DNA from: Planctomycetaceae bacterium
Lineage (GTDB): Bacteria > Planctomycetota > Planctomycetia > Planctomycetales > Planctomycetaceae
Direction: 5' to 3'
Length of the DNA stretch: 64,000 bases
Assembly: GCA_014762625.1 (NCBI GenBank)
Contig: JABURQ010000098.1
Span: 1 to 64,000, forward strand
Shown: positions 1 through 64,000 of the stretch, piece after piece
Layout: each line of letters starts with the position of its first letter
How positions within the stretch are numbered: the stretch's first letter is position 1
The notes under the pieces: model-generated
Database searches by the model: none
Told to the model about the DNA's origin: nothing
The model's input: the letters and a program-made list of their open reading frames with translations, nothing else
Position numbers and translations under genes: made by a program

Positions 1-362
1 CTCCCTCCGTGCAGACTGCCGTACTCCACGTCGAATGAGAATGAAAGCGGTGGCAGGCCACCGCACTCCAAATTCTCGATGCCCGCCAGTGCTTGAATTG
101 GCCCGGAATGAATTGGAACACTGATGAGACGGAGAAAACGGAGACCCACGGAAGAGAAAAGAAAAGAAATCTCGCGCAGAGGCGCTGCGGCGCAGAGAAA
201 AGGATCAACATTCGGCGCCCGCCGTAGGCCGACCTGAAGGAAACGCTTCTTCTCGCGCCCTCAGCCTTACTCCGAGCTAATCGCTCGGCGGCCTGCGGTT
301 ACGCAAGTCGGCATGAGCGACGTAGATAGTTTCTCACAGGGAATTTTGAAACAAACCATGAG

Positions 363-394
363 TGCCAACCTCGGTGGCGTCAGTACAAGAGACC
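363..394 (+). repeat. Hairpin-tail repeat, copy 1
   Basis: A short hairpin (GCCaACC / GGTGGC with a one-base bulge, about 363-377) is followed by GCGTCAGTACAAGAGACCA. It shares the tail, but not the stem sequence, with copies 2 and 3. Confidence 0.5.
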
Positions 395-728
395 AAGCAC
401 CGTTCCAAAATCAGAAATCAAAAATCCCAAATTGAGAGATCGCGGATGAATCGGATTTCTTGGATAGATTACTAAAGATACGAGAGACGAAAGAAGAGGA
501 CTCGCGCGGGGGTGCGAAGACGCAAAGAATGAAAAGAAAATCGGGTGGCACCGCCGACTTGCTCGCCAGTGTTTGAATGATGTTAAAATGAATGGAACGC
601 CGATGACGCCGATCGAGCGGATAGACGCAGAATTTTTAAGTCCGCTGTGAGGACCATTCTGTTTGACGCCAAGTCACTGAGACGCTGAGAAACGCAAAGA
701 GATCCAGGAACAAAGATGAAATGGGTCG

Positions 729-783
729 CCCCGTTTGCTCGTCAAACGGGGTGCGTCAGCACAAGAGGCAACAACATCCGATC
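729..783 (+). repeat. Hairpin-tail repeat, copy 2
   Basis: A perfect 9-bp stem (CCCCGTTTG 729-737, CAAACGGGG 743-751) with a 5-base loop is followed by the tail GCGTCAGCACAAGAGGCAAC. This is the strongest hairpin of the three copies. Confidence 0.55.
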
Positions 784-1349
784 CACCAGGTAGGCAAATA
801 ATTGGATAGACAAGTTTTGAATCAGGAATGCAGGAAGACAGGAAGTTACTTGTAATGGGTGGCTGGGAGCAAGGGAATCCGCCGAGTGATGAGCGAGGGC
901 CAGAGGATGACCGCGCTAGAAATCGCATCTCTCATCTCAGCGACGCCCCCAGTTCCTGAGGAGACAGAACATGCGCCCGCATGCCTTCCCGGTGAAAAAC
1001 TCGCGCAGCGGCGCGGCGACGCAGAGACAACAATCAGAAACACTCATCCTCGCTGGTTAACACTCATCAGACGAACTGATTCTGATTATCGAAAATTAGC
1101 GCTGATCAGTGTTCCTGTTTTTGAAACAGGAAACTTAAAACTCCACACTCAACACTGTTTTTCCAATCCTCGAATCACACGTATGAAAAAAAGCTGCCGC
1201 CGAGTCCGGTTACAAATCGAATGGTATTCCGAGGCTTGTTCGCCAGTGTTTGAATCGAACCAGGGATGAGACGGCGAAAAAGGAGACTCACGTATATTGT
1301 CGATCAGGCACATTGAAAGGGCTGGCAAGGTCGAGAATCGTCATTCTGT

Positions 1350-1412
1350 GGGTGGCCCAGATTATCGCCATGGCTGGGTCGCGTCAGCAACAAGAAGCCA
1401 CATTATGATCGT
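1350..1412 (+). repeat. Hairpin-tail repeat, copy 3
   Basis: The stem CCCAG (1356-1360) / CTGGG (1374-1378) is followed by GCGTCAGCAACAAGAAGCCA and ACATTATGATCG. The last stretch resembles ACATCCGATC in copy 2. Confidence 0.5.
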
Positions 1413-1592
1413 TGAATCGCGTGAGTTTCGACGAGAACCGCATCACCCCCCATTCGTAGCCAAAATGGAATTTGAAGACAGGTTCTGAAACAGAGTGCGA
1501 GGAGGAAAGATCGACTCCGGTTTTCTTCGTGGTCTGTAAAGCCCGGACAATATTATTTGCATCCATCCGAACCAGTCTGCTAACCTTGAGGC

Positions 1593-1913
1593 ATGAAACA
1601 AACCCTCCCTTTCACTCTGATTGTTGTCGTTCTGCTGGCCGCTTACATCGGCAGCTATCTGGCTGTCACCACGAAAATGACATTTGTCCCGGTGATCCCC
1701 TCTCCAACCAGAATCCCGACAACAGGCTCGGTCTCTGCTCCCACCACTGATGCCCGAATTGTCGAATATCAATGGATGACCGTTATTTATCGGCCCCTCG
1801 CCCACTTGGAAAAGTTCGTCACCGGACATGAAACAGAACTCGTCCATATGCGATCAATGGACTTCCAAATCACGCGACAACCCACCCCGTTTTCTGGTAT
1901 CTTGTCCTCGTAG
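1593..1913 (+). CDS. Small membrane-anchored hypothetical protein
   Basis: Encodes 106 residues. Residues 5-27 are a clear hydrophobic segment (PFTLIVVVLLAAYIGSY), so the product is either a membrane anchor or an uncleaved signal. The rest is polar, with a threonine/serine/proline-rich stretch near 35-50 and no motif I recognise. A weak GAGG sits very close to the ATG. It lies 47 bases upstream of the PQQ-propeller gene on the same strand and could be co-transcribed with it. Because it borders a repeat zone and has a poor ribosome binding site, it may also be spurious; the well-formed membrane segment is the main argument for it. Confidence 0.45.
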   Translation: MKQTLPFTLIVVVLLAAYIGSYLAVTTKMTFVPVIPSPTRIPTTGSVSAPTTDARIVEYQWMTVIYRPLAHLEKFVTGHETELVHMRSMDFQITRQPTPFSGILSS

Positions 1914-1960
1914 GAATTTCTGCTCGCCAGCCTCCCTTTCAGGAATCAGGGACCACTTCG

Positions 1961-3295
1961 ATGATGAAACGAGTTGCCGCCTCTCTACTCTGTTTTGCAT
2001 TTGCACTCTCAACCGCTTTCGGACAGTCCCACGCCGTCTCTTCCTGGCCTCAGTTCCGGGGACCCAACGGAATGGGCGTTGCTGAGAACGCCGGCAAACT
2101 GCCGCAGGAGTTCGGCGAATCGAAGAACCTGCTCTGGAAGTCGGCCATCCAAGGAGAGGGCTGGTCGTCACCCGTGTTGACGTCGGATCGTGTCTGGTTC
2201 ACGGTCGCGCGTCCACAGGGAGAACGAGCCGAACAGAAAAGTAATGCGGGGATCAAGTTCACTTACCCGTCGATTGACCTGCTGCTGCTCTCCTACGATC
2301 GTCAGACGGGAAAACCCGTTCACGAAATCCCACTCTTCACGGCGAAGCAACCGGAAGCCATTCACAGCCTCAATACCTATGCCTCACCGACCCCCTGTGT
2401 CGGGGCCGGCGCCCATGGAACTCCGGTCGTCTATTGCCACTTTGGAACGTTCGGGACAGCAGCCGTCGACGTACTCTCAGGCGATGTTCTGTGGCGAAAC
2501 AACAAAGTTCATCTGGAACATTCCACTGGCCCCGGCTCGTCCCCCATTCTGTTCAGGGACTTGCTGATCTTTCATGCGGACGGCATCGACACGCAGTCCG
2601 TCGTGGCCCTCAAAACCAACGATGGCTCGGTTGCCTGGCGAACCGATCGTTCGGGAGAGATGAGCGCCCAGCCGGAAATGAAGAAAGCGTTTTGCACCCC
2701 TTTACTGACGATGCTCGACGGTCAACCTCGGTTGATCTCGACCGGAGCGGACTGGATGTATCTTTACGACCCCGCCACGGGTGAGGAAATCTTCAAAGTC
2801 CCTTACGGCAAACTCGGCTTCTCGACGGTTCCTCGTCCCGTGTTTCACGATGACACGGCCTACCTCTGCACTGGTTTCATGAAAGGGCGATTGCTGGCGG
2901 TGAATCTGTCCGGCTCCCCGGCGAAAGACGGGTCGTCTCGCATTGAGTGGGAGGTTGCCAGGCAGGTTCCCACTATGCCTTCACCGGTGTTGATTGGGGA
3001 TCGACTGCTGATGGTCTCGGACGGTGGGATCGCGACCTGTCTCGACCGGGAGTCGGGAGAGACGGTCTGGACCGAACGACTCGGCGGCAAGTATTCGGCG
3101 TCACCTCTACTGGCGGATGGGAAGATTTTCATCGGGAACCAGGATGGGGAAATGCTGGTCCTGAAGCCGGGGGATCAGCTCGAACTGCTGGCGACGAACC
3201 AACTGGACTCGGACATCATGGCCTCCCCGGCCGCGGTGGATGGGAAGCTGTTCGTCCGGACGAAAAAGTCACTGTACTGTTTTGGGGCGAAGTGA
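1961..3295 (+). CDS. Secreted PQQ-like beta-propeller repeat protein
   Basis: Encodes 444 residues. The N-terminus is a typical signal peptide (MMKR, then a hydrophobic core to about residue 20, cleavage near AFG-QS). Residues 29-37 read WPQFRGPNG, the opening signature of the many planctomycete outer-membrane-assembly-like (BamB/PQQ) propellers. Blades recur with patterns such as DPATGEE, DRESGETVW and SPLLADGKIF. The protein is expected to be extracytoplasmic. PQQ-type repeats do not by themselves show that PQQ is bound or that there is dehydrogenase activity; a scaffold or binding role is equally likely. A second ATG three bases on (1964) is an equivalent start. Confidence 0.85.
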   Translation: MMKRVAASLLCFAFALSTAFGQSHAVSSWPQFRGPNGMGVAENAGKLPQEFGESKNLLWKSAIQGEGWSSPVLTSDRVWFTVARPQGERAEQKSNAGIKFTYPSIDLLLLSYDRQTGKPVHEIPLFTAKQPEAIHSLNTYASPTPCVGAGAHGTPVVYCHFGTFGTAAVDVLSGDVLWRNNKVHLEHSTGPGSSPILFRDLLIFHADGIDTQSVVALKTNDGSVAWRTDRSGEMSAQPEMKKAFCTPLLTMLDGQPRLISTGADWMYLYDPATGEEIFKVPYGKLGFSTVPRPVFHDDTAYLCTGFMKGRLLAVNLSGSPAKDGSSRIEWEVARQVPTMPSPVLIGDRLLMVSDGGIATCLDRESGETVWTERLGGKYSASPLLADGKIFIGNQDGEMLVLKPGDQLELLATNQLDSDIMASPAAVDGKLFVRTKKSLYCFGAK

Positions 3296-3365
3296 GCATG
3301 ATATCGCATCCAAAGATGCGTTGATTCTTGGTGTAACCCGGATCTTTGAGCATACGAAAGACTTT

Positions 3366-3402
3366 CTCTGCATTTCTTCGCGGCTCGGCGGCCTTTGCGT
3401 CA
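3366..3402 (-). repeat. Inverted, diverged copy of the family C repeat
   Basis: The reverse complement reads TTTGACGCAAAGGCCGCCGAGC and then CGCGAAGAAATGCAGAGA, resembling the CGC..GACGCAAAGA elements at 171-200, 501-530 and 671-702. It lies between the convergent PQQ-propeller gene and thiC. Confidence 0.4.
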
Positions 3403-3439
3403 AATCACCCGCGGAAATACGAAACGCTATTGCTAGCGC

Positions 3440-3455
3440 ACTCGCTAACGCGAGT
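3440..3455. terminator. Small hairpin between convergent genes
   Basis: ACTCGC-TAAC-GCGAGT is a perfect 6-bp stem with a 4-base loop, followed on the plus strand only by TTTG. It could be a weak terminator for the PQQ-propeller gene, or simply part of the surrounding repeat-like DNA. Confidence 0.3.
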
Positions 3456-3484
3456 TTGCTCGCCGCAGGGCTATCTTGATTCGC

Positions 3485-5299
<1,815 letters not shown>

Positions 5300-5426
5300 C
5301 TCGATATCCTTGGTCAGCAAGCAGACAGAAGTGTCTGGGAAATGATGTGTCGTGATTGCTTCATGTTAGCCCGGAAGTGGCCGAAAGCAAAGTGGCCACT
5401 GGACTTCCCGTTTACAACTGCGCATG

Positions 5427-5460
5427 AAAAACGACCGATCCCTGACTTCGGGACGGTCGT
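5427..5460 (-). terminator. Intrinsic terminator of the bL37-like gene
   Basis: On the minus strand, ACGACCGTCCC pairs with GGGATCGGTCGT (one bulged base) around a 7-base loop and is followed by TTTTCATG. It sits 29 bases downstream of the small basic gene and upstream of thiC, so it probably separates the two transcripts. Confidence 0.7.
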
Positions 5461-5488
5461 TCGTGTCTTCAGAAAGCAGCGAACTCAC

Positions 5489-5587
5489 TTAGAGCTTGAA
5501 CTTCTTCCGTTTGGCTTTACGGGCTTTCGCGGAAGCAGGACGACGTCCGTGATTCGCTTTTTTCAATTTGCGTTGTGTCTTGGCCAT
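5489..5587 (-). CDS. 32-residue basic protein, bL37-like ribosomal candidate
   Basis: The frame reads 32 residues with about half Lys/Arg. Residues 1-3 are MAK and residues 10-17 are KANHGRRP. The C-terminus is a basic run ending KRKKFKL. A strong Shine-Dalgarno AAAGGAG lies about 8 bases before the ATG and an intrinsic terminator follows the stop, so this is very likely a real monocistronic gene. As I remember it, the 24-residue mycobacterial ribosomal protein bL37 also starts MAK and carries KANHGKRP; that match suggests a ribosomal protein with an added basic tail. The alternative is another small basic RNA- or DNA-binding protein. The gene's existence is well supported; its identity is inference. 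Confidence 0.7.
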   Translation of the reverse strand: MAKTQRKLKKANHGRRPASAKARKAKRKKFKL

Positions 5588-5764
5588 GATGCGGCTCCTT
5601 TATGAACTACGTTCCTCTATTAGGAACAATCTGACGGTGAGTTAAATCGGATCGTCTATTATAGAGGTTTTCGGCATATTCTGAAAGTCAACCGGAGCCC
5701 TTTTCGGTCCCCTCTTCCGAATCCGAGCTTCAGGATTTCGGGTTTGTCCGGCGAAAGGTCCGTG

Positions 5765-7114
5765 TCATTGGGATTTTGCGGCTTTCTTTTTCTTCTTGGC
5801 CGTCGGGCCTTTCGCACTCGTCTCGCTGAGATATTCGATTTTCGCGTAATGATCGAGTTTTGCCTGGAGCATCTGGCGGACCGCTTCGACGTCCGGGCTC
5901 AGGTTTTTTTCGGCGAGATTCTTCTGTTCGAGACGGTCCGCTGCGACGTGATAGAATTCGCCGTTGGCGTAGAGCTTGTACTCGGCATTGCGAGCGAAGA
6001 CCTCCGCGTTGGGGCCGCCGTTGCGGGCGTACCACATATAGATCGCCTCGCGATGAGGAGTCGAATTCCCTTTGAGGAGCGGGAGAAAACTATAGCCGTC
6101 GAAGGGGATGTCCTGCGGGAGGTCGATATCGGCGGCATCACAAATCGTGGGAAGGATGTCACTAAGGTCGGCAATCGTCTCGATCACCTGACCGGATTCA
6201 ATATTTCCGGGCCAACTCACGATGCACGGCACCCGGTTCCCGCCGTCCTTCATACTTCCTTTGTTGCCGGCGACTTTTCCGAAGGTGGTGTTGGTGACGA
6301 TCGGTTTATCGGTGCCGTTATCGCCGATGAAAATCAACAGCGTGTTTTGACGGATGCCGAGGCGTTTCAGATTTGCGTCGATTTTGGCGACGGTTTTATC
6401 GACGTAGCTGACCATATCGGCGAAATATTGCGGATCACCTTTGTAACTTTTCGACCCGCGCGATTTCGGATCCCAGTCGTCCGAGTCGGGAGTCGGGCAG
6501 AACGGACAGTGCGTCAGCGCCATCGGATAATAGGCGAAGAACGGTTTGTCTCGATTGAGGGCGATGAAGTTATTGATGTAATCGCTGAAAAGGTCGGAGG
6601 AGAACTCGCCGTCGTTGTAATCGACTTCCTGACCGTTGAGTTCGAGACGCGGGTTGGGATAACGGGAGTCGAACCCGTCGTCGGCACGGCCTCGGGTATG
6701 TTGCCACAGGAGTGACTCTTCAAACCCGAAATGCTGGGGAGCATCGGGTTCGTTGCCGAGTTGCCATTTACCGGCAACGCAGGTTTTGTAGCCTGCGTTT
6801 TTGAAAATGTGGCCGAACGTTTTCTGATCACGGGCGAGGCGCCCGAAGCGGATGTAGTTCCGTTTGTTGGAGAGTCCGGTCATCAGTTTCACACGGGTCG
6901 GCGTGCAGATCGGCTGGGCGTGGAAGTGTTCGAAGCGGGCTCCCTCGGCGGCGAGCTTGTCGAGATAGGGAGTCTCGTAATCGAGGCTGCCGTCGCAACT
7001 GAGGCATTCGTACCCGAAGTCGTCCGCCATGATGAGGACGATATTCGGTCGTTCGGCGGCGGAAAGAATGTGAGAGGAGAGAACAATCAGGACGGTGAGA
7101 CAGTATTTGAGCAT
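5765..7114 (-). CDS. Secreted sulfatase (arylsulfatase family)
   Basis: Encodes 449 residues. A signal peptide (hydrophobic to about residue 19, ending SAA) is followed by RPNIVLIMADDFG, which carries the metal-binding Asp pair D31/D32. The sulfatase motif CTPTR starts at C70, the cysteine normally matured to formylglycine. FIGDNGTDKP supplies the second metal-binding DN pair. Members hydrolyse sulfate esters, often of polysaccharides, outside the cytoplasm. GAGGTC about 7 bases before the ATG supports the start. The C-terminus ends in a Lys-rich tail (five consecutive Lys). No formylglycine-generating enzyme is encoded nearby. The exact substrate cannot be told. Confidence 0.93.
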   Translation of the reverse strand: MLKYCLTVLIVLSSHILSAAERPNIVLIMADDFGYECLSCDGSLDYETPYLDKLAAEGARFEHFHAQPICTPTRVKLMTGLSNKRNYIRFGRLARDQKTFGHIFKNAGYKTCVAGKWQLGNEPDAPQHFGFEESLLWQHTRGRADDGFDSRYPNPRLELNGQEVDYNDGEFSSDLFSDYINNFIALNRDKPFFAYYPMALTHCPFCPTPDSDDWDPKSRGSKSYKGDPQYFADMVSYVDKTVAKIDANLKRLGIRQNTLLIFIGDNGTDKPIVTNTTFGKVAGNKGSMKDGGNRVPCIVSWPGNIESGQVIETIADLSDILPTICDAADIDLPQDIPFDGYSFLPLLKGNSTPHREAIYMWYARNGGPNAEVFARNAEYKLYANGEFYHVAADRLEQKNLAEKNLSPDVEAVRQMLQAKLDHYAKIEYLSETSAKGPTAKKKKKAAKSQ

Positions 7115-7198
7115 CGGCTGACCTCATCAAAAGTGGATAAGAGCTTCACTTTGATGGTAACAGTTTAAGAGAGTTGAGTCAGTGATGACTCGTGAGAA

Positions 7199-8611
7199 TC
7201 AATCTTTGGGTGGTTCATCCGCGGGTTTGACGCGGGACGCCGACTCGGGAGCCAGCAGGAACAGCACCTGAACGGGCCGGGCGGGTGATTTGGCGACGCT
7301 TCGTTGTTTGACGGAAGGTCTTTCGAGGGCTCCGCCGACGCCTGCTGGTGGAACAGATTTCTGGTCCAGTTCTTTTTTGAACGCTCGGGCCTGATTGCGG
7401 GTGACTTTGTCTCCCTGTATGAAGCTGTTGGAAATCGAAGGGAGCCCGGCTCCCTGAACAATCATCTGGTTTCCGAGTTCTTCCGGTAAGCGCAATTGGA
7501 CCTGGCGATTCGAGTTTAGCCTGGCGAGACTCATCTCTGATTTGGCAGGTGTTAATTCAGGGAGAGGGGGAGGTGCCGGAAGATCGGCGAGCGACTTCTG
7601 CTCGGTCAGCGATTCCCGTTCTCCGTCGAGTTTGAGGGCCGGTAGATTCTCTTTCAATTCGACCAAGCCTTGTTCTGCGGAAGCCACTCCGTCCGAGATA
7701 CCCCAGGCATAACCTTGTTCTGCGAAGTAGGGATTGAGATTCTGGGAGTCGAGATTGGCGGAGACCAGCATCTCCTCGATATTCATATCTTCCTGAAGTT
7801 CGCGGAGGGCGGTGGCCATTTTTTCCTGGTCCGCTTCGACGTAAACCGCGTAGAAGTCGCCGTTCTCGTTTTTCAAAGCGTCCGCATTTCCCGACTCCGC
7901 CGGAATGCTCAAGTCAGAAAGCAGGATCTGCATCGAGTTCAGGACCTCTTCACGATCGACAACCGTTAATTGGACGACCACTACGCGGTCACCTTGAAAC
8001 TGCCATCCCTCGACGGTGTCGCCGATTTCAGCAGTTTTGAGATCCTGCGGATCGATCAGTTTCATGAGACCGTTATCGCCGAGTTCCATCGACAACCGAT
8101 CCGGAGTTGCTCCCAGAGTCGCTGCGAGTTTGGCACCGGACATTTCGGTCCCTTCGAGAGCAACGGGTTCACCCGCCTCGAAAAACAAATCGTTTGAGTC
8201 GGCTTCCTCGGCCGTGGAGTCGGCGTGCGACATGGCGATTTCCGCATTCTCGGAATCCTGAGGGCTGAATTGGCGGAAAGCGAGAAACAGAATCGCGACC
8301 GCTGAGATCAGAGAGGCGGTGGAAATGATCCAGCGACGGCTGGATGACGGCGTGGAGCTCGCAGGTTGCGCGATGGTTTTGCCGTGGAGAGATTCACGCT
8401 CCGCCTGGGCCATGACACGGCTCGCCAGATCGTTGGGAGCTTCTTCCGTCGGCAACCCTTTGAGTAATCCGCTCAGCTTTTGGTAGGATTCCAGCTCGGC
8501 CCGAGCTTCGGGAGAGGATTCGAGGAGCGCATCCACTTCGGCTCTCTCCTCGACGGAGAGACGATCATCGACGTAAGCCGAAATCAGATCGTGGGAAGGT
8601 GAATTGCTCAT
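7199..8611 (-). CDS. Anti-sigma-factor-like transmembrane protein
   Basis: Encodes 470 residues. The first 75 residues (HDLISAYVDDRLSVEER...LLESSPEARAELESY) match the helical N-terminal domain of anti-sigma factors that hold ECF sigma factors, but the zinc-binding His-x3-Cys-x2-Cys motif is absent. A single transmembrane segment lies at about 92-112. The remaining 350 residues are predicted extracytoplasmic, with a proline-rich stretch (PAPPPLPEL) and no domain I recognise. Planctomycete anti-sigma genes usually follow an ECF sigma gene; here no sigma gene precedes it (upstream is a 407-base gap and a divergent gene), so the partner must be elsewhere. The role as a sigma regulator is inference from the N-terminal domain. 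Confidence 0.65.
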   Translation of the reverse strand: MSNSPSHDLISAYVDDRLSVEERAEVDALLESSPEARAELESYQKLSGLLKGLPTEEAPNDLASRVMAQAERESLHGKTIAQPASSTPSSSRRWIISTASLISAVAILFLAFRQFSPQDSENAEIAMSHADSTAEEADSNDLFFEAGEPVALEGTEMSGAKLAATLGATPDRLSMELGDNGLMKLIDPQDLKTAEIGDTVEGWQFQGDRVVVVQLTVVDREEVLNSMQILLSDLSIPAESGNADALKNENGDFYAVYVEADQEKMATALRELQEDMNIEEMLVSANLDSQNLNPYFAEQGYAWGISDGVASAEQGLVELKENLPALKLDGERESLTEQKSLADLPAPPPLPELTPAKSEMSLARLNSNRQVQLRLPEELGNQMIVQGAGLPSISNSFIQGDKVTRNQARAFKKELDQKSVPPAGVGGALERPSVKQRSVAKSPARPVQVLFLLAPESASRVKPADEPPKD

Positions 8612-9018
8612 TGCGGACCATGCAAATTGGGTTTAAGTATCACGCTGGATTGATTTTAGTACGATTTAGGTTGTTGTGAGAACCGGAAATGGGTGCGTGG
8701 AGCACGATTTTCCTGATTCCTCGACCTCCGGAGGGCAAATGAGGCGGGTATGTGAGCTAGGAGGGATGCTTCTTCATTCACACACCATTTAAGAAGGAAA
8801 TTTTGGGGGGAAAGTTCCCAAGATTTTAAAATCTTCCACGAATCGTACAAAAAGTTGAACCCTTTTTGTTTCGTTCTTGGTGTTTGCGGTACGGTCCGGC
8901 TATGATCCGGGAAGTTAACCAGCGATTATCACAGAGGTTACGATTTTGCGCGTGAGCCCGCTTGCGGTCCCGGTCAATCCGGTTTTGCGGCTCGAATTTT
9001 TGAATCAGGGAGAAGTTC
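8612..9018. other. Divergent intergenic region with a candidate promoter
   Basis: This 407-base gap lies between the anti-sigma-like gene (minus) and the secreted-protein gene at 9019 (plus). On the plus strand TTGGTG (8877-8882) and TATGAT (8901-8906), 18 bases apart, form a fair sigma-70-like promoter about 110 bases before the ATG. I see no small gene. Confidence 0.35.
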
Positions 9019-10902
9019 ATGATGAATGTTGGCTTAGTGTCCTTGTTGATGACCGGTTTGCTGGGAGTGAATTCCGGGCTGGTGGGATTTCCCGCCGGTG
9101 AGCGTGATGACGCCTATCTGAACTGTGCCCCCGCCGAGACGCTGATCTATGCAGAGTGGTCGACTCGCGGAGAGGGAGAAGCGGGAGCGGACGGAGTTGA
9201 CGGGCTGGTTGCTGATCCCGAAGTGACCGCGATGACGGCCAATCTGAAATCCGCAATTCTGAAATTCATTGAGAAACAGGAAGGCGGCCCCCCACCTGCT
9301 TTGAAAGAGAATCTTCCTCCGCTGATCCTGGATCTCGTCAATCGCTCCGGATGTCTTTATGTCAGTTACACTCCTCCCGAGATTGTCGAGGAGCGACTTC
9401 AGGAAGAAGTCTGGCTCGATATCGCCGGCGGGGCGAGCGCTACCCTGATTATCAACGGCGGCGACCAGGCCGACGAGACCGAAAAACATCTGCTCGCTTT
9501 GATGGCGCTGGCTCCTCTGGGTCAGGCCCCTCCCAAATCGATCGAGGAGATTGCGATTCCGAATCCCTTCGGTCTTGAAGTGACCTTAGACCGCGAAGGG
9601 GATTATTTCATTCTGGCTCTCGGCGAGGGATCTCTAGAGCGCGCTCACGCGGGATTGAAAGGAGACGTCAAAGGGTTGGGAGAGTCTGAAGCATTTGCGA
9701 AGAATTATGACGCGTTCAAAATGGAACGTGTCGGAGGTTTGTTCTGGTTGGATATCGGCAGCATTCGCGATGAAGGGTTGAAGCTCGCCGGACCGTTTGG
9801 GCAAATTGCCCAAGTCATGCTACAACAACTCGGCATCGATCAACTCAATAACTGTCTGACGGTTTCGGGAGTGATCGACGGACAGATAGCCACGCGGACC
9901 CACGTCGAAACGGGAGGCAAAACCGATGGTGTGTTGGCGTTGATTGCGGGACGCGGATTGACTGCCGATGACTTCCAAAACATTCCGGGCGATTGCGACT
10001 TTCTAACTTCGTTTACGGTGGATTTGCCGTTGATTCGCTCGACGGTGGTGAGTTTGATCGAACAGATACAACCGCAGTTGATGGAGAACTTTGATGCGAT
10101 CGAGGCCCAGGCGGAGAGCGAGTTGGGCTTCTCGATCGAAGAAGGATTTCTCAAGGCGTACGGGCAGCGAATGACGGTCTTCGATTCTCCCGCTGCGGGA
10201 GGACTATTGGCCACGTCTTTAACGTTCGCCGTCGAAGTCGTGGCTGCGGAGAAGGCTGATCCGATCTTCGAGCAACTGATGGTGCTACTGAAAGCTTCCT
10301 TACCGGGCGGGCGCGGAGATGAATTTTCCCGACGCGGCGTGTTTCTGGAACAGCGTGAGTTCATGGGGCAGACGATCTATTTCGTCAACACCATTGGAGA
10401 TGACGTCCCTCTGGCTCCGGCGTTTTGCCAGACCGACAAACAGCTTCTGGTTTCTCTACACCCGCAGTCGCTGAAAGCGCATTTGCGTTTTCTCAAAGCA
10501 GAGGAGGCTTCCTATGCGGATCGATTCCAACCGGAAGGTCCGGAGGGGGCCGTCATCAGTTATTCCTCTTTCTCGGCGGACAAAATGGTGGAATTGGTGT
10601 ACGCCGTACTTCCGTTCGTCGCTCAAGTCGGCTTGAGCAACACTCAGCGGGAAGGGTTCGAGTTCGACGTTTTTTCGATTCCCTCCGCCAAAGCGGTTCT
10701 ACCCTACATGAAAGAAGCTCGCAGTTGGGTGGTGCGGACCGAATCGGGGCTGTTACTTGAAACCCGGTCGTCATTGCCGACTGCGTTCACGTCAATTCCC
10801 GTCAATGCGATCTTCATGATGGCTCCGGTCAGAAGGAGAGCTCGATTTGCGCCTGCTGGAGATATCATTATCGAAGAGGACACGGTTCAAGAAGCCAACT
10901 GA
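9019..10902 (+). CDS. Large secreted hypothetical protein
   Basis: Encodes 627 residues. The start (ATG ATG) follows AGGGAGAAG. The N-terminus is a short hydrophobic leader (about residues 3-24), so export is likely. The rest is mixed alpha/beta with no catalytic motif I can name; segments such as AETLIYAEWS, DYFILALGEGSLERA and KTDGVLALIAGRGL resemble the loosely related planctomycete exported proteins that some databases relate to DUF3352. The gene at 23794-25539 has a similar overall plan and may be a distant paralogue. It ends one base from the end of the convergent lipoprotein gene. Function unknown. Confidence 0.75.
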   Translation: MMNVGLVSLLMTGLLGVNSGLVGFPAGERDDAYLNCAPAETLIYAEWSTRGEGEAGADGVDGLVADPEVTAMTANLKSAILKFIEKQEGGPPPALKENLPPLILDLVNRSGCLYVSYTPPEIVEERLQEEVWLDIAGGASATLIINGGDQADETEKHLLALMALAPLGQAPPKSIEEIAIPNPFGLEVTLDREGDYFILALGEGSLERAHAGLKGDVKGLGESEAFAKNYDAFKMERVGGLFWLDIGSIRDEGLKLAGPFGQIAQVMLQQLGIDQLNNCLTVSGVIDGQIATRTHVETGGKTDGVLALIAGRGLTADDFQNIPGDCDFLTSFTVDLPLIRSTVVSLIEQIQPQLMENFDAIEAQAESELGFSIEEGFLKAYGQRMTVFDSPAAGGLLATSLTFAVEVVAAEKADPIFEQLMVLLKASLPGGRGDEFSRRGVFLEQREFMGQTIYFVNTIGDDVPLAPAFCQTDKQLLVSLHPQSLKAHLRFLKAEEASYADRFQPEGPEGAVISYSSFSADKMVELVYAVLPFVAQVGLSNTQREGFEFDVFSIPSAKAVLPYMKEARSWVVRTESGLLLETRSSLPTAFTSIPVNAIFMMAPVRRRARFAPAGDIIIEEDTVQEAN

Positions 10903-10903
10903 A

Positions 10904-13384
10904 TCAAGGAAGTTCCGTCAGGAGCACTTTGCGGTAGATGATCCCGCCGGTGACGCCGTCGAGTAGCACATAACCCTCTTCGGGGAGTTCGTCGCTGAGA
11001 GCGAAGGTTTCGAGGACGGTTTGCCCGTTCAAAATGAACATGATGGAACTGCCCCGCACGATGAGTCGCGAGGTGTTCCATTCTCCCTGTGGTTTGACGG
11101 CGTTTTTTTCGGGAGCTTCGAGTCCGAAGAGCGAGCCGGTGCAAAACTGATCCGGGCCGACGCCAAAATCGTTGGCGAAGTGTATCTTGTAAGCGTTGTC
11201 GTAGACGGGGCCGGAGCCTCCGTAATGGAAGTAGATGCCTCCCTGGCCAATTTGTCCCATCGTTTTCCATTCGAGCTGGAGTTCGAAACTGCGGTACGAT
11301 TTTTCGGATTTGAGGTAGGAATTTTCGACCCGTTCGAGTTTGGCCGCGTATTGGCCGAGAGTCGGTTCCTGTTCCCATTGCCGTGAGCCGACCTGATTCC
11401 AGGTCGTTTTCTGATAGAGCTGTTGTTCCATTTTGTTGGCGGATTGTCCCGCCTGGCTGTCGGGATAAGCTTCCTTGATCGCTCTGAGCAGGACGATTCC
11501 CGCGGGGTAATTCTCTCGCTCGAACTCCAGTTTGGCTCGGTGCAAAACGTGGCGATTGATTTCAGCGATGATTTCATCCGTCTTGTCAGCAAACGGTTCT
11601 ACGCGATTCAAGGCCAGATCGCGATCCCCTTCTCCGTCGTAGAGCAGGAAATACGCCAGTGCGGTCAACCCATCTCGATCGTCGGGTTTCAGATGCTTTT
11701 GAATCAAGTTTATGATCGTCAGAGCGGGAAGCTCTCGCAGAGTTCGCTGGACCGAATTGTTACCGAGCTTGAAAGTCAGCACGCCGTCGGTGTAGGTCTC
11801 AAAACGAGCCCGGGCGGTTCCCAGAGGGACCGTCGAATCAGCTTCGAGTGCCGTGACTGCTTCATCGAGCAAAGACCAGGTCTTGCGGATCTGTTCGATG
11901 GCGCGGAGATTCTGTTGGAGCATGTCGCGAGAGTCGCTGAGTTCGTCGTCCTGAAGCGCTTGCCGGGTGAGCGATTCCGCTGTCTTATCGTCACGCTTGG
12001 CCAGAGCGGCCCGCCATTCCACCAGATATTTCTGATACGGCAAAGGAAGGCTGCGGGGATCGACGGTCGGTTCTTTGTCTTTCATGTCCGGCGTCATCGC
12101 GGGCTTTTGGTCGGTCTCCTTCGTCAAATCGGCCACTTCCACCGGTTTGGGAGGAATCGGTTTTCCAATCGGAGCGACTCCCCAACCGGGAGATTTCGAA
12201 AGTCGAACGAGTGCTAAATCTTCCGCTCCCTTCGCTCCAGAGCTATAAACCATCCATTGTTCGTCTGCCGACACGAAGAATTGTCGGCGGTTGGAATCTG
12301 TCTGGAAATCGGTCAGCGAAAACTGGTGAATTGTTTCCGGACGGGAAAAGTTGGAGGAGACATCCGCGCGACGCGACCGGGAGAGTGTTTGGCCGTCGAA
12401 TTGGTACTGGCGAAGCCCGTCGGGTGACAGCATGGGGATCAATCCCGGCAGCGGATAAGGGATGGGATCGCTGAAATCCTTATCGGTTGACGACCTGACG
12501 GCTGCGAAGCCCTGAGTTTCCTGGTCGGTGACCGTGGTCCAGTAGAGTCGGAGGTGGTCGGGCAGCACTTGTGCCGTCAGCCAGGGCGCGGTCATCTCTC
12601 GATCGAAAAGCACTTTCTTCTGATCGCGGAATTCTGCCAGCGGACCCTGGCGCGTGAGGGAGACGATGCGCGAACTTTCCGGTTGAGCGTAATACAAAAA
12701 GAGTCCATCCGCCGTCACGCTCGGGCTGGCGGGGAGCGACGCGCTGCGACTGAGCAACAGGACTTCCGGCGGATCAAAGTCGTGCCAGATTGATTCACGG
12801 TAGGAGACGTAGACGGCTTTGCCGTGCTCGCGGTCTCCCACAAACCAGAGGGTGAGGCCGTCCGGCGAGAGATACGGATCGAGTTCGCGTCCGATGGAAT
12901 TGACCTGTTCCAGTGGAAACGGTTGATCGATGGGCCAATCGAACAGCGGGGAATTCGCCGTGATGACGGAATTTTCGTCCGCTTTTTGGAGCGGAGGAAA
13001 TTGGACCTCGGACATCTCGGAGACGATCACCACTCGCTGAGAGTCCTGGTATCCCGGTCGAGTGAGCGAAACGGTGCGGTTGCCTTGCTCCACCAGAATT
13101 TCGCAGGGAGGGGACAGATAATTGCTGTCTGCGTCTCGCGCAGGATGACCGTCCACCAGCACCCACGACTCCGGATCGCCTCCATACACGCGGCAAACGC
13201 CGGTGGAAAATTCCGGCATTGGAATGGCTGCAGGGTCGGGCGGGGTGGTCGTGTCTTTGCTTTGAGAGCTCGTCGAGGAGCTTTGAGAAGATTCCTCATT
13301 TCCCGAGCAGCCGACGATCAGGACGGCGAGGGTCACGTATAGAACGGTTTGACATCGATTCGGTAGGAGTCGAAAATTCTTCAT
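10904..13384 (-). CDS. Lipoprotein with PEGA-like, propeller and DUF1080-like parts
   Basis: Encodes 826 residues. A lipobox (LIVGC, C26) ends the signal peptide. After a Ser/Thr-rich linker, residues about 60-130 look like a PEGA domain (GYQDSQRVVIV). Residues about 165-400 carry TolB/PD40-type blades (YLSPDGLTLWFVGDR, LSPDGLRQYQFDG). A helical central part follows. The last 190 residues (SYRSFELQLEWK, GGIYFHYGG, WNTSRLIVRG) fit the DUF1080/3-keto-disaccharide hydrolase beta-sandwich. It lies 63 bases downstream of the 1515-residue PQQ protein on the same strand and the two probably form an operon. A surface-exposed carbohydrate- or substrate-binding role is plausible but inferred. Confidence 0.75.
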   Translation of the reverse strand: MKNFRLLPNRCQTVLYVTLAVLIVGCSGNEESSQSSSTSSQSKDTTTPPDPAAIPMPEFSTGVCRVYGGDPESWVLVDGHPARDADSNYLSPPCEILVEQGNRTVSLTRPGYQDSQRVVIVSEMSEVQFPPLQKADENSVITANSPLFDWPIDQPFPLEQVNSIGRELDPYLSPDGLTLWFVGDREHGKAVYVSYRESIWHDFDPPEVLLLSRSASLPASPSVTADGLFLYYAQPESSRIVSLTRQGPLAEFRDQKKVLFDREMTAPWLTAQVLPDHLRLYWTTVTDQETQGFAAVRSSTDKDFSDPIPYPLPGLIPMLSPDGLRQYQFDGQTLSRSRRADVSSNFSRPETIHQFSLTDFQTDSNRRQFFVSADEQWMVYSSGAKGAEDLALVRLSKSPGWGVAPIGKPIPPKPVEVADLTKETDQKPAMTPDMKDKEPTVDPRSLPLPYQKYLVEWRAALAKRDDKTAESLTRQALQDDELSDSRDMLQQNLRAIEQIRKTWSLLDEAVTALEADSTVPLGTARARFETYTDGVLTFKLGNNSVQRTLRELPALTIINLIQKHLKPDDRDGLTALAYFLLYDGEGDRDLALNRVEPFADKTDEIIAEINRHVLHRAKLEFERENYPAGIVLLRAIKEAYPDSQAGQSANKMEQQLYQKTTWNQVGSRQWEQEPTLGQYAAKLERVENSYLKSEKSYRSFELQLEWKTMGQIGQGGIYFHYGGSGPVYDNAYKIHFANDFGVGPDQFCTGSLFGLEAPEKNAVKPQGEWNTSRLIVRGSSIMFILNGQTVLETFALSDELPEEGYVLLDGVTGGIIYRKVLLTELP

Positions 13385-13447
13385 AACGGGATTCGAGGCT
13401 TCGTGTGGAGGACGGGAGTCATCGAAAACGGGCCACAGTCCACGGTA

Positions 13448-16400
13448 TTACTCCGGGGGAGTGGGGGAATTGTTGGGGTCTTCCCCGAACTTGACAGTGT
13501 AGGCGCTTCGATTGCCGGAGAGCTTGACCAAATTTTGCTCGGGCATCACCTGGATGCTTAAGCGGGAAAGATGCTTGGAGTTGGTGTCACTGAAAATGAT
13601 GTCGCCTGTTTTTCGATCGAGAAGTTCGATCGAGGTTTCCTGCGGCGAAGAGATGAAGCCTCTTCGTGCCTGACGACGTTTCACCAGAAATGCGATCAGA
13701 GGGGAAGCTTCCGGCTGGTCCGGGTCGTACGCCTGGTTCTGGATCCGTTGACGCCACAGAATCTCGCCGTCCGGGGCGAGTCGTATAAATTCCCCGTTCA
13801 CTTGTGGGAAGTAATATTCATCTCCCGAGACGACGAACGGCTGGTTCTCTTCCGACGGTTGTTCGAGAGTGGAAAGCAGAAAACCGGATCGAGAATAATG
13901 CAGTGAAAACGCCACGAGGTCGGGAGGTTCTTCGCCTTCATCGTCGAGCTGGATCTGGAACGAGGCGAGTACCTCGCCATTCTCTATGCGAATCAAACGA
14001 AACTGTCGTGATTCTGGGGCGAGCGTGCCGACAAATTGCGGCGTTGCCTGCTGGAAGAGCGACTTTTCGGAAACTGCCTGACTCCAGAGTCGTTTTCGGG
14101 TGACGGGATCGTAGGCAGCGAGTTGCCAATCGGGTTCTCCGTCGGCAATCTCCTCGTGAACGATCAGAAGTCGTCCGGCGGGTTGAGACCATCTTGAAAC
14201 CCCCGACAGCGGAAATTCTGCGACCGGTTGACCGTCCGATGTGCGATGTACGGTGATCGTCTCTCCGCCCTGAGGCAGACAGGCGATAACGTTCGCGTCG
14301 GCGGAAATGGTTTGGCCGTGCGAACCGATTTGTTGTTCCCACAGCAGCTCCCCATTCCTCCAATCCATCGCGATCAGATGGCGATCTTTCTGGTAAACGA
14401 TCAGGTCGGAGTCGATCAACGCCACGTTTCCGAGCGGTTCATCGAAGAGATCGTAGACCTGTTGTCGGGGATGTCCGTTGGCGTCCACCACACGTTCGAT
14501 CTGGATCGAGGATTGCGGCGAGTTACCGTGAAATCCGACGAGAGGTTCTTTGAGATCGTGGGGACCGTGCAGCATGGAGACATCGCCGTCCTGGAACAGA
14601 TCCAGAACGTAAAACTGATCGGAAAAGACGAGCACTGCGAGGTGTCCGTGGAGGTACAAACGCCGATCGGCGATCAGGCTGTTGGGATTCTGTTTGACGT
14701 TGGAAAGCGGGAGGTCGATTCGTTTTTCTCCCAATCGATCGAATCCCAGCAAACGAGGCGGTCGCTCGGTTGCCAGGTTGAACGACCATCCTTCCCAGAG
14801 CCCACTTTCGCCGTAGACAGGAATGCGATGCAGGATGGCCTGGATCGAACTCTCGGAAGAGGGGGCGACGTGAATCGGACGAGCCGTCCAGGCATGCTGT
14901 GTCTTCGCCAGATAGTCCCGCAGCAAGCGATTCTCCAGCCCCCATTCCGCGAGTTCCTTGCCGGTCATCTCCTCAAGGCAGATTTCCTCGGCATGTTTGT
15001 CGAGTAATTCTTCTCGCAAAGTGGCGGCCGCCGGAATCTTTTGCAGCTTCATCAGTAAGCGGAAGTGCCGCGCGAGTGCTTCTCGACGAACTTTTTCATC
15101 GGCGGAGTGGGTTAACTGGATCAGTTGCTGTTCGAGTTCCAGACTGTCGGTATAGGCATCCAGATGTTGGACGTCGTACAACGCGAGCCGGTCGGAGCCG
15201 GGAAGCCCTCGTAAAATTGAGGCGGCACGAGAGATTTTAACTGTATCATTTTCGGCGAGGAGCCGATCGGAATATTCCTGAAACTGTTTCGCGAAGAGTG
15301 TCTGAGCGGAGGCGTCGGCCTGTTGATAGATCGATTTCAGTCGGCCTCTCACCCAGCGATCGCTGCGAATGCGCGCGTGTCGGCGATGGAGAATGAAGTC
15401 GGGATGATCGATTAAACCCAGGAACTGGCGAAACGCTTCGTCGAGATTTCCCGCTTCCATTTGTCCTTCCGCCACAATCGCTTGCAGTTGCGAGGCCTGG
15501 GGGCTATCGGCGGTTAACTTTCGCAACAGCGGAAGATACTTCTCGTGTTTGGGGAAATCCTGCCGCATCCCCTCGATGAGCGTGCTGGTCAAAATCTGAT
15601 GGAGTCGGGAATCGGGTTGATCTTCGTAAGCGGCCACAAATTCATCGATGGCGGTTTGTCGATGCCCGGCGAGCAACGCCAGTTCCCCTCGGAGGACGGC
15701 GGCATCGCCGGTCCCCTGTTCGGCGATCCGTTGTTCGAGTTCGGAATCCGAGAGATATCGGAAAATTCGATCCTTCGTTTGCGAGACGACGACCCCGTTT
15801 GCAGCGACCAGGTTTCCGGCGACTCGATCGTGTGCCGAGGGAATCGAGGCTTTCAGGATCCCCTCTTCGAGATCGATGACCGCGATACTGGCATCCGAAA
15901 GCGGTAAATAGTAGTCGCCTTCGGCTCGGTAGCCTCGGCCGCTCGGGAGGGGCGTTTCCACCGACCAGAGATCGCGACCAGTGGTGAGATCACGGGCGTG
16001 AATTTCACGGCGACCGACGAGGATGACTTTGCGATCGTGAATGCAGGCGACGTAGAGATCGTCCTGTCGAGGGGCGGACCAGACGGGAGCGCCGTCCGAC
16101 AGGTTCAGACAGTAGAGATCCGAAGAGTCGCAGGGTGTCACGAGCACGCGACCTTGTGCGATGCGGGCCACGGAGTCGATCCAGCGACTCTCGTCTTCCG
16201 GACTGATTCCGTATTCGCTTTGCAGCCGATCCAGTTTGGAGAGTGTTTGCTTGGAGTGGGAGAACTCTTCCGTATATCGAAATTGCCAACTGAAGATTCC
16301 TCGCGCCAGGTCGTAGCCGATGACCGTTCCATGCGCGATCGGACAGACCAGAATACCGTTGGTGTAAGAAGGGGAAAGCCCGGTCAGTTCCCACAGCGGC

Positions 16401-17995
16401 GTCTGTTTTTCGAGTTCCGAGGCGATCGGCGTGGGAAGGGGTTGTTCCCAGAGCCAGCGAACGGTTCGTCGCCCGTTGGGAAGTTCCTTATTCTTCAGTG
16501 CGATCAGGAGCATCTCCTCTTTCCGGGAAGCGATGCAGTACAGCATGTTCCCCTGGACCAGTGGAGGCCCCAGGAAGCGCAATCCCGTGGTAAACTGATC
16601 GGCGGCGCCTCCCAGTTCCCAGATCGCTTTGCCGCTGGCCAGTTCGTAAGCCATCAGCTTGTTGTAGTCGGTTTGTTGGGAGTAGGAACCCGCGCGGTTA
16701 ACTTCGAGCAAGCCCTGCTCTTCCACCGAGAAGACCAGTTCGCCGTCGCTCGCCAGCGTGCCGGAGGTCATATCTCGCCAGGTCCGTTGCATGATGTAGG
16801 CTTGAAGATCGGAGATCTGAGGTTGGTTGGAATAGCTGGAGCGATCGAGGTCGTCGAGGAGAGAGGTAAACTCGGTGTCGATCGCATACGTTTCCCACAA
16901 CATCTCGCCGTTGTGGACGTTGACGGCTTTCAGATTTCCCAACGATCGAAAGACGACAACCTCACCGATCATTAGCGGATGCATTGCCGGGAGTTGGAGG
17001 TACCGCGTTGATTCAAAACGACGCGCGAGCGAGCGAAGTTCGCTTTCAACCAATTCGAGTTGTTGCGGTTCATCAAATTCCGAAAGAGGTACGGTGCGGA
17101 ATTCCCAGGATTCTTCGCGTAAGGGAGGAGCGGCTTGCGAGGCGGTGTTTCGGTCTGCATCTCCACCGAATATTCGCCAGTCATCGGGTTTCGCGTCCGC
17201 CAACACGTCTTCGCGGAGAGGGCTGAATTGGTCGAGCCAGTTGATTCCCTCGATCGAAGTGGTGCTGTATTCCTTTGTGCTTCCCCGGACTTCGAGCGTG
17301 AGTGTCTGGGTTTCCTGTTGCAGGCGTTTGAGATATTCGAGGCACTCGTCCTGAAGCCCCGTCATTCGTAGTGCCAGGCTGGTTTGCAACAGAACTTTGG
17401 GTCGTTCCGAGCGAGCGATTCGATTTTCGGAGAGCAGACGTTGAAAGGTGAGCGCGGCAGCGAGGGCGTTTCCTCGATCGAAATACAGTTCGGCCAAACG
17501 TCGCGCTGCTTTCGCTCCGGTTTTGGTGAAGTAATAACGCCGGACGACCTCTTCCAGAGCGGAGAGTTCGGAGACGGTTTCGGCCTCGTCAAGCACTTCT
17601 TCGGCCGCCGCCTCGAAGAGAAGCTGATATTGGCCTCGTTCCGATGGTGTGAGCCGGCTGAGAGTTTGTAAGACTTTGCCTTTGAGGCTGACCGCCTGAT
17701 CCCGATCTTCGGGATTGATGTAATACATCGCGTCGCGGGGATGATCGAGAATCGATTGCAGCAAAGGCAACGCATTGACAAGGTCGTCACGTTCCAGAAG
17801 TGACATGGCGGAATCGTAAACGCGTTGCAGCCGACGATCGGAAAGTTCGGGGTCGAGCGTGGGAGAATCGGTATCAGCCTGCTGCGCAATTGCCGGTTCC
17901 TGAGCGTCGCCGGCGGGAATCGAAACCAGCAGCAGGATCGCAGACGAGACGAGTGTTCGTGCGATGAGTCGATGGAAAGAGTTGGTCCGCAACAT
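13448..17995 (-). CDS. Giant secreted PQQ-propeller/TPR protein
   Basis: Encodes 1515 residues. The signal peptide spans about residues 1-31 (SSAILLLVSIPAGDAQ). Residues about 40-260 are helical with TPR-like spacing (SAMSLLERDDLVNALPLLQSIL). One PQQ-like propeller spans roughly 280-740 (GEMLWETY, GKAIWELGG, GRDLWSVE), a second helical stretch 740-990 (GHRQTAIDEFVAAYE) looks like TPRs, and a further propeller spans about 1050-1500 (NGELLWEQQ, TRKRLWSQ). Duplicate propellers and TPRs suggest an extracytoplasmic scaffold. No enzyme motif is visible. It is the first gene of a probable two-gene operon with the lipoprotein downstream. Confidence 0.8.
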   Translation of the reverse strand: MLRTNSFHRLIARTLVSSAILLLVSIPAGDAQEPAIAQQADTDSPTLDPELSDRRLQRVYDSAMSLLERDDLVNALPLLQSILDHPRDAMYYINPEDRDQAVSLKGKVLQTLSRLTPSERGQYQLLFEAAAEEVLDEAETVSELSALEEVVRRYYFTKTGAKAARRLAELYFDRGNALAAALTFQRLLSENRIARSERPKVLLQTSLALRMTGLQDECLEYLKRLQQETQTLTLEVRGSTKEYSTTSIEGINWLDQFSPLREDVLADAKPDDWRIFGGDADRNTASQAAPPLREESWEFRTVPLSEFDEPQQLELVESELRSLARRFESTRYLQLPAMHPLMIGEVVVFRSLGNLKAVNVHNGEMLWETYAIDTEFTSLLDDLDRSSYSNQPQISDLQAYIMQRTWRDMTSGTLASDGELVFSVEEQGLLEVNRAGSYSQQTDYNKLMAYELASGKAIWELGGAADQFTTGLRFLGPPLVQGNMLYCIASRKEEMLLIALKNKELPNGRRTVRWLWEQPLPTPIASELEKQTPLWELTGLSPSYTNGILVCPIAHGTVIGYDLARGIFSWQFRYTEEFSHSKQTLSKLDRLQSEYGISPEDESRWIDSVARIAQGRVLVTPCDSSDLYCLNLSDGAPVWSAPRQDDLYVACIHDRKVILVGRREIHARDLTTGRDLWSVETPLPSGRGYRAEGDYYLPLSDASIAVIDLEEGILKASIPSAHDRVAGNLVAANGVVVSQTKDRIFRYLSDSELEQRIAEQGTGDAAVLRGELALLAGHRQTAIDEFVAAYEDQPDSRLHQILTSTLIEGMRQDFPKHEKYLPLLRKLTADSPQASQLQAIVAEGQMEAGNLDEAFRQFLGLIDHPDFILHRRHARIRSDRWVRGRLKSIYQQADASAQTLFAKQFQEYSDRLLAENDTVKISRAASILRGLPGSDRLALYDVQHLDAYTDSLELEQQLIQLTHSADEKVRREALARHFRLLMKLQKIPAAATLREELLDKHAEEICLEEMTGKELAEWGLENRLLRDYLAKTQHAWTARPIHVAPSSESSIQAILHRIPVYGESGLWEGWSFNLATERPPRLLGFDRLGEKRIDLPLSNVKQNPNSLIADRRLYLHGHLAVLVFSDQFYVLDLFQDGDVSMLHGPHDLKEPLVGFHGNSPQSSIQIERVVDANGHPRQQVYDLFDEPLGNVALIDSDLIVYQKDRHLIAMDWRNGELLWEQQIGSHGQTISADANVIACLPQGGETITVHRTSDGQPVAEFPLSGVSRWSQPAGRLLIVHEEIADGEPDWQLAAYDPVTRKRLWSQAVSEKSLFQQATPQFVGTLAPESRQFRLIRIENGEVLASFQIQLDDEGEEPPDLVAFSLHYSRSGFLLSTLEQPSEENQPFVVSGDEYYFPQVNGEFIRLAPDGEILWRQRIQNQAYDPDQPEASPLIAFLVKRRQARRGFISSPQETSIELLDRKTGDIIFSDTNSKHLSRLSIQVMPEQNLVKLSGNRSAYTVKFGEDPNNSPTPPE

Positions 17996-18142
17996 AGGGT
18001 TCCTCAGGACTCGATTGTGCGCGGCCCACGCACACGGGCAGTTTGTGGTGAAAGAGCCCGATGATTCATTTTATTCTAGCAGATCAACAGGAGAGGGGGC
18101 ATGGGAATTGACTCGGAACGGGAAATCCCGGCTTCCGAGACG

Positions 18143-18177
18143 AAAAAAACCCGCTTTTCGTCTTCGAAAAGCGGGTT
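18143..18177 (-). terminator. Strong intrinsic terminator
   Basis: A perfect 13-bp stem (AACCCGCTTTTCG / CGAAAAGCGGGTT, 18148-18160 with 18165-18177) with a 4-base loop is followed on the minus strand by seven T residues. It lies 29 bases after the stop of the CxxC-protein gene at 18206. Confidence 0.9.
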
Positions 18178-18205
18178 CGTGATCCATCAGTCGTCACGTG
18201 GATGA

Positions 18206-18751
18206 CTACTCGAGGATTTTGGCAGAGTCGCCGGCGACGACTTTGACTTTGCTCTTATCGAGTTGTCCTTTGGCGAACGCATGATTCACTTTGACGTCGG
18301 ATTCGTTCCACATCATCACCGTGACATCAGCGTCTTTGGCGATTTTGTAGCTGCTCGGTCCGGCCGATCCATCGTAAACGGTCAGCGGAACGTTTTTGAT
18401 GCTGTTCTTTTCAGCCACTTCTTTCAGCTTCCCTTCGGCAGCATCGGCATCATCGGTCAGCAGAACAACGAAAGCCGCCATCTTCTTATCGCCGTTGGCA
18501 CCGACTTGTTCGTCGACCTGCTTGATCAAGCTCGCGACGTTGTCGTCGATTTCACGAGTGAAGATAGAAACCACGGGACGACTTCCATACATGCAGCGGT
18601 AGCACAGCGTTTTACCGGCTTTGGGACCGGTGATGTCACGCACGTTGAATGCGGGAGGAGCGTCTCCGGGTTGCAGACCGGACTGGACTTCGGCGGCACC
18701 CGCCAAGCTGGTCATGCTCAAGACCATTGCAGCAACAATTAAATTCTTCAT
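18206..18751 (-). CDS. Secreted thioredoxin-fold-like CxxC protein
   Basis: Encodes 181 residues. A signal peptide ends near SLAGAA (residue 20). CYRC at residues 50-53 precedes a strand-like VVSIFTRE and later VPLTVYDG, which together resemble the thioredoxin fold of AhpC/TSA-like exported proteins, with an approximate GDAPPAFNVRDI opening as in peroxiredoxins. AAGGAG upstream of the ATG supports the start, and a strong terminator follows the stop, so the gene is probably a single transcript. It is separated by 233 bases from a secreted peroxiredoxin on the same strand; the two may both handle extracytoplasmic thiols. The enzymatic role is not shown. Confidence 0.7.
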   Translation of the reverse strand: MKNLIVAAMVLSMTSLAGAAEVQSGLQPGDAPPAFNVRDITGPKAGKTLCYRCMYGSRPVVSIFTREIDDNVASLIKQVDEQVGANGDKKMAAFVVLLTDDADAAEGKLKEVAEKNSIKNVPLTVYDGSAGPSSYKIAKDADVTVMMWNESDVKVNHAFAKGQLDKSKVKVVAGDSAKILE

Positions 18752-18984
18752 CTCTCAGGTTCTCCTTAAGATTCATTTCCGGAATGAAAGTGCTTCGTAA
18801 TATTGAATGGCTCTCTCGAGTCCATTCCTGAAACAGCATCGCCCCTGATTGTAGGGACTGCGTTCGGGAAAACTGTGAAACGATTCACAAATCCCCGTTT
18901 CGCGACGTTCTCGCTATGATGCAGTCGTTCACGCTTTGCGGATGCCAGCTTGAGAAACCGGCAGAAGTTCCGCGGGATGAGAGA

Positions 18985-19527
18985 TTATCCCTTTTTCTTA
19001 ACGCCTAGTTTTTCAAGTTGTTTGACGAGATCTTTGCCGTGATTGGCGGCGTTCACTTCCCGGTCGATATGCAGGATTTTGCCATCGGGTCCGATGTAGT
19101 AGGTCCACCGATAGGGAAATTGTCGCGTCTCGTTGACCACGCCGTAAGCTGTGGCGGTCGATTTCCCGGGATCGCTGAGGATCGGGTAATCGAGTTCCAG
19201 AGACATCGCGAAGTCTTTATTTTTCTTGGGGGGATCGACCGAGGCGGTAAAATAAGCGACGTCGAACTGGCGAATGGCCTCTCCCTGGTCGCGGAACGAT
19301 TTGCACTCTTTCGTACAACCGCCGGTAAATGCTTTCGGGAACCAGGCGATGACAACCGTTTGTTTCCCTTTGAAGTCCGATAAGCGATAAGTTTTTCCAT
19401 CGCTTCCCGGCAATTCAAAGTCGGGAGCCTGATCGCCGACTTTCAGTTCTTCAGCGTGAAGTTCCGGGAGACCGACACACAATGCGAGCAGAAGTGTGGT
19501 CAAGAGGGTCCATCGTGACAGCAGCAT
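18985..19527 (-). CDS. Secreted peroxiredoxin (AhpC/TSA, BCP-like)
   Basis: Encodes 180 residues. The start is the ATG at 19527 with GAGGAG upstream; a TTG five codons earlier overlaps that site. The signal peptide runs to about residue 25 (ELHAEE). [20 protein letters not shown] is the peroxiredoxin opening, and FTGGCTKEC gives the peroxidatic Cys C71, followed by C75. In cytoplasmic BCP the second cysteine is five residues on; here the spacing is four. It is expected to reduce peroxides outside the cytoplasm, using an unknown reductant. Compare the cytoplasmic BCP at 54791. Confidence 0.88.
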
Positions 19528-19691
19528 TCTTATTCTCCTCAATCAGTATCCAGTGATGTTCGTTCATCGGGGAGTCGATTGGTCGTCATTGACCCGTGAC
19601 CTCCCCCGTCATGAGGGACTTTATGAAGCTAACATACGCGATTCGAGAAGTCCATAACCTGAATTTGTTCTTTTACCGTTGAGGCGGCGTC

Positions 19692-21722
19692 TCAACGTTC
19701 CTGATGGGGAGGCTGCAGTTTCCAGTTTTCTCCAAAAAAGTCGGCATCGACAATCTTCCCCGGCCCGCGACTGTGAGGCGGGACGGAGAGATCGACCACC
19801 CCCCAATCGGGGAGCTTGGGAACCTGTCGGGCGTTGTTCAGATAATCGTATTCACGAAAGGTAAAACCGCTATTCAAAACGACATAGCGTTCGGGATTCA
19901 GGGGGTTCGGAAAGATCATGATCAGGCCGTGCTTCGACGCGTCCCAAGTTCGATCGCCAGCGGTGATGGTCTCTTTGGACCACTGGATGGGGAGTTTGTC
20001 GGCGATCTTGGCCAGAACGGCGTTGCTGGAGGGGTCGCCGAAGAGAACCAGATTGTGTTGAGAGATCTCGGCTTCTCCAATTTCCGAGTCTTTCATAACG
20101 CGGGGAGTACCGCGGAAGTGGCGTCTCCAATGAACGACGGCATGTTCGAATTCCGACTTCGTCCAGGTATCGACGGAGCTGTGAGCCGCTTGTCCGGTGG
20201 GAGCGACGAAGACGAAGGAGTCCATGAACGCATCGTCGATGGGGCCTTGCAGGTTGTGAACTTTTCGCAAGCCCGCTTCGGGGCGAGGACCGGGACGCCA
20301 GACATTACGTTGGTCGCGATAAAAGGATGCTTGCCACGAACGATCTGATTTCGGACGTCCGGCTTCGATCTGTTGCCCGTCGAGAGTAACCACGACGGGA
20401 GAGAGTAAATCGAAGGGAGCGTCGCCCGAGGGAAAATTAAACGTGATGTCGGTGACGTTGAGGGTATCGGCGGAGAGGCTTTGATCTTGGAGTTGGGCAT
20501 CGACGCGAGCACGCTCCCAATGTTCTCCCAAACCGTCCACTTGCACCCAGTTCATGCGATTGTATTTCAAAGTGAAGGTCGTGAAATGAATGTTGCGCGG
20601 ATAACGTTCGCGTCCGGTGCGTTGTAACTCCGAGAGCCGGCGTTCAATTTCAACCAGCGAGTCTGGATGGATTTTGTGAGCGGTTTGCGGACCGATGATG
20701 TGCACCATGTCGATCCCTTCCCGACGCAGGTATTCTTCCATGATGTCGGCGGCCTGCTTTTGACGGTCGATCTCGCCGCTATAGGCAATGGTGGGGCATT
20801 GATACAAATTGACGGCGTGATCGGTGCAGTCATACATCCGCCACAGCTTCTCTTCGTACCAGGTGGGATTCAGGGTTTCGTTTTGAAACGACTTGAGGAA
20901 CTCGGGAGTTTCGGAAAATCCGGCACCCGGAGTCGCCGCGAACCAACGATCGGAATAATGAACGGCGAATTGCCAGCAGGCGGCGCCTCCCATCGAAAAG
21001 CCGCGGACGGCGATCCGATCGTCGTCAATGCGGTAGTCCTGTTTCAGATGTTCGAGTACTTCGAGCGTATCGATCTCGCCGGCGAACTTGTTGGCGTTGG
21101 AATAGCGTCCGTACGGATGCACCATAAAATGGGTCGTACTGGAAACAGCCCCCTGGTTTCGCATTCTCTGAGCGATGAAATTGGTTTCACTCAATGTTTC
21201 TCCCCGACCGTGATACCACAGGTCGCAACGGTATTCCTTCGTCCCCTGCGATTGATAATTCTTGGGGACGTAAACGGCATAGGGTTGGATGCTGCCGTCG
21301 ATCCGGGAACGGTACCCTCGAATGACCGCTCCGGTCTCGAACCGCCACGGAGTGTTGCCAGCTTTGAGTTGTTCCGCGCGAGCCAGCCCCAGTTCGACGT
21401 GATTCCGGGCGGCTGCGACTTCCTGCGGGCGGAAGAATTCCTGGTGTTTGAGGTTGAGCGCGGCGGACCAGTAAAAAACTTCCACGTCGGGTAGATAACG
21501 TTGCACCGCGTCGCGCTGGTCGGTTTGCAGTTCATTGATGGACGAGGCGAGCTGTTTCAGTCGGGTCTCGAGTTGAGTTCGTTCTTCCGGTTTAACCTCG
21601 ATGCCCAGTTTGGGGATTCGGCGGACATTATCGGCCACGTTATCCGCCGGTCCATCGGCCAGGAGTGGTTGAGCGCAAACCGTGAAACAAAAAGAAATCG
21701 CCGCGAGACAAACGAGCTTCAT
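19692..21722 (-). CDS. Secreted alpha/beta hydrolase, prolyl-oligopeptidase/esterase type
   Basis: Encodes 676 residues from the ATG at 21722. A signal peptide runs to about residue 22 (PLLADG). Residues about 140-380 form an esterase-like alpha/beta hydrolase: LWYHGRGE resembles the oxyanion-hole region and GFSMGG places the nucleophile at S243. The Asp (perhaps in IAYSGEID) and His (perhaps GPQTAHKIHPD) of a triad are suggested. The C-terminal 250 residues contain a second region with a DxxLxLFGDPSSN-like stretch. It is similar in plan to planctomycete putative peptidases or carbohydrate esterases. The substrate is unknown. Confidence 0.8.
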   Translation of the reverse strand: MKLVCLAAISFCFTVCAQPLLADGPADNVADNVRRIPKLGIEVKPEERTQLETRLKQLASSINELQTDQRDAVQRYLPDVEVFYWSAALNLKHQEFFRPQEVAAARNHVELGLARAEQLKAGNTPWRFETGAVIRGYRSRIDGSIQPYAVYVPKNYQSQGTKEYRCDLWYHGRGETLSETNFIAQRMRNQGAVSSTTHFMVHPYGRYSNANKFAGEIDTLEVLEHLKQDYRIDDDRIAVRGFSMGGAACWQFAVHYSDRWFAATPGAGFSETPEFLKSFQNETLNPTWYEEKLWRMYDCTDHAVNLYQCPTIAYSGEIDRQKQAADIMEEYLRREGIDMVHIIGPQTAHKIHPDSLVEIERRLSELQRTGRERYPRNIHFTTFTLKYNRMNWVQVDGLGEHWERARVDAQLQDQSLSADTLNVTDITFNFPSGDAPFDLLSPVVVTLDGQQIEAGRPKSDRSWQASFYRDQRNVWRPGPRPEAGLRKVHNLQGPIDDAFMDSFVFVAPTGQAAHSSVDTWTKSEFEHAVVHWRRHFRGTPRVMKDSEIGEAEISQHNLVLFGDPSSNAVLAKIADKLPIQWSKETITAGDRTWDASKHGLIMIFPNPLNPERYVVLNSGFTFREYDYLNNARQVPKLPDWGVVDLSVPPHSRGPGKIVDADFFGENWKLQPPHQER

Positions 21723-21881
21723 CAACAGACTCCGATGGGAAAGGGAACAGGGGGCTTATCCGTAAGCGTTCTAAGCTACTCAGATCGATCGACGGACTCA
21801 GCAAAAAAGCGGTTGGACGTGGGAGAAAATACGAAGAAACTGTTCCCTGTCAAAAAATGCCAAAAACTTTTGGATTCCCTC

Positions 21882-21909
21882 TTGTTCGACGTTTTGGTCG
21901 GGTTACAAT
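21882..21909 (+). promoter_or_regulatory. Promoter of the bfd-like gene
   Basis: TTGTTC (21882-21887) and TACAAT (21904-21909), 16 bases apart, form a sigma-70-like promoter about 75 bases before the ATG. The Fur-like palindrome starts 12 bases after the -10 box. Confidence 0.5.
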
Positions 21910-21920
21910 AAGGACGGAAA

Positions 21921-21937
21921 TTGAGACTCAGTCTCAA
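21921..21937. promoter_or_regulatory. Fur-box-like 8-1-8 palindrome (operator candidate)
   Basis: TTGAGACT-C-AGTCTCAA is a perfect 17-base palindrome with one central base. The inner TGAGACTCAGTCTCA has the 7-1-7 geometry of Fur boxes and shares TGA...TCA ends. It covers the expected transcription start of a Bfd-like gene, whose homologues are iron-repressed in other bacteria. Binding by Fur is inference. Confidence 0.55.
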
Positions 21938-21981
21938 TAACAGTTGTTAGTTCCTTCCCGCCTTTGAAGTATTGACCCACC

Positions 21982-22212
21982 ATGGCGACTGTCGAAAGCA
22001 CAAACGACAAAATGGTCTGTTACTGCTACGGTCTGAGAGAGTCAGACATTCAGCAGACCGTGCAGTTGCATGGGTGTCAGGAGCTGCAAGCCGTCATGAA
22101 CTGTTCGGGAGCGGGAACCGGTTGTACGGCGTGTCATCGTCGGATTCAGGCTGCCCTGAATAAGCAGGTCGTTCAGGCTTACGGTGCAGAGTCTCAAAAA
22201 GCTTTTCAGTAA
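21982..22212 (+). CDS. Bfd-like [2Fe-2S] bacterioferritin-associated ferredoxin
   Basis: Encodes 76 residues. The cluster ligands are recognisable as C13-x-C15 (MVCYCYG) and C48-x2-C51 (TGCTAC). The spacing between pairs (33) is within one residue of E. coli Bfd. Additional cysteines are at 32 and 41. Bfd gives electrons to bacterioferritin so that stored iron can be released. A bacterioferritin gene lies 750 bases away on the other strand, with a toxin-antitoxin pair between them. A promoter and Fur-like palindrome precede the gene. Nitrite-reductase-type BFD domains are the alternative, but the stand-alone size and the neighbour favour Bfd. Confidence 0.85.
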   Translation: MATVESTNDKMVCYCYGLRESDIQQTVQLHGCQELQAVMNCSGAGTGCTACHRRIQAALNKQVVQAYGAESQKAFQ

Positions 22213-22222
22213 AGTAATCCGC

Positions 22223-22597
22223 TTAAACTTCTTCTTCCGTATCGTCATTAGCTTGATGCAATTGCGATCGAAGTATCTCCACCTCTCGACGGAAGGTTGG
22301 TTGTAATTCTGTTAGTCTCTCCGGAATGTCCATCACGGCGTGAATAACGGTCAGCACCACCACGGAGTCTTTGAGAAAATCGCAGACCAACAAATGGTTG
22401 CGAACGCGGTAGAAATGAAGCGAAGGGTGGAAACAGGCTTCGACTCTGAGAATTTCCGGATGCAATTTGATTTGCGAGAGTGCTTCCTCGATGGCATTCA
22501 GGTATTCCCCAGAAACGCGTTCTCCCCAATTCTCAATCGAATAGCTTTTTATCTGGGTGATATCGCGTAAAGCACGCTGAGTAAGTAAAAGCTTCAT
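22223..22597 (-). CDS. RelE/ParE-family toxin
   Basis: Encodes 124 residues from the ATG at 22597 (MKLLLTQRALRDI). An in-frame TTG at 22615 would overlap the antitoxin stop and cannot be excluded. The opening with DI..I..Y....WG and the later FHPSLHFYRVRNHLLVCDF plus VLTVIHAVMDIPERL fit the ParE/RelE fold. ParE-type toxins usually poison gyrase or, in RelE, cut mRNA; which applies is not visible. It follows the antitoxin gene by 14 bases. Confidence 0.82.
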   Translation of the reverse strand: MKLLLTQRALRDITQIKSYSIENWGERVSGEYLNAIEEALSQIKLHPEILRVEACFHPSLHFYRVRNHLLVCDFLKDSVVVLTVIHAVMDIPERLTELQPTFRREVEILRSQLHQANDDTEEEV

Positions 22598-22611
22598 ATC
22601 CGAAGGATGAC

Positions 22612-22860
22612 TCAAGGATCAACCTTTTGAATCAAATCTTTCAGATTCCCCTCGAACTCGTAAGTTCGTCCTGCAATGGAATCCCGATAGCCTTCAATGA
22701 CAGCCTGGCGAATTTTTTCCGCCTCCTGCTGCTGTTTCTTCTGTCTTAGCAAATCACTCACGAACTCACTTGGTGTGGAGTAAAGAGTTCCATCGCCACA
22801 ATTCTGATCGATAAAAGAACGTAATTCATCCGTAAGCGTCAAATTGAATGATTCGGCCAT
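22612..22860 (-). CDS. ParD-type antitoxin
   Basis: Encodes 82 residues. The N-terminal half (SFNLTLTDELRSFIDQ...STPSEFVSDLLRQ) is a ribbon-helix-helix DNA-binding domain of the ParD/CopG type. The C-terminal half is a charged helix that should wrap the toxin. GAGGAG precedes the ATG. As in most type II modules, the antitoxin gene comes first and probably autorepresses the pair. Confidence 0.85.
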   Translation of the reverse strand: MAESFNLTLTDELRSFIDQNCGDGTLYSTPSEFVSDLLRQKKQQQEAEKIRQAVIEGYRDSIAGRTYEFEGNLKDLIQKVDP

Positions 22861-22958
22861 AGCGACTGTCTCCTCAATTACATTATGTCAGGACTTCTCA
22901 TCCAGTCAATATTTGTCATTGAGGAAGAATCAGTCGCCAATTGAAGGCCAATTATTTT

Positions 22959-23453
22959 TCAGTGGCCGCCCTCTTCGTCAGCTTCGGAGCCAACTTGCGT
23001 GGTGAGGTAGTTCTCGATGCCCATTTTGTCGATGAGGTCGAGTTGTGATTCCAGCCAATCCACATGCTCTTCGGATTCGACGAGAATCTTATCAACCAGA
23101 TCCTTGCTGCCGTTATCGCCTTGCTCGTGGCAGATTTGTGAAGCTTTGTTATAGGCCTTCACGCCGCTGGTTTCGAGTTCCAGGTCGAATTCAAACTGTT
23201 CCTTGACACTGGTTCCGGGACGAATCACGCCGTAACGGGCGATTTCGGGAACACCTTCGAGGAACAGAATCCGGTCGATGAGCAGCTCGGCGTGCTTCAT
23301 TTCGCCCATTGATTCTTCGTAGTGTTTACGTCCGAGGCGTTGCAGTCCCCAGTCCTGAACCATTTTGGCCTGGATGAAATATTGATTGATGGCGGTCAGT
23401 TCGATGGTCAGCCCTTCATTGAGAGCATCGATGACTTCCTGATTCCCTTTCAT
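22959..23453 (-). CDS. bfr: Bacterioferritin
   Basis: Encodes 164 residues from the ATG at 23453 (MKGNQEV), with AGAGGAG just upstream; the 42 extra codons in frame upstream lack homology and should not be included. The E. coli-numbered residues line up without gaps: E18, E51, M52 (haem ligand), H54, E94 and H130 are present. The last ferroxidase ligand E127 is instead Ser (VESEEH), with Glu at 126 and 128. Bacterioferritin forms a 24-subunit haem-bearing shell that oxidises and stores iron. The Bfd-like gene close by is its probable electron donor for iron release. Confidence 0.93.
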   Translation of the reverse strand: MKGNQEVIDALNEGLTIELTAINQYFIQAKMVQDWGLQRLGRKHYEESMGEMKHAELLIDRILFLEGVPEIARYGVIRPGTSVKEQFEFDLELETSGVKAYNKASQICHEQGDNGSKDLVDKILVESEEHVDWLESQLDLIDKMGIENYLTTQVGSEADEEGGH

Positions 23454-23793
23454 AGTTTTCTCCTCTGATGTGATTTCCTGACAAGATATGACTCCCAGAT
23501 TTTCCCACCTGTTTGGAACGGATACCAGCCGCTCCGACAGAAAAGATGTCGGTTTTTTCGAATTGAAACGCTTTCTCATCTGATTTTGAGACGGAATCCC
23601 CGCTTCGCTCGATTTGGGATTGGTCTTTTCTCTCTGACTCTTTCACAATCAGGGAGAATCCTGAAACTCTATTCCGACTTTCGTAGTAAAGAACAACGAT
23701 CGAGCCAACGACGGTAAACGTTGGTTTTGTCCGTAACTTCCACCCTCCGATGGGGTTCAACAGAAACAGTATCTTTCATCAACGAGGCGAATC
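23454..23793. other. Divergent intergenic region, nothing clear
   Basis: This 340-base gap between bfr (minus) and the secreted-protein gene (plus) must hold both promoters. I saw no Fur-like palindrome like the one before the Bfd-like gene, no hairpin with a T-run and no convincing small gene. Confidence 0.4.
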
Positions 23794-25539
23794 GTGAACT
23801 TTCTGAATCAAAAACTGTTCTGGCTGACAGCGATTGTCTGTCTCATGGCCTCTTCCTCGCTTTCCTTCGCACAGTCGGAGGAGGATGAACTGGATGATTT
23901 GGAAGTTCCCAAGCCGATTCCGATTGGCGTGGCGATGTTTTCTTCGGTGGAACGTGGTTTCAAGGAGATGGATTATATCTTTGAAACGATCGAGCACCCC
24001 GAACTCTCCGATCTGGTGTCGATCAACCTGGCCAACCTGGGTGATTTGAAGGGAGTCGATCGGAACCGTCCTTTCGGTCTGGTTTTCTTTCTCAAGCCGG
24101 GTACCGGTTTCAATATTTTTCCGACTCCCGCGTTTGCCGCCTTTCTGCCCTGCGAGAATTTTGACGACCTGTTGGCAACCTTCGGGACTACTGGAATGCA
24201 GGTTGCCAAGCTGCCCGAGTACGAGTATCGATACACGATGCAGGGACCGGGCCAAACCTTCCAGCTCGAACAATTCGACGAGTATGTGTTTATCACGAAC
24301 GACGAAACGTTGCTCGACGGGGAAATGCCCAATCCAGATTCGCTCACTAAAACTCTCGCCACTCGTTACGACGTGGCGGCCCAGGTGAATATCAAAAACG
24401 TACCGGTGGGCATGCGGAAAATTCTGCTCGATTTTCTGCGCGCTAAAATGGAAGCCGAGATGCAACAGCGCGACGAGGAACCGGAGGGAGCCTGGCGAGC
24501 GAGGAAAGCATCCACCGCCAATAACCTGCACTTCATCGAGCAATTGGCCACGCAGGGAGATTCCATCACGGTGGGGCTCGATGTTTCGAAGGAATTGCGC
24601 AAAGCGGTCGTTGAAGTCGATTTGAATGCCAAGCCGGGGAGTCAATTTGCCAAATACCTGGGAGATTCCGGGGGCGTCACCAGCTACTATCGAGCGCTGC
24701 AGAGCGATCCCGCGATCATCTCTGCTTATATGTCCTGGCAGATGCAGGATGAGTACGCCAAAAACCTCAAGGAAATCGCGGTCGGTATCAAGCAGTTGAT
24801 TGAGGAAGAACAGTCAGTCGACGACCTGGATGATAGTGCTCCGGTCTCTCCCGCCGATGATATCCTGGTCCGGACGGACGGCCTGTTTAATTGCCTTGCC
24901 GATACGGCGGAAGCCGGCACTCTGGATGCGTTTGGGCGGATGCAGCAAACCGCAAACGGGACGTCCGTCGTGCTGGCTTCGGTGCGTGTGATTAATGGCA
25001 CGACCGCCTCGGTCACCATCTCCGACTTGCTGGAAAAAATGAAAGCACGGGATGGAGACAATGTCGATTTGCAGTTGAATGCCGAGACGTATCGGGGCGT
25101 GACCTTTCATCGTGTGACGCCGTCGAATCGCGATGCCGGTAGTCAGCGTGTTTTTGGAGAAGACTGGAGCTTTTATTTTGGCGCAGGAGAGCGGACTTTG
25201 TGGTTTCTCATGGGAGACGAGGAAGTATTGATCGCCGTCCATGACGCCATCGACAAAATCCTCGATCCCGCATCCCAGCAAGCTTTGCCCGACGCGGCCC
25301 CCTTTCGGTTTACCTTGAATATGTCGCAGTGGTTGGCGATGTTCGAAAATCCGGATCGGGAACCGGGCGAGTTCCGACAGAAGGTCAACGAGACGTTTGA
25401 AGCAGGAGACGATCGTATCGTCGCCGACATGACCCCCAAAGAAAACGGACTTCGTTACCGAATACGTTTTGAAGAAGGTTTTGTGAAAATCGTCGGCTTG
25501 TTCGCAGCACGATCCTTCGGTATTCCTCTCGACGAATAG
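23794..25539 (+). CDS. Secreted hypothetical protein
   Basis: Encodes 581 residues from a GTG start with GAGG upstream. A clean signal peptide ends SSLSFA-Q (about residue 26), followed by an acidic stretch. The body has no catalytic motif that I recognise; GVAMFSSVERGFKEMDYIF, RPFGLVFFLKPG and EDWSFYFGAGERTLWFLMGDEE are blocks of the kind found in planctomycete-specific exported proteins. The size and plan resemble the protein at 9019. Function unknown. Confidence 0.75.
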   Translation: MNFLNQKLFWLTAIVCLMASSSLSFAQSEEDELDDLEVPKPIPIGVAMFSSVERGFKEMDYIFETIEHPELSDLVSINLANLGDLKGVDRNRPFGLVFFLKPGTGFNIFPTPAFAAFLPCENFDDLLATFGTTGMQVAKLPEYEYRYTMQGPGQTFQLEQFDEYVFITNDETLLDGEMPNPDSLTKTLATRYDVAAQVNIKNVPVGMRKILLDFLRAKMEAEMQQRDEEPEGAWRARKASTANNLHFIEQLATQGDSITVGLDVSKELRKAVVEVDLNAKPGSQFAKYLGDSGGVTSYYRALQSDPAIISAYMSWQMQDEYAKNLKEIAVGIKQLIEEEQSVDDLDDSAPVSPADDILVRTDGLFNCLADTAEAGTLDAFGRMQQTANGTSVVLASVRVINGTTASVTISDLLEKMKARDGDNVDLQLNAETYRGVTFHRVTPSNRDAGSQRVFGEDWSFYFGAGERTLWFLMGDEEVLIAVHDAIDKILDPASQQALPDAAPFRFTLNMSQWLAMFENPDREPGEFRQKVNETFEAGDDRIVADMTPKENGLRYRIRFEEGFVKIVGLFAARSFGIPLDE

Positions 25540-25623
25540 TTTTGTCGGCCAGCCTCGGCTTGGAATCTCTGTCACTAAGAGGTTACGATACCCACTCGAA
25601 CCTCTTATGCACGGACACCGGAT

Positions 25624-25911
25624 ATGCTCGGTCGATTTCTGTCGAACTACATCGAACGTCATCAAAATCGTACCAACCAACTCTTTCATCTGGTTGGGTT
25701 GCCGGTGACTTTTATTGTTCCGGTAGTGTTTCTCATCCAGCAGCAACCGTGGTGGGCTTTGGGCTCATTCGTGCTGGGATATGTGCTGCAATTTATCGGT
25801 CATGCGTTCGAAGGCAACGATGCCGGCGAGATGATTCTGATCAAAAAGCTGCTCGGAAAACCGTACCGGGAGTTCGGACCTGGCGTAAAAGATTCATCAG
25901 CTAACGATTGA
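25624..25911 (+). CDS. Mpo1-like/DUF962 membrane protein
   Basis: Encodes 95 residues. The conserved His residues of the Mpo1-like (YGL010w/DUF962) family are visible: H13 and H22 in ERHQNRTNQLFHLVGLP and H60 in GHAFEGN. Two hydrophobic segments span about 25-38 and 43-60. Yeast Mpo1 is an iron-dependent dioxygenase of 2-hydroxy fatty acids in phytosphingosine breakdown; bacterial members are mostly uncharacterised, so a lipid-oxidising role is only a suggestion. The protein is shorter than typical members (about 100-180 residues). Confidence 0.78.
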   Translation: MLGRFLSNYIERHQNRTNQLFHLVGLPVTFIVPVVFLIQQQPWWALGSFVLGYVLQFIGHAFEGNDAGEMILIKKLLGKPYREFGPGVKDSSAND

Positions 25912-26034
25912 ATCGCCGATACAGTCTGTAAGGATGAGTCCGGTTTGCGCGATTGTACCGCTGATATGGGTGGTGCTGATGCGTGGTAAACCGTTTTCTA
26001 CAAGGGACTTGTGTTAAACGCGACAGGATCACGG

Positions 26035-28710
26035 ATGATGTCGAACGCATTACGCCACCCTAAACTGGGCATCGGACTTCTACTCGTCAGCACCCTGTTG
26101 ACCGGTTGCTGGGAGAGAAGAACGGGTCTGACCTACCTGGGAGAAGGTGGAAATCAATATTATAAAGATGCCGCGACCAGCATCGATTTCCCTGACGCGA
26201 CGCAAGAGTCTCCGGAAGAAGTTCTGACGACGGCGAAACCTCGAACGGTCAAGGATCGCAGCAAGGACGAAATCTGGGAGATGACGCTTTCGGATGCCAT
26301 TACGACGGCGCTCGAAAACAATCGCGTCATTCGTTCGGATGCCGCCTTCCTGTCGCCCGGTAATTCACTCTTCACGAATCCCGATCGGGTGGCTTCGGTT
26401 TACGATCCGGCGATTCAAGAAAGTGGTTTTCTGTTCGGCGGTCGAGGTATTGAATCTGCGCTTTCTGCGTTCGATGCTCGCTGGGACACGCGCGTATTGT
26501 GGGGACGAAATTCCACCTACAATAATATTGCCGCCGCTCCTGGTTCGGCGACTTCTCAGGAAACCGCGAACTTCGACACGTCGTTGACGAAAGCATTCGC
26601 CTACGGTGGTCAGGTGCAATTGGGGCATAACGTCAATTATCTCGGTTCGAATGCGTCCGGTCAGATGTTTCCCTCGACCTACACAGGCTCGCTGACTGCC
26701 GAGTACCGCCAGCCGTTACTCGCGGGATCGGGAGCGGAGTACACGCGGATTGCCGGTCCGATCACGCAGAGCTTCGGCGGGATTACCGGTGTGACTCAAG
26801 GGGTGGTGATCGCCCGGATAAATAACGATATCACGATTGCCGATCTGGAAGCCAATATTCGGAATCTAATCCTCGATGTGGAATTGCTGTATTGGGATCT
26901 GTATCTCTCGTACGTGCAGTTTGATACGGCGACTCAGGCGCGCGAAAGTGCTCGTCAGGTCTGGCAACGCGCCAACGCCAAGAATGAAGTGGGCGACTTG
27001 ATTTTCGACGATATGAGTGATTCGACCGAAACGATCGAGGACGAACTTCGCCAAGTGAACGCGACCATGATGCAAGGCAGTCAGAACGTGAAAGCCGACT
27101 TGTACCAGGCCATGGACGCCTATTATCAGGCGCAGGCTGCCGTCGATCGGGCACGTTCGCAAATCTACTCCAGCGAAACGCGTTTTCGTCGTTTGTTGGG
27201 ACTTCGTGTGAATGACGGTCGCATCATTCGACCGAAAGACGTCCCGCTGACCGGGGAATTTGTTCCTGACTGGTACGCCGCGTTGGCTGACGGATTGACC
27301 AATCGAGTCGAATTGCGTCGTCAGAAATGGAGTGTGAAAAGTCTGGAGCTTCAGTTGACCGCGGCCAAGAGCCTGACTCGCCCGCGACTCGATTTCGTCA
27401 CAAGTGCTCGCGTGAACGGTCTGGGAGACGATTTGTTGGGCAGCGGTCGAGCGGATGGAGTTTCTCCGAACGGCTTAGACAACCTTTATGGAACGCTAGG
27501 GGGGGGAGATACCACCGGTTGGGGAGCGGGTGTGGAGATGTCGATACCGATCGGGTATCGGTCGGCGTTGGCGCAGGTGCGCAACATCGAACTGCGATTG
27601 TCCAAGGCTCGCGAATTGTTATCCGTTCAGGAAATGGAGATCAGTCACGAGATCGCTACGTCTCTTCAGGATATCGCGGTGGCTCACGAGAATCTTCAAT
27701 CGTTGTTCAATCGGAAGGAAGCGGCCAAGGATTACGAAGAAACCTTACGCATTCAGGTTCTGGAAGGTGGACGGGGCGGACTGGCGGACGACTTCGATCG
27801 TCAGATTCGAGCCATCGCCACAGTCGCCGATGCCGAAAGCGCTTATTTCCAGGCACTCGTCACGTACAATAAGGCGTTGGCTCAATATCAGTATCGCAAG
27901 GGAACCTTGCTTGAATACAACAACATTCATCTGGCGGAAAATCAGTGGGATCCCGAAGCCTATGAAGACGCTTTGCGTCGTGCTCGGGAACGCGGACACG
28001 CCTTCAAGGATGACCATATTGAGGCGGAACCCCGACCGTTCTCGCTGGGACCGATCAATCCTCACGAATTACAATTCCGCCCTCCCGCTGGAGAAGGGCA
28101 CATGGTTCCCTTGCCGGAGGAAACCGATGGAGAACTGAAATCTGACGAACCGGCTCCCAGTCCTCCCGCCGAAGAAGAAAAGCCGTACGATGCTGAGACC
28201 GTGCAAGCGACAACCGGTCGGAAGACTTTGAGGTTACGGTCTCTCCCCGATTCAAGCTTGCTGGCTCAGCCGATCGTTTCTCAGCCCCAGAAAGAGCAGC
28301 CTCGCGGGTCCGTGAATCCGATCCTGACGGTTCAACCGGGATTGAACTCTCCCGCGATTCAGGCCGCCAGTCACCAGACGATGTCCCGGACCGGCGCAGC
28401 TCCGGTTTCGAGTGAGCGAACATCATTCGTCGAACTGATGCCGATCAAATTTGGTGAGCCCGATGATTCTGCATCGTCTCCTACAGCCGAGCCTGTTGTT
28501 CGACCGCAACACGCCGCAAAAGGGAAAACGATCCCCTCTCCTCCTCAGTGGCCTGGGTCAGTCAACCAATCCACTCCGAAACGCGCTACAGAGGCGCGAA
28601 GCTTTCAGACCGAGACGCCGTTTTCCCCGCATCTTGCTCCGGAAAACATGAAGCCCTCGCCGGAGGGGAGCGACGACGACTGGCATTCTCTGAATCTCAA
28701 GTCTCAATAG
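26035..28710 (+). CDS. TolC-family outer-membrane lipoprotein
   Basis: Encodes 891 residues from the ATG at 26035 (a GTG eight codons earlier is less likely). The lipobox LLTGC places the lipid on C25. Residues about 80-640 have the TolC/outer-membrane-efflux pattern: long helices with repeats such as DAITTALENNRVIR, ANIRNLILDVELLYWDLYLSYVQFD and the paired EISHEIATSLQDIAVAHENLQ. Such proteins form the outer-membrane duct of efflux or type I secretion systems. The last 240 residues are a proline/serine/glutamate-rich tail with no predicted fold, unusual because TolC proteins normally end near 450-500 residues. No inner-membrane pump gene is adjacent. Confidence 0.87.
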   Translation: MMSNALRHPKLGIGLLLVSTLLTGCWERRTGLTYLGEGGNQYYKDAATSIDFPDATQESPEEVLTTAKPRTVKDRSKDEIWEMTLSDAITTALENNRVIRSDAAFLSPGNSLFTNPDRVASVYDPAIQESGFLFGGRGIESALSAFDARWDTRVLWGRNSTYNNIAAAPGSATSQETANFDTSLTKAFAYGGQVQLGHNVNYLGSNASGQMFPSTYTGSLTAEYRQPLLAGSGAEYTRIAGPITQSFGGITGVTQGVVIARINNDITIADLEANIRNLILDVELLYWDLYLSYVQFDTATQARESARQVWQRANAKNEVGDLIFDDMSDSTETIEDELRQVNATMMQGSQNVKADLYQAMDAYYQAQAAVDRARSQIYSSETRFRRLLGLRVNDGRIIRPKDVPLTGEFVPDWYAALADGLTNRVELRRQKWSVKSLELQLTAAKSLTRPRLDFVTSARVNGLGDDLLGSGRADGVSPNGLDNLYGTLGGGDTTGWGAGVEMSIPIGYRSALAQVRNIELRLSKARELLSVQEMEISHEIATSLQDIAVAHENLQSLFNRKEAAKDYEETLRIQVLEGGRGGLADDFDRQIRAIATVADAESAYFQALVTYNKALAQYQYRKGTLLEYNNIHLAENQWDPEAYEDALRRARERGHAFKDDHIEAEPRPFSLGPINPHELQFRPPAGEGHMVPLPEETDGELKSDEPAPSPPAEEEKPYDAETVQATTGRKTLRLRSLPDSSLLAQPIVSQPQKEQPRGSVNPILTVQPGLNSPAIQAASHQTMSRTGAAPVSSERTSFVELMPIKFGEPDDSASSPTAEPVVRPQHAAKGKTIPSPPQWPGSVNQSTPKRATEARSFQTETPFSPHLAPENMKPSPEGSDDDWHSLNLKSQ

Positions 28711-28808
28711 GGAGCCAAGTACGCTTCGGGCGATGCGGGACTACCTGAAATGTGGTCAAACGAACATACTTCGTCTGTTGTTTGAGTTTTCGGATTCGTA
28801 ATGAGTCT

Positions 28809-28836
28809 TTGCGACAGTCGTTTCCTATTCTAAGAT
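28809..28836 (+). promoter_or_regulatory. Candidate promoter of the WYL regulator gene
   Basis: TTGCGA (28809-28814) and TAAGAT (28831-28836), 16 bases apart, lie about 105 bases before the regulator's ATG. This is a moderate match only. Confidence 0.3.
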
Positions 28837-28941
28837 GAAGATCCATCTCCCAAGTGATTCACGCCGCATTCGCGGTATCGTTTCATCATTAATTGTGAGT
28901 TGTCTCCGCCGGCAAACCGGACTCAGCTCTCAAGGATCCTT

Positions 28942-29925
28942 ATGTCAACCAATCAACGCCTCGAGCGTTTGTTGCGGTTGTTGAACGTCCTGCAATCGGG
29001 ACGTCCTTTCAATACGCGCGAACTTTCGGAGATGCTGAGCGTCAGCCGCCGCACGATCTTCCGCGACATTAACTTGTTGCAGGATAGTGGTATGGAGATC
29101 CGGTTCTCGGAAGAGAAACAAGGTTATTCCTTGCCGGAGTCGGTCTACGTTCGGCCGCTCGACTTTGCCTTGAATGAAGTCCTTTTCCTGCTGATTTTGT
29201 GTGAGAGCGTTCCTGAAAAACCTGCGTATTACCCCTTTTCGGAAGCCGCTCAATCGGCTTATCTCAAAATATTGAGTTCGCTTCCTCAGTCGATGCGCGA
29301 GTCGGTCGACGAATTATCCGAACAGGTTGAATTTCATTTTGATTCACATACCCCTCTGGAGCCGCGACAGGAACATTATGAAAATTGCCTTCGCGCCTTG
29401 CAGAGCGGCAGGCAGTTAAAACTTCGATATGGAGCTAGTGAGGATGGTACAGACCAAGAGTTGGTGGTGAGTCCTTATCGATTATTGTTTCTGCGTCGCA
29501 ACTGGTACGTCATCGCACGCTCGGCTTCTCATCAAGAAGTCCGGACGTTTCAAGTCTCACGGATTCAGCATTCCGAATTACTCGAGCAGACCTATCAGGT
29601 GCCTCGCAATTTTAACCTCGACCGGTATCTGGGAAATGCCTGGCATTTGATTCGAGATGGCCACGGGAAGTCGTGGGACGTCAAAATTCATTTCTACAAA
29701 CAAGTGGCCCGAAATGTCGCGGAAGTGAACTGGCACAAAACTCAAAAACTCGACTACCAGGATGACGACTCACTGATCTTTTCGGCAACGGTCGATAGTC
29801 TGAAAGAAATCGTCTGGTGGGTGCTGGGGTACGGTGCTCAGGCGGAGGTTCTGGAGCCGAGGGAGTTGCGGGATGAAGTCGCCGCTCATGCACGCGAGAT
29901 GCTGAATCTCTATTGTGATGATTGA
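28942..29925 (+). CDS. HTH-WYL domain transcriptional regulator
   Basis: Encodes 327 residues from the ATG at 28942 with AAGGA upstream. Residues about 4-60 are a winged helix-turn-helix of the HTH_11/DeoR type (FNTRELSEMLSVSRRTIFRDINLL). The middle and C-terminal part is a WYL domain (LKLRYGA, SPYRLLFLRRNWYVIARS) with the usual C-terminal extension. WYL domains bind ligands or nucleic acid and often regulate DNA-damage or defence genes; no target is adjacent. The 3' end overlaps the convergent rsmE by 16 bases. Confidence 0.9.
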   Translation: MSTNQRLERLLRLLNVLQSGRPFNTRELSEMLSVSRRTIFRDINLLQDSGMEIRFSEEKQGYSLPESVYVRPLDFALNEVLFLLILCESVPEKPAYYPFSEAAQSAYLKILSSLPQSMRESVDELSEQVEFHFDSHTPLEPRQEHYENCLRALQSGRQLKLRYGASEDGTDQELVVSPYRLLFLRRNWYVIARSASHQEVRTFQVSRIQHSELLEQTYQVPRNFNLDRYLGNAWHLIRDGHGKSWDVKIHFYKQVARNVAEVNWHKTQKLDYQDDDSLIFSATVDSLKEIVWWVLGYGAQAEVLEPRELRDEVAAHAREMLNLYCDD

Positions 29926-30617
29926 GATAGTCGCCACCAACCGGCCAATGCAATCGTGGCGGTTTCCGTTCTCAGGATCAAATCTCCCAGCGAAATGAGG
30001 TCCGCTCCCGCCGCACGAATCTGTTCCAGTTCTTGACTGGTGAGTCCGCCTTCCGGTCCAACGATCGCGACGCAGGAAGAAGCTCCCAATTCGGTAGCCT
30101 GAGGCAGATACTTTGCCTCGGGATCTGCGACGATCAAACGTGTCGCCTTGGGGACATTTTTTAGAAACTCTTCCAAAGAGACCATTTCATCAATCGGCAT
30201 CAGCCAGTTGCGTCCGGATTGCTTGCAAGCGGCAATGACCGATTGTTCCATTTTTTTCAGCTTCGTTTCGCGTGGGCTGACGACGCTGCGCTCGGTCGAG
30301 AGCGGTTGAACCCGAGTGATTCCCAATTCGGTGGCTTTTTCGATCAACCAGCGAAATCGGTCTCCTTTCGGTACGGCGGTCGCCAGCGTAAACCCTTGAG
30401 GTTCCGGCGAAGTTTGAACTTCTCCCAACTGAATCACGGCATCCTTACGGCGAACTTCGGAAACCGTTCCCGGAGCGGAATGTCCCCGCCCATCGAAAAG
30501 TTCGATAGTCGATCCAGGTTGAGCCCGCATGACGTGGATCAGGTGATGGGCCTCCGTGCCTGTTAACAAAATCTCACTGTCTGTGAGGCTTTCGGGGTAA
30601 AAAAAACGATCTGGCAT
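29910..30617 (-). CDS. rsmE: 16S rRNA (uracil1498-N3)-methyltransferase RsmE
   Basis: Encodes 235 residues. The fold and motifs are those of the RsmE SPOUT methyltransferase: an N-terminal PUA-like part (TEAHHLIHVMR), then KGDRFRWLIEKATELGI, the SAM-binding knot GPEGGLT and the closing LGDLILRTETA. It methylates U1498 of 16S rRNA using SAM. The gene is convergent with, and overlaps, the WYL regulator by 16 bases. Confidence 0.96.
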   Translation of the reverse strand: MPDRFFYPESLTDSEILLTGTEAHHLIHVMRAQPGSTIELFDGRGHSAPGTVSEVRRKDAVIQLGEVQTSPEPQGFTLATAVPKGDRFRWLIEKATELGITRVQPLSTERSVVSPRETKLKKMEQSVIAACKQSGRNWLMPIDEMVSLEEFLKNVPKATRLIVADPEAKYLPQATELGASSCVAIVGPEGGLTSQELEQIRAAGADLISLGDLILRTETATIALAGWWRLSQSSQ

Positions 30618-30802
30618 CGATTTTCCTGCCGTGATTTGCGGAATAGTGAGCTAGATTTAAACGATATCGCCGAATTTTTTGGTTATGAGGACTCTTCTTC
30701 CAGTTTTGGGCTCCAATTTACCGATTTTAGGGATAGCAGCCCGTTGAAAAACTCAATTTTGCTGCGAATGGATTTTTCTCTTTCACCCTGAGTGAATTGA
30801 TT

Positions 30803-31621
30803 ATGATTGAAGAGTATTGGGGACTGCAATTTAATCCGTTCCAGAACGTCATCTCCGATCGTTGGTATTACGAAAGCCCGATGCACGAAGAGACGCTCTC
30901 GCGCCTTTATTACGTCATCGAGCAACGTCAGAAATGCGGCTTGTTAACAGGGGAATCCGGAGGCGGGAAATCTTTGCTGTTCGAGATTTTATCGCGACAG
31001 GCGAAACGCGCGCAACGACAGGTGGCGTTGATCGATACCTTCGGCATGGAGGGAGACGAACTCCTCTGGAAGATTCTCGGCGAGTTGGGGCTCGGGAATC
31101 ATTCCACCCGCTCACGAGGCGAGCAGTGGAGAAGACTGTCCGACCATTTGCATGGAGCCACCAGCTCGCGACAACAGGTGGTTCTGTTGTTCGATCACCT
31201 GACTCACGCCGACGACTCATGTCGGACGATCGCCGAGCGATTGCTGCATTTGCCCGCCTGCACAAAAGGTTGGGTGACGGTGATTGTCAGTTGCAGTCCC
31301 TCACAGCTCCCAATTCTTCCCGAAGGGATTCTGTCCCAGATCGATCTCAAAATTATTCTCGATCCTCTGGATGCTTATCACACTGCTGAATACGTGTCTC
31401 AGGCGATCAAAAAAGCGGGGAGTGCGCGATCCTTATTCGCCAATCCCACCATGCATCACTTGCACGAAGAAACCCAGGGGATTCCCCGCCGCATCAATCG
31501 TTTGTGTCACCTGGCGTTAGTGGGTGCCATCGAAGCCAAAGCCCAATCGGTTGACCCGGATGTCTTCCTCTCGTCTTCTAAAGAACTCGTCGTCGGTAGT
31601 TCGACAAGACCCGTTCTGTGA
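30803..31621 (+). CDS. ExeA-like AAA+ ATPase
   Basis: Encodes 272 residues from the ATG at 30803. Walker A is GESGGGKS (50-57). Walker B is VVLLFDH, ending with D131-H where Glu is usual. A closing IPRRINRLC is the sensor-type motif common to the ExeA/GspA family. The opening YWGLQFNPF is the family signature. ExeA proteins help assemble type II secretion portals, but many homologues are stand-alone or transposon-linked (TniB-like). No secretion or transposase genes are adjacent, so the role is open. The normal C-terminal peptidoglycan-binding and membrane parts are absent. Confidence 0.82.
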   Translation: MIEEYWGLQFNPFQNVISDRWYYESPMHEETLSRLYYVIEQRQKCGLLTGESGGGKSLLFEILSRQAKRAQRQVALIDTFGMEGDELLWKILGELGLGNHSTRSRGEQWRRLSDHLHGATSSRQQVVLLFDHLTHADDSCRTIAERLLHLPACTKGWVTVIVSCSPSQLPILPEGILSQIDLKIILDPLDAYHTAEYVSQAIKKAGSARSLFANPTMHHLHEETQGIPRRINRLCHLALVGAIEAKAQSVDPDVFLSSSKELVVGSSTRPVL

Positions 31622-31771
31622 CGATGGGTTATGACGTTTCTGGCAGTTATAAGGAAGACTTTTTGCGCGGAGTTCTGATTCCGACTTGGCGATGAGATCA
31701 GGGACAAAGTATTCTGGTAACTCTACCTGAATTGCCCTTTTTGACATCTTTCAGACGGACAGGCTACGCTG

Positions 31772-34700
31772 ATGACTTTGCGTCGATTTCTTCTTTGTCT
31801 CTTGTTGTTCCCTGCCACTCTCTGTGCTGCGGATCTTGGCTATTTCCGATATCCGGCGATTCATGACGACACGCTGGTATTCACCGCTGAAGGGGATGTC
31901 TGGGTGGTTGATGCCGCAGGCGGATATGGCGGTCGTTTGACGACTCATCCCACACTCGAATATCGCAAAGCCATTTCTCCCGACGGGAAATGGCTCGCTT
32001 TCAATGCTGGCTACGAAGGTCCCACCGAGGTTTACGTAATGCCCGTTTCGGGCGGCCCCCCCAAGCGACTGACGTTCGACGATTCCTACATCCAGGTTCA
32101 GGGGTGGACACCCGATGGGAAAATTCTCGGTTCGACCACGCACTACTCCGCTCACCGACGCAACATGCAACTAATCGAAATCGATCCCGAAACCACTTCG
32201 CAAACTTTGATCCCCCTCGCTCAGGCTGCGGAGGGGGCGTGGAACGATCACAAGTCGGCTTTGTACTTCACGCGGTTCATGAAGCAATCGAGTTCGACGA
32301 AACGATACAAAGGGGGAACCGCGCAGAATTTGTGGAAATGGGTTCCCGGTTCTCAAGAAGCGATTCCGTTGACGGCCGATTATGAAGGGACCAGTCGATC
32401 TCCGATGTGGTGTCAGGGACGCTGTTATTTTGTCAGCGATCGGGACGACACGATGAATCTGTGGTCGATGAATGCTGACGGCGGCGATCTCCGGCAACAT
32501 ACCAGACACGATAATTTTGATGTCCTCGAACCGAGCCTGGGACAAGGACGCATTGTGTATCAGCATGGGGCCGACTTGCGAATCTACCACATCGCCGACG
32601 ACACGGACCGTCGGGTCGAAATCGAACTCGTTTCCGATTTCCTGCAAACGCGAGAAAAGTGGATCGAGGAGCCTGTGAAGTATCTCTCTCATATGGCGAT
32701 TTCGCCGAAAGGGGATCAGCTGGCGTTAGTGTCGCGTGGCCAACTGTTTGTGACTCCCGTGAACGGAGGACGAATTCAACCCATCAGCCGCAAACAGGGA
32801 GTGCGTTATCGCGACGTCAGTTTCAGTCACGACGGGAATTCCCTGATCGTGGTTTCCGATGAGTCGGGAGATTACGAGTTCTGGCAGTTCGATCTGTCAG
32901 GAGTTGATCAGCGAAAGCAGTTAACGAAAGACGGACATGTGTTGCGCTTCGATCCGCTGGTTTCTCCCGACGGTTCCCGCATCGTCTGGGAAGACAAGAA
33001 CCTCAAACTCTGGACGTACGACTTCAAAACAGAACACAGCGAGCAGATCGCGTCCTCCATTCACTACTCGTTCGGAACGATAACTTACTCCCCCAACGGA
33101 AAGTGGCTCGCCTGGTCGGCGAATGATGAGAATGAATTCTCACGGATCTGGATTTACAATTTCGAAACGAAAGAGAAGCACGTTCTCACCAGCGACCGGA
33201 TCGATGCTCATAGTCCCGCGTGGAGTCGGGACGGCAACCGTTTATTCTTTGTCGTCGATCAGCGATTGGCGTCCGAAGTTTCTTCCCCCTGGGGGATGAG
33301 ACAGCCGGAACCGTTCTTCGACGACGTCAGTTATATCTACGAACTCCCGTTAAAGTCGGGGTTACGATCGATCTACGAAAAGCCGAATGAAGCCAACCGC
33401 AAATTTAAGCCGGTCGTCAGCAAAGATTACGATTTCAAAAACCTCGCCTTGCGAATGAAGCGGGTTCCCGTTCCGGCTGGAAATTACGGAGATCTGACCG
33501 CATCGGCTCAGAACCTGTTCTTCGAACATCAAGAAAAAACCGGATCCAAACAAACCGTTTTGCGCGCGTTCAAACTCGCTTCAGAGCCGGGATCGGTCCG
33601 GAACCTGATCAACAACGTTTCCGAGTACGAGCTTTCTCAAGATGGTCGTAAAGTGGTGGCGCGAAGCGGAACGAATTTGTACGTTTTCGATGCGTCGATC
33701 GGTGGCGGCATCAACAGTTCCTCGTCGCAGGTGAAGTTGAACGGTTGGAAGTTTTCGATCGATCCTCGCGAAGAGTGGAAGCAGATGTTTGTGGATGCCT
33801 GGCGGATGGAACGTGATTACTTCTACGATCGGGGGCTGCATGGTGTCGACTGGGATGCGGAGTTGAATCGTTTTCTGCCTCTGGTGGACCGTGTGACCGA
33901 TCGTTCGGAATTGAATGATTTGTTGACGCAGATTGTGGGAGAGTTGGAAGCGTTGCATATGACGGTGGGAGGCGGCGATTATCGTTCCGGGGGGGACTAT
34001 ATCTCTCCGGGAAGCCTCGGAGTGGAACTGTTACGGGATGAAGCGGCCGGAGGGTATCGCGTTTCCTATTTGCCGAAATGGGAAACGGACTATCCTCACG
34101 AAGCTCCCCCGCTCATTCAGGCTGATCCCGACGTCAAGGTGGGAGATGTGATCGTCGAGATCGATAACATTCCGGTATTGAGTGTCCCGCATCCCGCTTT
34201 GCTATTACGCGAAAAAGTGTCTCAGGACGTTCTGCTCGATTTGAGGTCGGCGGAGACCGGTAAGACGCGCCCCGTTCTCGTTCAACCGATTTATAATCGC
34301 TATCGGGGAAGTTCGACGAGTTCCTACGACCTGTTGCGTTATCACGAATGGAAATTGACTCGTCGGCAACAAGTGGATCGCGAATCGAATGAGGATATCG
34401 GTTACATTCATCTCAGCGCCATGACGACTTCGGATTATGCCTCCTGGGCGCAGCAATACTTTCCGGTGTTTAATCGGAAGGGGCTGATCATCGATGTACG
34501 GTACAATTCGGGCGGAAATATCGATAGTTGGATTCTCGGTCGTCTGCTGAGAAAAGCCTGGTTCTATTGGAAGCCGCGGGTGGGGAAACCTTATTGGAAT
34601 ATGCACCACGCGTTTCGAGGTCATATTGTCGTTCTCTGCAACGAATGGACGGCCTCCGATGGAGAAGCGTTCTCGGAAGGGATTCGCCGCCTCGGGATCG

Positions 34701-35071
34701 GAACCGTGATCGGCACGCGCACCTGGGGAGGCGAAATCTGGCTCAGCCGAAACAATCCTCTCGTCGATAACGGTATTGCAACCGCCGCGCAACTGGGAGT
34801 TTTTGCGGACGGAGAATGGTTGATCGAGGGACGTGGTGTGGAACCCGATATAGTGGTCGATAACCTTCCCCACGAAACGTTCCTCGGACGGGATCGACAA
34901 CTGGAAGTTGCGATTGAATATCTTCAGAAGAAGATCGCCGAAGAACCGATCGAGGATCCGGTCGTACCACCTTATTATCGTCGGGAAGATGCGCCTCTGA
35001 GGGCCGAAACGCCGGCTTCGCAAACGGTTTCGGATGCGGATCAGAACGCCGAGAACGCGACTGCTGATTGA
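31772..35071 (+). CDS. Tricorn protease homologue
   Basis: Encodes 1099 residues. A signal peptide ends about LCAA (residue 20), so it is extracytoplasmic. The first 650 residues form TolB/PD40-type beta-propellers (ISPDGKWLAFN, YSPNGKWLAWSA), followed by a core helical part and a PDZ domain near residue 760-860 (VKVGDVIVEIDNIPVLS). A S41-type protease domain follows with LIIDVRYNSGGN and the nucleophile S962 in TASDGE, a position very close to S965 of Thermoplasma tricorn. Tricorn cleaves peptides released by other proteases. The stop codon directly abuts the stop of the convergent zinc-ribbon gene, with no gap. Confidence 0.93.
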   Translation: MTLRRFLLCLLLFPATLCAADLGYFRYPAIHDDTLVFTAEGDVWVVDAAGGYGGRLTTHPTLEYRKAISPDGKWLAFNAGYEGPTEVYVMPVSGGPPKRLTFDDSYIQVQGWTPDGKILGSTTHYSAHRRNMQLIEIDPETTSQTLIPLAQAAEGAWNDHKSALYFTRFMKQSSSTKRYKGGTAQNLWKWVPGSQEAIPLTADYEGTSRSPMWCQGRCYFVSDRDDTMNLWSMNADGGDLRQHTRHDNFDVLEPSLGQGRIVYQHGADLRIYHIADDTDRRVEIELVSDFLQTREKWIEEPVKYLSHMAISPKGDQLALVSRGQLFVTPVNGGRIQPISRKQGVRYRDVSFSHDGNSLIVVSDESGDYEFWQFDLSGVDQRKQLTKDGHVLRFDPLVSPDGSRIVWEDKNLKLWTYDFKTEHSEQIASSIHYSFGTITYSPNGKWLAWSANDENEFSRIWIYNFETKEKHVLTSDRIDAHSPAWSRDGNRLFFVVDQRLASEVSSPWGMRQPEPFFDDVSYIYELPLKSGLRSIYEKPNEANRKFKPVVSKDYDFKNLALRMKRVPVPAGNYGDLTASAQNLFFEHQEKTGSKQTVLRAFKLASEPGSVRNLINNVSEYELSQDGRKVVARSGTNLYVFDASIGGGINSSSSQVKLNGWKFSIDPREEWKQMFVDAWRMERDYFYDRGLHGVDWDAELNRFLPLVDRVTDRSELNDLLTQIVGELEALHMTVGGGDYRSGGDYISPGSLGVELLRDEAAGGYRVSYLPKWETDYPHEAPPLIQADPDVKVGDVIVEIDNIPVLSVPHPALLLREKVSQDVLLDLRSAETGKTRPVLVQPIYNRYRGSSTSSYDLLRYHEWKLTRRQQVDRESNEDIGYIHLSAMTTSDYASWAQQYFPVFNRKGLIIDVRYNSGGNIDSWILGRLLRKAWFYWKPRVGKPYWNMHHAFRGHIVVLCNEWTASDGEAFSEGIRRLGIGTVIGTRTWGGEIWLSRNNPLVDNGIATAAQLGVFADGEWLIEGRGVEPDIVVDNLPHETFLGRDRQLEVAIEYLQKKIAEEPIEDPVVPPYYRREDAPLRAETPASQTVSDADQNAENATAD

Positions 35072-36169
35072 TCAGGAATCGACGGAATTCTCCGCTGATG
35101 TTTTCGATTCTTCCGGCTGAGCGTCTGCGTGGTATTGTGCCGCTGGGATTTTTGGCCCCCGCAATAGCTGCTCTTTCGTTTCGCGTTCGAAGCGAAGCAT
35201 TTGTTCGCCCAACAGTTCGATGCGCGTGTTGACTTCGTCGTTGGATTGTTCGAGTCCCCCCGAAATCAGCGTCACGATGCCGAGCAGCAGCAGCATCTGC
35301 CCTGCTGTCGTCAACATCCACCCTTTGGGAGTCATTTCGGGATGTCCGCCAAAATATCCATATACGACCAAGGCAGCACCGGCCGTTAATCCGAGAACGC
35401 CGAGGTAAGAAAGCCATTGTCCGGCGAGTACGAGCCAGTTGATTCCTTTTTTCTCCTGGGCCAATCGTTCGTCGATCAGTTGCTGGATGTCGATATGGGG
35501 GGCGGAATTCATAGCGACCGGTTGAGCGGCATCGATCCGTCGAGGCCGGAAATGTGCTTGTTCCTCGGCGATGGGAGCCGTCTCGAGTTCGTCTGGTGCG
35601 TCTTCTTCCTCAGCCTGTTGTTCGGCAACGGGCTCCGGGGTTGTCTCGGGTTCAGAATGCACGATCTCTTCTGATGCAATTTCTGAATCGGGAGAGTCTT
35701 CCGCCACCGGTTCCGGTTCTGCTTCTTCCGACTCGGCTTCGGGTTCCGGTTCGGGAGTCTGAGGCGCAGGAAGGTGAGCCGCATCGAAACGAAACTTTGG
35801 TTTTTTCTCGGGAGGGAGTTCCGGTTCTTCGGCTATCGGTTCCGGCTCGGGCGTGAATTCTTCGGCAGTGGGTTCCGGGTCCATCGGTTCGTCGTCCGAT
35901 GGCGTGTCGTCGAGGTTCTGAGTTTCTTCTTCATTCGCCTCCTGTTCAGAATCGGAGAGATGCTGGGCTTCTTTCCCAGGGGGAGGAGTCAGCGGTTCGA
36001 TCAACGGTTCCTTGGACCAGCGATCGAGGAGTTCCTGCGCGCTGCGCAGAGGATCGTCAGAAGTATCCGTTGTTTGATCTGACAGAATCTCGCCGCAACT
36101 GCCGCAACGAATCATTCCATCCGAAGTGACCTCTGCCGCGACTTCCGTTTCGCAATTATTACACCACAT
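35072..36169 (-). CDS. Zinc-ribbon protein with two C-terminal membrane segments
   Basis: Encodes 365 residues from MWCNNCE. I prefer this start (GGAG 10 bases upstream) over the longer frames, because planctomycete proteins often open with an MWC zinc ribbon. Cys at 3, 6, 22 and 25 form the ribbon. The middle is a long Glu/Pro-rich acidic stretch (EPEPEAESEEAEPEP). Two hydrophobic segments lie near 248-270 and 284-304, with a charged cytoplasmic-like tail. It probably sits in the membrane with a disordered acidic arm. No enzymatic motif. Its stop abuts the stop of the tricorn gene. Confidence 0.65.
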   Translation of the reverse strand: MWCNNCETEVAAEVTSDGMIRCGSCGEILSDQTTDTSDDPLRSAQELLDRWSKEPLIEPLTPPPGKEAQHLSDSEQEANEEETQNLDDTPSDDEPMDPEPTAEEFTPEPEPIAEEPELPPEKKPKFRFDAAHLPAPQTPEPEPEAESEEAEPEPVAEDSPDSEIASEEIVHSEPETTPEPVAEQQAEEEDAPDELETAPIAEEQAHFRPRRIDAAQPVAMNSAPHIDIQQLIDERLAQEKKGINWLVLAGQWLSYLGVLGLTAGAALVVYGYFGGHPEMTPKGWMLTTAGQMLLLLGIVTLISGGLEQSNDEVNTRIELLGEQMLRFERETKEQLLRGPKIPAAQYHADAQPEESKTSAENSVDS

Positions 36170-36336
36170 AGTTCGGGGACTCCATTCCCACTGACGCATC
36201 ATCACAGGATCTGTCTCGAAACGTATTTTCCGCGCCGAGAATCGACTCGAATTATCGTCAGATTGCCAAATCGAGCAAGAGCGGAAATCCTGACCTGCGA
36301 ACTCCAACGTAAAGCCTCTAATAAGTGACACTTGCG

Positions 36337-39300
36337 TCAATTCGTGACGAAGTATCCCTTGAGTTCCCGGAGCACCAATTGGGCGCGAGTCACGAAAGTA
36401 TCCTGATTGCGAACCCAACCATCGGGACGGATTCGTACATTGATGCGTGTATTGGCGAGCTTACCGAGTTTATTTTTCTCTTCGCCCCAGTTTTCAGCCA
36501 GTTCGAGCTCAATCAGCACGGGACGTTCATCGTCCTGGCGTCCCCAATAAGGCAGGAGCCCTTTTTTGCCGACGCGAATTGAGACGTGTCGCCGATCGAC
36601 ATGCAGCAGCTTGGCATGCATGTCGTATAGAAAACCTCCCAGTTTGTAGACGATCATGTCGGAAGCAATCATCGCTTCGAAGTGCGTCTCAATCTCGAAC
36701 TCTTTCGTGACGAGATTCGAACTTTTATCTTCTGTAATTTCCTGTTCAGATTCGAGCTCTGCAGAAGTCGCGGATACCACACAGTTTCGTCCCTGTTTTT
36801 TGGCTTGGGACAATCCATATTCAGCTCGGTCCATCAACGCATTAAGATCGTCTCCTTGTTCTGACGTGGTGATGCCGATACTTGCGGTTAGAGAGTGAAA
36901 CGGCAGCACGTCGAAACGGGTCTTTTCAATCAGCTTACGAAACTGGTCCCCTCGCTTGCGGGCTTTCTCTAAAGAGAGCCCCGGACAGGCGATGACAAAT
37001 TGTTCGCCGCCGTAACGGCAGGAAAGTTCTCGCTTGCCGCAAGCTTGGGAGAGTCGAAACGAGATTTCTTTGATCAGGTCCGTACCGATTTGACGTCCGA
37101 ATCCTTCGTTGATGGCTCTGAAATGATCGATGTCCAGAAACAGGACACTTACCGTTTCGTGTTCGGGAGAGGAGGGATCAATCAGATACTTCACAAACTT
37201 GTCCCACTCTTTGTGGGACACGGTCTCGACGAACGGCTCGGTCTGTGCTTCGTCGGGGTCAGGAGCGCTCGTTGTCTTGGAAGCGAAGGACTCCTCGGGA
37301 ATTTTGATAGTTTGAGGAACGTCTGAATCCCCTGAACTCTCCTCGGTTGGAACCGGCTCTTGAGTGGGTTTCTCATCCGTTTTGGAGATTGATTCCGCAA
37401 CGGGTTGAGATTTTTCCGAGAGAGGAGTTTCGTTCTGTTCCGACTCCACGGCCGGTTCAGAATCCTTCTCCGCTTCCTCCAGTGTTTCCTCAGCCGGTGT
37501 TTCGGAGACGGGTTCTTCTGCCATTTCCCGAGTGTCGGTTTTAGCTTCCTCAGGAGAGACTTCTTCCTCAACGCTTCCCGATACTGCCTCAGTAAGTTCG
37601 GAGGGAGGAGACTCTAAATCTTCCGGAGCGTGACTTCCCAGTTCCTCGATTTCAGTTGGTGGTTCGAGATCTACGTTGGTTTCGGAGGTTGATTCCGCGG
37701 CGGGCTGGGGTGCTTCCGGAAGAAGAAGTTCGTCCTGCTCCGAATCGGCGACCGGTGCAGATTCCTCGACTTCTACCTCCAGGGGCTCCTCAGCTGCCCT
37801 CTCCGTGATAGTTTCAGCTTCCTCAGACGAGCTTTCTTCCGCGACGCCTTCGGATTCTGCCACAGAAAGTTCTGGATGAGACGCTTCCGATTCTTCGACC
37901 GAATTCTCCAGAGCGAGGTTTTCCGGTTCTTCGATTTCAGGTGAAGCTTTGGAAGCCTGGGATTCGGCTTGTACATCGGATTCGGGGGTTGATTCCGCAA
38001 CGGGCTGGGACTCTCCCGAAGGAAGAGACTCATCCTGTTCCGAATCGGCGACTGGTGCGGATTCCTCCACTTGTTCCTCGGGTATTTCCGCAGTCGAATT
38101 TTCGGACAGTGGTTCCTCTTCCACTTCCTCAATAACAGCATCCGTCTCCTCGGAAAATCGTTGTTCCTCGACGTCCCCGGATTCTTCCATAGGTTGTTCG
38201 AGGGGAGGCGCTTCGGGCTCCGCCGCCAAACTTTCCGGAGCATAACTTTCCGGTTCTTCAACGACTGGTGAAGCTTCCGAGACCGGGGAGTCAGGTGCAG
38301 ATGGCTGATCTAAATCGGAGGGAGCACCTGTTTCCTCTTCTGAGAACTCTGTTGGTGAGGAAGAATCCTCATTCTCACTTGATGGATCGGCGGATGGTGT
38401 CCTGCCGGTGAGCCGGAGCGTCTCTTCTTTCGAGAGACTGATACTTCCATCTTCAGAAACCTCTTCATCGGTTTCATCGGTCACGAGAGCATCGAAGCGG
38501 CTAAACAATTCTCCCAGATCGTCCAGAATCTCTTCAGGAGGCACATCGGAATCCGATCTTTCAGGCTCGTTTTGATGAGGTTCCGACTCTTGCGGGGCAA
38601 GCGGTTCGGTGATCTCATTGTCCTGGACGTTAGAGGCTTCTTCGGCCTCCAGCGGATAAGACTCGGTGACCTCTTCGATGGTCTCACTAGGAGACTCCTG
38701 ATCGACGGTCGTCTCTTCATTCTCAATCGGCGCTGAGGGTTCTTCGGTTTCGGACGTGGCGGGGATGACCGGGGCTGTCGTTTGCTGATCGCTGGGAGAG
38801 ACAATTCCCGAGATCCCCAGTTTCTCTTCCAGTTCCACCAGATATTTTTCGTCCAGATCCGGAACTTCCGCAATCGGCTCAGCATCTGCTTCCAGGTTAT
38901 GAATCGTATCGACCAGATCCCCGACCCATTCCGGAGTAAACAGGTTCTCCGCATCTTCGGCTTCGGGGGTAGATTTCGAGCGATGGACTTCGACGATTCC
39001 CATCAATAGACCGTCACGACCAATGATGGGAACCGAATTGACTTCTGTGTGAATCAGTTTTTCGTTCGGATCTTTCAGGCAGAGTTCGAGATGAGCCGGC
39101 TTACCCGTTTCGAGAGTTTGGTAGAGTGGCGTATGGGAATCCGAGAAGGCCAACCCCTCCTCGTTGCAGTATCCCATCAGTTGATTGGTCCAATGCTTAT
39201 TACGCATTTCGCGAATGGTTTTCCCCAATCGTTTCTGACAGCCGTAGTTCCATAATAGGAATCGGCCCGTCGCATCGAGCACAAAAAAGCCGTCGAACTT

Positions 39301-40110
39301 TTCTTCCATCTCATACAGTTCGAAGAGGATCTCCAGGATCGTCGCATGCACGATTCCGAGCGTCTCTTCATCCATGCCGAGTTCTCCCGGTTGCAGAGAA
39401 CTCACATCAAACTCTTCAACTTGAGAATCGCGACCGGAAAGCCATTCCTCCATTCCTGACACGACAAGTTGCTCGTCGGGCGTCTCCGCAAGAGTTTTGA
39501 GGGCGGCGATTATTTCAGCGACGTCGTGTTTGCCATTCTCCCGGTGGCGTACGGCGTCGAAGAGATTGGCGAAGTTCAAGATGGCGGCTCCCTGGATCAC
39601 ATGCTCGGGAGTCGGATGTTCGCTTTCTGTGGGAGATGGTTCGCGGTAACGAAAATCTTGTGAGAGAGCGAGTATTTCAAGGAGTTCCGATTCAGCATGG
39701 CAGGCCGCGAGGATGTCGAGACCGACACGTCGAGAGCGCTCTTCGAAGGAAGTACTTGTGAAATCCCAGAACGAAAGTTCTGGCGGAAGAATGACAGCTC
39801 CGATGTCATGCAATAATGCCGCAACTACGAGGGTGCTGATCTTGCGAGAGGTCCAGCCGCAATGCAGGGCAATTCCATGACACAAAAAAGCGACACGCTG
39901 AGAGTGAGATAATAAATCGGGACGGACCTGACTGAGTACGCTAAGAAAAGAGTCCCTAAGCATCTCGGTAACAGGCAGGCTTTCTCCCAGGGAGGTCGTC
40001 AAATCCGAGCTGGAAAGCTCCAGAAGATTGAGCAGATTTTGAGCCGACGAAGCGGATAGGGGAGCTACCGCACTGCCGGTTACTTGATTTGAAGCGTGTC
40101 CCGACACCAT
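36337..40110 (-). CDS. HD-domain/PAS/GGDEF signalling protein with acidic repeat linker
   Basis: Encodes 1257 residues. Residues about 50-200 are an HD-type hydrolase or HDOD-like domain with the HD pair at H101-D102 (LLHDIGAV). Residues about 258-378 are a PAS domain (KFDGFFVLDATGRFLLWN). Residues 395-960 are low-complexity, very acidic and built from imperfect repeats. Residues about 966-1115 are a GGDEF domain with the signature RYGGEQF (1034-1038), followed by a C-terminal 140-residue domain I do not recognise. GGDEF proteins make cyclic di-GMP; the fourth residue is Gln rather than Glu, so activity is uncertain. No start-deciding ribosome binding site is obvious. Confidence 0.8.
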   Translation of the reverse strand: MVSGHASNQVTGSAVAPLSASSAQNLLNLLELSSSDLTTSLGESLPVTEMLRDSFLSVLSQVRPDLLSHSQRVAFLCHGIALHCGWTSRKISTLVVAALLHDIGAVILPPELSFWDFTSTSFEERSRRVGLDILAACHAESELLEILALSQDFRYREPSPTESEHPTPEHVIQGAAILNFANLFDAVRHRENGKHDVAEIIAALKTLAETPDEQLVVSGMEEWLSGRDSQVEEFDVSSLQPGELGMDEETLGIVHATILEILFELYEMEEKFDGFFVLDATGRFLLWNYGCQKRLGKTIREMRNKHWTNQLMGYCNEEGLAFSDSHTPLYQTLETGKPAHLELCLKDPNEKLIHTEVNSVPIIGRDGLLMGIVEVHRSKSTPEAEDAENLFTPEWVGDLVDTIHNLEADAEPIAEVPDLDEKYLVELEEKLGISGIVSPSDQQTTAPVIPATSETEEPSAPIENEETTVDQESPSETIEEVTESYPLEAEEASNVQDNEITEPLAPQESEPHQNEPERSDSDVPPEEILDDLGELFSRFDALVTDETDEEVSEDGSISLSKEETLRLTGRTPSADPSSENEDSSSPTEFSEEETGAPSDLDQPSAPDSPVSEASPVVEEPESYAPESLAAEPEAPPLEQPMEESGDVEEQRFSEETDAVIEEVEEEPLSENSTAEIPEEQVEESAPVADSEQDESLPSGESQPVAESTPESDVQAESQASKASPEIEEPENLALENSVEESEASHPELSVAESEGVAEESSSEEAETITERAAEEPLEVEVEESAPVADSEQDELLLPEAPQPAAESTSETNVDLEPPTEIEELGSHAPEDLESPPSELTEAVSGSVEEEVSPEEAKTDTREMAEEPVSETPAEETLEEAEKDSEPAVESEQNETPLSEKSQPVAESISKTDEKPTQEPVPTEESSGDSDVPQTIKIPEESFASKTTSAPDPDEAQTEPFVETVSHKEWDKFVKYLIDPSSPEHETVSVLFLDIDHFRAINEGFGRQIGTDLIKEISFRLSQACGKRELSCRYGGEQFVIACPGLSLEKARKRGDQFRKLIEKTRFDVLPFHSLTASIGITTSEQGDDLNALMDRAEYGLSQAKKQGRNCVVSATSAELESEQEITEDKSSNLVTKEFEIETHFEAMIASDMIVYKLGGFLYDMHAKLLHVDRRHVSIRVGKKGLLPYWGRQDDERPVLIELELAENWGEEKNKLGKLANTRINVRIRPDGWVRNQDTFVTRAQLVLRELKGYFVTN
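37380..38290 (-). repeat. Tandem 300-bp repeat inside the GGDEF protein gene
   Basis: The marker GATTCCGC recurs at 37391, 37691 and 37991, exactly 300 bases apart. At the protein level the units are three imperfect 100-residue copies containing motifs like PVADSEQDE..QPVAES. The repeat stays in frame and makes an acidic disordered linker. Confidence 0.75.
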
Positions 40111-40197
40111 CTTGAATCCGTTGAATTCTGAAAAGATCCGAATCTCATCTCATTGAGAGAAGCTACGGCTCCAAAGGGATCTGGGGAGATTTCGGTG

Positions 40198-40247
40198 GTA
40201 GTACCATCACTAGGGATAGATTCTTTTTTCTATCTTAAAGGTACTAC
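40198..40247. promoter_or_regulatory. Nested inverted repeat between proC and the GGDEF gene
   Basis: Outer arms GTAGTACC (40198-40205) and GGTACTAC (40240-40247) enclose inner arms GATAGA (40215-40220) and TCTATC (40229-40234) around a T-rich loop. It lies 87 bases upstream of the GGDEF-protein start on the minus strand and 109 bases after proC. It may be a leader structure, an operator or a loose terminator. Confidence 0.45.
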
Positions 40248-40356
40248 GCAAACATCGCGAGTCAAATCAGACCTGCCGCTGATATGATGGAAATCCCCTT
40301 CTCCAATCAGACGGGAAAAGAAGAGGGATTGTGACGGTTGAGAGGCCTGGAGGGTT

Positions 40357-41178
40357 TTAGCCCAACTCCTGTGACCGCAATGTTGCGCTTTGGACGGCGT
40401 TCATCACAATTCCCCGGAAGCCCCCTTGCTCCAAGGCATGCAAACCGGCGATGGTCGTTCCTCCCGGTGAGGTGACCGCATCTTTCAAAGCGCCGGGGTG
40501 TTGTCCTGTCTCCAGCACCATTTTTGCCGCCCCCAGAACGGTTTTGGCTGCCATTTGAGTGGCAATCTGTCGAGGTAACCCCATGCGGACTCCACCATCG
40601 GAGAGAGCTTCGATGAATTGATAAACGTAGGCGGGCCCGCTCCCCGAGAGTCCGGTAACGGCATCAAGTAAATTTTCGTCGACCCGCTCGATAAGACTGA
40701 CCGTCGAAAGCAAACGTTCCAGTAATTGAGCATCCTCTTCGGTAGCATTCACTCCCAGGCAGTAGGCACATGCCCCTTCCCCCACGAGGCAGGGAGTATT
40801 CGGCATCACGCGGATGACGCGCCCTCGGTTATCCAGACCGGATTGTAATGTGTCCAGTGAAACACCGGCGGCAATCGAAACGACAAGGTGATTTTCATTC
40901 ACCTCCGGCTTGATGTTCGAAAGAAGTGGGGGAAGATGATGCGGTTTCACCGCCAGGAAGATAATTTCCGACTGGGCGATCAGATCGTTCAGTTCGGGAA
41001 CAATTACTCCGGAAGTCAACTCGGCAAACGCTTGGGAGGCTTGCGGCGAGACATCAGTTGCAAAAAGGTGTTCCGCTTTGACGACACCCCCGTTCAGCAT
41101 TCCTGCCGCCAGCGCGCCGGCCATTTTTCCGGCACCGATAAATCCGATCCGAGTTTGGGCTGCGGTGGGACTGGCCAT
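40357..41178 (-). CDS. proC: Pyrroline-5-carboxylate reductase
   Basis: Encodes 273 residues from the ATG at 41178; a TTG 16 codons earlier would add residues unlike the family. The Rossmann opening is IGFIGAGKMA, and family blocks VISIAAGVSL-like (VVSIAAGVSLDTL), RVMPNTPCLVGEG and the C-terminal SPGGTTIAGLHALE are all present. ProC makes proline from pyrroline-5-carboxylate with NAD(P)H, in the cytoplasm. It stands alone from other proline genes here and is divergent from the symporter pair. Confidence 0.96.
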   Translation of the reverse strand: MASPTAAQTRIGFIGAGKMAGALAAGMLNGGVVKAEHLFATDVSPQASQAFAELTSGVIVPELNDLIAQSEIIFLAVKPHHLPPLLSNIKPEVNENHLVVSIAAGVSLDTLQSGLDNRGRVIRVMPNTPCLVGEGACAYCLGVNATEEDAQLLERLLSTVSLIERVDENLLDAVTGLSGSGPAYVYQFIEALSDGGVRMGLPRQIATQMAAKTVLGAAKMVLETGQHPGALKDAVTSPGGTTIAGLHALEQGGFRGIVMNAVQSATLRSQELG

Positions 41179-41281
41179 GTGAGGACTTTCTGATGGGGGG
41201 CTCTGATTGCAAATTATAGAGTACAAAGTTTTCGGATCTCAACGAAATGTCGCATCGAAACAATAGTTGTCGGAACAGGTT

Positions 41282-41310
41282 TTGCTTTGGTCTCTCATCA
41301 TCACTACAAT
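41282..41310 (+). promoter_or_regulatory. Promoter of the yhdT-symporter operon
   Basis: TTGCTT (41282-41287) and TACAAT (41305-41310) are separated by 17 bases, about 50 bases before the first ATG. Confidence 0.5.
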
Positions 41311-41361
41311 CGTCAACGTTCAATCAACGCTCACTGATGTGTCTAACTTAAGAAACGGATT

Positions 41362-41694
41362 ATGTCTCAGACTTCTGACAATCAATCAATGGATTCGGAA
41401 TGGGATCCGGTGTACCTGCATGCCCGCAAAGAGGCGGCTCTCATTTTGGGAGTCTGGTTTCTGGCGCTGTTGTGGACGTTGCCGATGAGTTACCTCAATG
41501 GTTTCGAGTCCCAAGTGGATATTGAAGACATCACATTCATTGTGGGAATGCCGACGTGGGTTTTCTGGGGGATTGGCTTTCCCTGGATGATGGCTAACCT
41601 GATCACCATCTGGTTCTGCTTCTTCTACTTTTCGGAAGACGACCTCGAGCCCGAAGATGGTTCTCTCGGAGAAGAAAAGGCAGGTGACGAATGA
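41362..41694 (+). CDS. YhdT/DUF997-like small membrane protein
   Basis: Encodes 110 residues. Two hydrophobic segments lie at about 25-45 and 60-90 (ARKEAALILGVWFLALLWTLPMSYLNG, VFWGIGFPWMMANLITIWFCFFYF). In E. coli, yhdT lies directly before panF. Here the stop overlaps the start of a symporter gene by four bases (ATGA), so the two are translationally coupled. A small partner or assembly subunit of the symporter is likely. The C-terminus is acidic. Confidence 0.85.
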   Translation: MSQTSDNQSMDSEWDPVYLHARKEAALILGVWFLALLWTLPMSYLNGFESQVDIEDITFIVGMPTWVFWGIGFPWMMANLITIWFCFFYFSEDDLEPEDGSLGEEKAGDE

Positions 41695-43832
41695 ATCACC
41701 TGACCACACTGGCGGCTACTGAGTCATCAACAGCCCTCATCGTCTTTTTGATTTACACTCTCGCCGTGTTCGCTTTGGCGGCCGTCTCGAATTACCTTTT
41801 GAAGAGCAAGAGCTTTCTCAGTGAATACTTTTTGGGCAGTCGATCGCTCGGTGTGTGGGCATTTGCGCTGACGTTTGCCGCGACGAGTGCCTCAGGCGGA
41901 AGTTTTACCGGATTTCCCGCCCGAATTTATTCGCATGGCTGGATTCTCGCGTTGTGGATCGCCAGCTACATGGTAGTGCCTATCTGTACGATGGGTTTTC
42001 TGGGAAAACGTATCAATCAGGTCGCTCGCATTTCGGAAGCGATCACAGTTCCCGACGTCATTCGGGATCGTTTTCAATCTCCGGGGCTGGGTTTGCTTTC
42101 TGTCTCATTGATTGTCTTTTTTATGTCATTCAATCTGGTGGCACAGTTCAAAGCAGGCAGTAAGATTCTGATCACGCTGTTGGGAGGCAACGAGACGTTT
42201 CAAAGCGGAGTTGCGTCGATGCAATCCGTGATGATGGACTGGGAGATTCTTGCTGGCGTCGCTCCCGATTATTTTCTCTGTCTAACACTGTTTGCGGTGG
42301 CTGTGATCGCTTACACCACCTACGGTGGTTTCCACGCGGTTGTCTGGACCGACGTGATGCAGGGGGTGGTGATGGTGATCGGCGTCGTGATCATGTTGCC
42401 CCTGGCGTTGTATCAGGTGGGAGGGGCGTCCAACCTGTCGGAAGAATTCAAAGTGATGACTCCCCCGAAAGTCGGTTTTGTGAAGATCACGTCTTCACTG
42501 CCGTTGGAACAACCGGAAACTCTGAACGCCCGCTGGGTCGTGCTTCCTCCAGAGAGTGAGGGGGAAACTCGATTATTGCGTCTCAATACCCCTGTAGTTC
42601 TGCCGGCTGAGGGTGATGTGTCATCGGAGCGTTATTCTCAGGAGATTCGCTTCGTTCGACTCACGACACCCCTGGAAATCGAACGCCAGCTCGAACGACT
42701 GGAAACGAGTCGTGAATTAACGGCTTTTCGGGATGAGGTTCAATCGTTACTCGAAGCGAGCCTAGCCACGCAGTCGAACACCGATTTACAATCCGCACTG
42801 GCGGAAGTGGACGACATCGAGGCGGCGTTGCTGAACGAGATTCCCGGATTGGATCTCGAATTTGAGGTGCTCGTCGAACGAGAAGATGCGTACGGGGCAG
42901 AAAAACCGGGTGTGTATGCGATGGGACCGGGGCCGAGCGGCCCTAACCTCGCCAACACCTCCGAAGAGGAACTTGAAAAAGACGAGGCCAGTCTGGTGAC
43001 GTCACTCGGGTTTCTTCCGTTTTCGGTCGCTGTCTCGTTCTTCTTCATGTGGGCCATTTCCGGCGCCGGTCAACCGAGCAATATGGTGCGTCTCATGGCA
43101 TTTAACAGCTCGACCACGCTAAAGAAATCGATCTTTACGGTCGCCATGTATTATTCACTGATCTACTTCCCACTGGTACTCATCTTCTGTTCGGCGAGAA
43201 TTCTCTTACCCGGACTGGAACTCGACCCCGACAGTATCATGCCAAGGATTGCTGTCGAGTTGACGTCCAACGCCGGTCAGGCGTGGTTGGCGGGGTTACT
43301 GGTGGCGGCTCCTTTTGCGGCGATCATGTCGACTGTGGATAGTTTCCTGCTGATGATTTCATCGGCGGTGGTTCGCGATATCTATCAGCGAAACATCAAT
43401 CCCGATGCTTCCGAGAAGCGGATAAAATACATGAGTTACCTTTGCACGTTGTGTATCGGGGTGATTGCGATGGTCGGAGCGATCAATCCTCCCCGCTTTC
43501 TCCAGGACATTATCGTTTACACAGGAAGCGGACTTTCGGCTTGTTTCCTGGGACCTGTCGTTTACGCACTTTACTGGCCGCGGATGAATCGCCAGGGGAT
43601 GTTCGGCGGGATGCTGGCCGGGTTTGCCGCTCACTTTTCAATGTATCTGACGGGGATGATCGTCAATGGTTCGTTCTTCAAACCGTGGCGACCTGCGGGA
43701 GTCGATCCGATCGTGATCGGATTATTCATCTCGTTTCTCTCCGCCTGGATCATTGCGTTGCTTACGCCTCCGCCGGAAGAATCGCTGGTGGATCGTTACT
43801 TCCGCCGAAAGAAGTTGGCGAACGATCAATGA
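41691..43832 (+). CDS. Sodium:solute symporter, PanF-like, with a large insertion
   Basis: Encodes 713 residues. The SSS fold is clear from its membrane segments and the blocks FAATSASGGSFTGFPARIY and ISGAGQPSNMVRLMAF, which match pantothenate symporter (PanF)-like and related transporters. Members are normally about 480-550 residues. The extra length is a hydrophilic insertion of about 190 residues (roughly 246-440), including a charged helical stretch (ERQLERLETSRELTAF), between two membrane segments. The start overlaps the upstream YhdT-like gene by four bases. The transported solute is inferred only from the YhdT neighbour; pantothenate is one candidate. Confidence 0.88.
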   Translation: MNHLTTLAATESSTALIVFLIYTLAVFALAAVSNYLLKSKSFLSEYFLGSRSLGVWAFALTFAATSASGGSFTGFPARIYSHGWILALWIASYMVVPICTMGFLGKRINQVARISEAITVPDVIRDRFQSPGLGLLSVSLIVFFMSFNLVAQFKAGSKILITLLGGNETFQSGVASMQSVMMDWEILAGVAPDYFLCLTLFAVAVIAYTTYGGFHAVVWTDVMQGVVMVIGVVIMLPLALYQVGGASNLSEEFKVMTPPKVGFVKITSSLPLEQPETLNARWVVLPPESEGETRLLRLNTPVVLPAEGDVSSERYSQEIRFVRLTTPLEIERQLERLETSRELTAFRDEVQSLLEASLATQSNTDLQSALAEVDDIEAALLNEIPGLDLEFEVLVEREDAYGAEKPGVYAMGPGPSGPNLANTSEEELEKDEASLVTSLGFLPFSVAVSFFFMWAISGAGQPSNMVRLMAFNSSTTLKKSIFTVAMYYSLIYFPLVLIFCSARILLPGLELDPDSIMPRIAVELTSNAGQAWLAGLLVAAPFAAIMSTVDSFLLMISSAVVRDIYQRNINPDASEKRIKYMSYLCTLCIGVIAMVGAINPPRFLQDIIVYTGSGLSACFLGPVVYALYWPRMNRQGMFGGMLAGFAAHFSMYLTGMIVNGSFFKPWRPAGVDPIVIGLFISFLSAWIIALLTPPPEESLVDRYFRRKKLANDQ

Positions 43833-43855
43833 TTTATTGAGAGGCGGTCGTCAGA

Positions 43856-46800
43856 TCAGTCATAGATTTCGAGCTTGGCTTTTTGCTCGCCCGTCCCCTG
43901 CTCGCAGACATAAACCGGACTACCTTCCAATTCGGCGGCGACAAACAAATTGCCTCCCGGCTGAAACTGTAAACTGTGGGGAGACATCGTCAGCGGCGTT
44001 GTGGTGATTTCTTTCGATTCGAGATCGAGATTGACTAAGATTCGACCAAAGTTAGCTCGCAATTTGGAACCAGAGTCAGCAAAGCTCAAGTTTTCAAATT
44101 TAATCGTACGACCGCTTTCCGTTTTGGCGGGTTCGGATAGTTCGAACAGAGTTTTTCCGGATTCGACATCCAGAATCATCAGTTTCCCGACGGAATTGGA
44201 AACAGCAAGCTGGGTGTCGTCGGGAGAGATTTGGATATCGAGAGTGTATCGAGCTTCGAAGGAACCGTAGCTGTTCAGTTCCGAGCCGTCCTCGGTAGAC
44301 CATACGGTGACGGCGGGATTTCCTCCGACTCCAATCAGAAATTCGCCATTGTTTGAGAGTTCCAGTTTTGTCATTTTGCTCGCGGGAAGTTGCAAGGCAC
44401 CAGAGCCGATCGCTTTGCCTGTCGTTACATCCCAGAAGGAGACCACTCCATCCTGGCTGGCGACCATCATTTTTGAACGGTCATTGCTGGGCTGAAAATG
44501 CGTCAACGGACCGGAGTGTCCAGAGATTTCCCACAGCATCTTTTCCGAATCCAGATCATATCCGCCGGCTGTACTTAGAGAACCGACAAAGATTTGGTTC
44601 TTACCGGGAATCAGGCTTATGCCCGTCACTTCTCCGATTCCCTTCAAAGGACGATAGCTATCGATACGTTTTTTCGTGGAAACGTCCCAGATTTCAACGA
44701 GACCGGAGGAACGCCCCGCTGCCACTTGATTTCCGTCGCTGGAGAGATCCAGGGCAGTTGCGAACCCTCGACGTTCCAGAACAACTTTGGGAGCGGAAGA
44801 ACCAAAGCCACCGGCCAGCATTTGGTACCCGAAGTATCCACCCATGGGAACTCCAATCAGGACAAGGAGTAAAGAGAGTTTGGCCAGTGGTGAACCATGC
44901 TGGAGGGAATCGGCAAGCTCTCCGGGCGAAACAGAGACGAGAGTCTCTTTGACGGACTTCATCAGCCGTCTCATCCCTTGTTGGGTGGAAGAACCCAATA
45001 TCTTTTCAGCCTCGCCGTGGCCGAGGGTTTCCAGTGCTTTCGCCGCCCCGCGGCGGACCATCGCATTGGAATCGTCGAGCAAAGGTTGAATATTCTTTGC
45101 GGCGAGCTCGTGTTCCATTTGCGCGAGCGCCTGAGTCGCATGGTAGCGAACTTCGGGGGCGGGGTCTTTCAACATCGCCAGCAGTGGAGCCAGCGCGGAT
45201 TCTTCGCCGATCTCTCCGAGTGCGACAATCGCGCGGCACTTGACGGTAAAGGCATCATGGAGCGCATCGATCAGACGATCGACCGAACCGGGATCGCCGA
45301 TTTCACCGAGGGCTTTAGCCGCCGCCGCGCGGACGTCTTCCGAGCGGTCATTTCGTAACAGTTGTTCGAGTTGCTCGGCGACAATGGCATCACCGACCTG
45401 CCCCAGCACATCAATCGCTCTTTGTCGGACTCGACTGGATTCGTGATGAAGCAATTGCGTGATTGGTTCGATCGAGCCGGGATCTTTGATCTTCCGCAGA
45501 GCACCGAGCGCTTTGAGGATGACGGCTTCATCCTCATCGTGACACATTTCAATCAGATACGGGACGGCCCGTTCGTCTCCGATTCGCCCGAGTGATTCCG
45601 CGGCGGTAATTTTTAATTCGGTCTGTGAATTCTGGAGTAGCTTGGAAAGAGCGGGAGCTGCGCGTTTGTCGCCAATTTCTCCCAGCGCCATGGCGCAGCG
45701 TTTTTTGACTTCGGGGTTGGGGTCGGTGAGTGAGTCGATCAGCTCTTTCAGGCAACCGGGATGCGGAACGCGACCCAATGCGCTGGCTGTTTGGACACGG
45801 ATTTTATCGTCGGGACTTTTCAGCAACGGGACAAGCGCGGGAATGCATTTCGGCTCACCAATCAATCCGAACGCTTCCGCCACGTGTCCCTGGATGGGGC
45901 CGGGATAAGTCTGAAAGACTTCCATGAGCGGCTTGATGGCATCGGTCGTTTTCAGACGTCCCAGAAGAATCACGGCATCCGCGACAATTTCCAGATCGGA
46001 GGATTGCAAGAGTGCGATTACGGGATCGATCGCATACCCCTTCATTTTAAGCAGGCTGTCACCGACCGCGTATTTAAGTTCCGGATGGATTTTCCCGTAA
46101 TGCACCAGCAAAGGGACGACGCGCGAATCTTCGGTGAAAGCGAGGCTTTGTACTGCGGCCAGGCGAATTTCGGGAAGTGGATTTTTCAGGAGCCGCAGCA
46201 GAAAAAGAGTGCCCCGAGGATCGTTTAATTGTCCCATCGCCCCGAGGATCGACGATTGGAGATTGGCCGGTTCTTCGGTCCAGAGCGATTCCAAAATGGG
46301 ATAAGCGCGCGAGTCCTCGGATTCTCCCAATTGATCGATGGCTTCTCTGACCTGATCGATCTCATAATTTCTGCTGGAAACCTTCTCCACAGTATTACGG
46401 AGTGAGCGGAGAGTGATTCTGCTGAGCGTTTTTTTCTCTGAGAGCTGGTCAATTTCTTTGCTCAGTTGTGACGAAAGTTCGTCGAATTGGATTTGAAAAC
46501 CGGTGGAGCCTACTTTTTCCTCAGTACCTTTTTGTGAAGAATTTGCGACCGCGGGAACCTGCACAACCGTTCGACATTTCGGGCATCTGATTTTGGTTCC
46601 TGCTTTGTCGGGTTTCAGTCTCATTCGATACCCGCAGGTACAGGCGAGGCGAATGAAATTATCGCTGGAATTGGGAGGAAGCGGTGTGTGAGCGGTGAGA
46701 TTTTCTGATTGTTTATTTCTGATTTTGGGAGCAGTTTTAGGAGTCGATGACTTTGTGACTGAGGCAGGACGGGAACGGTTCGCCTTAGTTGTCGATTCTG

Positions 46801-46933
46801 GTTTGGTAGTTTGATTCGATTTTGTGGGAGATTCGATAGAGGATTTTTCCGGCGACGTAGTCTCGGACGGTTCGACATCCTCTGCCATATTCAGGAGGTC
46901 GTCGAGATCGGAGATATCAGATAGAGGATCCAT
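43856..46933 (-). CDS. Zinc-ribbon/HEAT-repeat/WD40 transmembrane protein
   Basis: Encodes 1025 residues from the ATG at 46933 with GAGG nine bases upstream. Residues about 95-125 form a zinc ribbon (C98, C100, C117, C120) of the MJ0042 type. Residues about 165-655 are HEAT/PBS-lyase-type repeats, each about 31 residues with motifs such as VRQRAIDVLGQVGD and VRRGAAKALETLG. A single membrane segment lies near 672-695 (LSLLLVLIGVPMGGYFGYQML). The last 330 residues are a WD40-type propeller (NQVAAGRSSGLVEIWDVSTKK). A scaffold with a cytoplasmic HEAT array and an extracytoplasmic propeller is likely; the reverse orientation is possible. Confidence 0.82.
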   Translation of the reverse strand: MDPLSDISDLDDLLNMAEDVEPSETTSPEKSSIESPTKSNQTTKPESTTKANRSRPASVTKSSTPKTAPKIRNKQSENLTAHTPLPPNSSDNFIRLACTCGYRMRLKPDKAGTKIRCPKCRTVVQVPAVANSSQKGTEEKVGSTGFQIQFDELSSQLSKEIDQLSEKKTLSRITLRSLRNTVEKVSSRNYEIDQVREAIDQLGESEDSRAYPILESLWTEEPANLQSSILGAMGQLNDPRGTLFLLRLLKNPLPEIRLAAVQSLAFTEDSRVVPLLVHYGKIHPELKYAVGDSLLKMKGYAIDPVIALLQSSDLEIVADAVILLGRLKTTDAIKPLMEVFQTYPGPIQGHVAEAFGLIGEPKCIPALVPLLKSPDDKIRVQTASALGRVPHPGCLKELIDSLTDPNPEVKKRCAMALGEIGDKRAAPALSKLLQNSQTELKITAAESLGRIGDERAVPYLIEMCHDEDEAVILKALGALRKIKDPGSIEPITQLLHHESSRVRQRAIDVLGQVGDAIVAEQLEQLLRNDRSEDVRAAAAKALGEIGDPGSVDRLIDALHDAFTVKCRAIVALGEIGEESALAPLLAMLKDPAPEVRYHATQALAQMEHELAAKNIQPLLDDSNAMVRRGAAKALETLGHGEAEKILGSSTQQGMRRLMKSVKETLVSVSPGELADSLQHGSPLAKLSLLLVLIGVPMGGYFGYQMLAGGFGSSAPKVVLERRGFATALDLSSDGNQVAAGRSSGLVEIWDVSTKKRIDSYRPLKGIGEVTGISLIPGKNQIFVGSLSTAGGYDLDSEKMLWEISGHSGPLTHFQPSNDRSKMMVASQDGVVSFWDVTTGKAIGSGALQLPASKMTKLELSNNGEFLIGVGGNPAVTVWSTEDGSELNSYGSFEARYTLDIQISPDDTQLAVSNSVGKLMILDVESGKTLFELSEPAKTESGRTIKFENLSFADSGSKLRANFGRILVNLDLESKEITTTPLTMSPHSLQFQPGGNLFVAAELEGSPVYVCEQGTGEQKAKLEIYD

Positions 46934-46998
46934 GAAACTCAACCTCTAAAATTCCAGCAAGACTCGTTACCGTCAGCTGTTGAAACTGTTGTATGACA

Positions 46999-47032
46999 AA
47001 ACCAGGGGATGACATGTATGCCATCCCCTGGA
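46999..47032 (-). terminator. Intrinsic terminator of the DUF1559 gene
   Basis: CCAGGGGATG (47003-47012) pairs perfectly with CATCCCCTGG (47023-47032) around a 10-base loop and is followed on the minus strand by TTTTGT. It lies 66 bases after the DUF1559 gene. Confidence 0.85.
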
Positions 47033-47097
47033 GAAATGCGAGAGATCACCTGACAGGTGTCAAAGTTGACGATCATCGGAACACTACGAGTAACGAC

Positions 47098-48375
47098 TTA
47101 CTCAAAGCTTCCTTTACCGACAACTTCGTACTTCAGGAAGCTGGCGGTGTAGATTTCAAACGGATTCAGCTCCACTGTTCCATCGGTGTAACCAATTTCC
47201 GCGGCCAACACAGACAAATCGGTACTGTAGCCAGCAACCGGAAACCCGGGGTTCAGGAAACTATCCTTGTTGAGGTCGATGGGAGATTTCACACTTCCAT
47301 CCGCCATCAGAATGTTGCAGCTGTCGCTGTGAACGGCTCCCCAGTCGCGGGTGTCCTGCAACCACAGAGCAGTCCCGAATGCGCTCGGATCAACCTGACC
47401 ATTGGCTGTTGGATCGGTCGCGTTCGCCGCACCGACTAAAACCTCTTGGCCGATGTGCGGATAGATTCCCGATGAGGGGATCATCTCACTGACGACCACA
47501 CCGTCTTTGACCTGGTCGATACCGCTAGTTCCATTGTAGATGGCCGGCCCATCGTTAAAGGATTCACACAATCGAGCTCCGATCGGCAGTTCATCGTTCA
47601 AGGTTTGTATCAGGATCGCTTCGCGGGCGTCGCCGGGAGCCGCGTCACCCAATAACGGAATCGACGAAGCGGGAACATCGGAAGAAGCGAGTACACGCTG
47701 GTTGATCGGACCTGCAGTCCCAGCTAGACCTTTATAACCGTCAGGATTACTGGTAACTGGAGGATTGATCGGAGCGGCTTTCGTCCCCCCGTTCAGGCCG
47801 GTAATAGTGGTTCGCACCATATACCAACTCGAAGCGTAGTTTGTGTTGTAACCTTCGCGAATTTTTTCAGCGAGGAACAAGGCGCGAGCAAAGTCGGTCG
47901 TGACATCTGCGGGAGGAGCGGTTCCTCCGAAGCCATCACAGAAACCGTCGATGATACGAGCGGGAGGAGCCCCTTCTTTCGCTTCGGTGGAAACACCCGT
48001 ACCGGAGATCATGTCGTTGAGCTTTTCGATTCCGCGGAGCGGATTCGTCGGACACATCATTTCGGAGGCGTTACCGGCTTGTACCTTTTTCAGGTCGGCA
48101 GCCCAACCCCAGGTATCCGGGCAACCATCGCGACGCCAGTCGAAGGCACCGGTGCAAAGTTGACCGCTGGGATCGGTGTCGGAAAAGGCGTGGAGGCCGA
48201 TTCCGATTTGACGCAGATTGTTTTTACATTGGGTTTTGCGGGCTGCTTCGCGAGCAGATTGGATCGCGGGGAGCAGCAACGCAATCAAAACGGCGATGAT
48301 CGAGATCACCACCAGTAGCTCGATCAGCGTGAAACCGCTGCGAGCTTTCTGTGACTTGGCAGACAAATTCTTCAT
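47098..48375 (-). CDS. DUF1559 pseudopilin-like protein
   Basis: Encodes 425 residues. A type IV prepilin leader ends at G14, followed by [22 protein letters not shown] with the conserved E5 of the mature protein (E19). The rest is the DUF1559 domain common in Planctomycetes, including [16 protein letters not shown] and the closing [17 protein letters not shown]. Such proteins are cleaved and methylated by a prepilin peptidase and assemble in the envelope; DUF1559 proteins are a large expanded family in this phylum and their function is unclear. AAGGAAG precedes the ATG, and a good terminator follows the gene. Confidence 0.93.
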
Positions 48376-48860
48376 GTTTTCTCTTCCTTAGAGTCTTAGA
48401 GTTCGAATTGAACTGAATAAAACCAAACAGACGTTGAATTGGAGTTTTAGAAGGCCATCAATACTTCGTGATCGAATGAAATAAACCTGTGGGCGATACT
48501 CTCCTTTCAGAATGGTGTGTGGAGTGTTGTTTATCAGATTGATGCGTCTCTCGCTTGATCGCATCATTTCACGAAATGTAATCTAGCCAGCAATTGTGTT
48601 CATTTTGTGAAGACAAGCGCAAGACTGAGAGATCTCGAAAGAATTTCATCCCGCGTCTTAAAAACGGGATAATCGCGAATATGCCTCGCTGTTTGTTAAG
48701 GCAACAGGAATTATCCGCGGGATTGTGAAGAAATGATGAGAGTTCTTTGAATTCATGGCGCAGCGACGATGTTTTGCAGCCTGCCGAGGGCAAGGCTTGA
48801 CACTGCGCGGCGTCAAGCAAGGAGGTCACAAACAGCGTAAGAAGAGATGCTGTTTGAAGA
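48376..48860. other. Intergenic region between dsbD-like gene and DUF1559 gene
   Basis: This 485-base gap between two minus-strand genes holds the hairpin described at 48661-48720. A 63-codon plus-strand frame at 48755-48946 is basic but lacks a ribosome binding site and overlaps the end of the DsbD gene, so I do not call it. Confidence 0.5.
48661..48720 (-). terminator. Candidate terminator of the DsbD gene
   Basis: On the minus strand GGATAAT pairs with ATTATCC and an inner TGCCT pairs with AGGCA, making a two-part stem. It is followed by CCCGTTTTTAAG. It lies about 140 bases after the DsbD stop codon. Confidence 0.4.
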
Positions 48861-51692
48861 TCAGTCGGCCATCGCGGTTTTGGAGGAGGCGGTCGCTTCC
48901 TTCAATTTTTCCAGCAGTGTCCCCTGAGAATATTTATCACGAATGACGATCGGCTTCTGGGGATTGTCGCCGGGAAAGATGACAGTGAGCGGCACGCTGA
49001 TCGAATCAAATTTCTTCAGCCAGGCTTTGAGATGCGGATCTTCATTCGAGAAGTCTGCATAGAGAGGGACGATCCCCTTTTCCTTGACGAGCTTTAACGT
49101 CTCGGCAGTGTTGAGTACCGAATATTCCGGCTGCTTCGCCAACAAGTTCCAGTCTGCTCCGAAATGGAGTAAGACAGTTTTTTGATTGTTCAGCGCTGCT
49201 TGTAGTTCCTGATCTGAGAAATCACGCCAAGGTAATTTGCTTGTTTGAGGGATTTTGGCAGTCTGAGAAGCGGCAGTCGCTTCCCTTAGCTTTTCCAGCA
49301 AGTAGGACTGGGAATATTTGTCGCGGATGACAATTGGCTTTTGAGGATTGTCGCCGGGAAAGATGACGGTGAGCGGTACGCTGATCGAATCAAACTTCTT
49401 CAGCCACGCTTTGAGATGCGGATCTTCGTTGGTGAAGTCGGCATAGAGCGGCACGATACCTTCTTGATTGACCAGTGCCTGGGTCTCTTCGGTATTGAGG
49501 GCATTGCGCTCGTTTTGTTTGCAGACCAGGCACCAGTCTGCCGTGAAGTCAACGAGTACGGTTTTCTTCTGACGGAGTGCCGATTGCAGCGTGCTGTCGG
49601 TGAAGTCTCGCCAGGGTAACCCGTGCTCCCCGTGATCGCGCTGGGAGGCCTTGTGTTTGGAGGTCGTGTTTTCCTGAGGACTTTTGGAGGTGCCGGCGAG
49701 AGATTTTTGTGTCGGCGAACTGGTTGGTTCAGTGGTGACTACCGAGTTGGCGTTCGACGGCATCTGGCTGATGCCGAAATAGACAATGCCTGAAGTGACG
49801 CAGGCCGCGAGAATGCGCACGCGATTTTTGTGAACGATATGAGTGGTCGAATCGTAAAGGTTGCCGACCATCCATAATCCGAATGCGAGTCCCATCATCA
49901 TGATCATCACCGGAATGATCAGTTCGGAGCCGGTGTACGAGATGATCCAGATGACCGCTCCCATCAGCGCGAACCCGGAGATCTCCTTGAAGCGAATCAT
50001 CCAGGCTCCCGGTTTGGGAAGCCATTTGATCGTACTCGGGAAGATGCCCGCCAACAGGTACGGCGACGCCATGCCCAGTCCCATCACTCCCCAGATCAGA
50101 AAGATGATGTGTGTCTCCTGTTTGACCGACCAGCCGAGCGTGGCTCCCATCAACGGGCCGCTACAGGGAGTTGCCAGAAACGTGGCGAAAATCCCGGTCA
50201 GAAACGCACCGGTGAGACCTTCTTTCTGCGTCCCGCCAGCCGCCAGTCCGGGGATTGGAATTTCAAAAACACCCAGCAAACTCAGGCCCATTACAAAGAC
50301 CAGACAGGCCATAAAAATATTGAATTCCGCTTTCTGGAAGAGCGAACCCCACCCCATTTCCAGAAACGCCGCCAAAGCCGCCAGACTCAGAAAGACGGCA
50401 ATCACACCGAGCGAATAGGAGAGATTCAATTGAAAGATTCGAGCGCGGTTTTCCCCCGCCTGTTTGACGAAACTGAGGATCTTGATCGCCAGGACCGGCA
50501 ACACGCACGGCATGACATTCAAAATCAAACCGCCCAAAAAAGCATAAACCAGATACCAACCCAGGCCAGCAGATTCTTCCTCCATTTCAAATTCACCAAA
50601 CTCAATCGGTTCGACCGTTTTCATTGCTGAAATCGGTTGAGCGGCGGAGAGCTGCCCCAATGCGAACCGCTGCTCCTGAGGGGGGAGACATTTCTGATCG
50701 GTACAGGTTTGATAGATAATCGCTCCCTGAATACCAAAACTGTTCTGGTCGGCTGACTCATCCACCAGAAATTTCCGCGTCCAGGTAACCGAGCCATCGA
50801 ATAGATGCTGTTCGAAAGAAATTCCTTTCGCGGGTTCGTTCTGCTTGATTTCGGGTTCGACGTTCGGGACGAAGTTTTCGTCGAGAGCAACCAATCCCTG
50901 AAAACTTTCCAGCAGAAATTCGGTCGGCGTTCCTCCGGGTCCCTCTTCCTGAGATTGGGCATAAGCATGCCAACCGGCATCGAGATCCAGGCGAACGCTC
51001 AACGTCACCTCGTCTCCCGGAGCGGCGTCAATCGGAGAAAATGCGATGGTGAAGGCGGAAGGTCCGGGCTTGCCGAGAACCAGGGGGCGTCCGTGGACAG
51101 AATAGCTGACCAGATCGCTAGGGACGGCGGAGGAATCGACGGCAAGTGAGTGTTGAATTTCGTTGCTGTAAGGAATGCAGTTGTCATCATTGCAGACCTG
51201 ATAGCGGATTTTCCCCGAGAATTTGGCTTCAGAATTATTGGGAAGGAGGCGATATTTTCGGCTCCAGGTCACTTCCTGTTTGAACTTTTCCACTTCCTGC
51301 TCGAACAGGGGTTCAAACACGGCTTTCGGTTCATGGTCGGGTAGAAACGCGTCATCAACAGGGACTGCTCCCGAAACTTCGGAGAGTGAAATCACCGTTC
51401 GTCCGCTGAACTTGCGGCTCTGAGAGTAGGTATGCGAACCGGGAGGTATGGTGAGATGCAGTTTCATCGTCACCACGTCTCCCGGTTTGGAGTTCTCGGG
51501 AGCTTCGAGTGTCGATGTGAATTCGGGTTCTGCTTTGGAGCCCGATTTCTTTGTTTTGCCACTCCCCAGATTCAGGTCGAGGTCTAGACCCGGTTGTTCG
51601 AGCTTGAACAGTTCGGGAACCTGCTCATCCTGGGCGACAAGGGAAGAACTTAAAAAGAAGACAACCGAGACTGTGACGAGAATGGTTCTCAT
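48861..51692 (-). CDS. DsbD-type thiol:disulfide reductase with duplicated domains
   Basis: Encodes 943 residues from the ATG at 51692 (the 17 upstream codons do not look like a signal). A signal peptide ends SLVAQ. Two DsbD-alpha-like domains follow, each with a Cys pair (C167/C172 and C330/C335). The membrane domain holds the conserved C396 (NVMPCVLPV) and C510 (ATPCSGP). Two tandem C-terminal thioredoxin domains follow: the first has CLVC (C721, C724), the second has Asn and Ala at those positions (N849, A852). DsbD carries electrons from the cytoplasm across the membrane to periplasmic thiols. The second thioredoxin domain is predicted inactive. Confidence 0.93.
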   Translation of the reverse strand: MRTILVTVSVVFFLSSSLVAQDEQVPELFKLEQPGLDLDLNLGSGKTKKSGSKAEPEFTSTLEAPENSKPGDVVTMKLHLTIPPGSHTYSQSRKFSGRTVISLSEVSGAVPVDDAFLPDHEPKAVFEPLFEQEVEKFKQEVTWSRKYRLLPNNSEAKFSGKIRYQVCNDDNCIPYSNEIQHSLAVDSSAVPSDLVSYSVHGRPLVLGKPGPSAFTIAFSPIDAAPGDEVTLSVRLDLDAGWHAYAQSQEEGPGGTPTEFLLESFQGLVALDENFVPNVEPEIKQNEPAKGISFEQHLFDGSVTWTRKFLVDESADQNSFGIQGAIIYQTCTDQKCLPPQEQRFALGQLSAAQPISAMKTVEPIEFGEFEMEEESAGLGWYLVYAFLGGLILNVMPCVLPVLAIKILSFVKQAGENRARIFQLNLSYSLGVIAVFLSLAALAAFLEMGWGSLFQKAEFNIFMACLVFVMGLSLLGVFEIPIPGLAAGGTQKEGLTGAFLTGIFATFLATPCSGPLMGATLGWSVKQETHIIFLIWGVMGLGMASPYLLAGIFPSTIKWLPKPGAWMIRFKEISGFALMGAVIWIISYTGSELIIPVMIMMMGLAFGLWMVGNLYDSTTHIVHKNRVRILAACVTSGIVYFGISQMPSNANSVVTTEPTSSPTQKSLAGTSKSPQENTTSKHKASQRDHGEHGLPWRDFTDSTLQSALRQKKTVLVDFTADWCLVCKQNERNALNTEETQALVNQEGIVPLYADFTNEDPHLKAWLKKFDSISVPLTVIFPGDNPQKPIVIRDKYSQSYLLEKLREATAASQTAKIPQTSKLPWRDFSDQELQAALNNQKTVLLHFGADWNLLAKQPEYSVLNTAETLKLVKEKGIVPLYADFSNEDPHLKAWLKKFDSISVPLTVIFPGDNPQKPIVIRDKYSQGTLLEKLKEATASSKTAMAD
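48870..49619 (-). repeat. Tandem duplication of the thioredoxin domain
   Basis: Two direct repeats of about 366 bases (48870-49235 and 49254-49619), with a period of 384 bases (128 codons). In the stretch around residues 750-795 and 878-923 only one residue differs (Thr/Ser). The DNA is also nearly identical there, whereas the CxxC region has diverged. Confidence 0.9.
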
Positions 51693-52269
51693 GGTCAACC
51701 TGATTTGGAATACGGTGGGAATGAGTCGTGGAGGAAGGATCACACTTTCTTACGTTGCGAACCGGCAAGATCTTTGATGTCGGGTCCTACGAGATCTTGA
51801 TTATTATCGACTTTGAAGCTGGATTCATCTGTGAGGTAAGCAACAAACCGAGATCGCCAACATCGAAAAGGATAGACGATTCGCAAATAATACGACAATA
51901 GGGGTTTAGGTCAAATTCGGATCGAGAACTCTCTGGCTACGCGGCGAAATACCATCGGTCAATATGCTTCCCGGCAGCGTTGAACTGGACGCGCTATGGG
52001 AAAAGCTTTTCTGATGGTGGTCGTTTTGTGGGAAAGTAAACTGTTTCAATCCTTAAAGTGTTCTCCGGAAAGAGAAAAGAGCGTTTCACATCTGTGGAGA
52101 CAGTTGACAGAACCCCCTGCTGTCTGCCTAATAAAGATTCAACTTCTTTATCGGTAACGTGTTATCGAATTTGCGAGACCGCGTTGGAAACCGGTCGAAA
52201 AGAAGGTTCACTCCTCGATGTTTCCTGCCACACCCGGCGGACGCCGTCGATCCGCCGCAAACTAAGATC
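51693..52269. other. Long divergent intergenic region upstream of tatC
   Basis: This 577-base gap separates the dsbD-like gene (minus) from tatC (plus). TTGACA (52104-52109) with TAATAA (52129-52134), 19 bases apart, is a candidate tatC promoter. I see no convincing small gene in the rest. Confidence 0.4.
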
Positions 52270-53400
52270 ATGCCAAATTCACGCGACCTGTTCGATGACT
52301 CAACGATGAGTTTCGGGGATCACCTCGAAGCGCTGCGGGTGCATTTGTTTAAAAGCGTGATTGGTTTGGTGATCAGCGTCTGTGTGATGTTGTTCTTTGC
52401 GGATCATATGATCCACATCATCCGTCGTCCGATCGACAAGGCTCTGCGCGAACATCACAAAAACCTGGCCATCGAATCGGAGGAGTTGGAAAAATCTGCT
52501 CTGGATTGGTGGAACGAAATCTGGAGCGGGGATTTTTTCAAAAGTATCGAAGAAGAAGAGCCGACCGGACTCACCCGCAGCGAGATTCAAGTGACGATTA
52601 CTCGTCAGGAACTGGCACGGGTTGTTCGGGAACTCGACCCCGATGCGAAGATTACCTTCGACCAACTGTCTCCGCCGAACACAGAAACGCCAGATTCCGA
52701 TAACGGCGAGTCGCCTGCCGAGGAGGAATCAACGCAGGAGTCAGGCAATGCTGAGTCGCTGCCTGACGTGAAGCTGATTATGAAGTCTCCCGCGTTTAGG
52801 GATTTGCAGCAATCGATCGATCAGCTCAATCAGCCGATTACGTTGAACGTTCAGGAAGCGTTCATGATTTATTTGAAGGTCGCCATCGTCTCGGGGCTGG
52901 TGATTGCGTTTCCGTGGATCGCCTATCAGATGTGGCTGTTCGTGGCGGCGGGGCTCTACGAACACGAAAAGCGATATGTCTATATCTTTCTGCCGACGAG
53001 CATGTTTCTTTTTCTGTCGGGGGCGGTTTTCTGTTACTTCGGTGTATTTCCGTTTGTGCTCGATTTTTTGCTCGGCTTCAACAAAGACATTGGAGTCACG
53101 CCTCAGATTCGACTCTCCGAATGGATTTCGTTCGCGCTGGTGTTGCCGGTGATGTTCGGTCTCAGTTTTCAGTTGCCTCTCGTGATGTATTTTGTGGAGC
53201 GGATGGGATTCATTAAAGCGGAAACCTATCGCGAAAAACGTCGTTTGGCGATTTTGATCATCGCCACGCTGTCGATGTTCCTGACGCCGGCCGACCCGAT
53301 GAGCATGATCATGATGATGATCCCGCTGATGCTGTTGTACGAACTCGGGATTTACTTCTGCCGTCTGAATCCCGCCATCAATCCGTACGAAGCGGAATAG
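52270..53400 (+). CDS. tatC: Twin-arginine translocase subunit TatC
   Basis: Encodes 376 residues from the ATG at 52270 (MPNSRDLFDD); the 37 extra codons upstream look unrelated. TatC motifs are present: SFGDHLEALR at the N-terminus, the QEAFMIYLKVA block before TM2, and the later membrane segments with FPWIAYQMWLFVAAGLYEHEK. TatC is the substrate receptor of the Tat system, which exports folded proteins. The first extracytoplasmic loop, about 50 residues in E. coli, is expanded to about 150 here (roughly 50-195), with an acidic Ser/Glu-rich stretch. A Gfo/Idh protein with an RRQFL Tat signal is encoded in the window. No tatA or tatB gene is adjacent. Confidence 0.95.
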   Translation: MPNSRDLFDDSTMSFGDHLEALRVHLFKSVIGLVISVCVMLFFADHMIHIIRRPIDKALREHHKNLAIESEELEKSALDWWNEIWSGDFFKSIEEEEPTGLTRSEIQVTITRQELARVVRELDPDAKITFDQLSPPNTETPDSDNGESPAEEESTQESGNAESLPDVKLIMKSPAFRDLQQSIDQLNQPITLNVQEAFMIYLKVAIVSGLVIAFPWIAYQMWLFVAAGLYEHEKRYVYIFLPTSMFLFLSGAVFCYFGVFPFVLDFLLGFNKDIGVTPQIRLSEWISFALVLPVMFGLSFQLPLVMYFVERMGFIKAETYREKRRLAILIIATLSMFLTPADPMSMIMMMIPLMLLYELGIYFCRLNPAINPYEAE

Positions 53401-53418
53401 TCGTGGATGAGGTTCCTC

Positions 53419-54021
53419 TCAGGACGAGGCGGGTTCAGATGTGAGCGGTTTTTCCGCTGGATTATGGCTTGAGTCGTCTGCTTTCTCGTGCTCGTCTGCG
53501 TAGAGCAGAGAGTAGACAAACAGCATGATGGCGCCTGTGACCAGAAACACGTCGGCAAAATTGAAAACCGGCCAGGGATAGCCCCAAAGTTCAAATCTCA
53601 GAAAGTCGCGCACGGCGTATTCGAATTTGCCCGCCGCATTCTGACAGCCATGTAACGCCAGACGGTCGTAAAGGTTTCCGAGAGTTCCGCCCATGATGGA
53701 AGCCAGAGAAATCGTCAACCACCAGCTGCGGGCATGTCCCTTAATGAACAGCCAATAGAGAACGGCACCGATCGCCACCAGGCTCAGAGCTGCGAAACCT
53801 TTTGAGAGCCCTTGCCCCATGCCCCACAGGGCACCGTGATTGAAGGTAGTATGATAGCGGAACAGAACGCCCCCGCCGAAGAACGATTTGACCCACGGGC
53901 TCACGCCATCCGGATAGCCCAGCCACGCAAAGACTATATGTTTTGAATAGAGATCCCATCCGCAGGTGACAACCACTATCGACCAGAATAATAGTTGCCT
54001 GCTGAAGGGGACTGACTTCAT
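53419..54021 (-). CDS. lspA: Prolipoprotein signal peptidase LspA
   Basis: Encodes 200 residues from the ATG at 54021, which overlaps the stop of the dksA-like gene (ATGA). The catalytic Asp residues are visible at D119 (GGTLGNLYDR) and D157 (FNFADVF). The NHGALWGMG block (61-69) is the conserved Asn-Gly region. Four membrane segments fit. LspA removes the signal peptide of lipoproteins after lipid addition; several lipoproteins are encoded in this window (10904, 26035, 55861). The gene is translationally coupled to the DksA-like gene upstream. Confidence 0.95.
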   Translation of the reverse strand: MKSVPFSRQLLFWSIVVVTCGWDLYSKHIVFAWLGYPDGVSPWVKSFFGGGVLFRYHTTFNHGALWGMGQGLSKGFAALSLVAIGAVLYWLFIKGHARSWWLTISLASIMGGTLGNLYDRLALHGCQNAAGKFEYAVRDFLRFELWGYPWPVFNFADVFLVTGAIMLFVYSLLYADEHEKADDSSHNPAEKPLTSEPASS

Positions 54022-54410
54022 ATCGAGAGTTCTTCGCGTTTCCGTTCGCATTCAATGCAGTTTCGTGCGTAGGGGATCGCTTTCAACCGCGTTTTGCGAA
54101 TCTGTGATTTGGAGGGAGCACGCCCGGCTTCTTTACAGCTTTCGCAGACACCATAGGTCCCCTCTTCAATTCGCTCAAGAGCAGCTTCAATCTCGGCGAG
54201 AACTTCCTGATCGTTTTCCACGAATCGAAGGGCAAAATCCTGTTCGTAAGCATCAGTCCCCAACTCAGCAATATGAGTGGGGCTGTTCGCTCCAGAGGCT
54301 CCGTCGTGTCCGGTCAGAGCTTCATCGGTTAATTGCTCGACATCACCTCGAACACGCGCTTTGAGGAGAATCAGCATGTCTTTATATTTCGCCGCTTCTT
54401 TTTTGTTCAT
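54018..54410 (-). CDS. DksA/TraR-type zinc-finger protein
   Basis: Encodes 130 residues. A helical N-terminal part is followed by the C-x2-C..C-x2-C zinc finger at C89, C92, C118 and C121 (GVCESC, NCIEC), as in DksA/TraR. DAYEQDFALRFVE matches the usual position before the finger. DksA-type proteins bind RNA polymerase in its secondary channel, often with ppGpp. The gene precedes lspA in a coupled pair (ATGA overlap), a common arrangement in several phyla. Confidence 0.88.
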   Translation of the reverse strand: MNKKEAAKYKDMLILLKARVRGDVEQLTDEALTGHDGASGANSPTHIAELGTDAYEQDFALRFVENDQEVLAEIEAALERIEEGTYGVCESCKEAGRAPSKSQIRKTRLKAIPYARNCIECERKREELSI

Positions 54411-54790
54411 TGAAGTCTCTTTACATCAAAATATACTGCTGAATCCAGCTCTTGTCGGGAAGTGCAACATTATGGGGAGCCGACTATGACGGGTCAAGAA
54501 CCGGAATTCCGGATCTCGACGAGGGGGACGGAATTCTCCGGATGTCTGATCTGATTCCAAGCCCACCGTATTCCGGTTAACATGTTGTGAATTATTGGTT
54601 TAAGGGATTGGGCGATTTTGACAGGCCAGTTTGCGGTCCACGTCCCTTCTTCCTACGATAACGGTTGGATCTACGAAATCCTGTCGAGAATTGATGGAAG
54701 AAAAGTGGGGTCCCGGGGTCTCGATCGAGCCGGTCGCTAAAATGGCCCTGGAATCATAAACAAGCTGACATTTTAGAAAGAGAGTTGAAG
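54411..54790. other. Divergent intergenic region with a hairpin
   Basis: This 380-base gap lies between the dksA-like gene (minus) and bcp (plus). CCGGAATTCCGG (54501-54512) is a perfect palindrome, and CGGAATTCTCCGG (54529-54541) can pair with it to form a larger stem. No convincing small gene. Confidence 0.4.
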
Positions 54791-55273
54791 ATGCCTGCCA
54801 AGACACAACTTGAAGTTGGAAAAGCAGCTCCCAAATTTACATTGCCTGGTTACCCCGAAGCGAAATATCGCCTCTCTGACGCCCTGAAAGAAGGTCCGGT
54901 TGTTCTTTACTTCTACCCTCGAGATAACACGCCCGGTTGTACCAAAGAGGCTTGCGGGTTTCAGGAAAGCTTGAGCCGATTCAAGAAACTCAAAGCAACA
55001 ATCTTCGGTGTCAGCACTGATGATGTGGCTTCCCATGAAAAATTTGCCGCCAAGTACGACCTGAATTTCCCACTCCTCGCGGACACTGATCACTCGGTTT
55101 GTGAAAAGTATGGCGTCTGGGTGGAGAAAAATATGTATGGGAAAAAGTCCATGGGAGTTCAACGAGCAACATTCCTGATCGGCACCGACGGGAAACTGGT
55201 CGAGATCTGGCCCAAAGTGAAAGTGGACGGACACGTCGAAGAGGTCGCAGAGGCGGTCAAAAGTCTGAAATAA
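54791..55273 (+). CDS. bcp: Thioredoxin-dependent peroxiredoxin (BCP family)
   Basis: Encodes 160 residues from the ATG at 54791 (a TTG two codons earlier is not preferred). The peroxidatic C50 sits in NTPGCTKEACGF with C55 as the resolving partner, which is the classic BCP pattern. There is no signal peptide, so it acts in the cytoplasm, reducing hydroperoxides with thioredoxin. The secreted peroxiredoxin at 18985 is a distinct gene with a different Cys spacing. Confidence 0.95.
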   Translation: MPAKTQLEVGKAAPKFTLPGYPEAKYRLSDALKEGPVVLYFYPRDNTPGCTKEACGFQESLSRFKKLKATIFGVSTDDVASHEKFAAKYDLNFPLLADTDHSVCEKYGVWVEKNMYGKKSMGVQRATFLIGTDGKLVEIWPKVKVDGHVEEVAEAVKSLK

Positions 55274-55607
55274 CGGTGTTCGACGACAGTCGACTTGAAC
55301 ATAAAAAGGCAATTTTTCAAAAATTTTGGAGAAAAAAGAGGCTTCTTCAATCCTCCCAAACCTCCCATTTCTCCATTCAGGCAGATCCGAAGTGGTTGTC
55401 ATATCAATAGTTAGGAAACAAATAGTCTTTCCTGTCGAGAAAATACTGACGCCCAATCAGTTTTCTCCCTCCCGCCGGGGATCTTGACGAACTCGGCGAC
55501 ATTCTTAGGATTCATTGCTGTGACAGCAGTGACCCGTTACACGCTGCTATCCAGGTGACGCTTGATTTAAGGAGAAATAACAGACCCATTTTCAAGGAGG
55601 ATTTGAA
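55274..55607. other. Intergenic region upstream of csrA
   Basis: This 334-base gap between bcp and csrA (both plus) contains the csrA leader described at 55571-55602 and an A/T-rich stretch after bcp. I see no gene and no strong terminator for bcp. Confidence 0.4.
55571..55602 (+). promoter_or_regulatory. Two ANGGA motifs in the csrA leader
   Basis: AAGGAG (55571-55576) and AAGGAGG (55596-55602), the latter also the ribosome binding site, lie 25 bases apart before the ATG at 55608. CsrA binds such ANGGA motifs in pairs, so autorepression of translation is plausible but inferred. Confidence 0.5.
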
Positions 55608-55805
55608 ATGCTCGTACTTAGTCGAAAAGATGGTGAACGGATTCGAATTGGCGACGATGTGACTCTGACGATAGTTTCTGTCAAAGGGAAACGAGTTCGG
55701 CTCGGCATCGAAGCCCCTGATCACTGCAGAATTGTGCGAGAAGAAATGTTGTGGACAGAGGAATCTCACTCTAAAGAACTGGAACCCGAGCTAGCCGCTT
55801 GCTGA
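55608..55805 (+). CDS. csrA: Carbon storage regulator CsrA
   Basis: Encodes 65 residues. The sequence opens MLVLSRKDGERIRIGDDV and continues VRLGIEAPD, typical of CsrA (LSRK, with the conserved GIEAP). The protein is an RNA-binding dimer that controls translation and mRNA decay. AAGGAGG sits just before the ATG. A stem-loop with T-runs on both strands follows. No flagellar genes neighbour it. Confidence 0.96.
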   Translation: MLVLSRKDGERIRIGDDVTLTIVSVKGKRVRLGIEAPDHCRIVREEMLWTEESHSKELEPELAAC

Positions 55806-55823
55806 CCAGACAATCATAAAACG

Positions 55824-55862
55824 AAAAAAGCACCTGTCGTTGGAGCGGCCGGTGCTTTTTTT
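55824..55862. terminator. Bidirectional intrinsic terminator between csrA and HEAT gene
   Basis: AAGCACC (55828-55834) and GGTGCTT (55851-55857) form a 7-bp stem flanked by A-runs on one side and T-runs on the other, so it can terminate transcription from both csrA (plus) and the convergent HEAT gene (minus), whose stop codon lies within it. Confidence 0.75.
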
Positions 55863-57174
55863 ATGGACTTAATTGACGATCTCGAAATGCTTTCAGCGAT
55901 TTCCAGAGTCGTTGTGTGTATTCGTCCGAGGCGGGCTCCAACTGTTTTTCCAGCTTGTCCCAATCCTCAGGGCTCGGTTTCATTTCCACGATGACGTCGG
56001 CAGCTTCGCGACGAATCCTGCGGTCTGCTTTGAGCAACAGTTCTGCGAGTGTGTTTAACAGACGTTGTCGATGCTCTGCTGCATTTGTCGGCAGCAGTGC
56101 CTTGGCGGCTTCAAGGCGTACGCGTTGATGATCGTCATCGAGAGACGCAAGGAGCGTTCGATTGACGATCGGGCGTTTTGATGGAATCGTTCCGAGGGCA
56201 TTGAGGCTGAGTTCGCGGACAAACGCTTCCTCATCGGAACAGAGATTAATCAACAGGCTTTCTCCTTCCGGACCGAGCCGGGCTAACGACAACGCCGACT
56301 CGCGACGGACTTCTTCGGCATCATCAAACACAAGATGTTCCGCGAGAGCCGTGGCTGAAGGGGCGGCCGAGGGCCCCATGTTTCCGAGGGCGATCACTAC
56401 TTTATGTCGCAATAAGTCATTCTCGTGGTCGATCATTGAGAGGAGTTTCGGCACCGCGATCGAGGCTTCCGCCCCAATCTTCGCCAGGGCGTCGATGGTC
56501 GCCATCTTTAAATCCAACTGCTCCTGACGAGGCGAGTTTTCCGAGGGTGACTTCAGTTGGCGGATCAAGGTGGGAATCACACGAATATGACGAGACCCGA
56601 TTTGCGCCAGCGCTTCCAGGCAGGTGAGTCGCGTTTCAAAGGGTGTCTCTTCCTCGTCGAGCACCGCAATCACTTGCGGGGTTGATTCTTGAGCGAGCGG
56701 TCCCCAGAGAGCGATCGCTTTGGCGGCCCAGGCAGAGGGATGGGCGGATTCGGTACTCTCTTCCAGGAGCATCGCTTCTATCGCGGGTAAAGTGGCCAGG
56801 GACGCTTTTCCCAAACGTCCCAGCATTAGAGTGGCCTGTCTCCGCAGCAAGGGAGGAGCCTCTCGGTCGGTCGCCAGTTCCTCCAGTCCCGGAACAAACT
56901 CTTCGATTCCCGGGACTCCCGGACCGATCATTTTCAAGCGTTGCTTCCATTCCTCCATCGTCAAGCCGTGGTAAGTTTTGATCGATTCAGGGGGCAAATG
57001 ATTCGGCAGAGCCGCTGCGGGGGAAGATTGCTTCTCGGCAGTGCTCGATATTTGCATGGCGGCGACGGGGGCATACGGTTCATTCTCGCAACCACTTACC
57101 AGTAGCAGGCTCCCAAGGAAGCCGATTTTCGCCAAGAGGCTCGTGAGAAAGATTCTGCGATTTCCAACTCGCAT
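55861..57174 (-). CDS. HEAT-repeat lipoprotein
   Basis: Encodes 437 residues. The lipobox LLVSGC places the lipid on C29. Residues about 75-430 are HEAT-like repeats of about 35 residues (LLRRQATLMLGRLGKASLATLP, DLLRHKVVIALGNMGPSA, EVRRESALSLARLGPEG). Such solenoids usually act as binding scaffolds. TMS or enzymatic motifs are absent. It is divergent from ricT and convergent with csrA. Confidence 0.82.
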   Translation of the reverse strand: MRVGNRRIFLTSLLAKIGFLGSLLLVSGCENEPYAPVAAMQISSTAEKQSSPAAALPNHLPPESIKTYHGLTMEEWKQRLKMIGPGVPGIEEFVPGLEELATDREAPPLLRRQATLMLGRLGKASLATLPAIEAMLLEESTESAHPSAWAAKAIALWGPLAQESTPQVIAVLDEEETPFETRLTCLEALAQIGSRHIRVIPTLIRQLKSPSENSPRQEQLDLKMATIDALAKIGAEASIAVPKLLSMIDHENDLLRHKVVIALGNMGPSAAPSATALAEHLVFDDAEEVRRESALSLARLGPEGESLLINLCSDEEAFVRELSLNALGTIPSKRPIVNRTLLASLDDDHQRVRLEAAKALLPTNAAEHRQRLLNTLAELLLKADRRIRREAADVIVEMKPSPEDWDKLEKQLEPASDEYTQRLWKSLKAFRDRQLSP

Positions 57175-57307
57175 CGCGTTTCAATCTGTGATTATACTTG
57201 ATGCTTACCTACTAGGTCTTGAGATTACCTCTCGGAACTCTCAGGACACTTTGATTATAACCGATTCCTTCGTGCGATGAACGAAGGTCATCATATTCCG
57301 GAATTCC

Positions 57308-58138
57308 ATGGCCAATTCTTTTATAGTCCGTTACGGGTCGATGCGATCGATCGGCGAATTTTCCGCGCGCCCCGACGACGTTTATCGACGGGATGAGCAG
57401 GTGCTTGTGCGAACGGATCGCGGCATCGAATGGGGCGACATTCTTTGCAACGCCAGCGAAGCGACGCGCAAATATCTCAACTCGAAAAAAAGTGCCGGTC
57501 GGATTTTGCGTGTGATCGACGATCAGGATACGAAGTCGCGTGATGAGTTGGAGTCGAAAGAGCGACACGAATTTTCGCGCTGTGGAGAGTTGATTGCCGA
57601 GCGTAAGTTGCAGATGGATTTGGTCGATGTGGAGCACATTTTTGGCGGCGAGCGAATTATCTTCTATTACCTGGCGGAGAATCGGGTCGATTTTCGAGAG
57701 TTAGTGAAAGACCTGGCTCGGGAGTTCAATACGCGAATCGAGATGCGTCAGATCGGCGTGCGGGACGAAGCCAAGTTGCTTGCCGACTACGGCGATTGCG
57801 GGAAGCCGGTCTGTTGCAACACGCATTTGAGCGAGATGCCGCCGGTCTCCATGAAGATGGCCAAGCTGCAAAAAGCGACGCTCGACCCTAACAAGATTTC
57901 GGGGCGTTGCGGTCGTTTGAAGTGTTGCTTGCGTTATGAGTACGACACCTATAAAGAGTACCAGCGGGAATTGCCCAAAGTCGGTTCAACGGTGATGACT
58001 CGCGAGGGGCAGGGTCGGGTGGTGGCTCAGGAAATCCTGGCGCAAAAAATTCTGGTCAACTTCGAGGGAGGGACCACAAAAATGACGGATGCGAGCGATA
58101 TCGTGACGGTGATTTCCGGGAAAAAAAAGTCAAACTGA
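57308..58138 (+). CDS. ricT: PSP1-domain protein RicT (YaaT)
   Basis: Encodes 276 residues. The PSP1 domain is recognisable in IIFYYLAENRVDFRELVKDLAREF. Cys residues at 164, 169, 170, 201, 206 and 207 (GDCGKPVCCN, RCGRLKCCLRY) match the Cys clusters of the family. In Bacillus, RicT with RicA and RicF forms a Y-complex that guides RNase Y and sporulation signalling, and carries [4Fe-4S] clusters. RicA and RicF are not encoded next to it here. The role in Planctomycetes is untested. Confidence 0.92.
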   Translation: MANSFIVRYGSMRSIGEFSARPDDVYRRDEQVLVRTDRGIEWGDILCNASEATRKYLNSKKSAGRILRVIDDQDTKSRDELESKERHEFSRCGELIAERKLQMDLVDVEHIFGGERIIFYYLAENRVDFRELVKDLAREFNTRIEMRQIGVRDEAKLLADYGDCGKPVCCNTHLSEMPPVSMKMAKLQKATLDPNKISGRCGRLKCCLRYEYDTYKEYQRELPKVGSTVMTREGQGRVVAQEILAQKILVNFEGGTTKMTDASDIVTVISGKKKSN

Positions 58139-58351
58139 CCCGCGATGAAACCTGAATCGATGGGAGGACTTTCTGGTACTCAGCTCCGCCTGAAATTTTT
58201 TTGCTTTTTGAGGCGAAGAAGAATTCCCACTTTTCAGCCTGCCTTTTGAAATCTATACTGGAGTCAGTGAGCTTGATCGTTCACCGAAAATCAGATTCCA
58301 CTCCCAATCAAACCCCTTTGGGCTTCTTGGGTTGAGATAAAGCCTGAAACT

Positions 58352-58735
58352 ATGACAACGTCCTCGTTAAAGCGGCCTCAGCATCCGCGCAGTGCATACA
58401 AGTTTGTGTTTGATGCTCTCAATCACACACAGTTGAAGATACACTCTCGACGAGCCCAAGAGGGAGAAGAGTCTCATATCTCCGGCCCCGAATTGCTGGA
58501 AGGGATTCGCAAGCTGGCCCTCAAACAGTTTGGCCTGATGGCGACGACCGTGTTTCACCAGTGGGGTATTGATACGACTGAAGACTTCGGTCGGCTGGTA
58601 TTCGAGTTGATCGAACGCGGTGAAATGAAAAAGAATGAGACTGACTGCCTGTCTGATTTCTGCGGTATCTACTCGTTTGAAGAAGAATTTGATCGCAAGT
58701 ATCGCATTAATACTTCCATCGCTTTCGAAGACTGA
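58352..58735 (+). CDS. Minf_1886-family protein
   Basis: Encodes 127 residues with no signal peptide or membrane segment. Blocks such as SAYKFVFDAL, GPELLEGIRKLALKQFG, TVFHQWGIDTTEDFGRLVFELIE and NETDCLSDF match the Minf_1886 family found in Verrucomicrobia, Planctomycetes and relatives. Its function is unknown. The gene lies 213 bases after ricT and 20 bases before the small membrane-protein gene, with which it is likely co-transcribed. Confidence 0.85.
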   Translation: MTTSSLKRPQHPRSAYKFVFDALNHTQLKIHSRRAQEGEESHISGPELLEGIRKLALKQFGLMATTVFHQWGIDTTEDFGRLVFELIERGEMKKNETDCLSDFCGIYSFEEEFDRKYRINTSIAFED

Positions 58736-58755
58736 TCCAGCCAGAATCCTTGCTC

Positions 58756-59226
58756 ATGGATGACTCGAAGACCGACGGCGAATCTTCACAGACAACCAGA
58801 CGATCTTCGCCGTTATTTTGGGTTGTGTCGATTCTCTTTCTCGGCTATGCGATCTTACTGATCGTCCTGGCGATCTTGACATCCAATCCGATTCTAATCA
58901 GCCCGCGTCAACTACAGCAATCGGATTTGATCGTGCACGGGAAAGTGATTTCCATTGACGAGGGCGGCGTCACGTTCCACGTGGAAGAAGTTTTTCGGGG
59001 AGAGAACGTCCCCGAGTCGATTCGCGTCAGAAGCCTCAACCCAGAATCATTGGCCGCAGGTCAGGAATGGCTAGTGCCGTTGAGGATTGTGGGAAGTGAA
59101 GAGTATCGGGTGACCCCTTTGAACTCAGATCGTCGGAATCAGCCGACCGCATTGATTTATCCTGCCGATCCTTCCTCAATTGCCAATCTAAAATCGCGGC
59201 TTTCCTCCGGGGAACTCTCTCCTTAG
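58756..59226 (+). CDS. Small membrane protein with C-terminal beta domain
   Basis: Encodes 156 residues from the ATG at 58756. A polar N-terminus is followed by a membrane segment at about 21-43. The remaining part (SDLIVHGKVISIDEGGVTFHVEEVFRGENVP) looks like a small beta domain with no name I recognise. It sits between the Minf_1886 gene and the kinase-caspase gene, on the same strand, with gaps of 20 and 107 bases. Confidence 0.7.
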   Translation: MDDSKTDGESSQTTRRSSPLFWVVSILFLGYAILLIVLAILTSNPILISPRQLQQSDLIVHGKVISIDEGGVTFHVEEVFRGENVPESIRVRSLNPESLAAGQEWLVPLRIVGSEEYRVTPLNSDRRNQPTALIYPADPSSIANLKSRLSSGELSP

Positions 59227-59333
59227 AATGGAGGACTGTCTCCTCGCAAATTCTCAAACGCGATGGAGTTATGTCCTTCGGGAGTTTTTTGAGTCATAGA
59301 GTGTTGTCCTCGGCGGTTGCGGGAGAAATGTGA

Positions 59334-62021
59334 GTGAGTTTGGAAGATCGGTATCAACTTCTGGAAAAAATCGGTACGGGAAGCTACGCCACCGTCTTCC
59401 GTGCCCGTGACCTGGATTTAGGCCGTGAGGTTGCCATACGTCAGGTGAATGAAAAATACCTGGCGAATCCGGACCAGCTCGAACGCTATTGGCAGGAAGC
59501 GCAACTGCTGGCCTCTCTCCAGCACCCCAATATTGTGACCCTGTTCGATCTGGATCGGGAAAAAGGGTGGGTGATTCTTGAATTGATGCAGGCGAGCTTG
59601 AAGGACCGCGTCCGCGATCGTCAGTTGGACCTGAAATCGCTGCGGACGACGTTGGCCCATAGCTTACGGGCGCTCAAATACCTGCACTCGCAAGGCATCG
59701 TTCACGGAGATATTAAACCCTCGAACTTGATGCTCGATGCTCGACGTCGGATCAAGTTAGGGGATTTCGGTCTCGCTCGACGTGCGAGCGACGCCGAGGG
59801 TGAATTACTCAAAGGAACGACGAAATACATGGCGCCGGAAACGGTCTCGGATGATTTCGGCGAGATCGGTCCCGCCAGCGACCTTTATTCTCTTGGCTTC
59901 AGCGCTTACGAACTCCTCTGCGGCAGTAATTTCGAATCCCTCTTTCCCGGATTGTCGGCGTTCGGCAGCGATGAGCAAATCGCCTGGATGATGTGGCACG
60001 CCGCACCTGACCGAAAGTTGCCTGAGATTCGTCGCGTTCTGGAAGGAGTTCCCGAGGACCTGCAAAAAGTCATTCAGAAGCTGACAGCCAAGGACCAAAA
60101 GGACCGATACAAATCGGCTGATGAGGCAATGGCGGATCTCGACATCGATTCGAATCTGACCAGTGTCCGTCCCGCTATCGAACCGACGGAATCCGAAACA
60201 TCCGGCGAGGAAAAGCAGGAAAGCGGGCGAACGCCCGAAGAGAAAAAACGCCTGATGTTGATCGCGGGCGTGTTTGCAATCTCCATGATCATGTCGCTGG
60301 TAATGCTGTTTATGGGGGGTGGTGGAGACAATTCGGGGGGAGGAGATGCTTCCGGCCCACCGCAGTTAATCGGCTACGTTCGCGATGTCGATCCTGAGAG
60401 CGGTGTGATTATTTATAACGATCGCGATTTTCGCCGCGCCGATGAGATCAAGGTCGGGACGTCGCCTCTGATTTATTTTCGTAACAACGATGAGAATATC
60501 CTTCTGCGGGAAATTCAGAAGAACGATCGCATCACCGTCGAAAAGAAACAGGTTGGTGAGGATGAGTACCAGATTTCGATCACCGTCGATCGTCCCGAAA
60601 CCACCTACGGGAGTCTGGTGAGCCGCGATTTGCAAAATAACCGGATTACCATCGAAATTCAGGAGGGCCCCGAACGAGGTAATCTCTCGCTGCGAGTTCC
60701 CGAACGATCGCGCATCAAAATCAATAATCAGACCAAGAAGCTGGTGGAACTCGAAGAGGGCGATACCGTTCGCATTCGACATTTTCCCGAGACAACCGGT
60801 AAAACGGGACGCGTCGTGAGTGAGCTAATCGCTCTTCGTCCGGAGGAAATGACCGGATATATTTCCAATCTCAAACAGAGTGATCCCCCCGAACTTTCCG
60901 TTCGCTTCGGAAAAGCTTCATCATCGGCAACCGCTACCAGCCTTCCTTTGGCGGAGGACGTCAAAATCTTTCAAGCAGGATCCGCCGGAAGTCGAACTCC
61001 ACTGGAACTGTCGGACCTCGAAGAAGGAGACCGCGTTCGTATCAATTACGATGTCGAGATACGTGAGATTGTCGTGACGCGGGAAGATCGCCAGACCTCG
61101 GGAGTAATTCGCGAGATCGACGGTCAGCAGTTGACCATCTCGCAGGATAACGGTGAATTGATCGATCTCGATCTGAATGATCAGACGGAAGTCACTATCA
61201 ACACCGAAAACGCCGCGCCTGATGACTTGCGGGTCTTCGATCGGATTATTTTAACGTGGGATGATTCCGGCGAGTCGGCGCGTGTGGTCGCGATCGATGG
61301 AAAACGACCCGTTCTGAATAATCGCTGGGCGATTCTGATCGCTAATGAATCGTATTCAGACCGTTCCCTGATTCCTGCCAGAAACGCAGTCTCCGACATG
61401 CAAATGCTCAAGTCGGCTCTCGTTAAACGTTATGCATTCTCCGAGGATCGCATTCTCGTGCTGGTGGATGAGAACAAAGCCGACATCCTCAAAACACTCC
61501 AGGAGACCGTTGCTCTGACACGGCGAGATTCTCAGGTGTTGGTTTTCGTGAAAGGCCATGCTTATCGCGGTCCCGATGAGAATCTCTACCTGGCGGTGAA
61601 GAATACCAACAGCGACCAGCTGGCGACTACCGGCTTGCCTTTGTTGGAATTATTGCGTCCTTTGGAAGAGGCGACTTCCTCCGACAAGTTCCTGATGCTG
61701 GAAGTTTGTAGCGCGGAGGCCGGCAAGGATTTGGCGAACCAGCCCTCTTCCGGGGAAGCTCTTCAATATCTGGCTCCTGCGGCGAAATCAACCACTATTA
61801 TTGCCGCCTGTCAGCCGAACCAGAAGAGTTTCGAGTCTCCGAAAGGAGACGCCGGTATCTTTGCTCTTTGCCTGTCGGAGGCGTTTCGCGGAGCGGCGGA
61901 TACCGACAAAAGTATCAAACTTAGTGCGGATGAACTGATGAATTTTCTAAATGATTGCTTGCACAACAAAGCCCCTTCCGGGCAAACTCAAACTCCCGCC
62001 ATCCACCGCCCCGCGCCCTAA
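59334..62021 (+). CDS. Transmembrane Ser/Thr kinase-caspase fusion protein
   Basis: Encodes 895 residues from a GTG start with GGGAG upstream. Residues about 5-270 are a Ser/Thr kinase: Gly loop GTGSY (14-18), Glu at 55, HGDIKPSN (124-131), DFG (144-146) and APE (167-169). The usual Lys of the VAIK motif is Arg (VAIR, R36). A membrane segment lies at about 306-327. Residues about 345-655 are several small beta domains, each with a pattern like LEEGDRVRI, reminiscent of DUF5666 repeats. Residues about 660-895 are a caspase-like (C14) domain with the His in VKGHAY (H742) and Cys in LEVCSAE (C792). The kinase would be cytoplasmic and the protease domain extracytoplasmic. Confidence 0.9.
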   Translation: MSLEDRYQLLEKIGTGSYATVFRARDLDLGREVAIRQVNEKYLANPDQLERYWQEAQLLASLQHPNIVTLFDLDREKGWVILELMQASLKDRVRDRQLDLKSLRTTLAHSLRALKYLHSQGIVHGDIKPSNLMLDARRRIKLGDFGLARRASDAEGELLKGTTKYMAPETVSDDFGEIGPASDLYSLGFSAYELLCGSNFESLFPGLSAFGSDEQIAWMMWHAAPDRKLPEIRRVLEGVPEDLQKVIQKLTAKDQKDRYKSADEAMADLDIDSNLTSVRPAIEPTESETSGEEKQESGRTPEEKKRLMLIAGVFAISMIMSLVMLFMGGGGDNSGGGDASGPPQLIGYVRDVDPESGVIIYNDRDFRRADEIKVGTSPLIYFRNNDENILLREIQKNDRITVEKKQVGEDEYQISITVDRPETTYGSLVSRDLQNNRITIEIQEGPERGNLSLRVPERSRIKINNQTKKLVELEEGDTVRIRHFPETTGKTGRVVSELIALRPEEMTGYISNLKQSDPPELSVRFGKASSSATATSLPLAEDVKIFQAGSAGSRTPLELSDLEEGDRVRINYDVEIREIVVTREDRQTSGVIREIDGQQLTISQDNGELIDLDLNDQTEVTINTENAAPDDLRVFDRIILTWDDSGESARVVAIDGKRPVLNNRWAILIANESYSDRSLIPARNAVSDMQMLKSALVKRYAFSEDRILVLVDENKADILKTLQETVALTRRDSQVLVFVKGHAYRGPDENLYLAVKNTNSDQLATTGLPLLELLRPLEEATSSDKFLMLEVCSAEAGKDLANQPSSGEALQYLAPAAKSTTIIAACQPNQKSFESPKGDAGIFALCLSEAFRGAADTDKSIKLSADELMNFLNDCLHNKAPSGQTQTPAIHRPAP

Positions 62022-62082
62022 CTTTCCCCCTATCGAACTCGATATTCTGAATTCAACTGAATTGAAATCACGAGATGACGTT

Positions 62083-63159
62083 ATGAAATTGACCCTGATT
62101 TGTGCCTCACTTGTTTTGGCCGCGACTTCTGTTTTCGGCCAGTCTCCCGCCACAGAACCTCCGGGAGTGGAGTATCTCGAACTGACCGAGCTGGAATCGA
62201 CTCATCTGGAGAACCTGCGTCAGGTCACGTTCGGTCTGCCTCGCGCAGGGGAAGGTTATTTTTCGCCGGACGGAGAATGGATCGTTTATCAGGCCTATCC
62301 GGTCGGTTATCCCTTCTATCAGATCTACGTTCAGAAACTGGACGAACGCGTTCCGCGTCGTATCAGCACGGGACGCGGGAGGACCACCTGCGCCTATTTC
62401 ACTCCCGACATGAAATCGATCATGTTTGCGTCATCGCACTCCGATCCCGACATCGCCGAGACGGAATCCAAAGCTCGAGAACTGGCGGCTGCGGGAGGAC
62501 GACGACGTTACGAGTGGGATTTCGATCCCCATATGGAAATCTATGTGACACCAATCAACGGGACCGGACTCACGCGACTGACCCATTCCGAAGGGTACGA
62601 CGCGGAGGGCAGCTATTCCTCCGACGGCAAGGAAATTGTCTTTACGTCGACTCGAGATGGAGACCCCGATATTTACATCATGGGTGCGGACGGTGGCAAT
62701 GTGCGGCAAATTGTGAATCAGCCGGGCTACGACGGCGGTCCTTTTTTCTCTCCCGACGACAAATGGATCATTTTTCGCAGCGACCGCGAAGAGGAGGACA
62801 TGCTGCAAGTCAGAGCGGTTTCTGTGGACGGCAAGCACGATATCCGTCTGACCGACAATCTGAAACAGGTCAACTGGTGCCCCTACTTTCATCCGAGCGG
62901 AGACTACATCATCTGGTCGGGAGCCGATTATTCCCGAGGTCCGCGGGGGGCGAACTTCGATCTGTGGACCATGGAGGTTGATTGGACCGACTCCGAATTT
63001 CATGGCGGCAAAGTGACGCAAATCACCGATCACGAAGCTGCCGACGTGCTGCCCGTTTTCAGTCCGGATGGAACCAAACTGATGTGGACGGCCACCAAAC
63101 GGGGGCCGGACGGATCGGCTCAACTTTTCATTGCGGATTGGAAACGCGGCCAGAAGTAA
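62083..63159 (+). CDS. Secreted TolB-like beta-propeller protein
   Basis: Encodes 358 residues from the ATG at 62083; the long upstream extension in frame overlaps the kinase-caspase gene and is not used. A signal peptide ends SVFGQ (residue 20). Residues about 55-350 carry PD40/TolB-type blades, each with a SPDG-type turn (FSPDGEWIVYQ, YSSDGKEIVFTSTRDG, FSPDDKWIIF, FSPDGTKLMWTAT). Such proteins often bind substrates outside the cell or sit in the cell envelope. No enzymatic motif is present. It starts 62 bases after the kinase-caspase stop and may be co-transcribed. Confidence 0.85.
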   Translation: MKLTLICASLVLAATSVFGQSPATEPPGVEYLELTELESTHLENLRQVTFGLPRAGEGYFSPDGEWIVYQAYPVGYPFYQIYVQKLDERVPRRISTGRGRTTCAYFTPDMKSIMFASSHSDPDIAETESKARELAAAGGRRRYEWDFDPHMEIYVTPINGTGLTRLTHSEGYDAEGSYSSDGKEIVFTSTRDGDPDIYIMGADGGNVRQIVNQPGYDGGPFFSPDDKWIIFRSDREEEDMLQVRAVSVDGKHDIRLTDNLKQVNWCPYFHPSGDYIIWSGADYSRGPRGANFDLWTMEVDWTDSEFHGGKVTQITDHEAADVLPVFSPDGTKLMWTATKRGPDGSAQLFIADWKRGQK

Positions 63160-63231
63160 AAATATACCCCCAGGCAACACGTTCGCTGCCTCTTACCATG
63201 CCGGAAGAAATCAACTCCGAAAGGATCAATC

Positions 63232-64000
63232 ATGTCTGAACACAATCGACGCCAGTTTTTAACCACGTCCGCTGCCGCGGCATCCTCCGCTCTGGTTTTC
63301 AATCGGTCCGCTGAGGCCCAAACTGAAAAGACGGCTGCGGGTCGTAAACCGGTCCGCATGTTGATCATGGGAGTCAATGGTCGCGGAAAGCAGTTGATCA
63401 AGGGGTTTCTGTCGTTCGATCACGTCGAAATTCCGTACATCGCCGATCCCGACAAGAACGTTATTTCGTCGGCTGTAAAGATGGTGACCGACCGCGGTCG
63501 CCCCGAGCCGAAGATCATTGAGGATTTTCGTGAAGTACTCGATCAGGATGACTGGGACGTTCTGGTATGTGCGGCTCCCGATCATTGGCACTCTCTGGCG
63601 ACGATTCTTGCTTGTCAGGCAGGAAAAGACGTTTACGTCGAAAAACCGCTCTCTCATAACATCATCGAAGGACGCCGGGCGGTCGAAGCGGCCCGGAAGT
63701 ACAAGCGGGTTGTGGGAACCGGGACCCAGCGTCGTAGCGGCGCCGATTTTCAAAAGGCCGTCGAGACGGTCCAATCGGGACGTTTGGGAGATGTGAATAT
63801 GGCTCGCTGCTGGATCAACAGCACGCGGCCTAACATCGGTTACAAAGAAGTCACACAACCTCCTTCCTCGCTCAATTTCGATCTCTGGTCGGGGCCGGGC
63901 CCCGGCGACGATTACAAAGAGAACCTGGTGCATTATCACTGGCACTGGCGTTGGGATTACGGGACCGGTGAATGCGGCAATAACGGTATTCACGCTCTCG
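63232..64000 (+). CDS. Gfo/Idh/MocA oxidoreductase with Tat signal (partial)
   Basis: The reading frame starts at ATG 63232 (AAGGA upstream) and runs off the right edge at about residue 256. The N-terminus has the twin-Arg motif NRRQFL in a long Ala-rich signal, so export by the Tat system is likely. Rossmann features follow ([26 protein letters not shown]), the last two typical of Gfo/Idh/MocA dehydrogenases that act on sugars and related compounds with NAD(P). The C-terminal substrate domain is incomplete. Planctomycetes have many such exported paralogues. TatC is encoded at 52270. Confidence 0.93.

Follow-up and report, generated by a model that had tools for sequence, protein, structure and literature searches.

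Family matches, conservation and profile searches make it very probable that the product of a 32-codon gene near one end of the window is ribosomal protein bL37 in its planctomycete form. The window is the whole 64,000-nucleotide stretch of a Planctomycetaceae genome that was analysed. The NCBIfam model NF047429 ("ribo_Plancto_bL37", 50S ribosomal protein bL37), which is of the equivalog type, matches the product with 63.4 bits (E 1.7e-17, cut-off 40) over 1-31 of its 32 positions. This score means that the planctomycete form is a family already named, and the window gene is an ordinary member of it. The mycobacterial model NF047428 gives 20.7 bits, below its own cut-off of 30, and Pfam has no match to the protein. 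In searches of PDB chains, the single window sequence gives no better than E 0.087 for M. tuberculosis bL37. Profiles made solely of planctomycete sequences find it at E 0.0014 (profile A1) and at E 1.3e-5 (profile A3, chain 7kgb_v), with unrelated chains at 0.36 and above in the A3 search. The NF047429 score and the reach of these profiles to M. tuberculosis bL37 thus make the window protein a bL37, in the tailed subfamily named by NCBI. It is outside the actinobacterial subfamily and inside the planctomycete one, having 32 residues and a tail versus 22-24 residues and no tail.

A first-pass annotation made from the sequence had proposed a bL37-like gene here, describing the mycobacterial protein as a 24-residue chain with KANHGKRP. 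This description is correct, as 7kgb_v has 24 residues, and the reading is supported by the matches to NF047429 and, with A3, to the PDB bL37 chain, which answer its call for a profile search. The annotation was also right to propose a planctomycete form, but the NCBI model already names one.

The gene is solitary and has its own predicted expression signals. The features are as follows.

5489..5587, minus strand: bL37 gene, 32 codons plus TAA (open reading frame, NCBIfam match, conservation, profile searches)
5595..5601, minus strand: Shine-Dalgarno sequence AAAGGAG, 7 bases 5' of the ATG (read from the sequence)
5611..5627, minus strand: small leader hairpin GTTCCT-aatag-AGGAAC, just 5' of the Shine-Dalgarno sequence (folding energy not significant)
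5658..5685, minus strand: putative sigma-70-like promoter TTCAGA-16-TATAAT, 10 of 12 consensus positions matched (consensus match only)
5427..5460 (about), minus strand: intrinsic terminator, 28 bases 3' of the bL37 stop codon

The frame runs from the ATG at 5587-5585 to the TAA at 5491-5489, and the product is MAKTQRKLKKANHGRRPASAKARKAKRKKFKL. It contains 15 lysines and arginines (47% basic residues) and no aspartate or glutamate, and the KANHGRRP core occupies residues 10-17. The terminator stem is ACGACCGTCCC/GGGATCGGTCGT, followed by a run of T; the region 5475-5425 folds with -21 kcal/mol (z -3.3), and none of 200 shuffles folds equally well. The frame with its AAAGGAG, the terminator, the very basic product and the position of the motif had all been pointed out in the first-pass annotation, and each of these observations stands. 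In the promoter-like pattern the -10 element TATAAT lies at 5663-5658 and the -35 element is weak; the pattern occurs once in the stretch, with 0.4 occurrences expected.

The leader hairpin was considered as an autoregulatory element and rejected: paired changes are seen by eye in genus-mates, but the mean folding z over 25 leaders is -0.38. Two genus-mates (L109 and L110) have GTCCC/GGGAC at a roughly matching leader position. The neighbours of the gene are a sulfatase gene on one side (5765-7114, minus strand) and thiC on the other (3485-5320, minus strand). A conserved operon was rejected as well; in the short flanks compared, thiC is a neighbour in two genus-mates only and the sulfatase gene in none. 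Elsewhere in the window, a frame of 470 residues (7199-8611, minus strand) shows two matches at its start, to RseA_N at the cut-off and to zf-HC2 below it, a domain layout that might be like that of an anti-sigma factor. A frame of 627 residues (9019-10902, plus strand) has no Pfam match at E <= 10.

The bL37 gene is conserved within the family and is under purifying selection. Lack of conservation was one of the two outcomes named beforehand as refuting the proposal, and the frame is found in 75 of the 81 genomes of the window's family (66 of the 69 of good quality) and in all 21 genomes of the same class within the phylum sample. The median dN/dS in the family is 0.08 (median dN 0.13, median dS 1.18), based on 45 usable pairs out of 91; L008 and L009, which deviate in length, yielded no pairs within the family, and L015 was excluded. 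Third-position changes dominate in these pairs (1527, versus 575 and 433). Short open frames are common, 180 of at least 20 amino acids overlapping the first 12 kb alone, but the family match, low dN/dS and conservation already refute a chance open frame, whose probability is negligible.

The start and the tail of the protein are also regular features. The 122 loci include duplicates, so counts are given for 83 distinct proteins; L114 and L117 are outside these statistics because the motif expression matched neither. All 83 start with ATG, and 52 have a Shine-Dalgarno-like tetramer upstream, where the background rate is 0.124. RP is followed by a tail of 11-18 residues (median 15) with a net charge of +4 to +9, compared with 1-2 residues in the mycobacterial chains, which agrees with the longer basic tail that had been predicted. 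In the A3 alignment the core residues A, N, G and R do not vary, but later members read by eye deviate even there (for example KKANGRTRP and KANHGRKP).

Within Planctomycetota bL37 is detected in many of the sampled genomes, and divergent forms escape the existing model. Among 294 sampled genomes of the phylum, NF047429 detects bL37 in 73 at E <= 0.001 and A1 in 84 at E <= 0.01. The wider A3 profile finds it in 117 at E <= 0.1, including 81 at E <= 2.1e-6; the A1 and A3 counts include the sequences from which each profile was made, and these necessarily match it. Independently of the profiles, a search for an exact DNA pattern is positive in 77 of the 294, several of them by chance (G200, G133, G116). 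Nothing detectable as bL37 by A3 at this sensitivity occurs in over two thirds of the 294 genomes, and negatives in large genomes are soft, since at most 26-27 first-pass candidates were scored per genome in the profile searches. By eye, four of ten weak hits are plausible divergent bL37 (G016, G256, G035, G036) and six are not; a further weak hit, in G041, also looks real, making five. The DNA pattern search uncovered divergent forms in further planctomycete families, such as MAKKVSKRRSRIRKANHGARPASGGKKVNLRGAGKK. Divergent planctomycete forms are present at loci L128-L133, L134, L138 and L140-L143, and those scanned are below the NCBIfam cut-offs. Some of these forms have a longer, mycobacterial-like N-terminal part. 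When 12 other members from within the phylum were compared with NF047429, 10 scored below the cut-off, including two without any match.

Searches beyond these genomes found no mobile copies. There are no bL37 matches in 72,556 plasmid records, and four pattern stretches in viral contigs yielded no confirmed relative. A contig-wide pattern scan across genomes found at least 596 stretches; among the matches listed, 13 were confirmed, 12 of them planctomycete and the thirteenth carrying the protein of phylum member G179, so the scan gives nothing firm on bL37 in other phyla. The other extra actinobacterial protein, bS22 (PF08213), was not found in the window's genome.

The absence of uL30 is relevant to the origin of bL37. 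A study of the Borrelia ribosome proposed that a long uL30 gave rise to bL37 and a short uL30 (partial text of PMC10618245), so that bL37 would be a piece split off from the longer protein. In Borrelia the N-terminal extension of uL30 occupies the bL37 pocket, according to the same partial text. However, the uL30 domain (PF00327) was found in none of the 294 planctomycete genomes, of which at least 81 have bL37, while 13 of 14 control genomes were positive; comparison of the lists identifies the remaining control as Synechococcus elongatus. In the spc operon of the window's own genome (C152, L127 1950-1954), the end of uS5 is followed by a 3-base gap and then uL15 with no rpmD between them, whereas E. 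coli has rpmD, the gene for uL30, at this place. The genome comparison shows bL37 persisting in Planctomycetota where uL30 appears to be gone, and with uL30 in 0 of 294 genomes bL37 would work here without its proposed parent. In addition, no uL30 chain from PDB is among the matches of the bL37 profiles at E <= 10. An origin by splitting therefore seems unlikely, though uL30 might have been lost after a split. The literature searched does not state that planctomycetes lack uL30; this absence may well be known from comparative surveys outside that search.

A mitochondrial ribosomal protein of Tetrahymena looks like an unrecognised bL37, judging from its sequence. All bL37 profiles have mL102 (6z1p_AQ) as their top match in PDB, with E 1e-7 for A1 and 4.2e-8 for A3; profile A2 contained mL102, and its match was discounted. 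The KKANHGARPCS core and basic tail of mL102 align with planctomycete bL37 over 27-28 residues, while mL102 differs in having 109 residues and being mitochondrial. Its KKANHGARP stretch falls at about residues 68-76. Its 29-residue core scores 40.4 bits against the planctomycete profile, and the best of 5000 shuffles scores 12.7. The Tetrahymena mitoribosome paper (6z1p) places mL102 between the central protuberance and the L7/L12 stalk with its C-terminus heading to the A-site tRNA, and this site, as described, would fit the bL37 pocket (H39, H40, H41/H42, H72, H89). That paper terms mL102 newly identified, and the word bL37 is absent from its text. Work on plant mitoribosomes also names mL102, and no paper in the literature searched connects the two names. 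Other mitoribosomal chains in PDB have no significant match to the bL37 profiles; mL184 (9g6k) was rejected as a relative, since its E values of 1.1 and 2.6 are not significant and it is missing from the A3 list.

The mL102 result also bears on whether the product is ribosomal. A small basic peptide with a KANHG motif could instead bind nucleic acids or act like an antimicrobial outside the ribosome. The high proportion of basic residues would suit such a peptide, and disk assays with C. acnes bL37 show inhibition of Gram-positive bacteria (partial text of PMC10085706). However, the conserved residues match ribosomal bL37 and are not merely basic, as the gap between the mL102 core and its shuffles indicates, and nearly every positive genome has a single strong match. 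A non-ribosomal peptide is thus very improbable.

Homology to bL37 of known structure suggests how the planctomycete protein would be placed. In mycobacteria and Cutibacterium, bL37 lies in a pocket of 23S helices H39-H42, H72 and H89 beneath the tip of 5S rRNA and acts as a brace for H89 behind the peptidyl transferase centre (partial texts of PMC5876184 and PMC10085706). By homology, the KKANHGxRP core would be buried in this pocket, steadying H89 and the 5S tip, and we infer the placement of the protein in the planctomycete ribosome, its site and its role from this likeness. The basic tail of about 15 residues would form a short helix on neighbouring rRNA outside the pocket, given that the 24-residue form already fills it. 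An AlphaFold (AF2) model of modest confidence (mean pLDDT 73, pTM 0.33) has a helix in the tail at residues 20-29 and none at the N-terminus; in mycobacterial bL37 about 13 N-terminal residues form a helix (partial text of PMC5876184). More speculatively, the tail may be directed to the A-site tRNA as in mL102, or into the vacant uL30 site. Overall, a tentative proposal, somewhat short of an even chance, is that bL37 is an old, independent ribosomal protein and not a fragment of uL30. It would have been kept in Actinobacteria, in many Planctomycetota and, as mL102, in the mitochondria of ciliates. Where a tail is present, the C-terminus would extend beyond the pocket, either to the vacant uL30 site or to the A-site tRNA, linking H89, the central protuberance and tRNA.

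The bL37 gene exemplifies a class of genes that is overlooked by length cut-offs. The brace of H89 is of practical interest, since several antibiotics have their sites close to this helix. As far as searched, three results are new: divergent planctomycete bL37 below the NCBI cut-off, the occurrence of bL37 together with the absence of uL30, and the link to mL102. In the literature bL37 is described as mycobacterial or actinobacterial (partial texts of PMC10618245, PMC10085706 and PMC5876184) and, within the literature searched, is never paired with planctomycetes. A phylum that is positive for bL37 and negative for uL30, together with a mitoribosomal protein that shares the core, bears on both the actinobacterial restriction and the uL30-split proposal.

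Compared with known systems, the window gene is closest to the NF047429 family, from which it differs in nothing essential. The N-terminal extension of Borrelia uL30 and mammalian mL63 resemble bL37 in occupying the same or an analogous region (partial text of PMC10618245), but neither has a sequence match in the PDB lists of the bL37 profiles. Actinobacterial bL37 (NF047428; PDB 5o60, 7kgb, 8crx) shares the KANHGKRP core, the basic character and the very short length. It differs in its 22-24 residues, in having almost nothing after RP, and in its longer N-terminal part, with about 14 residues before KAN in M. tuberculosis versus 9 in the window protein. Actinobacterial bL37 also coexists with uL30, both being found in C. 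glutamicum, unlike the situation in Planctomycetota.

Follow-up and report, generated by a model that had tools for sequence, protein, structure and literature searches.

What does a protein that carries a kinase at one end and a caspase fold at the other do for a planctomycete? Such a protein is encoded in a 64,000-nucleotide stretch of a Planctomycetaceae bacterium genome (hereafter the window), by a gene at 59334-62021 on the + strand that begins with a GTG codon and specifies 895 aa: a kinase, a membrane helix, four OB-like barrels and a caspase fold. A first-pass annotation had read it as a link from phosphorylation-type sensing on one side of the membrane to protease activity on the other. 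We consider a receptor for pilus control more likely than a cell-death protease, because the protease site is usually broken among orthologues and the gene almost always occurs with one type of Tad pilus.

Pfam scanning of the protein, the domain-architecture search that the annotation had called for, placed Pkinase at residues 7-266 (59352-60131; 164 bits) and Peptidase_C14 at residues 664-892 (61323-62009; 46 bits against a cut-off of 21.4), both over cut-off. The kinase domain is of the Hanks Ser/Thr type, its closest solved relative being PknB (E 1e-32). A single membrane helix was read from the sequence alone at approximately residues 307-327 (60252-60314), with Lys and Arg on the kinase side; the kinase is accordingly placed in the cytoplasm by prediction, and the OB-like barrels and caspase fold would be periplasmic. 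The earlier description of a single-pass fusion, its kinase in the cytoplasm and its caspase fold on the far side of the membrane, was thus anatomically right, for the domains by Pfam and the structural model and for the sidedness by sequence. The AlphaFold2 model of residues 340-895 (pLDDT 93, pTM 0.83) resolves the approximately 310 residues of beta structure between the helix and the caspase domain, formerly called several beta repeats, into four tandem barrels (approximately residues 344-657; 60363-61304). Foldseek gave weak S1/cold-shock-type OB matches for this part, and Pfam gave weak CusF/DUF5666 matches for that of relatives. For the caspase part, structural superposition gave Z 19-21 with caspases and metacaspases, and Foldseek gave a match to MALT1 (E 2.8e-9); His742 (codon at 61557-61559) and Cys792 (61707-61709) of this part align with the MALT1 catalytic pair. 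These scores, with the model's pLDDT, rule out a caspase part lacking the true fold. A genome-wide Pfam C14 search was negative and was set aside as insensitive here, given the score of the single-protein scan. The residues named by the annotation (R36, H124-G-D126, H742 and C792) are all present, and its remark that the exact layout could not be named is supported, in that no family in the libraries searched matched the full length.

We found full-length or nearly full-length orthologues in 47 of 101 genomes in a search of the same taxonomic family, separated from ordinary kinases by a gap in E-value (at most 1e-148 for the orthologues, at least 1e-59 for the others). A second collection comprised 80 loci, titled Planctomycetaceae, Schlesneria, Planctomicrobium, Pirellulales, Thermoguttaceae and others. 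The genomes are mostly metagenome assemblies. Merging of duplicates left 91 distinct proteins, all from Planctomycetia; 80 of these bear the caspase domain and are the basis of the dyad counts below. Dozens of genomes preserve the complete fusion, so it is a single gene, old and stable, and a mis-joined pair of genes is ruled out. Seven sequences form a clade without the caspase part that keeps the kinase and OB barrels (L084, L090-L092, L094, L100 and L105); in most of these the Tad cluster described below still adjoins the gene. Many other orthologues (L058, L067, L074 and others) have approximately 235 additional residues after the caspase part, all helical in the model and absent in the window's lineage; Pfam found no match to this extension, and in structure searches the caspase part took up the hits.

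Only 11 of the 80 caspase-bearing orthologues (14%) have both residues of the His-Cys dyad, a distribution that takes seven or more changes on the tree. His occupies the 742 column in 57 and Cys the 792 column in 14. The Cys column has changed 31 times on the tree, close to the domain median of 26, whereas Gly853, Asp856, Glu867 and Gln886 have changed once or twice each. For comparison we used 24 other planctomycete caspases, retrieved with the family's profile, of which 23 have the His and 23 the Cys. Because the Cys column behaves as an average one while fold residues are kept, and because related caspases retain their Cys, selection holds the fold and not the nucleophile; the ectodomain is more likely non-proteolytic in most of the family. 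Protease activity as the general output, which the first-pass annotation had favored, fits poorly with these counts. An EF-hand-like 12-residue loop, D-x-D-x-S...E (residues 856-867; 61899-61934), whose pattern is found in 72 of the 80, persists in 63 of the 69 orthologues with a broken dyad and also in most of the 24 related caspases, and may bind calcium. Many orthologues contain the stretch LLLDCSH..., which could suggest a catalytic Cys that has moved; it is more simply taken as what is left of a DCC motif, found in six of the 24 related caspases, after change of the catalytic Cys. All three genomes of the window's genus have the His, the Cys and an acidic S1-type residue (E790). Protease activity is possible in this genus, since both dyad residues are kept there.

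In the family alignment, constraint is strongest in the kinase domain. Gly16, Glu55, His124, Asp126, Asn131 and the DFG motif (residues 144-146; 59763-59771) are invariant among the 91 sequences. The window kinase thus has, beside its Pkinase score, the Gly loop, alpha-C Glu, catalytic Asp, Asn and DFG expected of a Hanks-type fold, and lacks two residues of typical catalysis, with Arg for the VAIK Lys and HGD for HRD. These two oddities, which the annotation had joined as one unusual active site, have different standing. HGD (residues 124-126; 59703-59711) is the family rule, with His and Asp in all 91 and Gly in 90; among the window genome's own kinases it is rare, the 26 readable ones comprising 24 HRD, one HSD and one HGD. 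Arg36 (59439-59441) does stand as an oddity, at the level of the genus: Lys is found in 88 of 91 orthologues and Arg in the other three, which coincide with the three genomes of the window's genus. All three encode it by CGT and were separately assembled, so sequencing error is ruled out. Decay of the kinase in the genus was likewise rejected, as the domain is 90-91% identical among its members and is not evolving faster. Nor was a WNK-like relocated Lys found that might compensate for Arg36; the kinase domain has no genus-specific Lys.

Tad pili function in adhesion and, in Myxococcus, also in contact-dependent killing. We examined the neighborhood of the kinase gene, and found Tad genes upstream on the same strand, with the kinase directly downstream, at 47 of the 66 loci with at least 2.5 kb of upstream DNA. 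The usual order is TadE-like, membrane protein, CpaB-like, FHA-TadA, TadB, TadC, FHA protein, kinase; Pfam identified T2SSE plus FHA, two T2SSF proteins and FHA. This Tad/Flp cluster therefore has two FHA proteins, one of them fused to the motor TadA/CpaF, and the second FHA gene is present in 43 of the 47 kinase genomes. T6SS core genes were sought beside the kinase and none were found, the neighbors at relatives' loci being Tad genes. More distant Tad clusters (L175, L177 and L178) also pair FHA-TadA with an FHA-like protein, and PEGA-domain membrane kinases occur in two of them, L175 and L178, a pattern that suggests that there may be a general kinase-FHA-Tad module with exchangeable sensors.

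At 19 of the 66 loci, the window's genus included, the gene lies away from Tad genes. The window genome has its cluster (A24 peptidase, TadE, TadG-like, FHA-TadA, TadB, TadC and FHA-like protein) on contig C36 and its kinase on C158, in a neighborhood common only to the genus. There the kinase is part of a same-strand run (58352-63159) with a 127-aa protein, a 158-aa single-helix protein and a PD40 propeller protein; neither these nor a neighboring PSP1 protein qualify as conserved partners, being shared almost only within the genus. Elsewhere in the window (48861-51743, - strand) is a DsbD-like protein that ends in two near-identical tandem thioredoxin-like domains, of which the first has CxxC (WCLVCKQ) and the second, WNLLAKQ, does not. 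In the TadA FHA domain of the window's genus, Ala replaces the usual phosphate-binding Ser, a hint only; loss of this Ser is not specific to the Arg36 lineage, and the residue also varies where the kinase is intact. With the gene out of the cluster and the VAIK Lys replaced by Arg, signaling in the window's genus may be weak or phosphorylation-independent.

Presence of the kinase was compared with that of the close FHA-TadA type, which occurs in 46 of the 101 genomes. Both are present in 45, the kinase only in two, FHA-TadA only in one, and neither in 53 (Fisher p 4.3e-25, a value that overstates the number of independent events because of shared ancestry). The three exceptions are incomplete genomes (64, 78 and 88% complete). 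TadA lacking FHA is nearly universal among these genomes and shows no such relation to the kinase. In genera g25 and g34 a genome has either both genes of the pair or neither, and the same holds for g27, with the reservation that its two negative genomes are incomplete; the association is therefore not only one of deep ancestry. Co-occurrence is linkage, and does not give direction or mechanism. Neighborhood and co-occurrence thus lead to the Tad pilus and away from the cell-death or immunity role first envisaged, a role also at odds with the clade that does without the caspase domain.

We propose that the protein is probably a receptor kinase of the Tad/Flp pilus, with FHA readers and a caspase-fold ectodomain that is mostly non-proteolytic. 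What the analysis establishes is the domains, the fold, the patterns of conservation, the gene linkage and the co-occurrence; topology, coupling through FHA, direction of control, ligand and calcium binding are inferred from these. The periplasmic OB-like barrels and caspase fold would sense or bind a ligand within the envelope or at the base of the pilus, possibly with calcium, the caspase fold serving mainly as a binding or sensing module and not as a protease. The signal would pass through the single helix to the cytoplasmic kinase, which in the family at large would phosphorylate threonines read by the two FHA partners of the Tad cluster, one of them fused to TadA/CpaF, and would thereby gate pilus assembly or retraction. 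The window's genus would depart from this scheme, its gene having left the cluster and its VAIK Lys having become Arg, with the His-Cys pair retained.

In type VI secretion, the PpkA kinase and Fha control assembly by docking of phosphothreonine on FHA (PMC3953482). There too a Ser/Thr kinase is linked genetically to the FHA proteins that belong to an envelope machine; here, however, the machine is a Tad pilus, the ectodomain is of OB-like barrels and a caspase fold, one FHA domain is on the motor ATPase, and no phosphatase gene was noted beside the kinase of the window family. Variants T7SSc-e of type VII secretion have kinase/FHA pairs, and the EssB pseudokinase faces non-canonical FHA domains of EssC (PMC11217815). 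The shared feature is a membrane-bound kinase or pseudokinase facing FHA domains of a machine ATPase; machine and ectodomain differ, and outside the window's genus our family keeps its catalytic residues mostly intact. We take a receptor kinase of an FHA-type Tad pilus to be the parsimonious reading. The partner has the N-terminal FHA and ATPase layout of class III CpaF/TadA, a class that a survey reports mostly in betaproteobacteria, with no mention of a kinase partner (PMC12019362), whereas in Planctomycetia FHA-TadA is paired with a specific kinase. PASTA kinases (PknB/Stk1) share the cytoplasmic kinase, single helix and external repeats, but Pfam found no PASTA repeats in the window protein, and the equivalog model scored 193.7 bits against a cut-off of 450. 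Dyad loss is known among bacterial caspase homologs and pseudo-orthocaspases, with 64% intact in Planctomycetes (PMC3501461; PMC6426788); our family has the same C14 fold with far higher loss and a fixed fusion to a receptor kinase.

Other explanations were weighed against the pilus receptor. A periplasmic caspase under kinase control, in which a genuine His-Cys protease with a role in stress, immunity or cell death is switched by the phosphorylation state or the conformation of the kinase, would account for the intact fold and for the dyad and E790 of all three genus genomes, and the closest non-fusion planctomycete caspases look catalytic by sequence; we consider it improbable nonetheless for a family in which the dyad is so seldom intact, the Cys column is unconstrained, one clade has lost the domain, and the tight tie is to a pilus cluster and not to defense or death genes. 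PADLOC matches to anti-phage kinases (mad6, PD-T4-6) fall within the kinase domain or just past it, as they would for any Hanks kinase. A general envelope-stress receptor kinase, tied to Tad by shared ancestry or gene neighborhood only, would explain the loci away from Tad genes, and planctomycetes are rich in kinases, with 37 kinase matches in the window genome; it is unlikely, although less so than the caspase switch, in that presence and absence track FHA-TadA even when the genes are unlinked, and within genera.

For the window's genus, the change from Lys to Arg may have ended catalysis, leaving a pseudokinase scaffold that binds FHA partners without phosphorylation, as EssB does with EssC (PMC11217815). 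This is a variant of the pilus-receptor reading at the level of one genus, not an alternative for the whole family. All three genomes have the Arg and none has a Lys that would compensate, and the FHA-TadA Ser is Ala in the same genus; yet E55, H124, D126, N131 and DFG are kept in a domain that is not fast-evolving, an Arg enzyme may have residual activity, and the FHA Ser varies also where the kinase Lys is intact. We hold such a scaffold possible, with some doubt. Most speculative, and least credible to us, is an extended form in which, across Planctomycetia, a membrane kinase would monitor the periplasm by way of a repurposed, calcium-binding pseudo-caspase and signal to the FHA-fused Tad motor. 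This pilus-control axis would be inverted in the window's genus, where a pseudokinase scaffold would exert phosphorylation-independent control over a membrane-tethered periplasmic protease, the caspase having retained its dyad.

A dedicated kinase for a Tad motor was not found in the literature searched, most subscription papers being outside its scope. The linkage to Tad genes supplies a concrete candidate for the partner of the FHA domain, so far unexplained, in class III CpaF motors. The family would also offer a clear example of a caspase fold retained for non-proteolytic use, in which natural intact and broken dyads can be compared, and its sequences amount to a natural experiment on Lys-to-Arg change in a conserved kinase.
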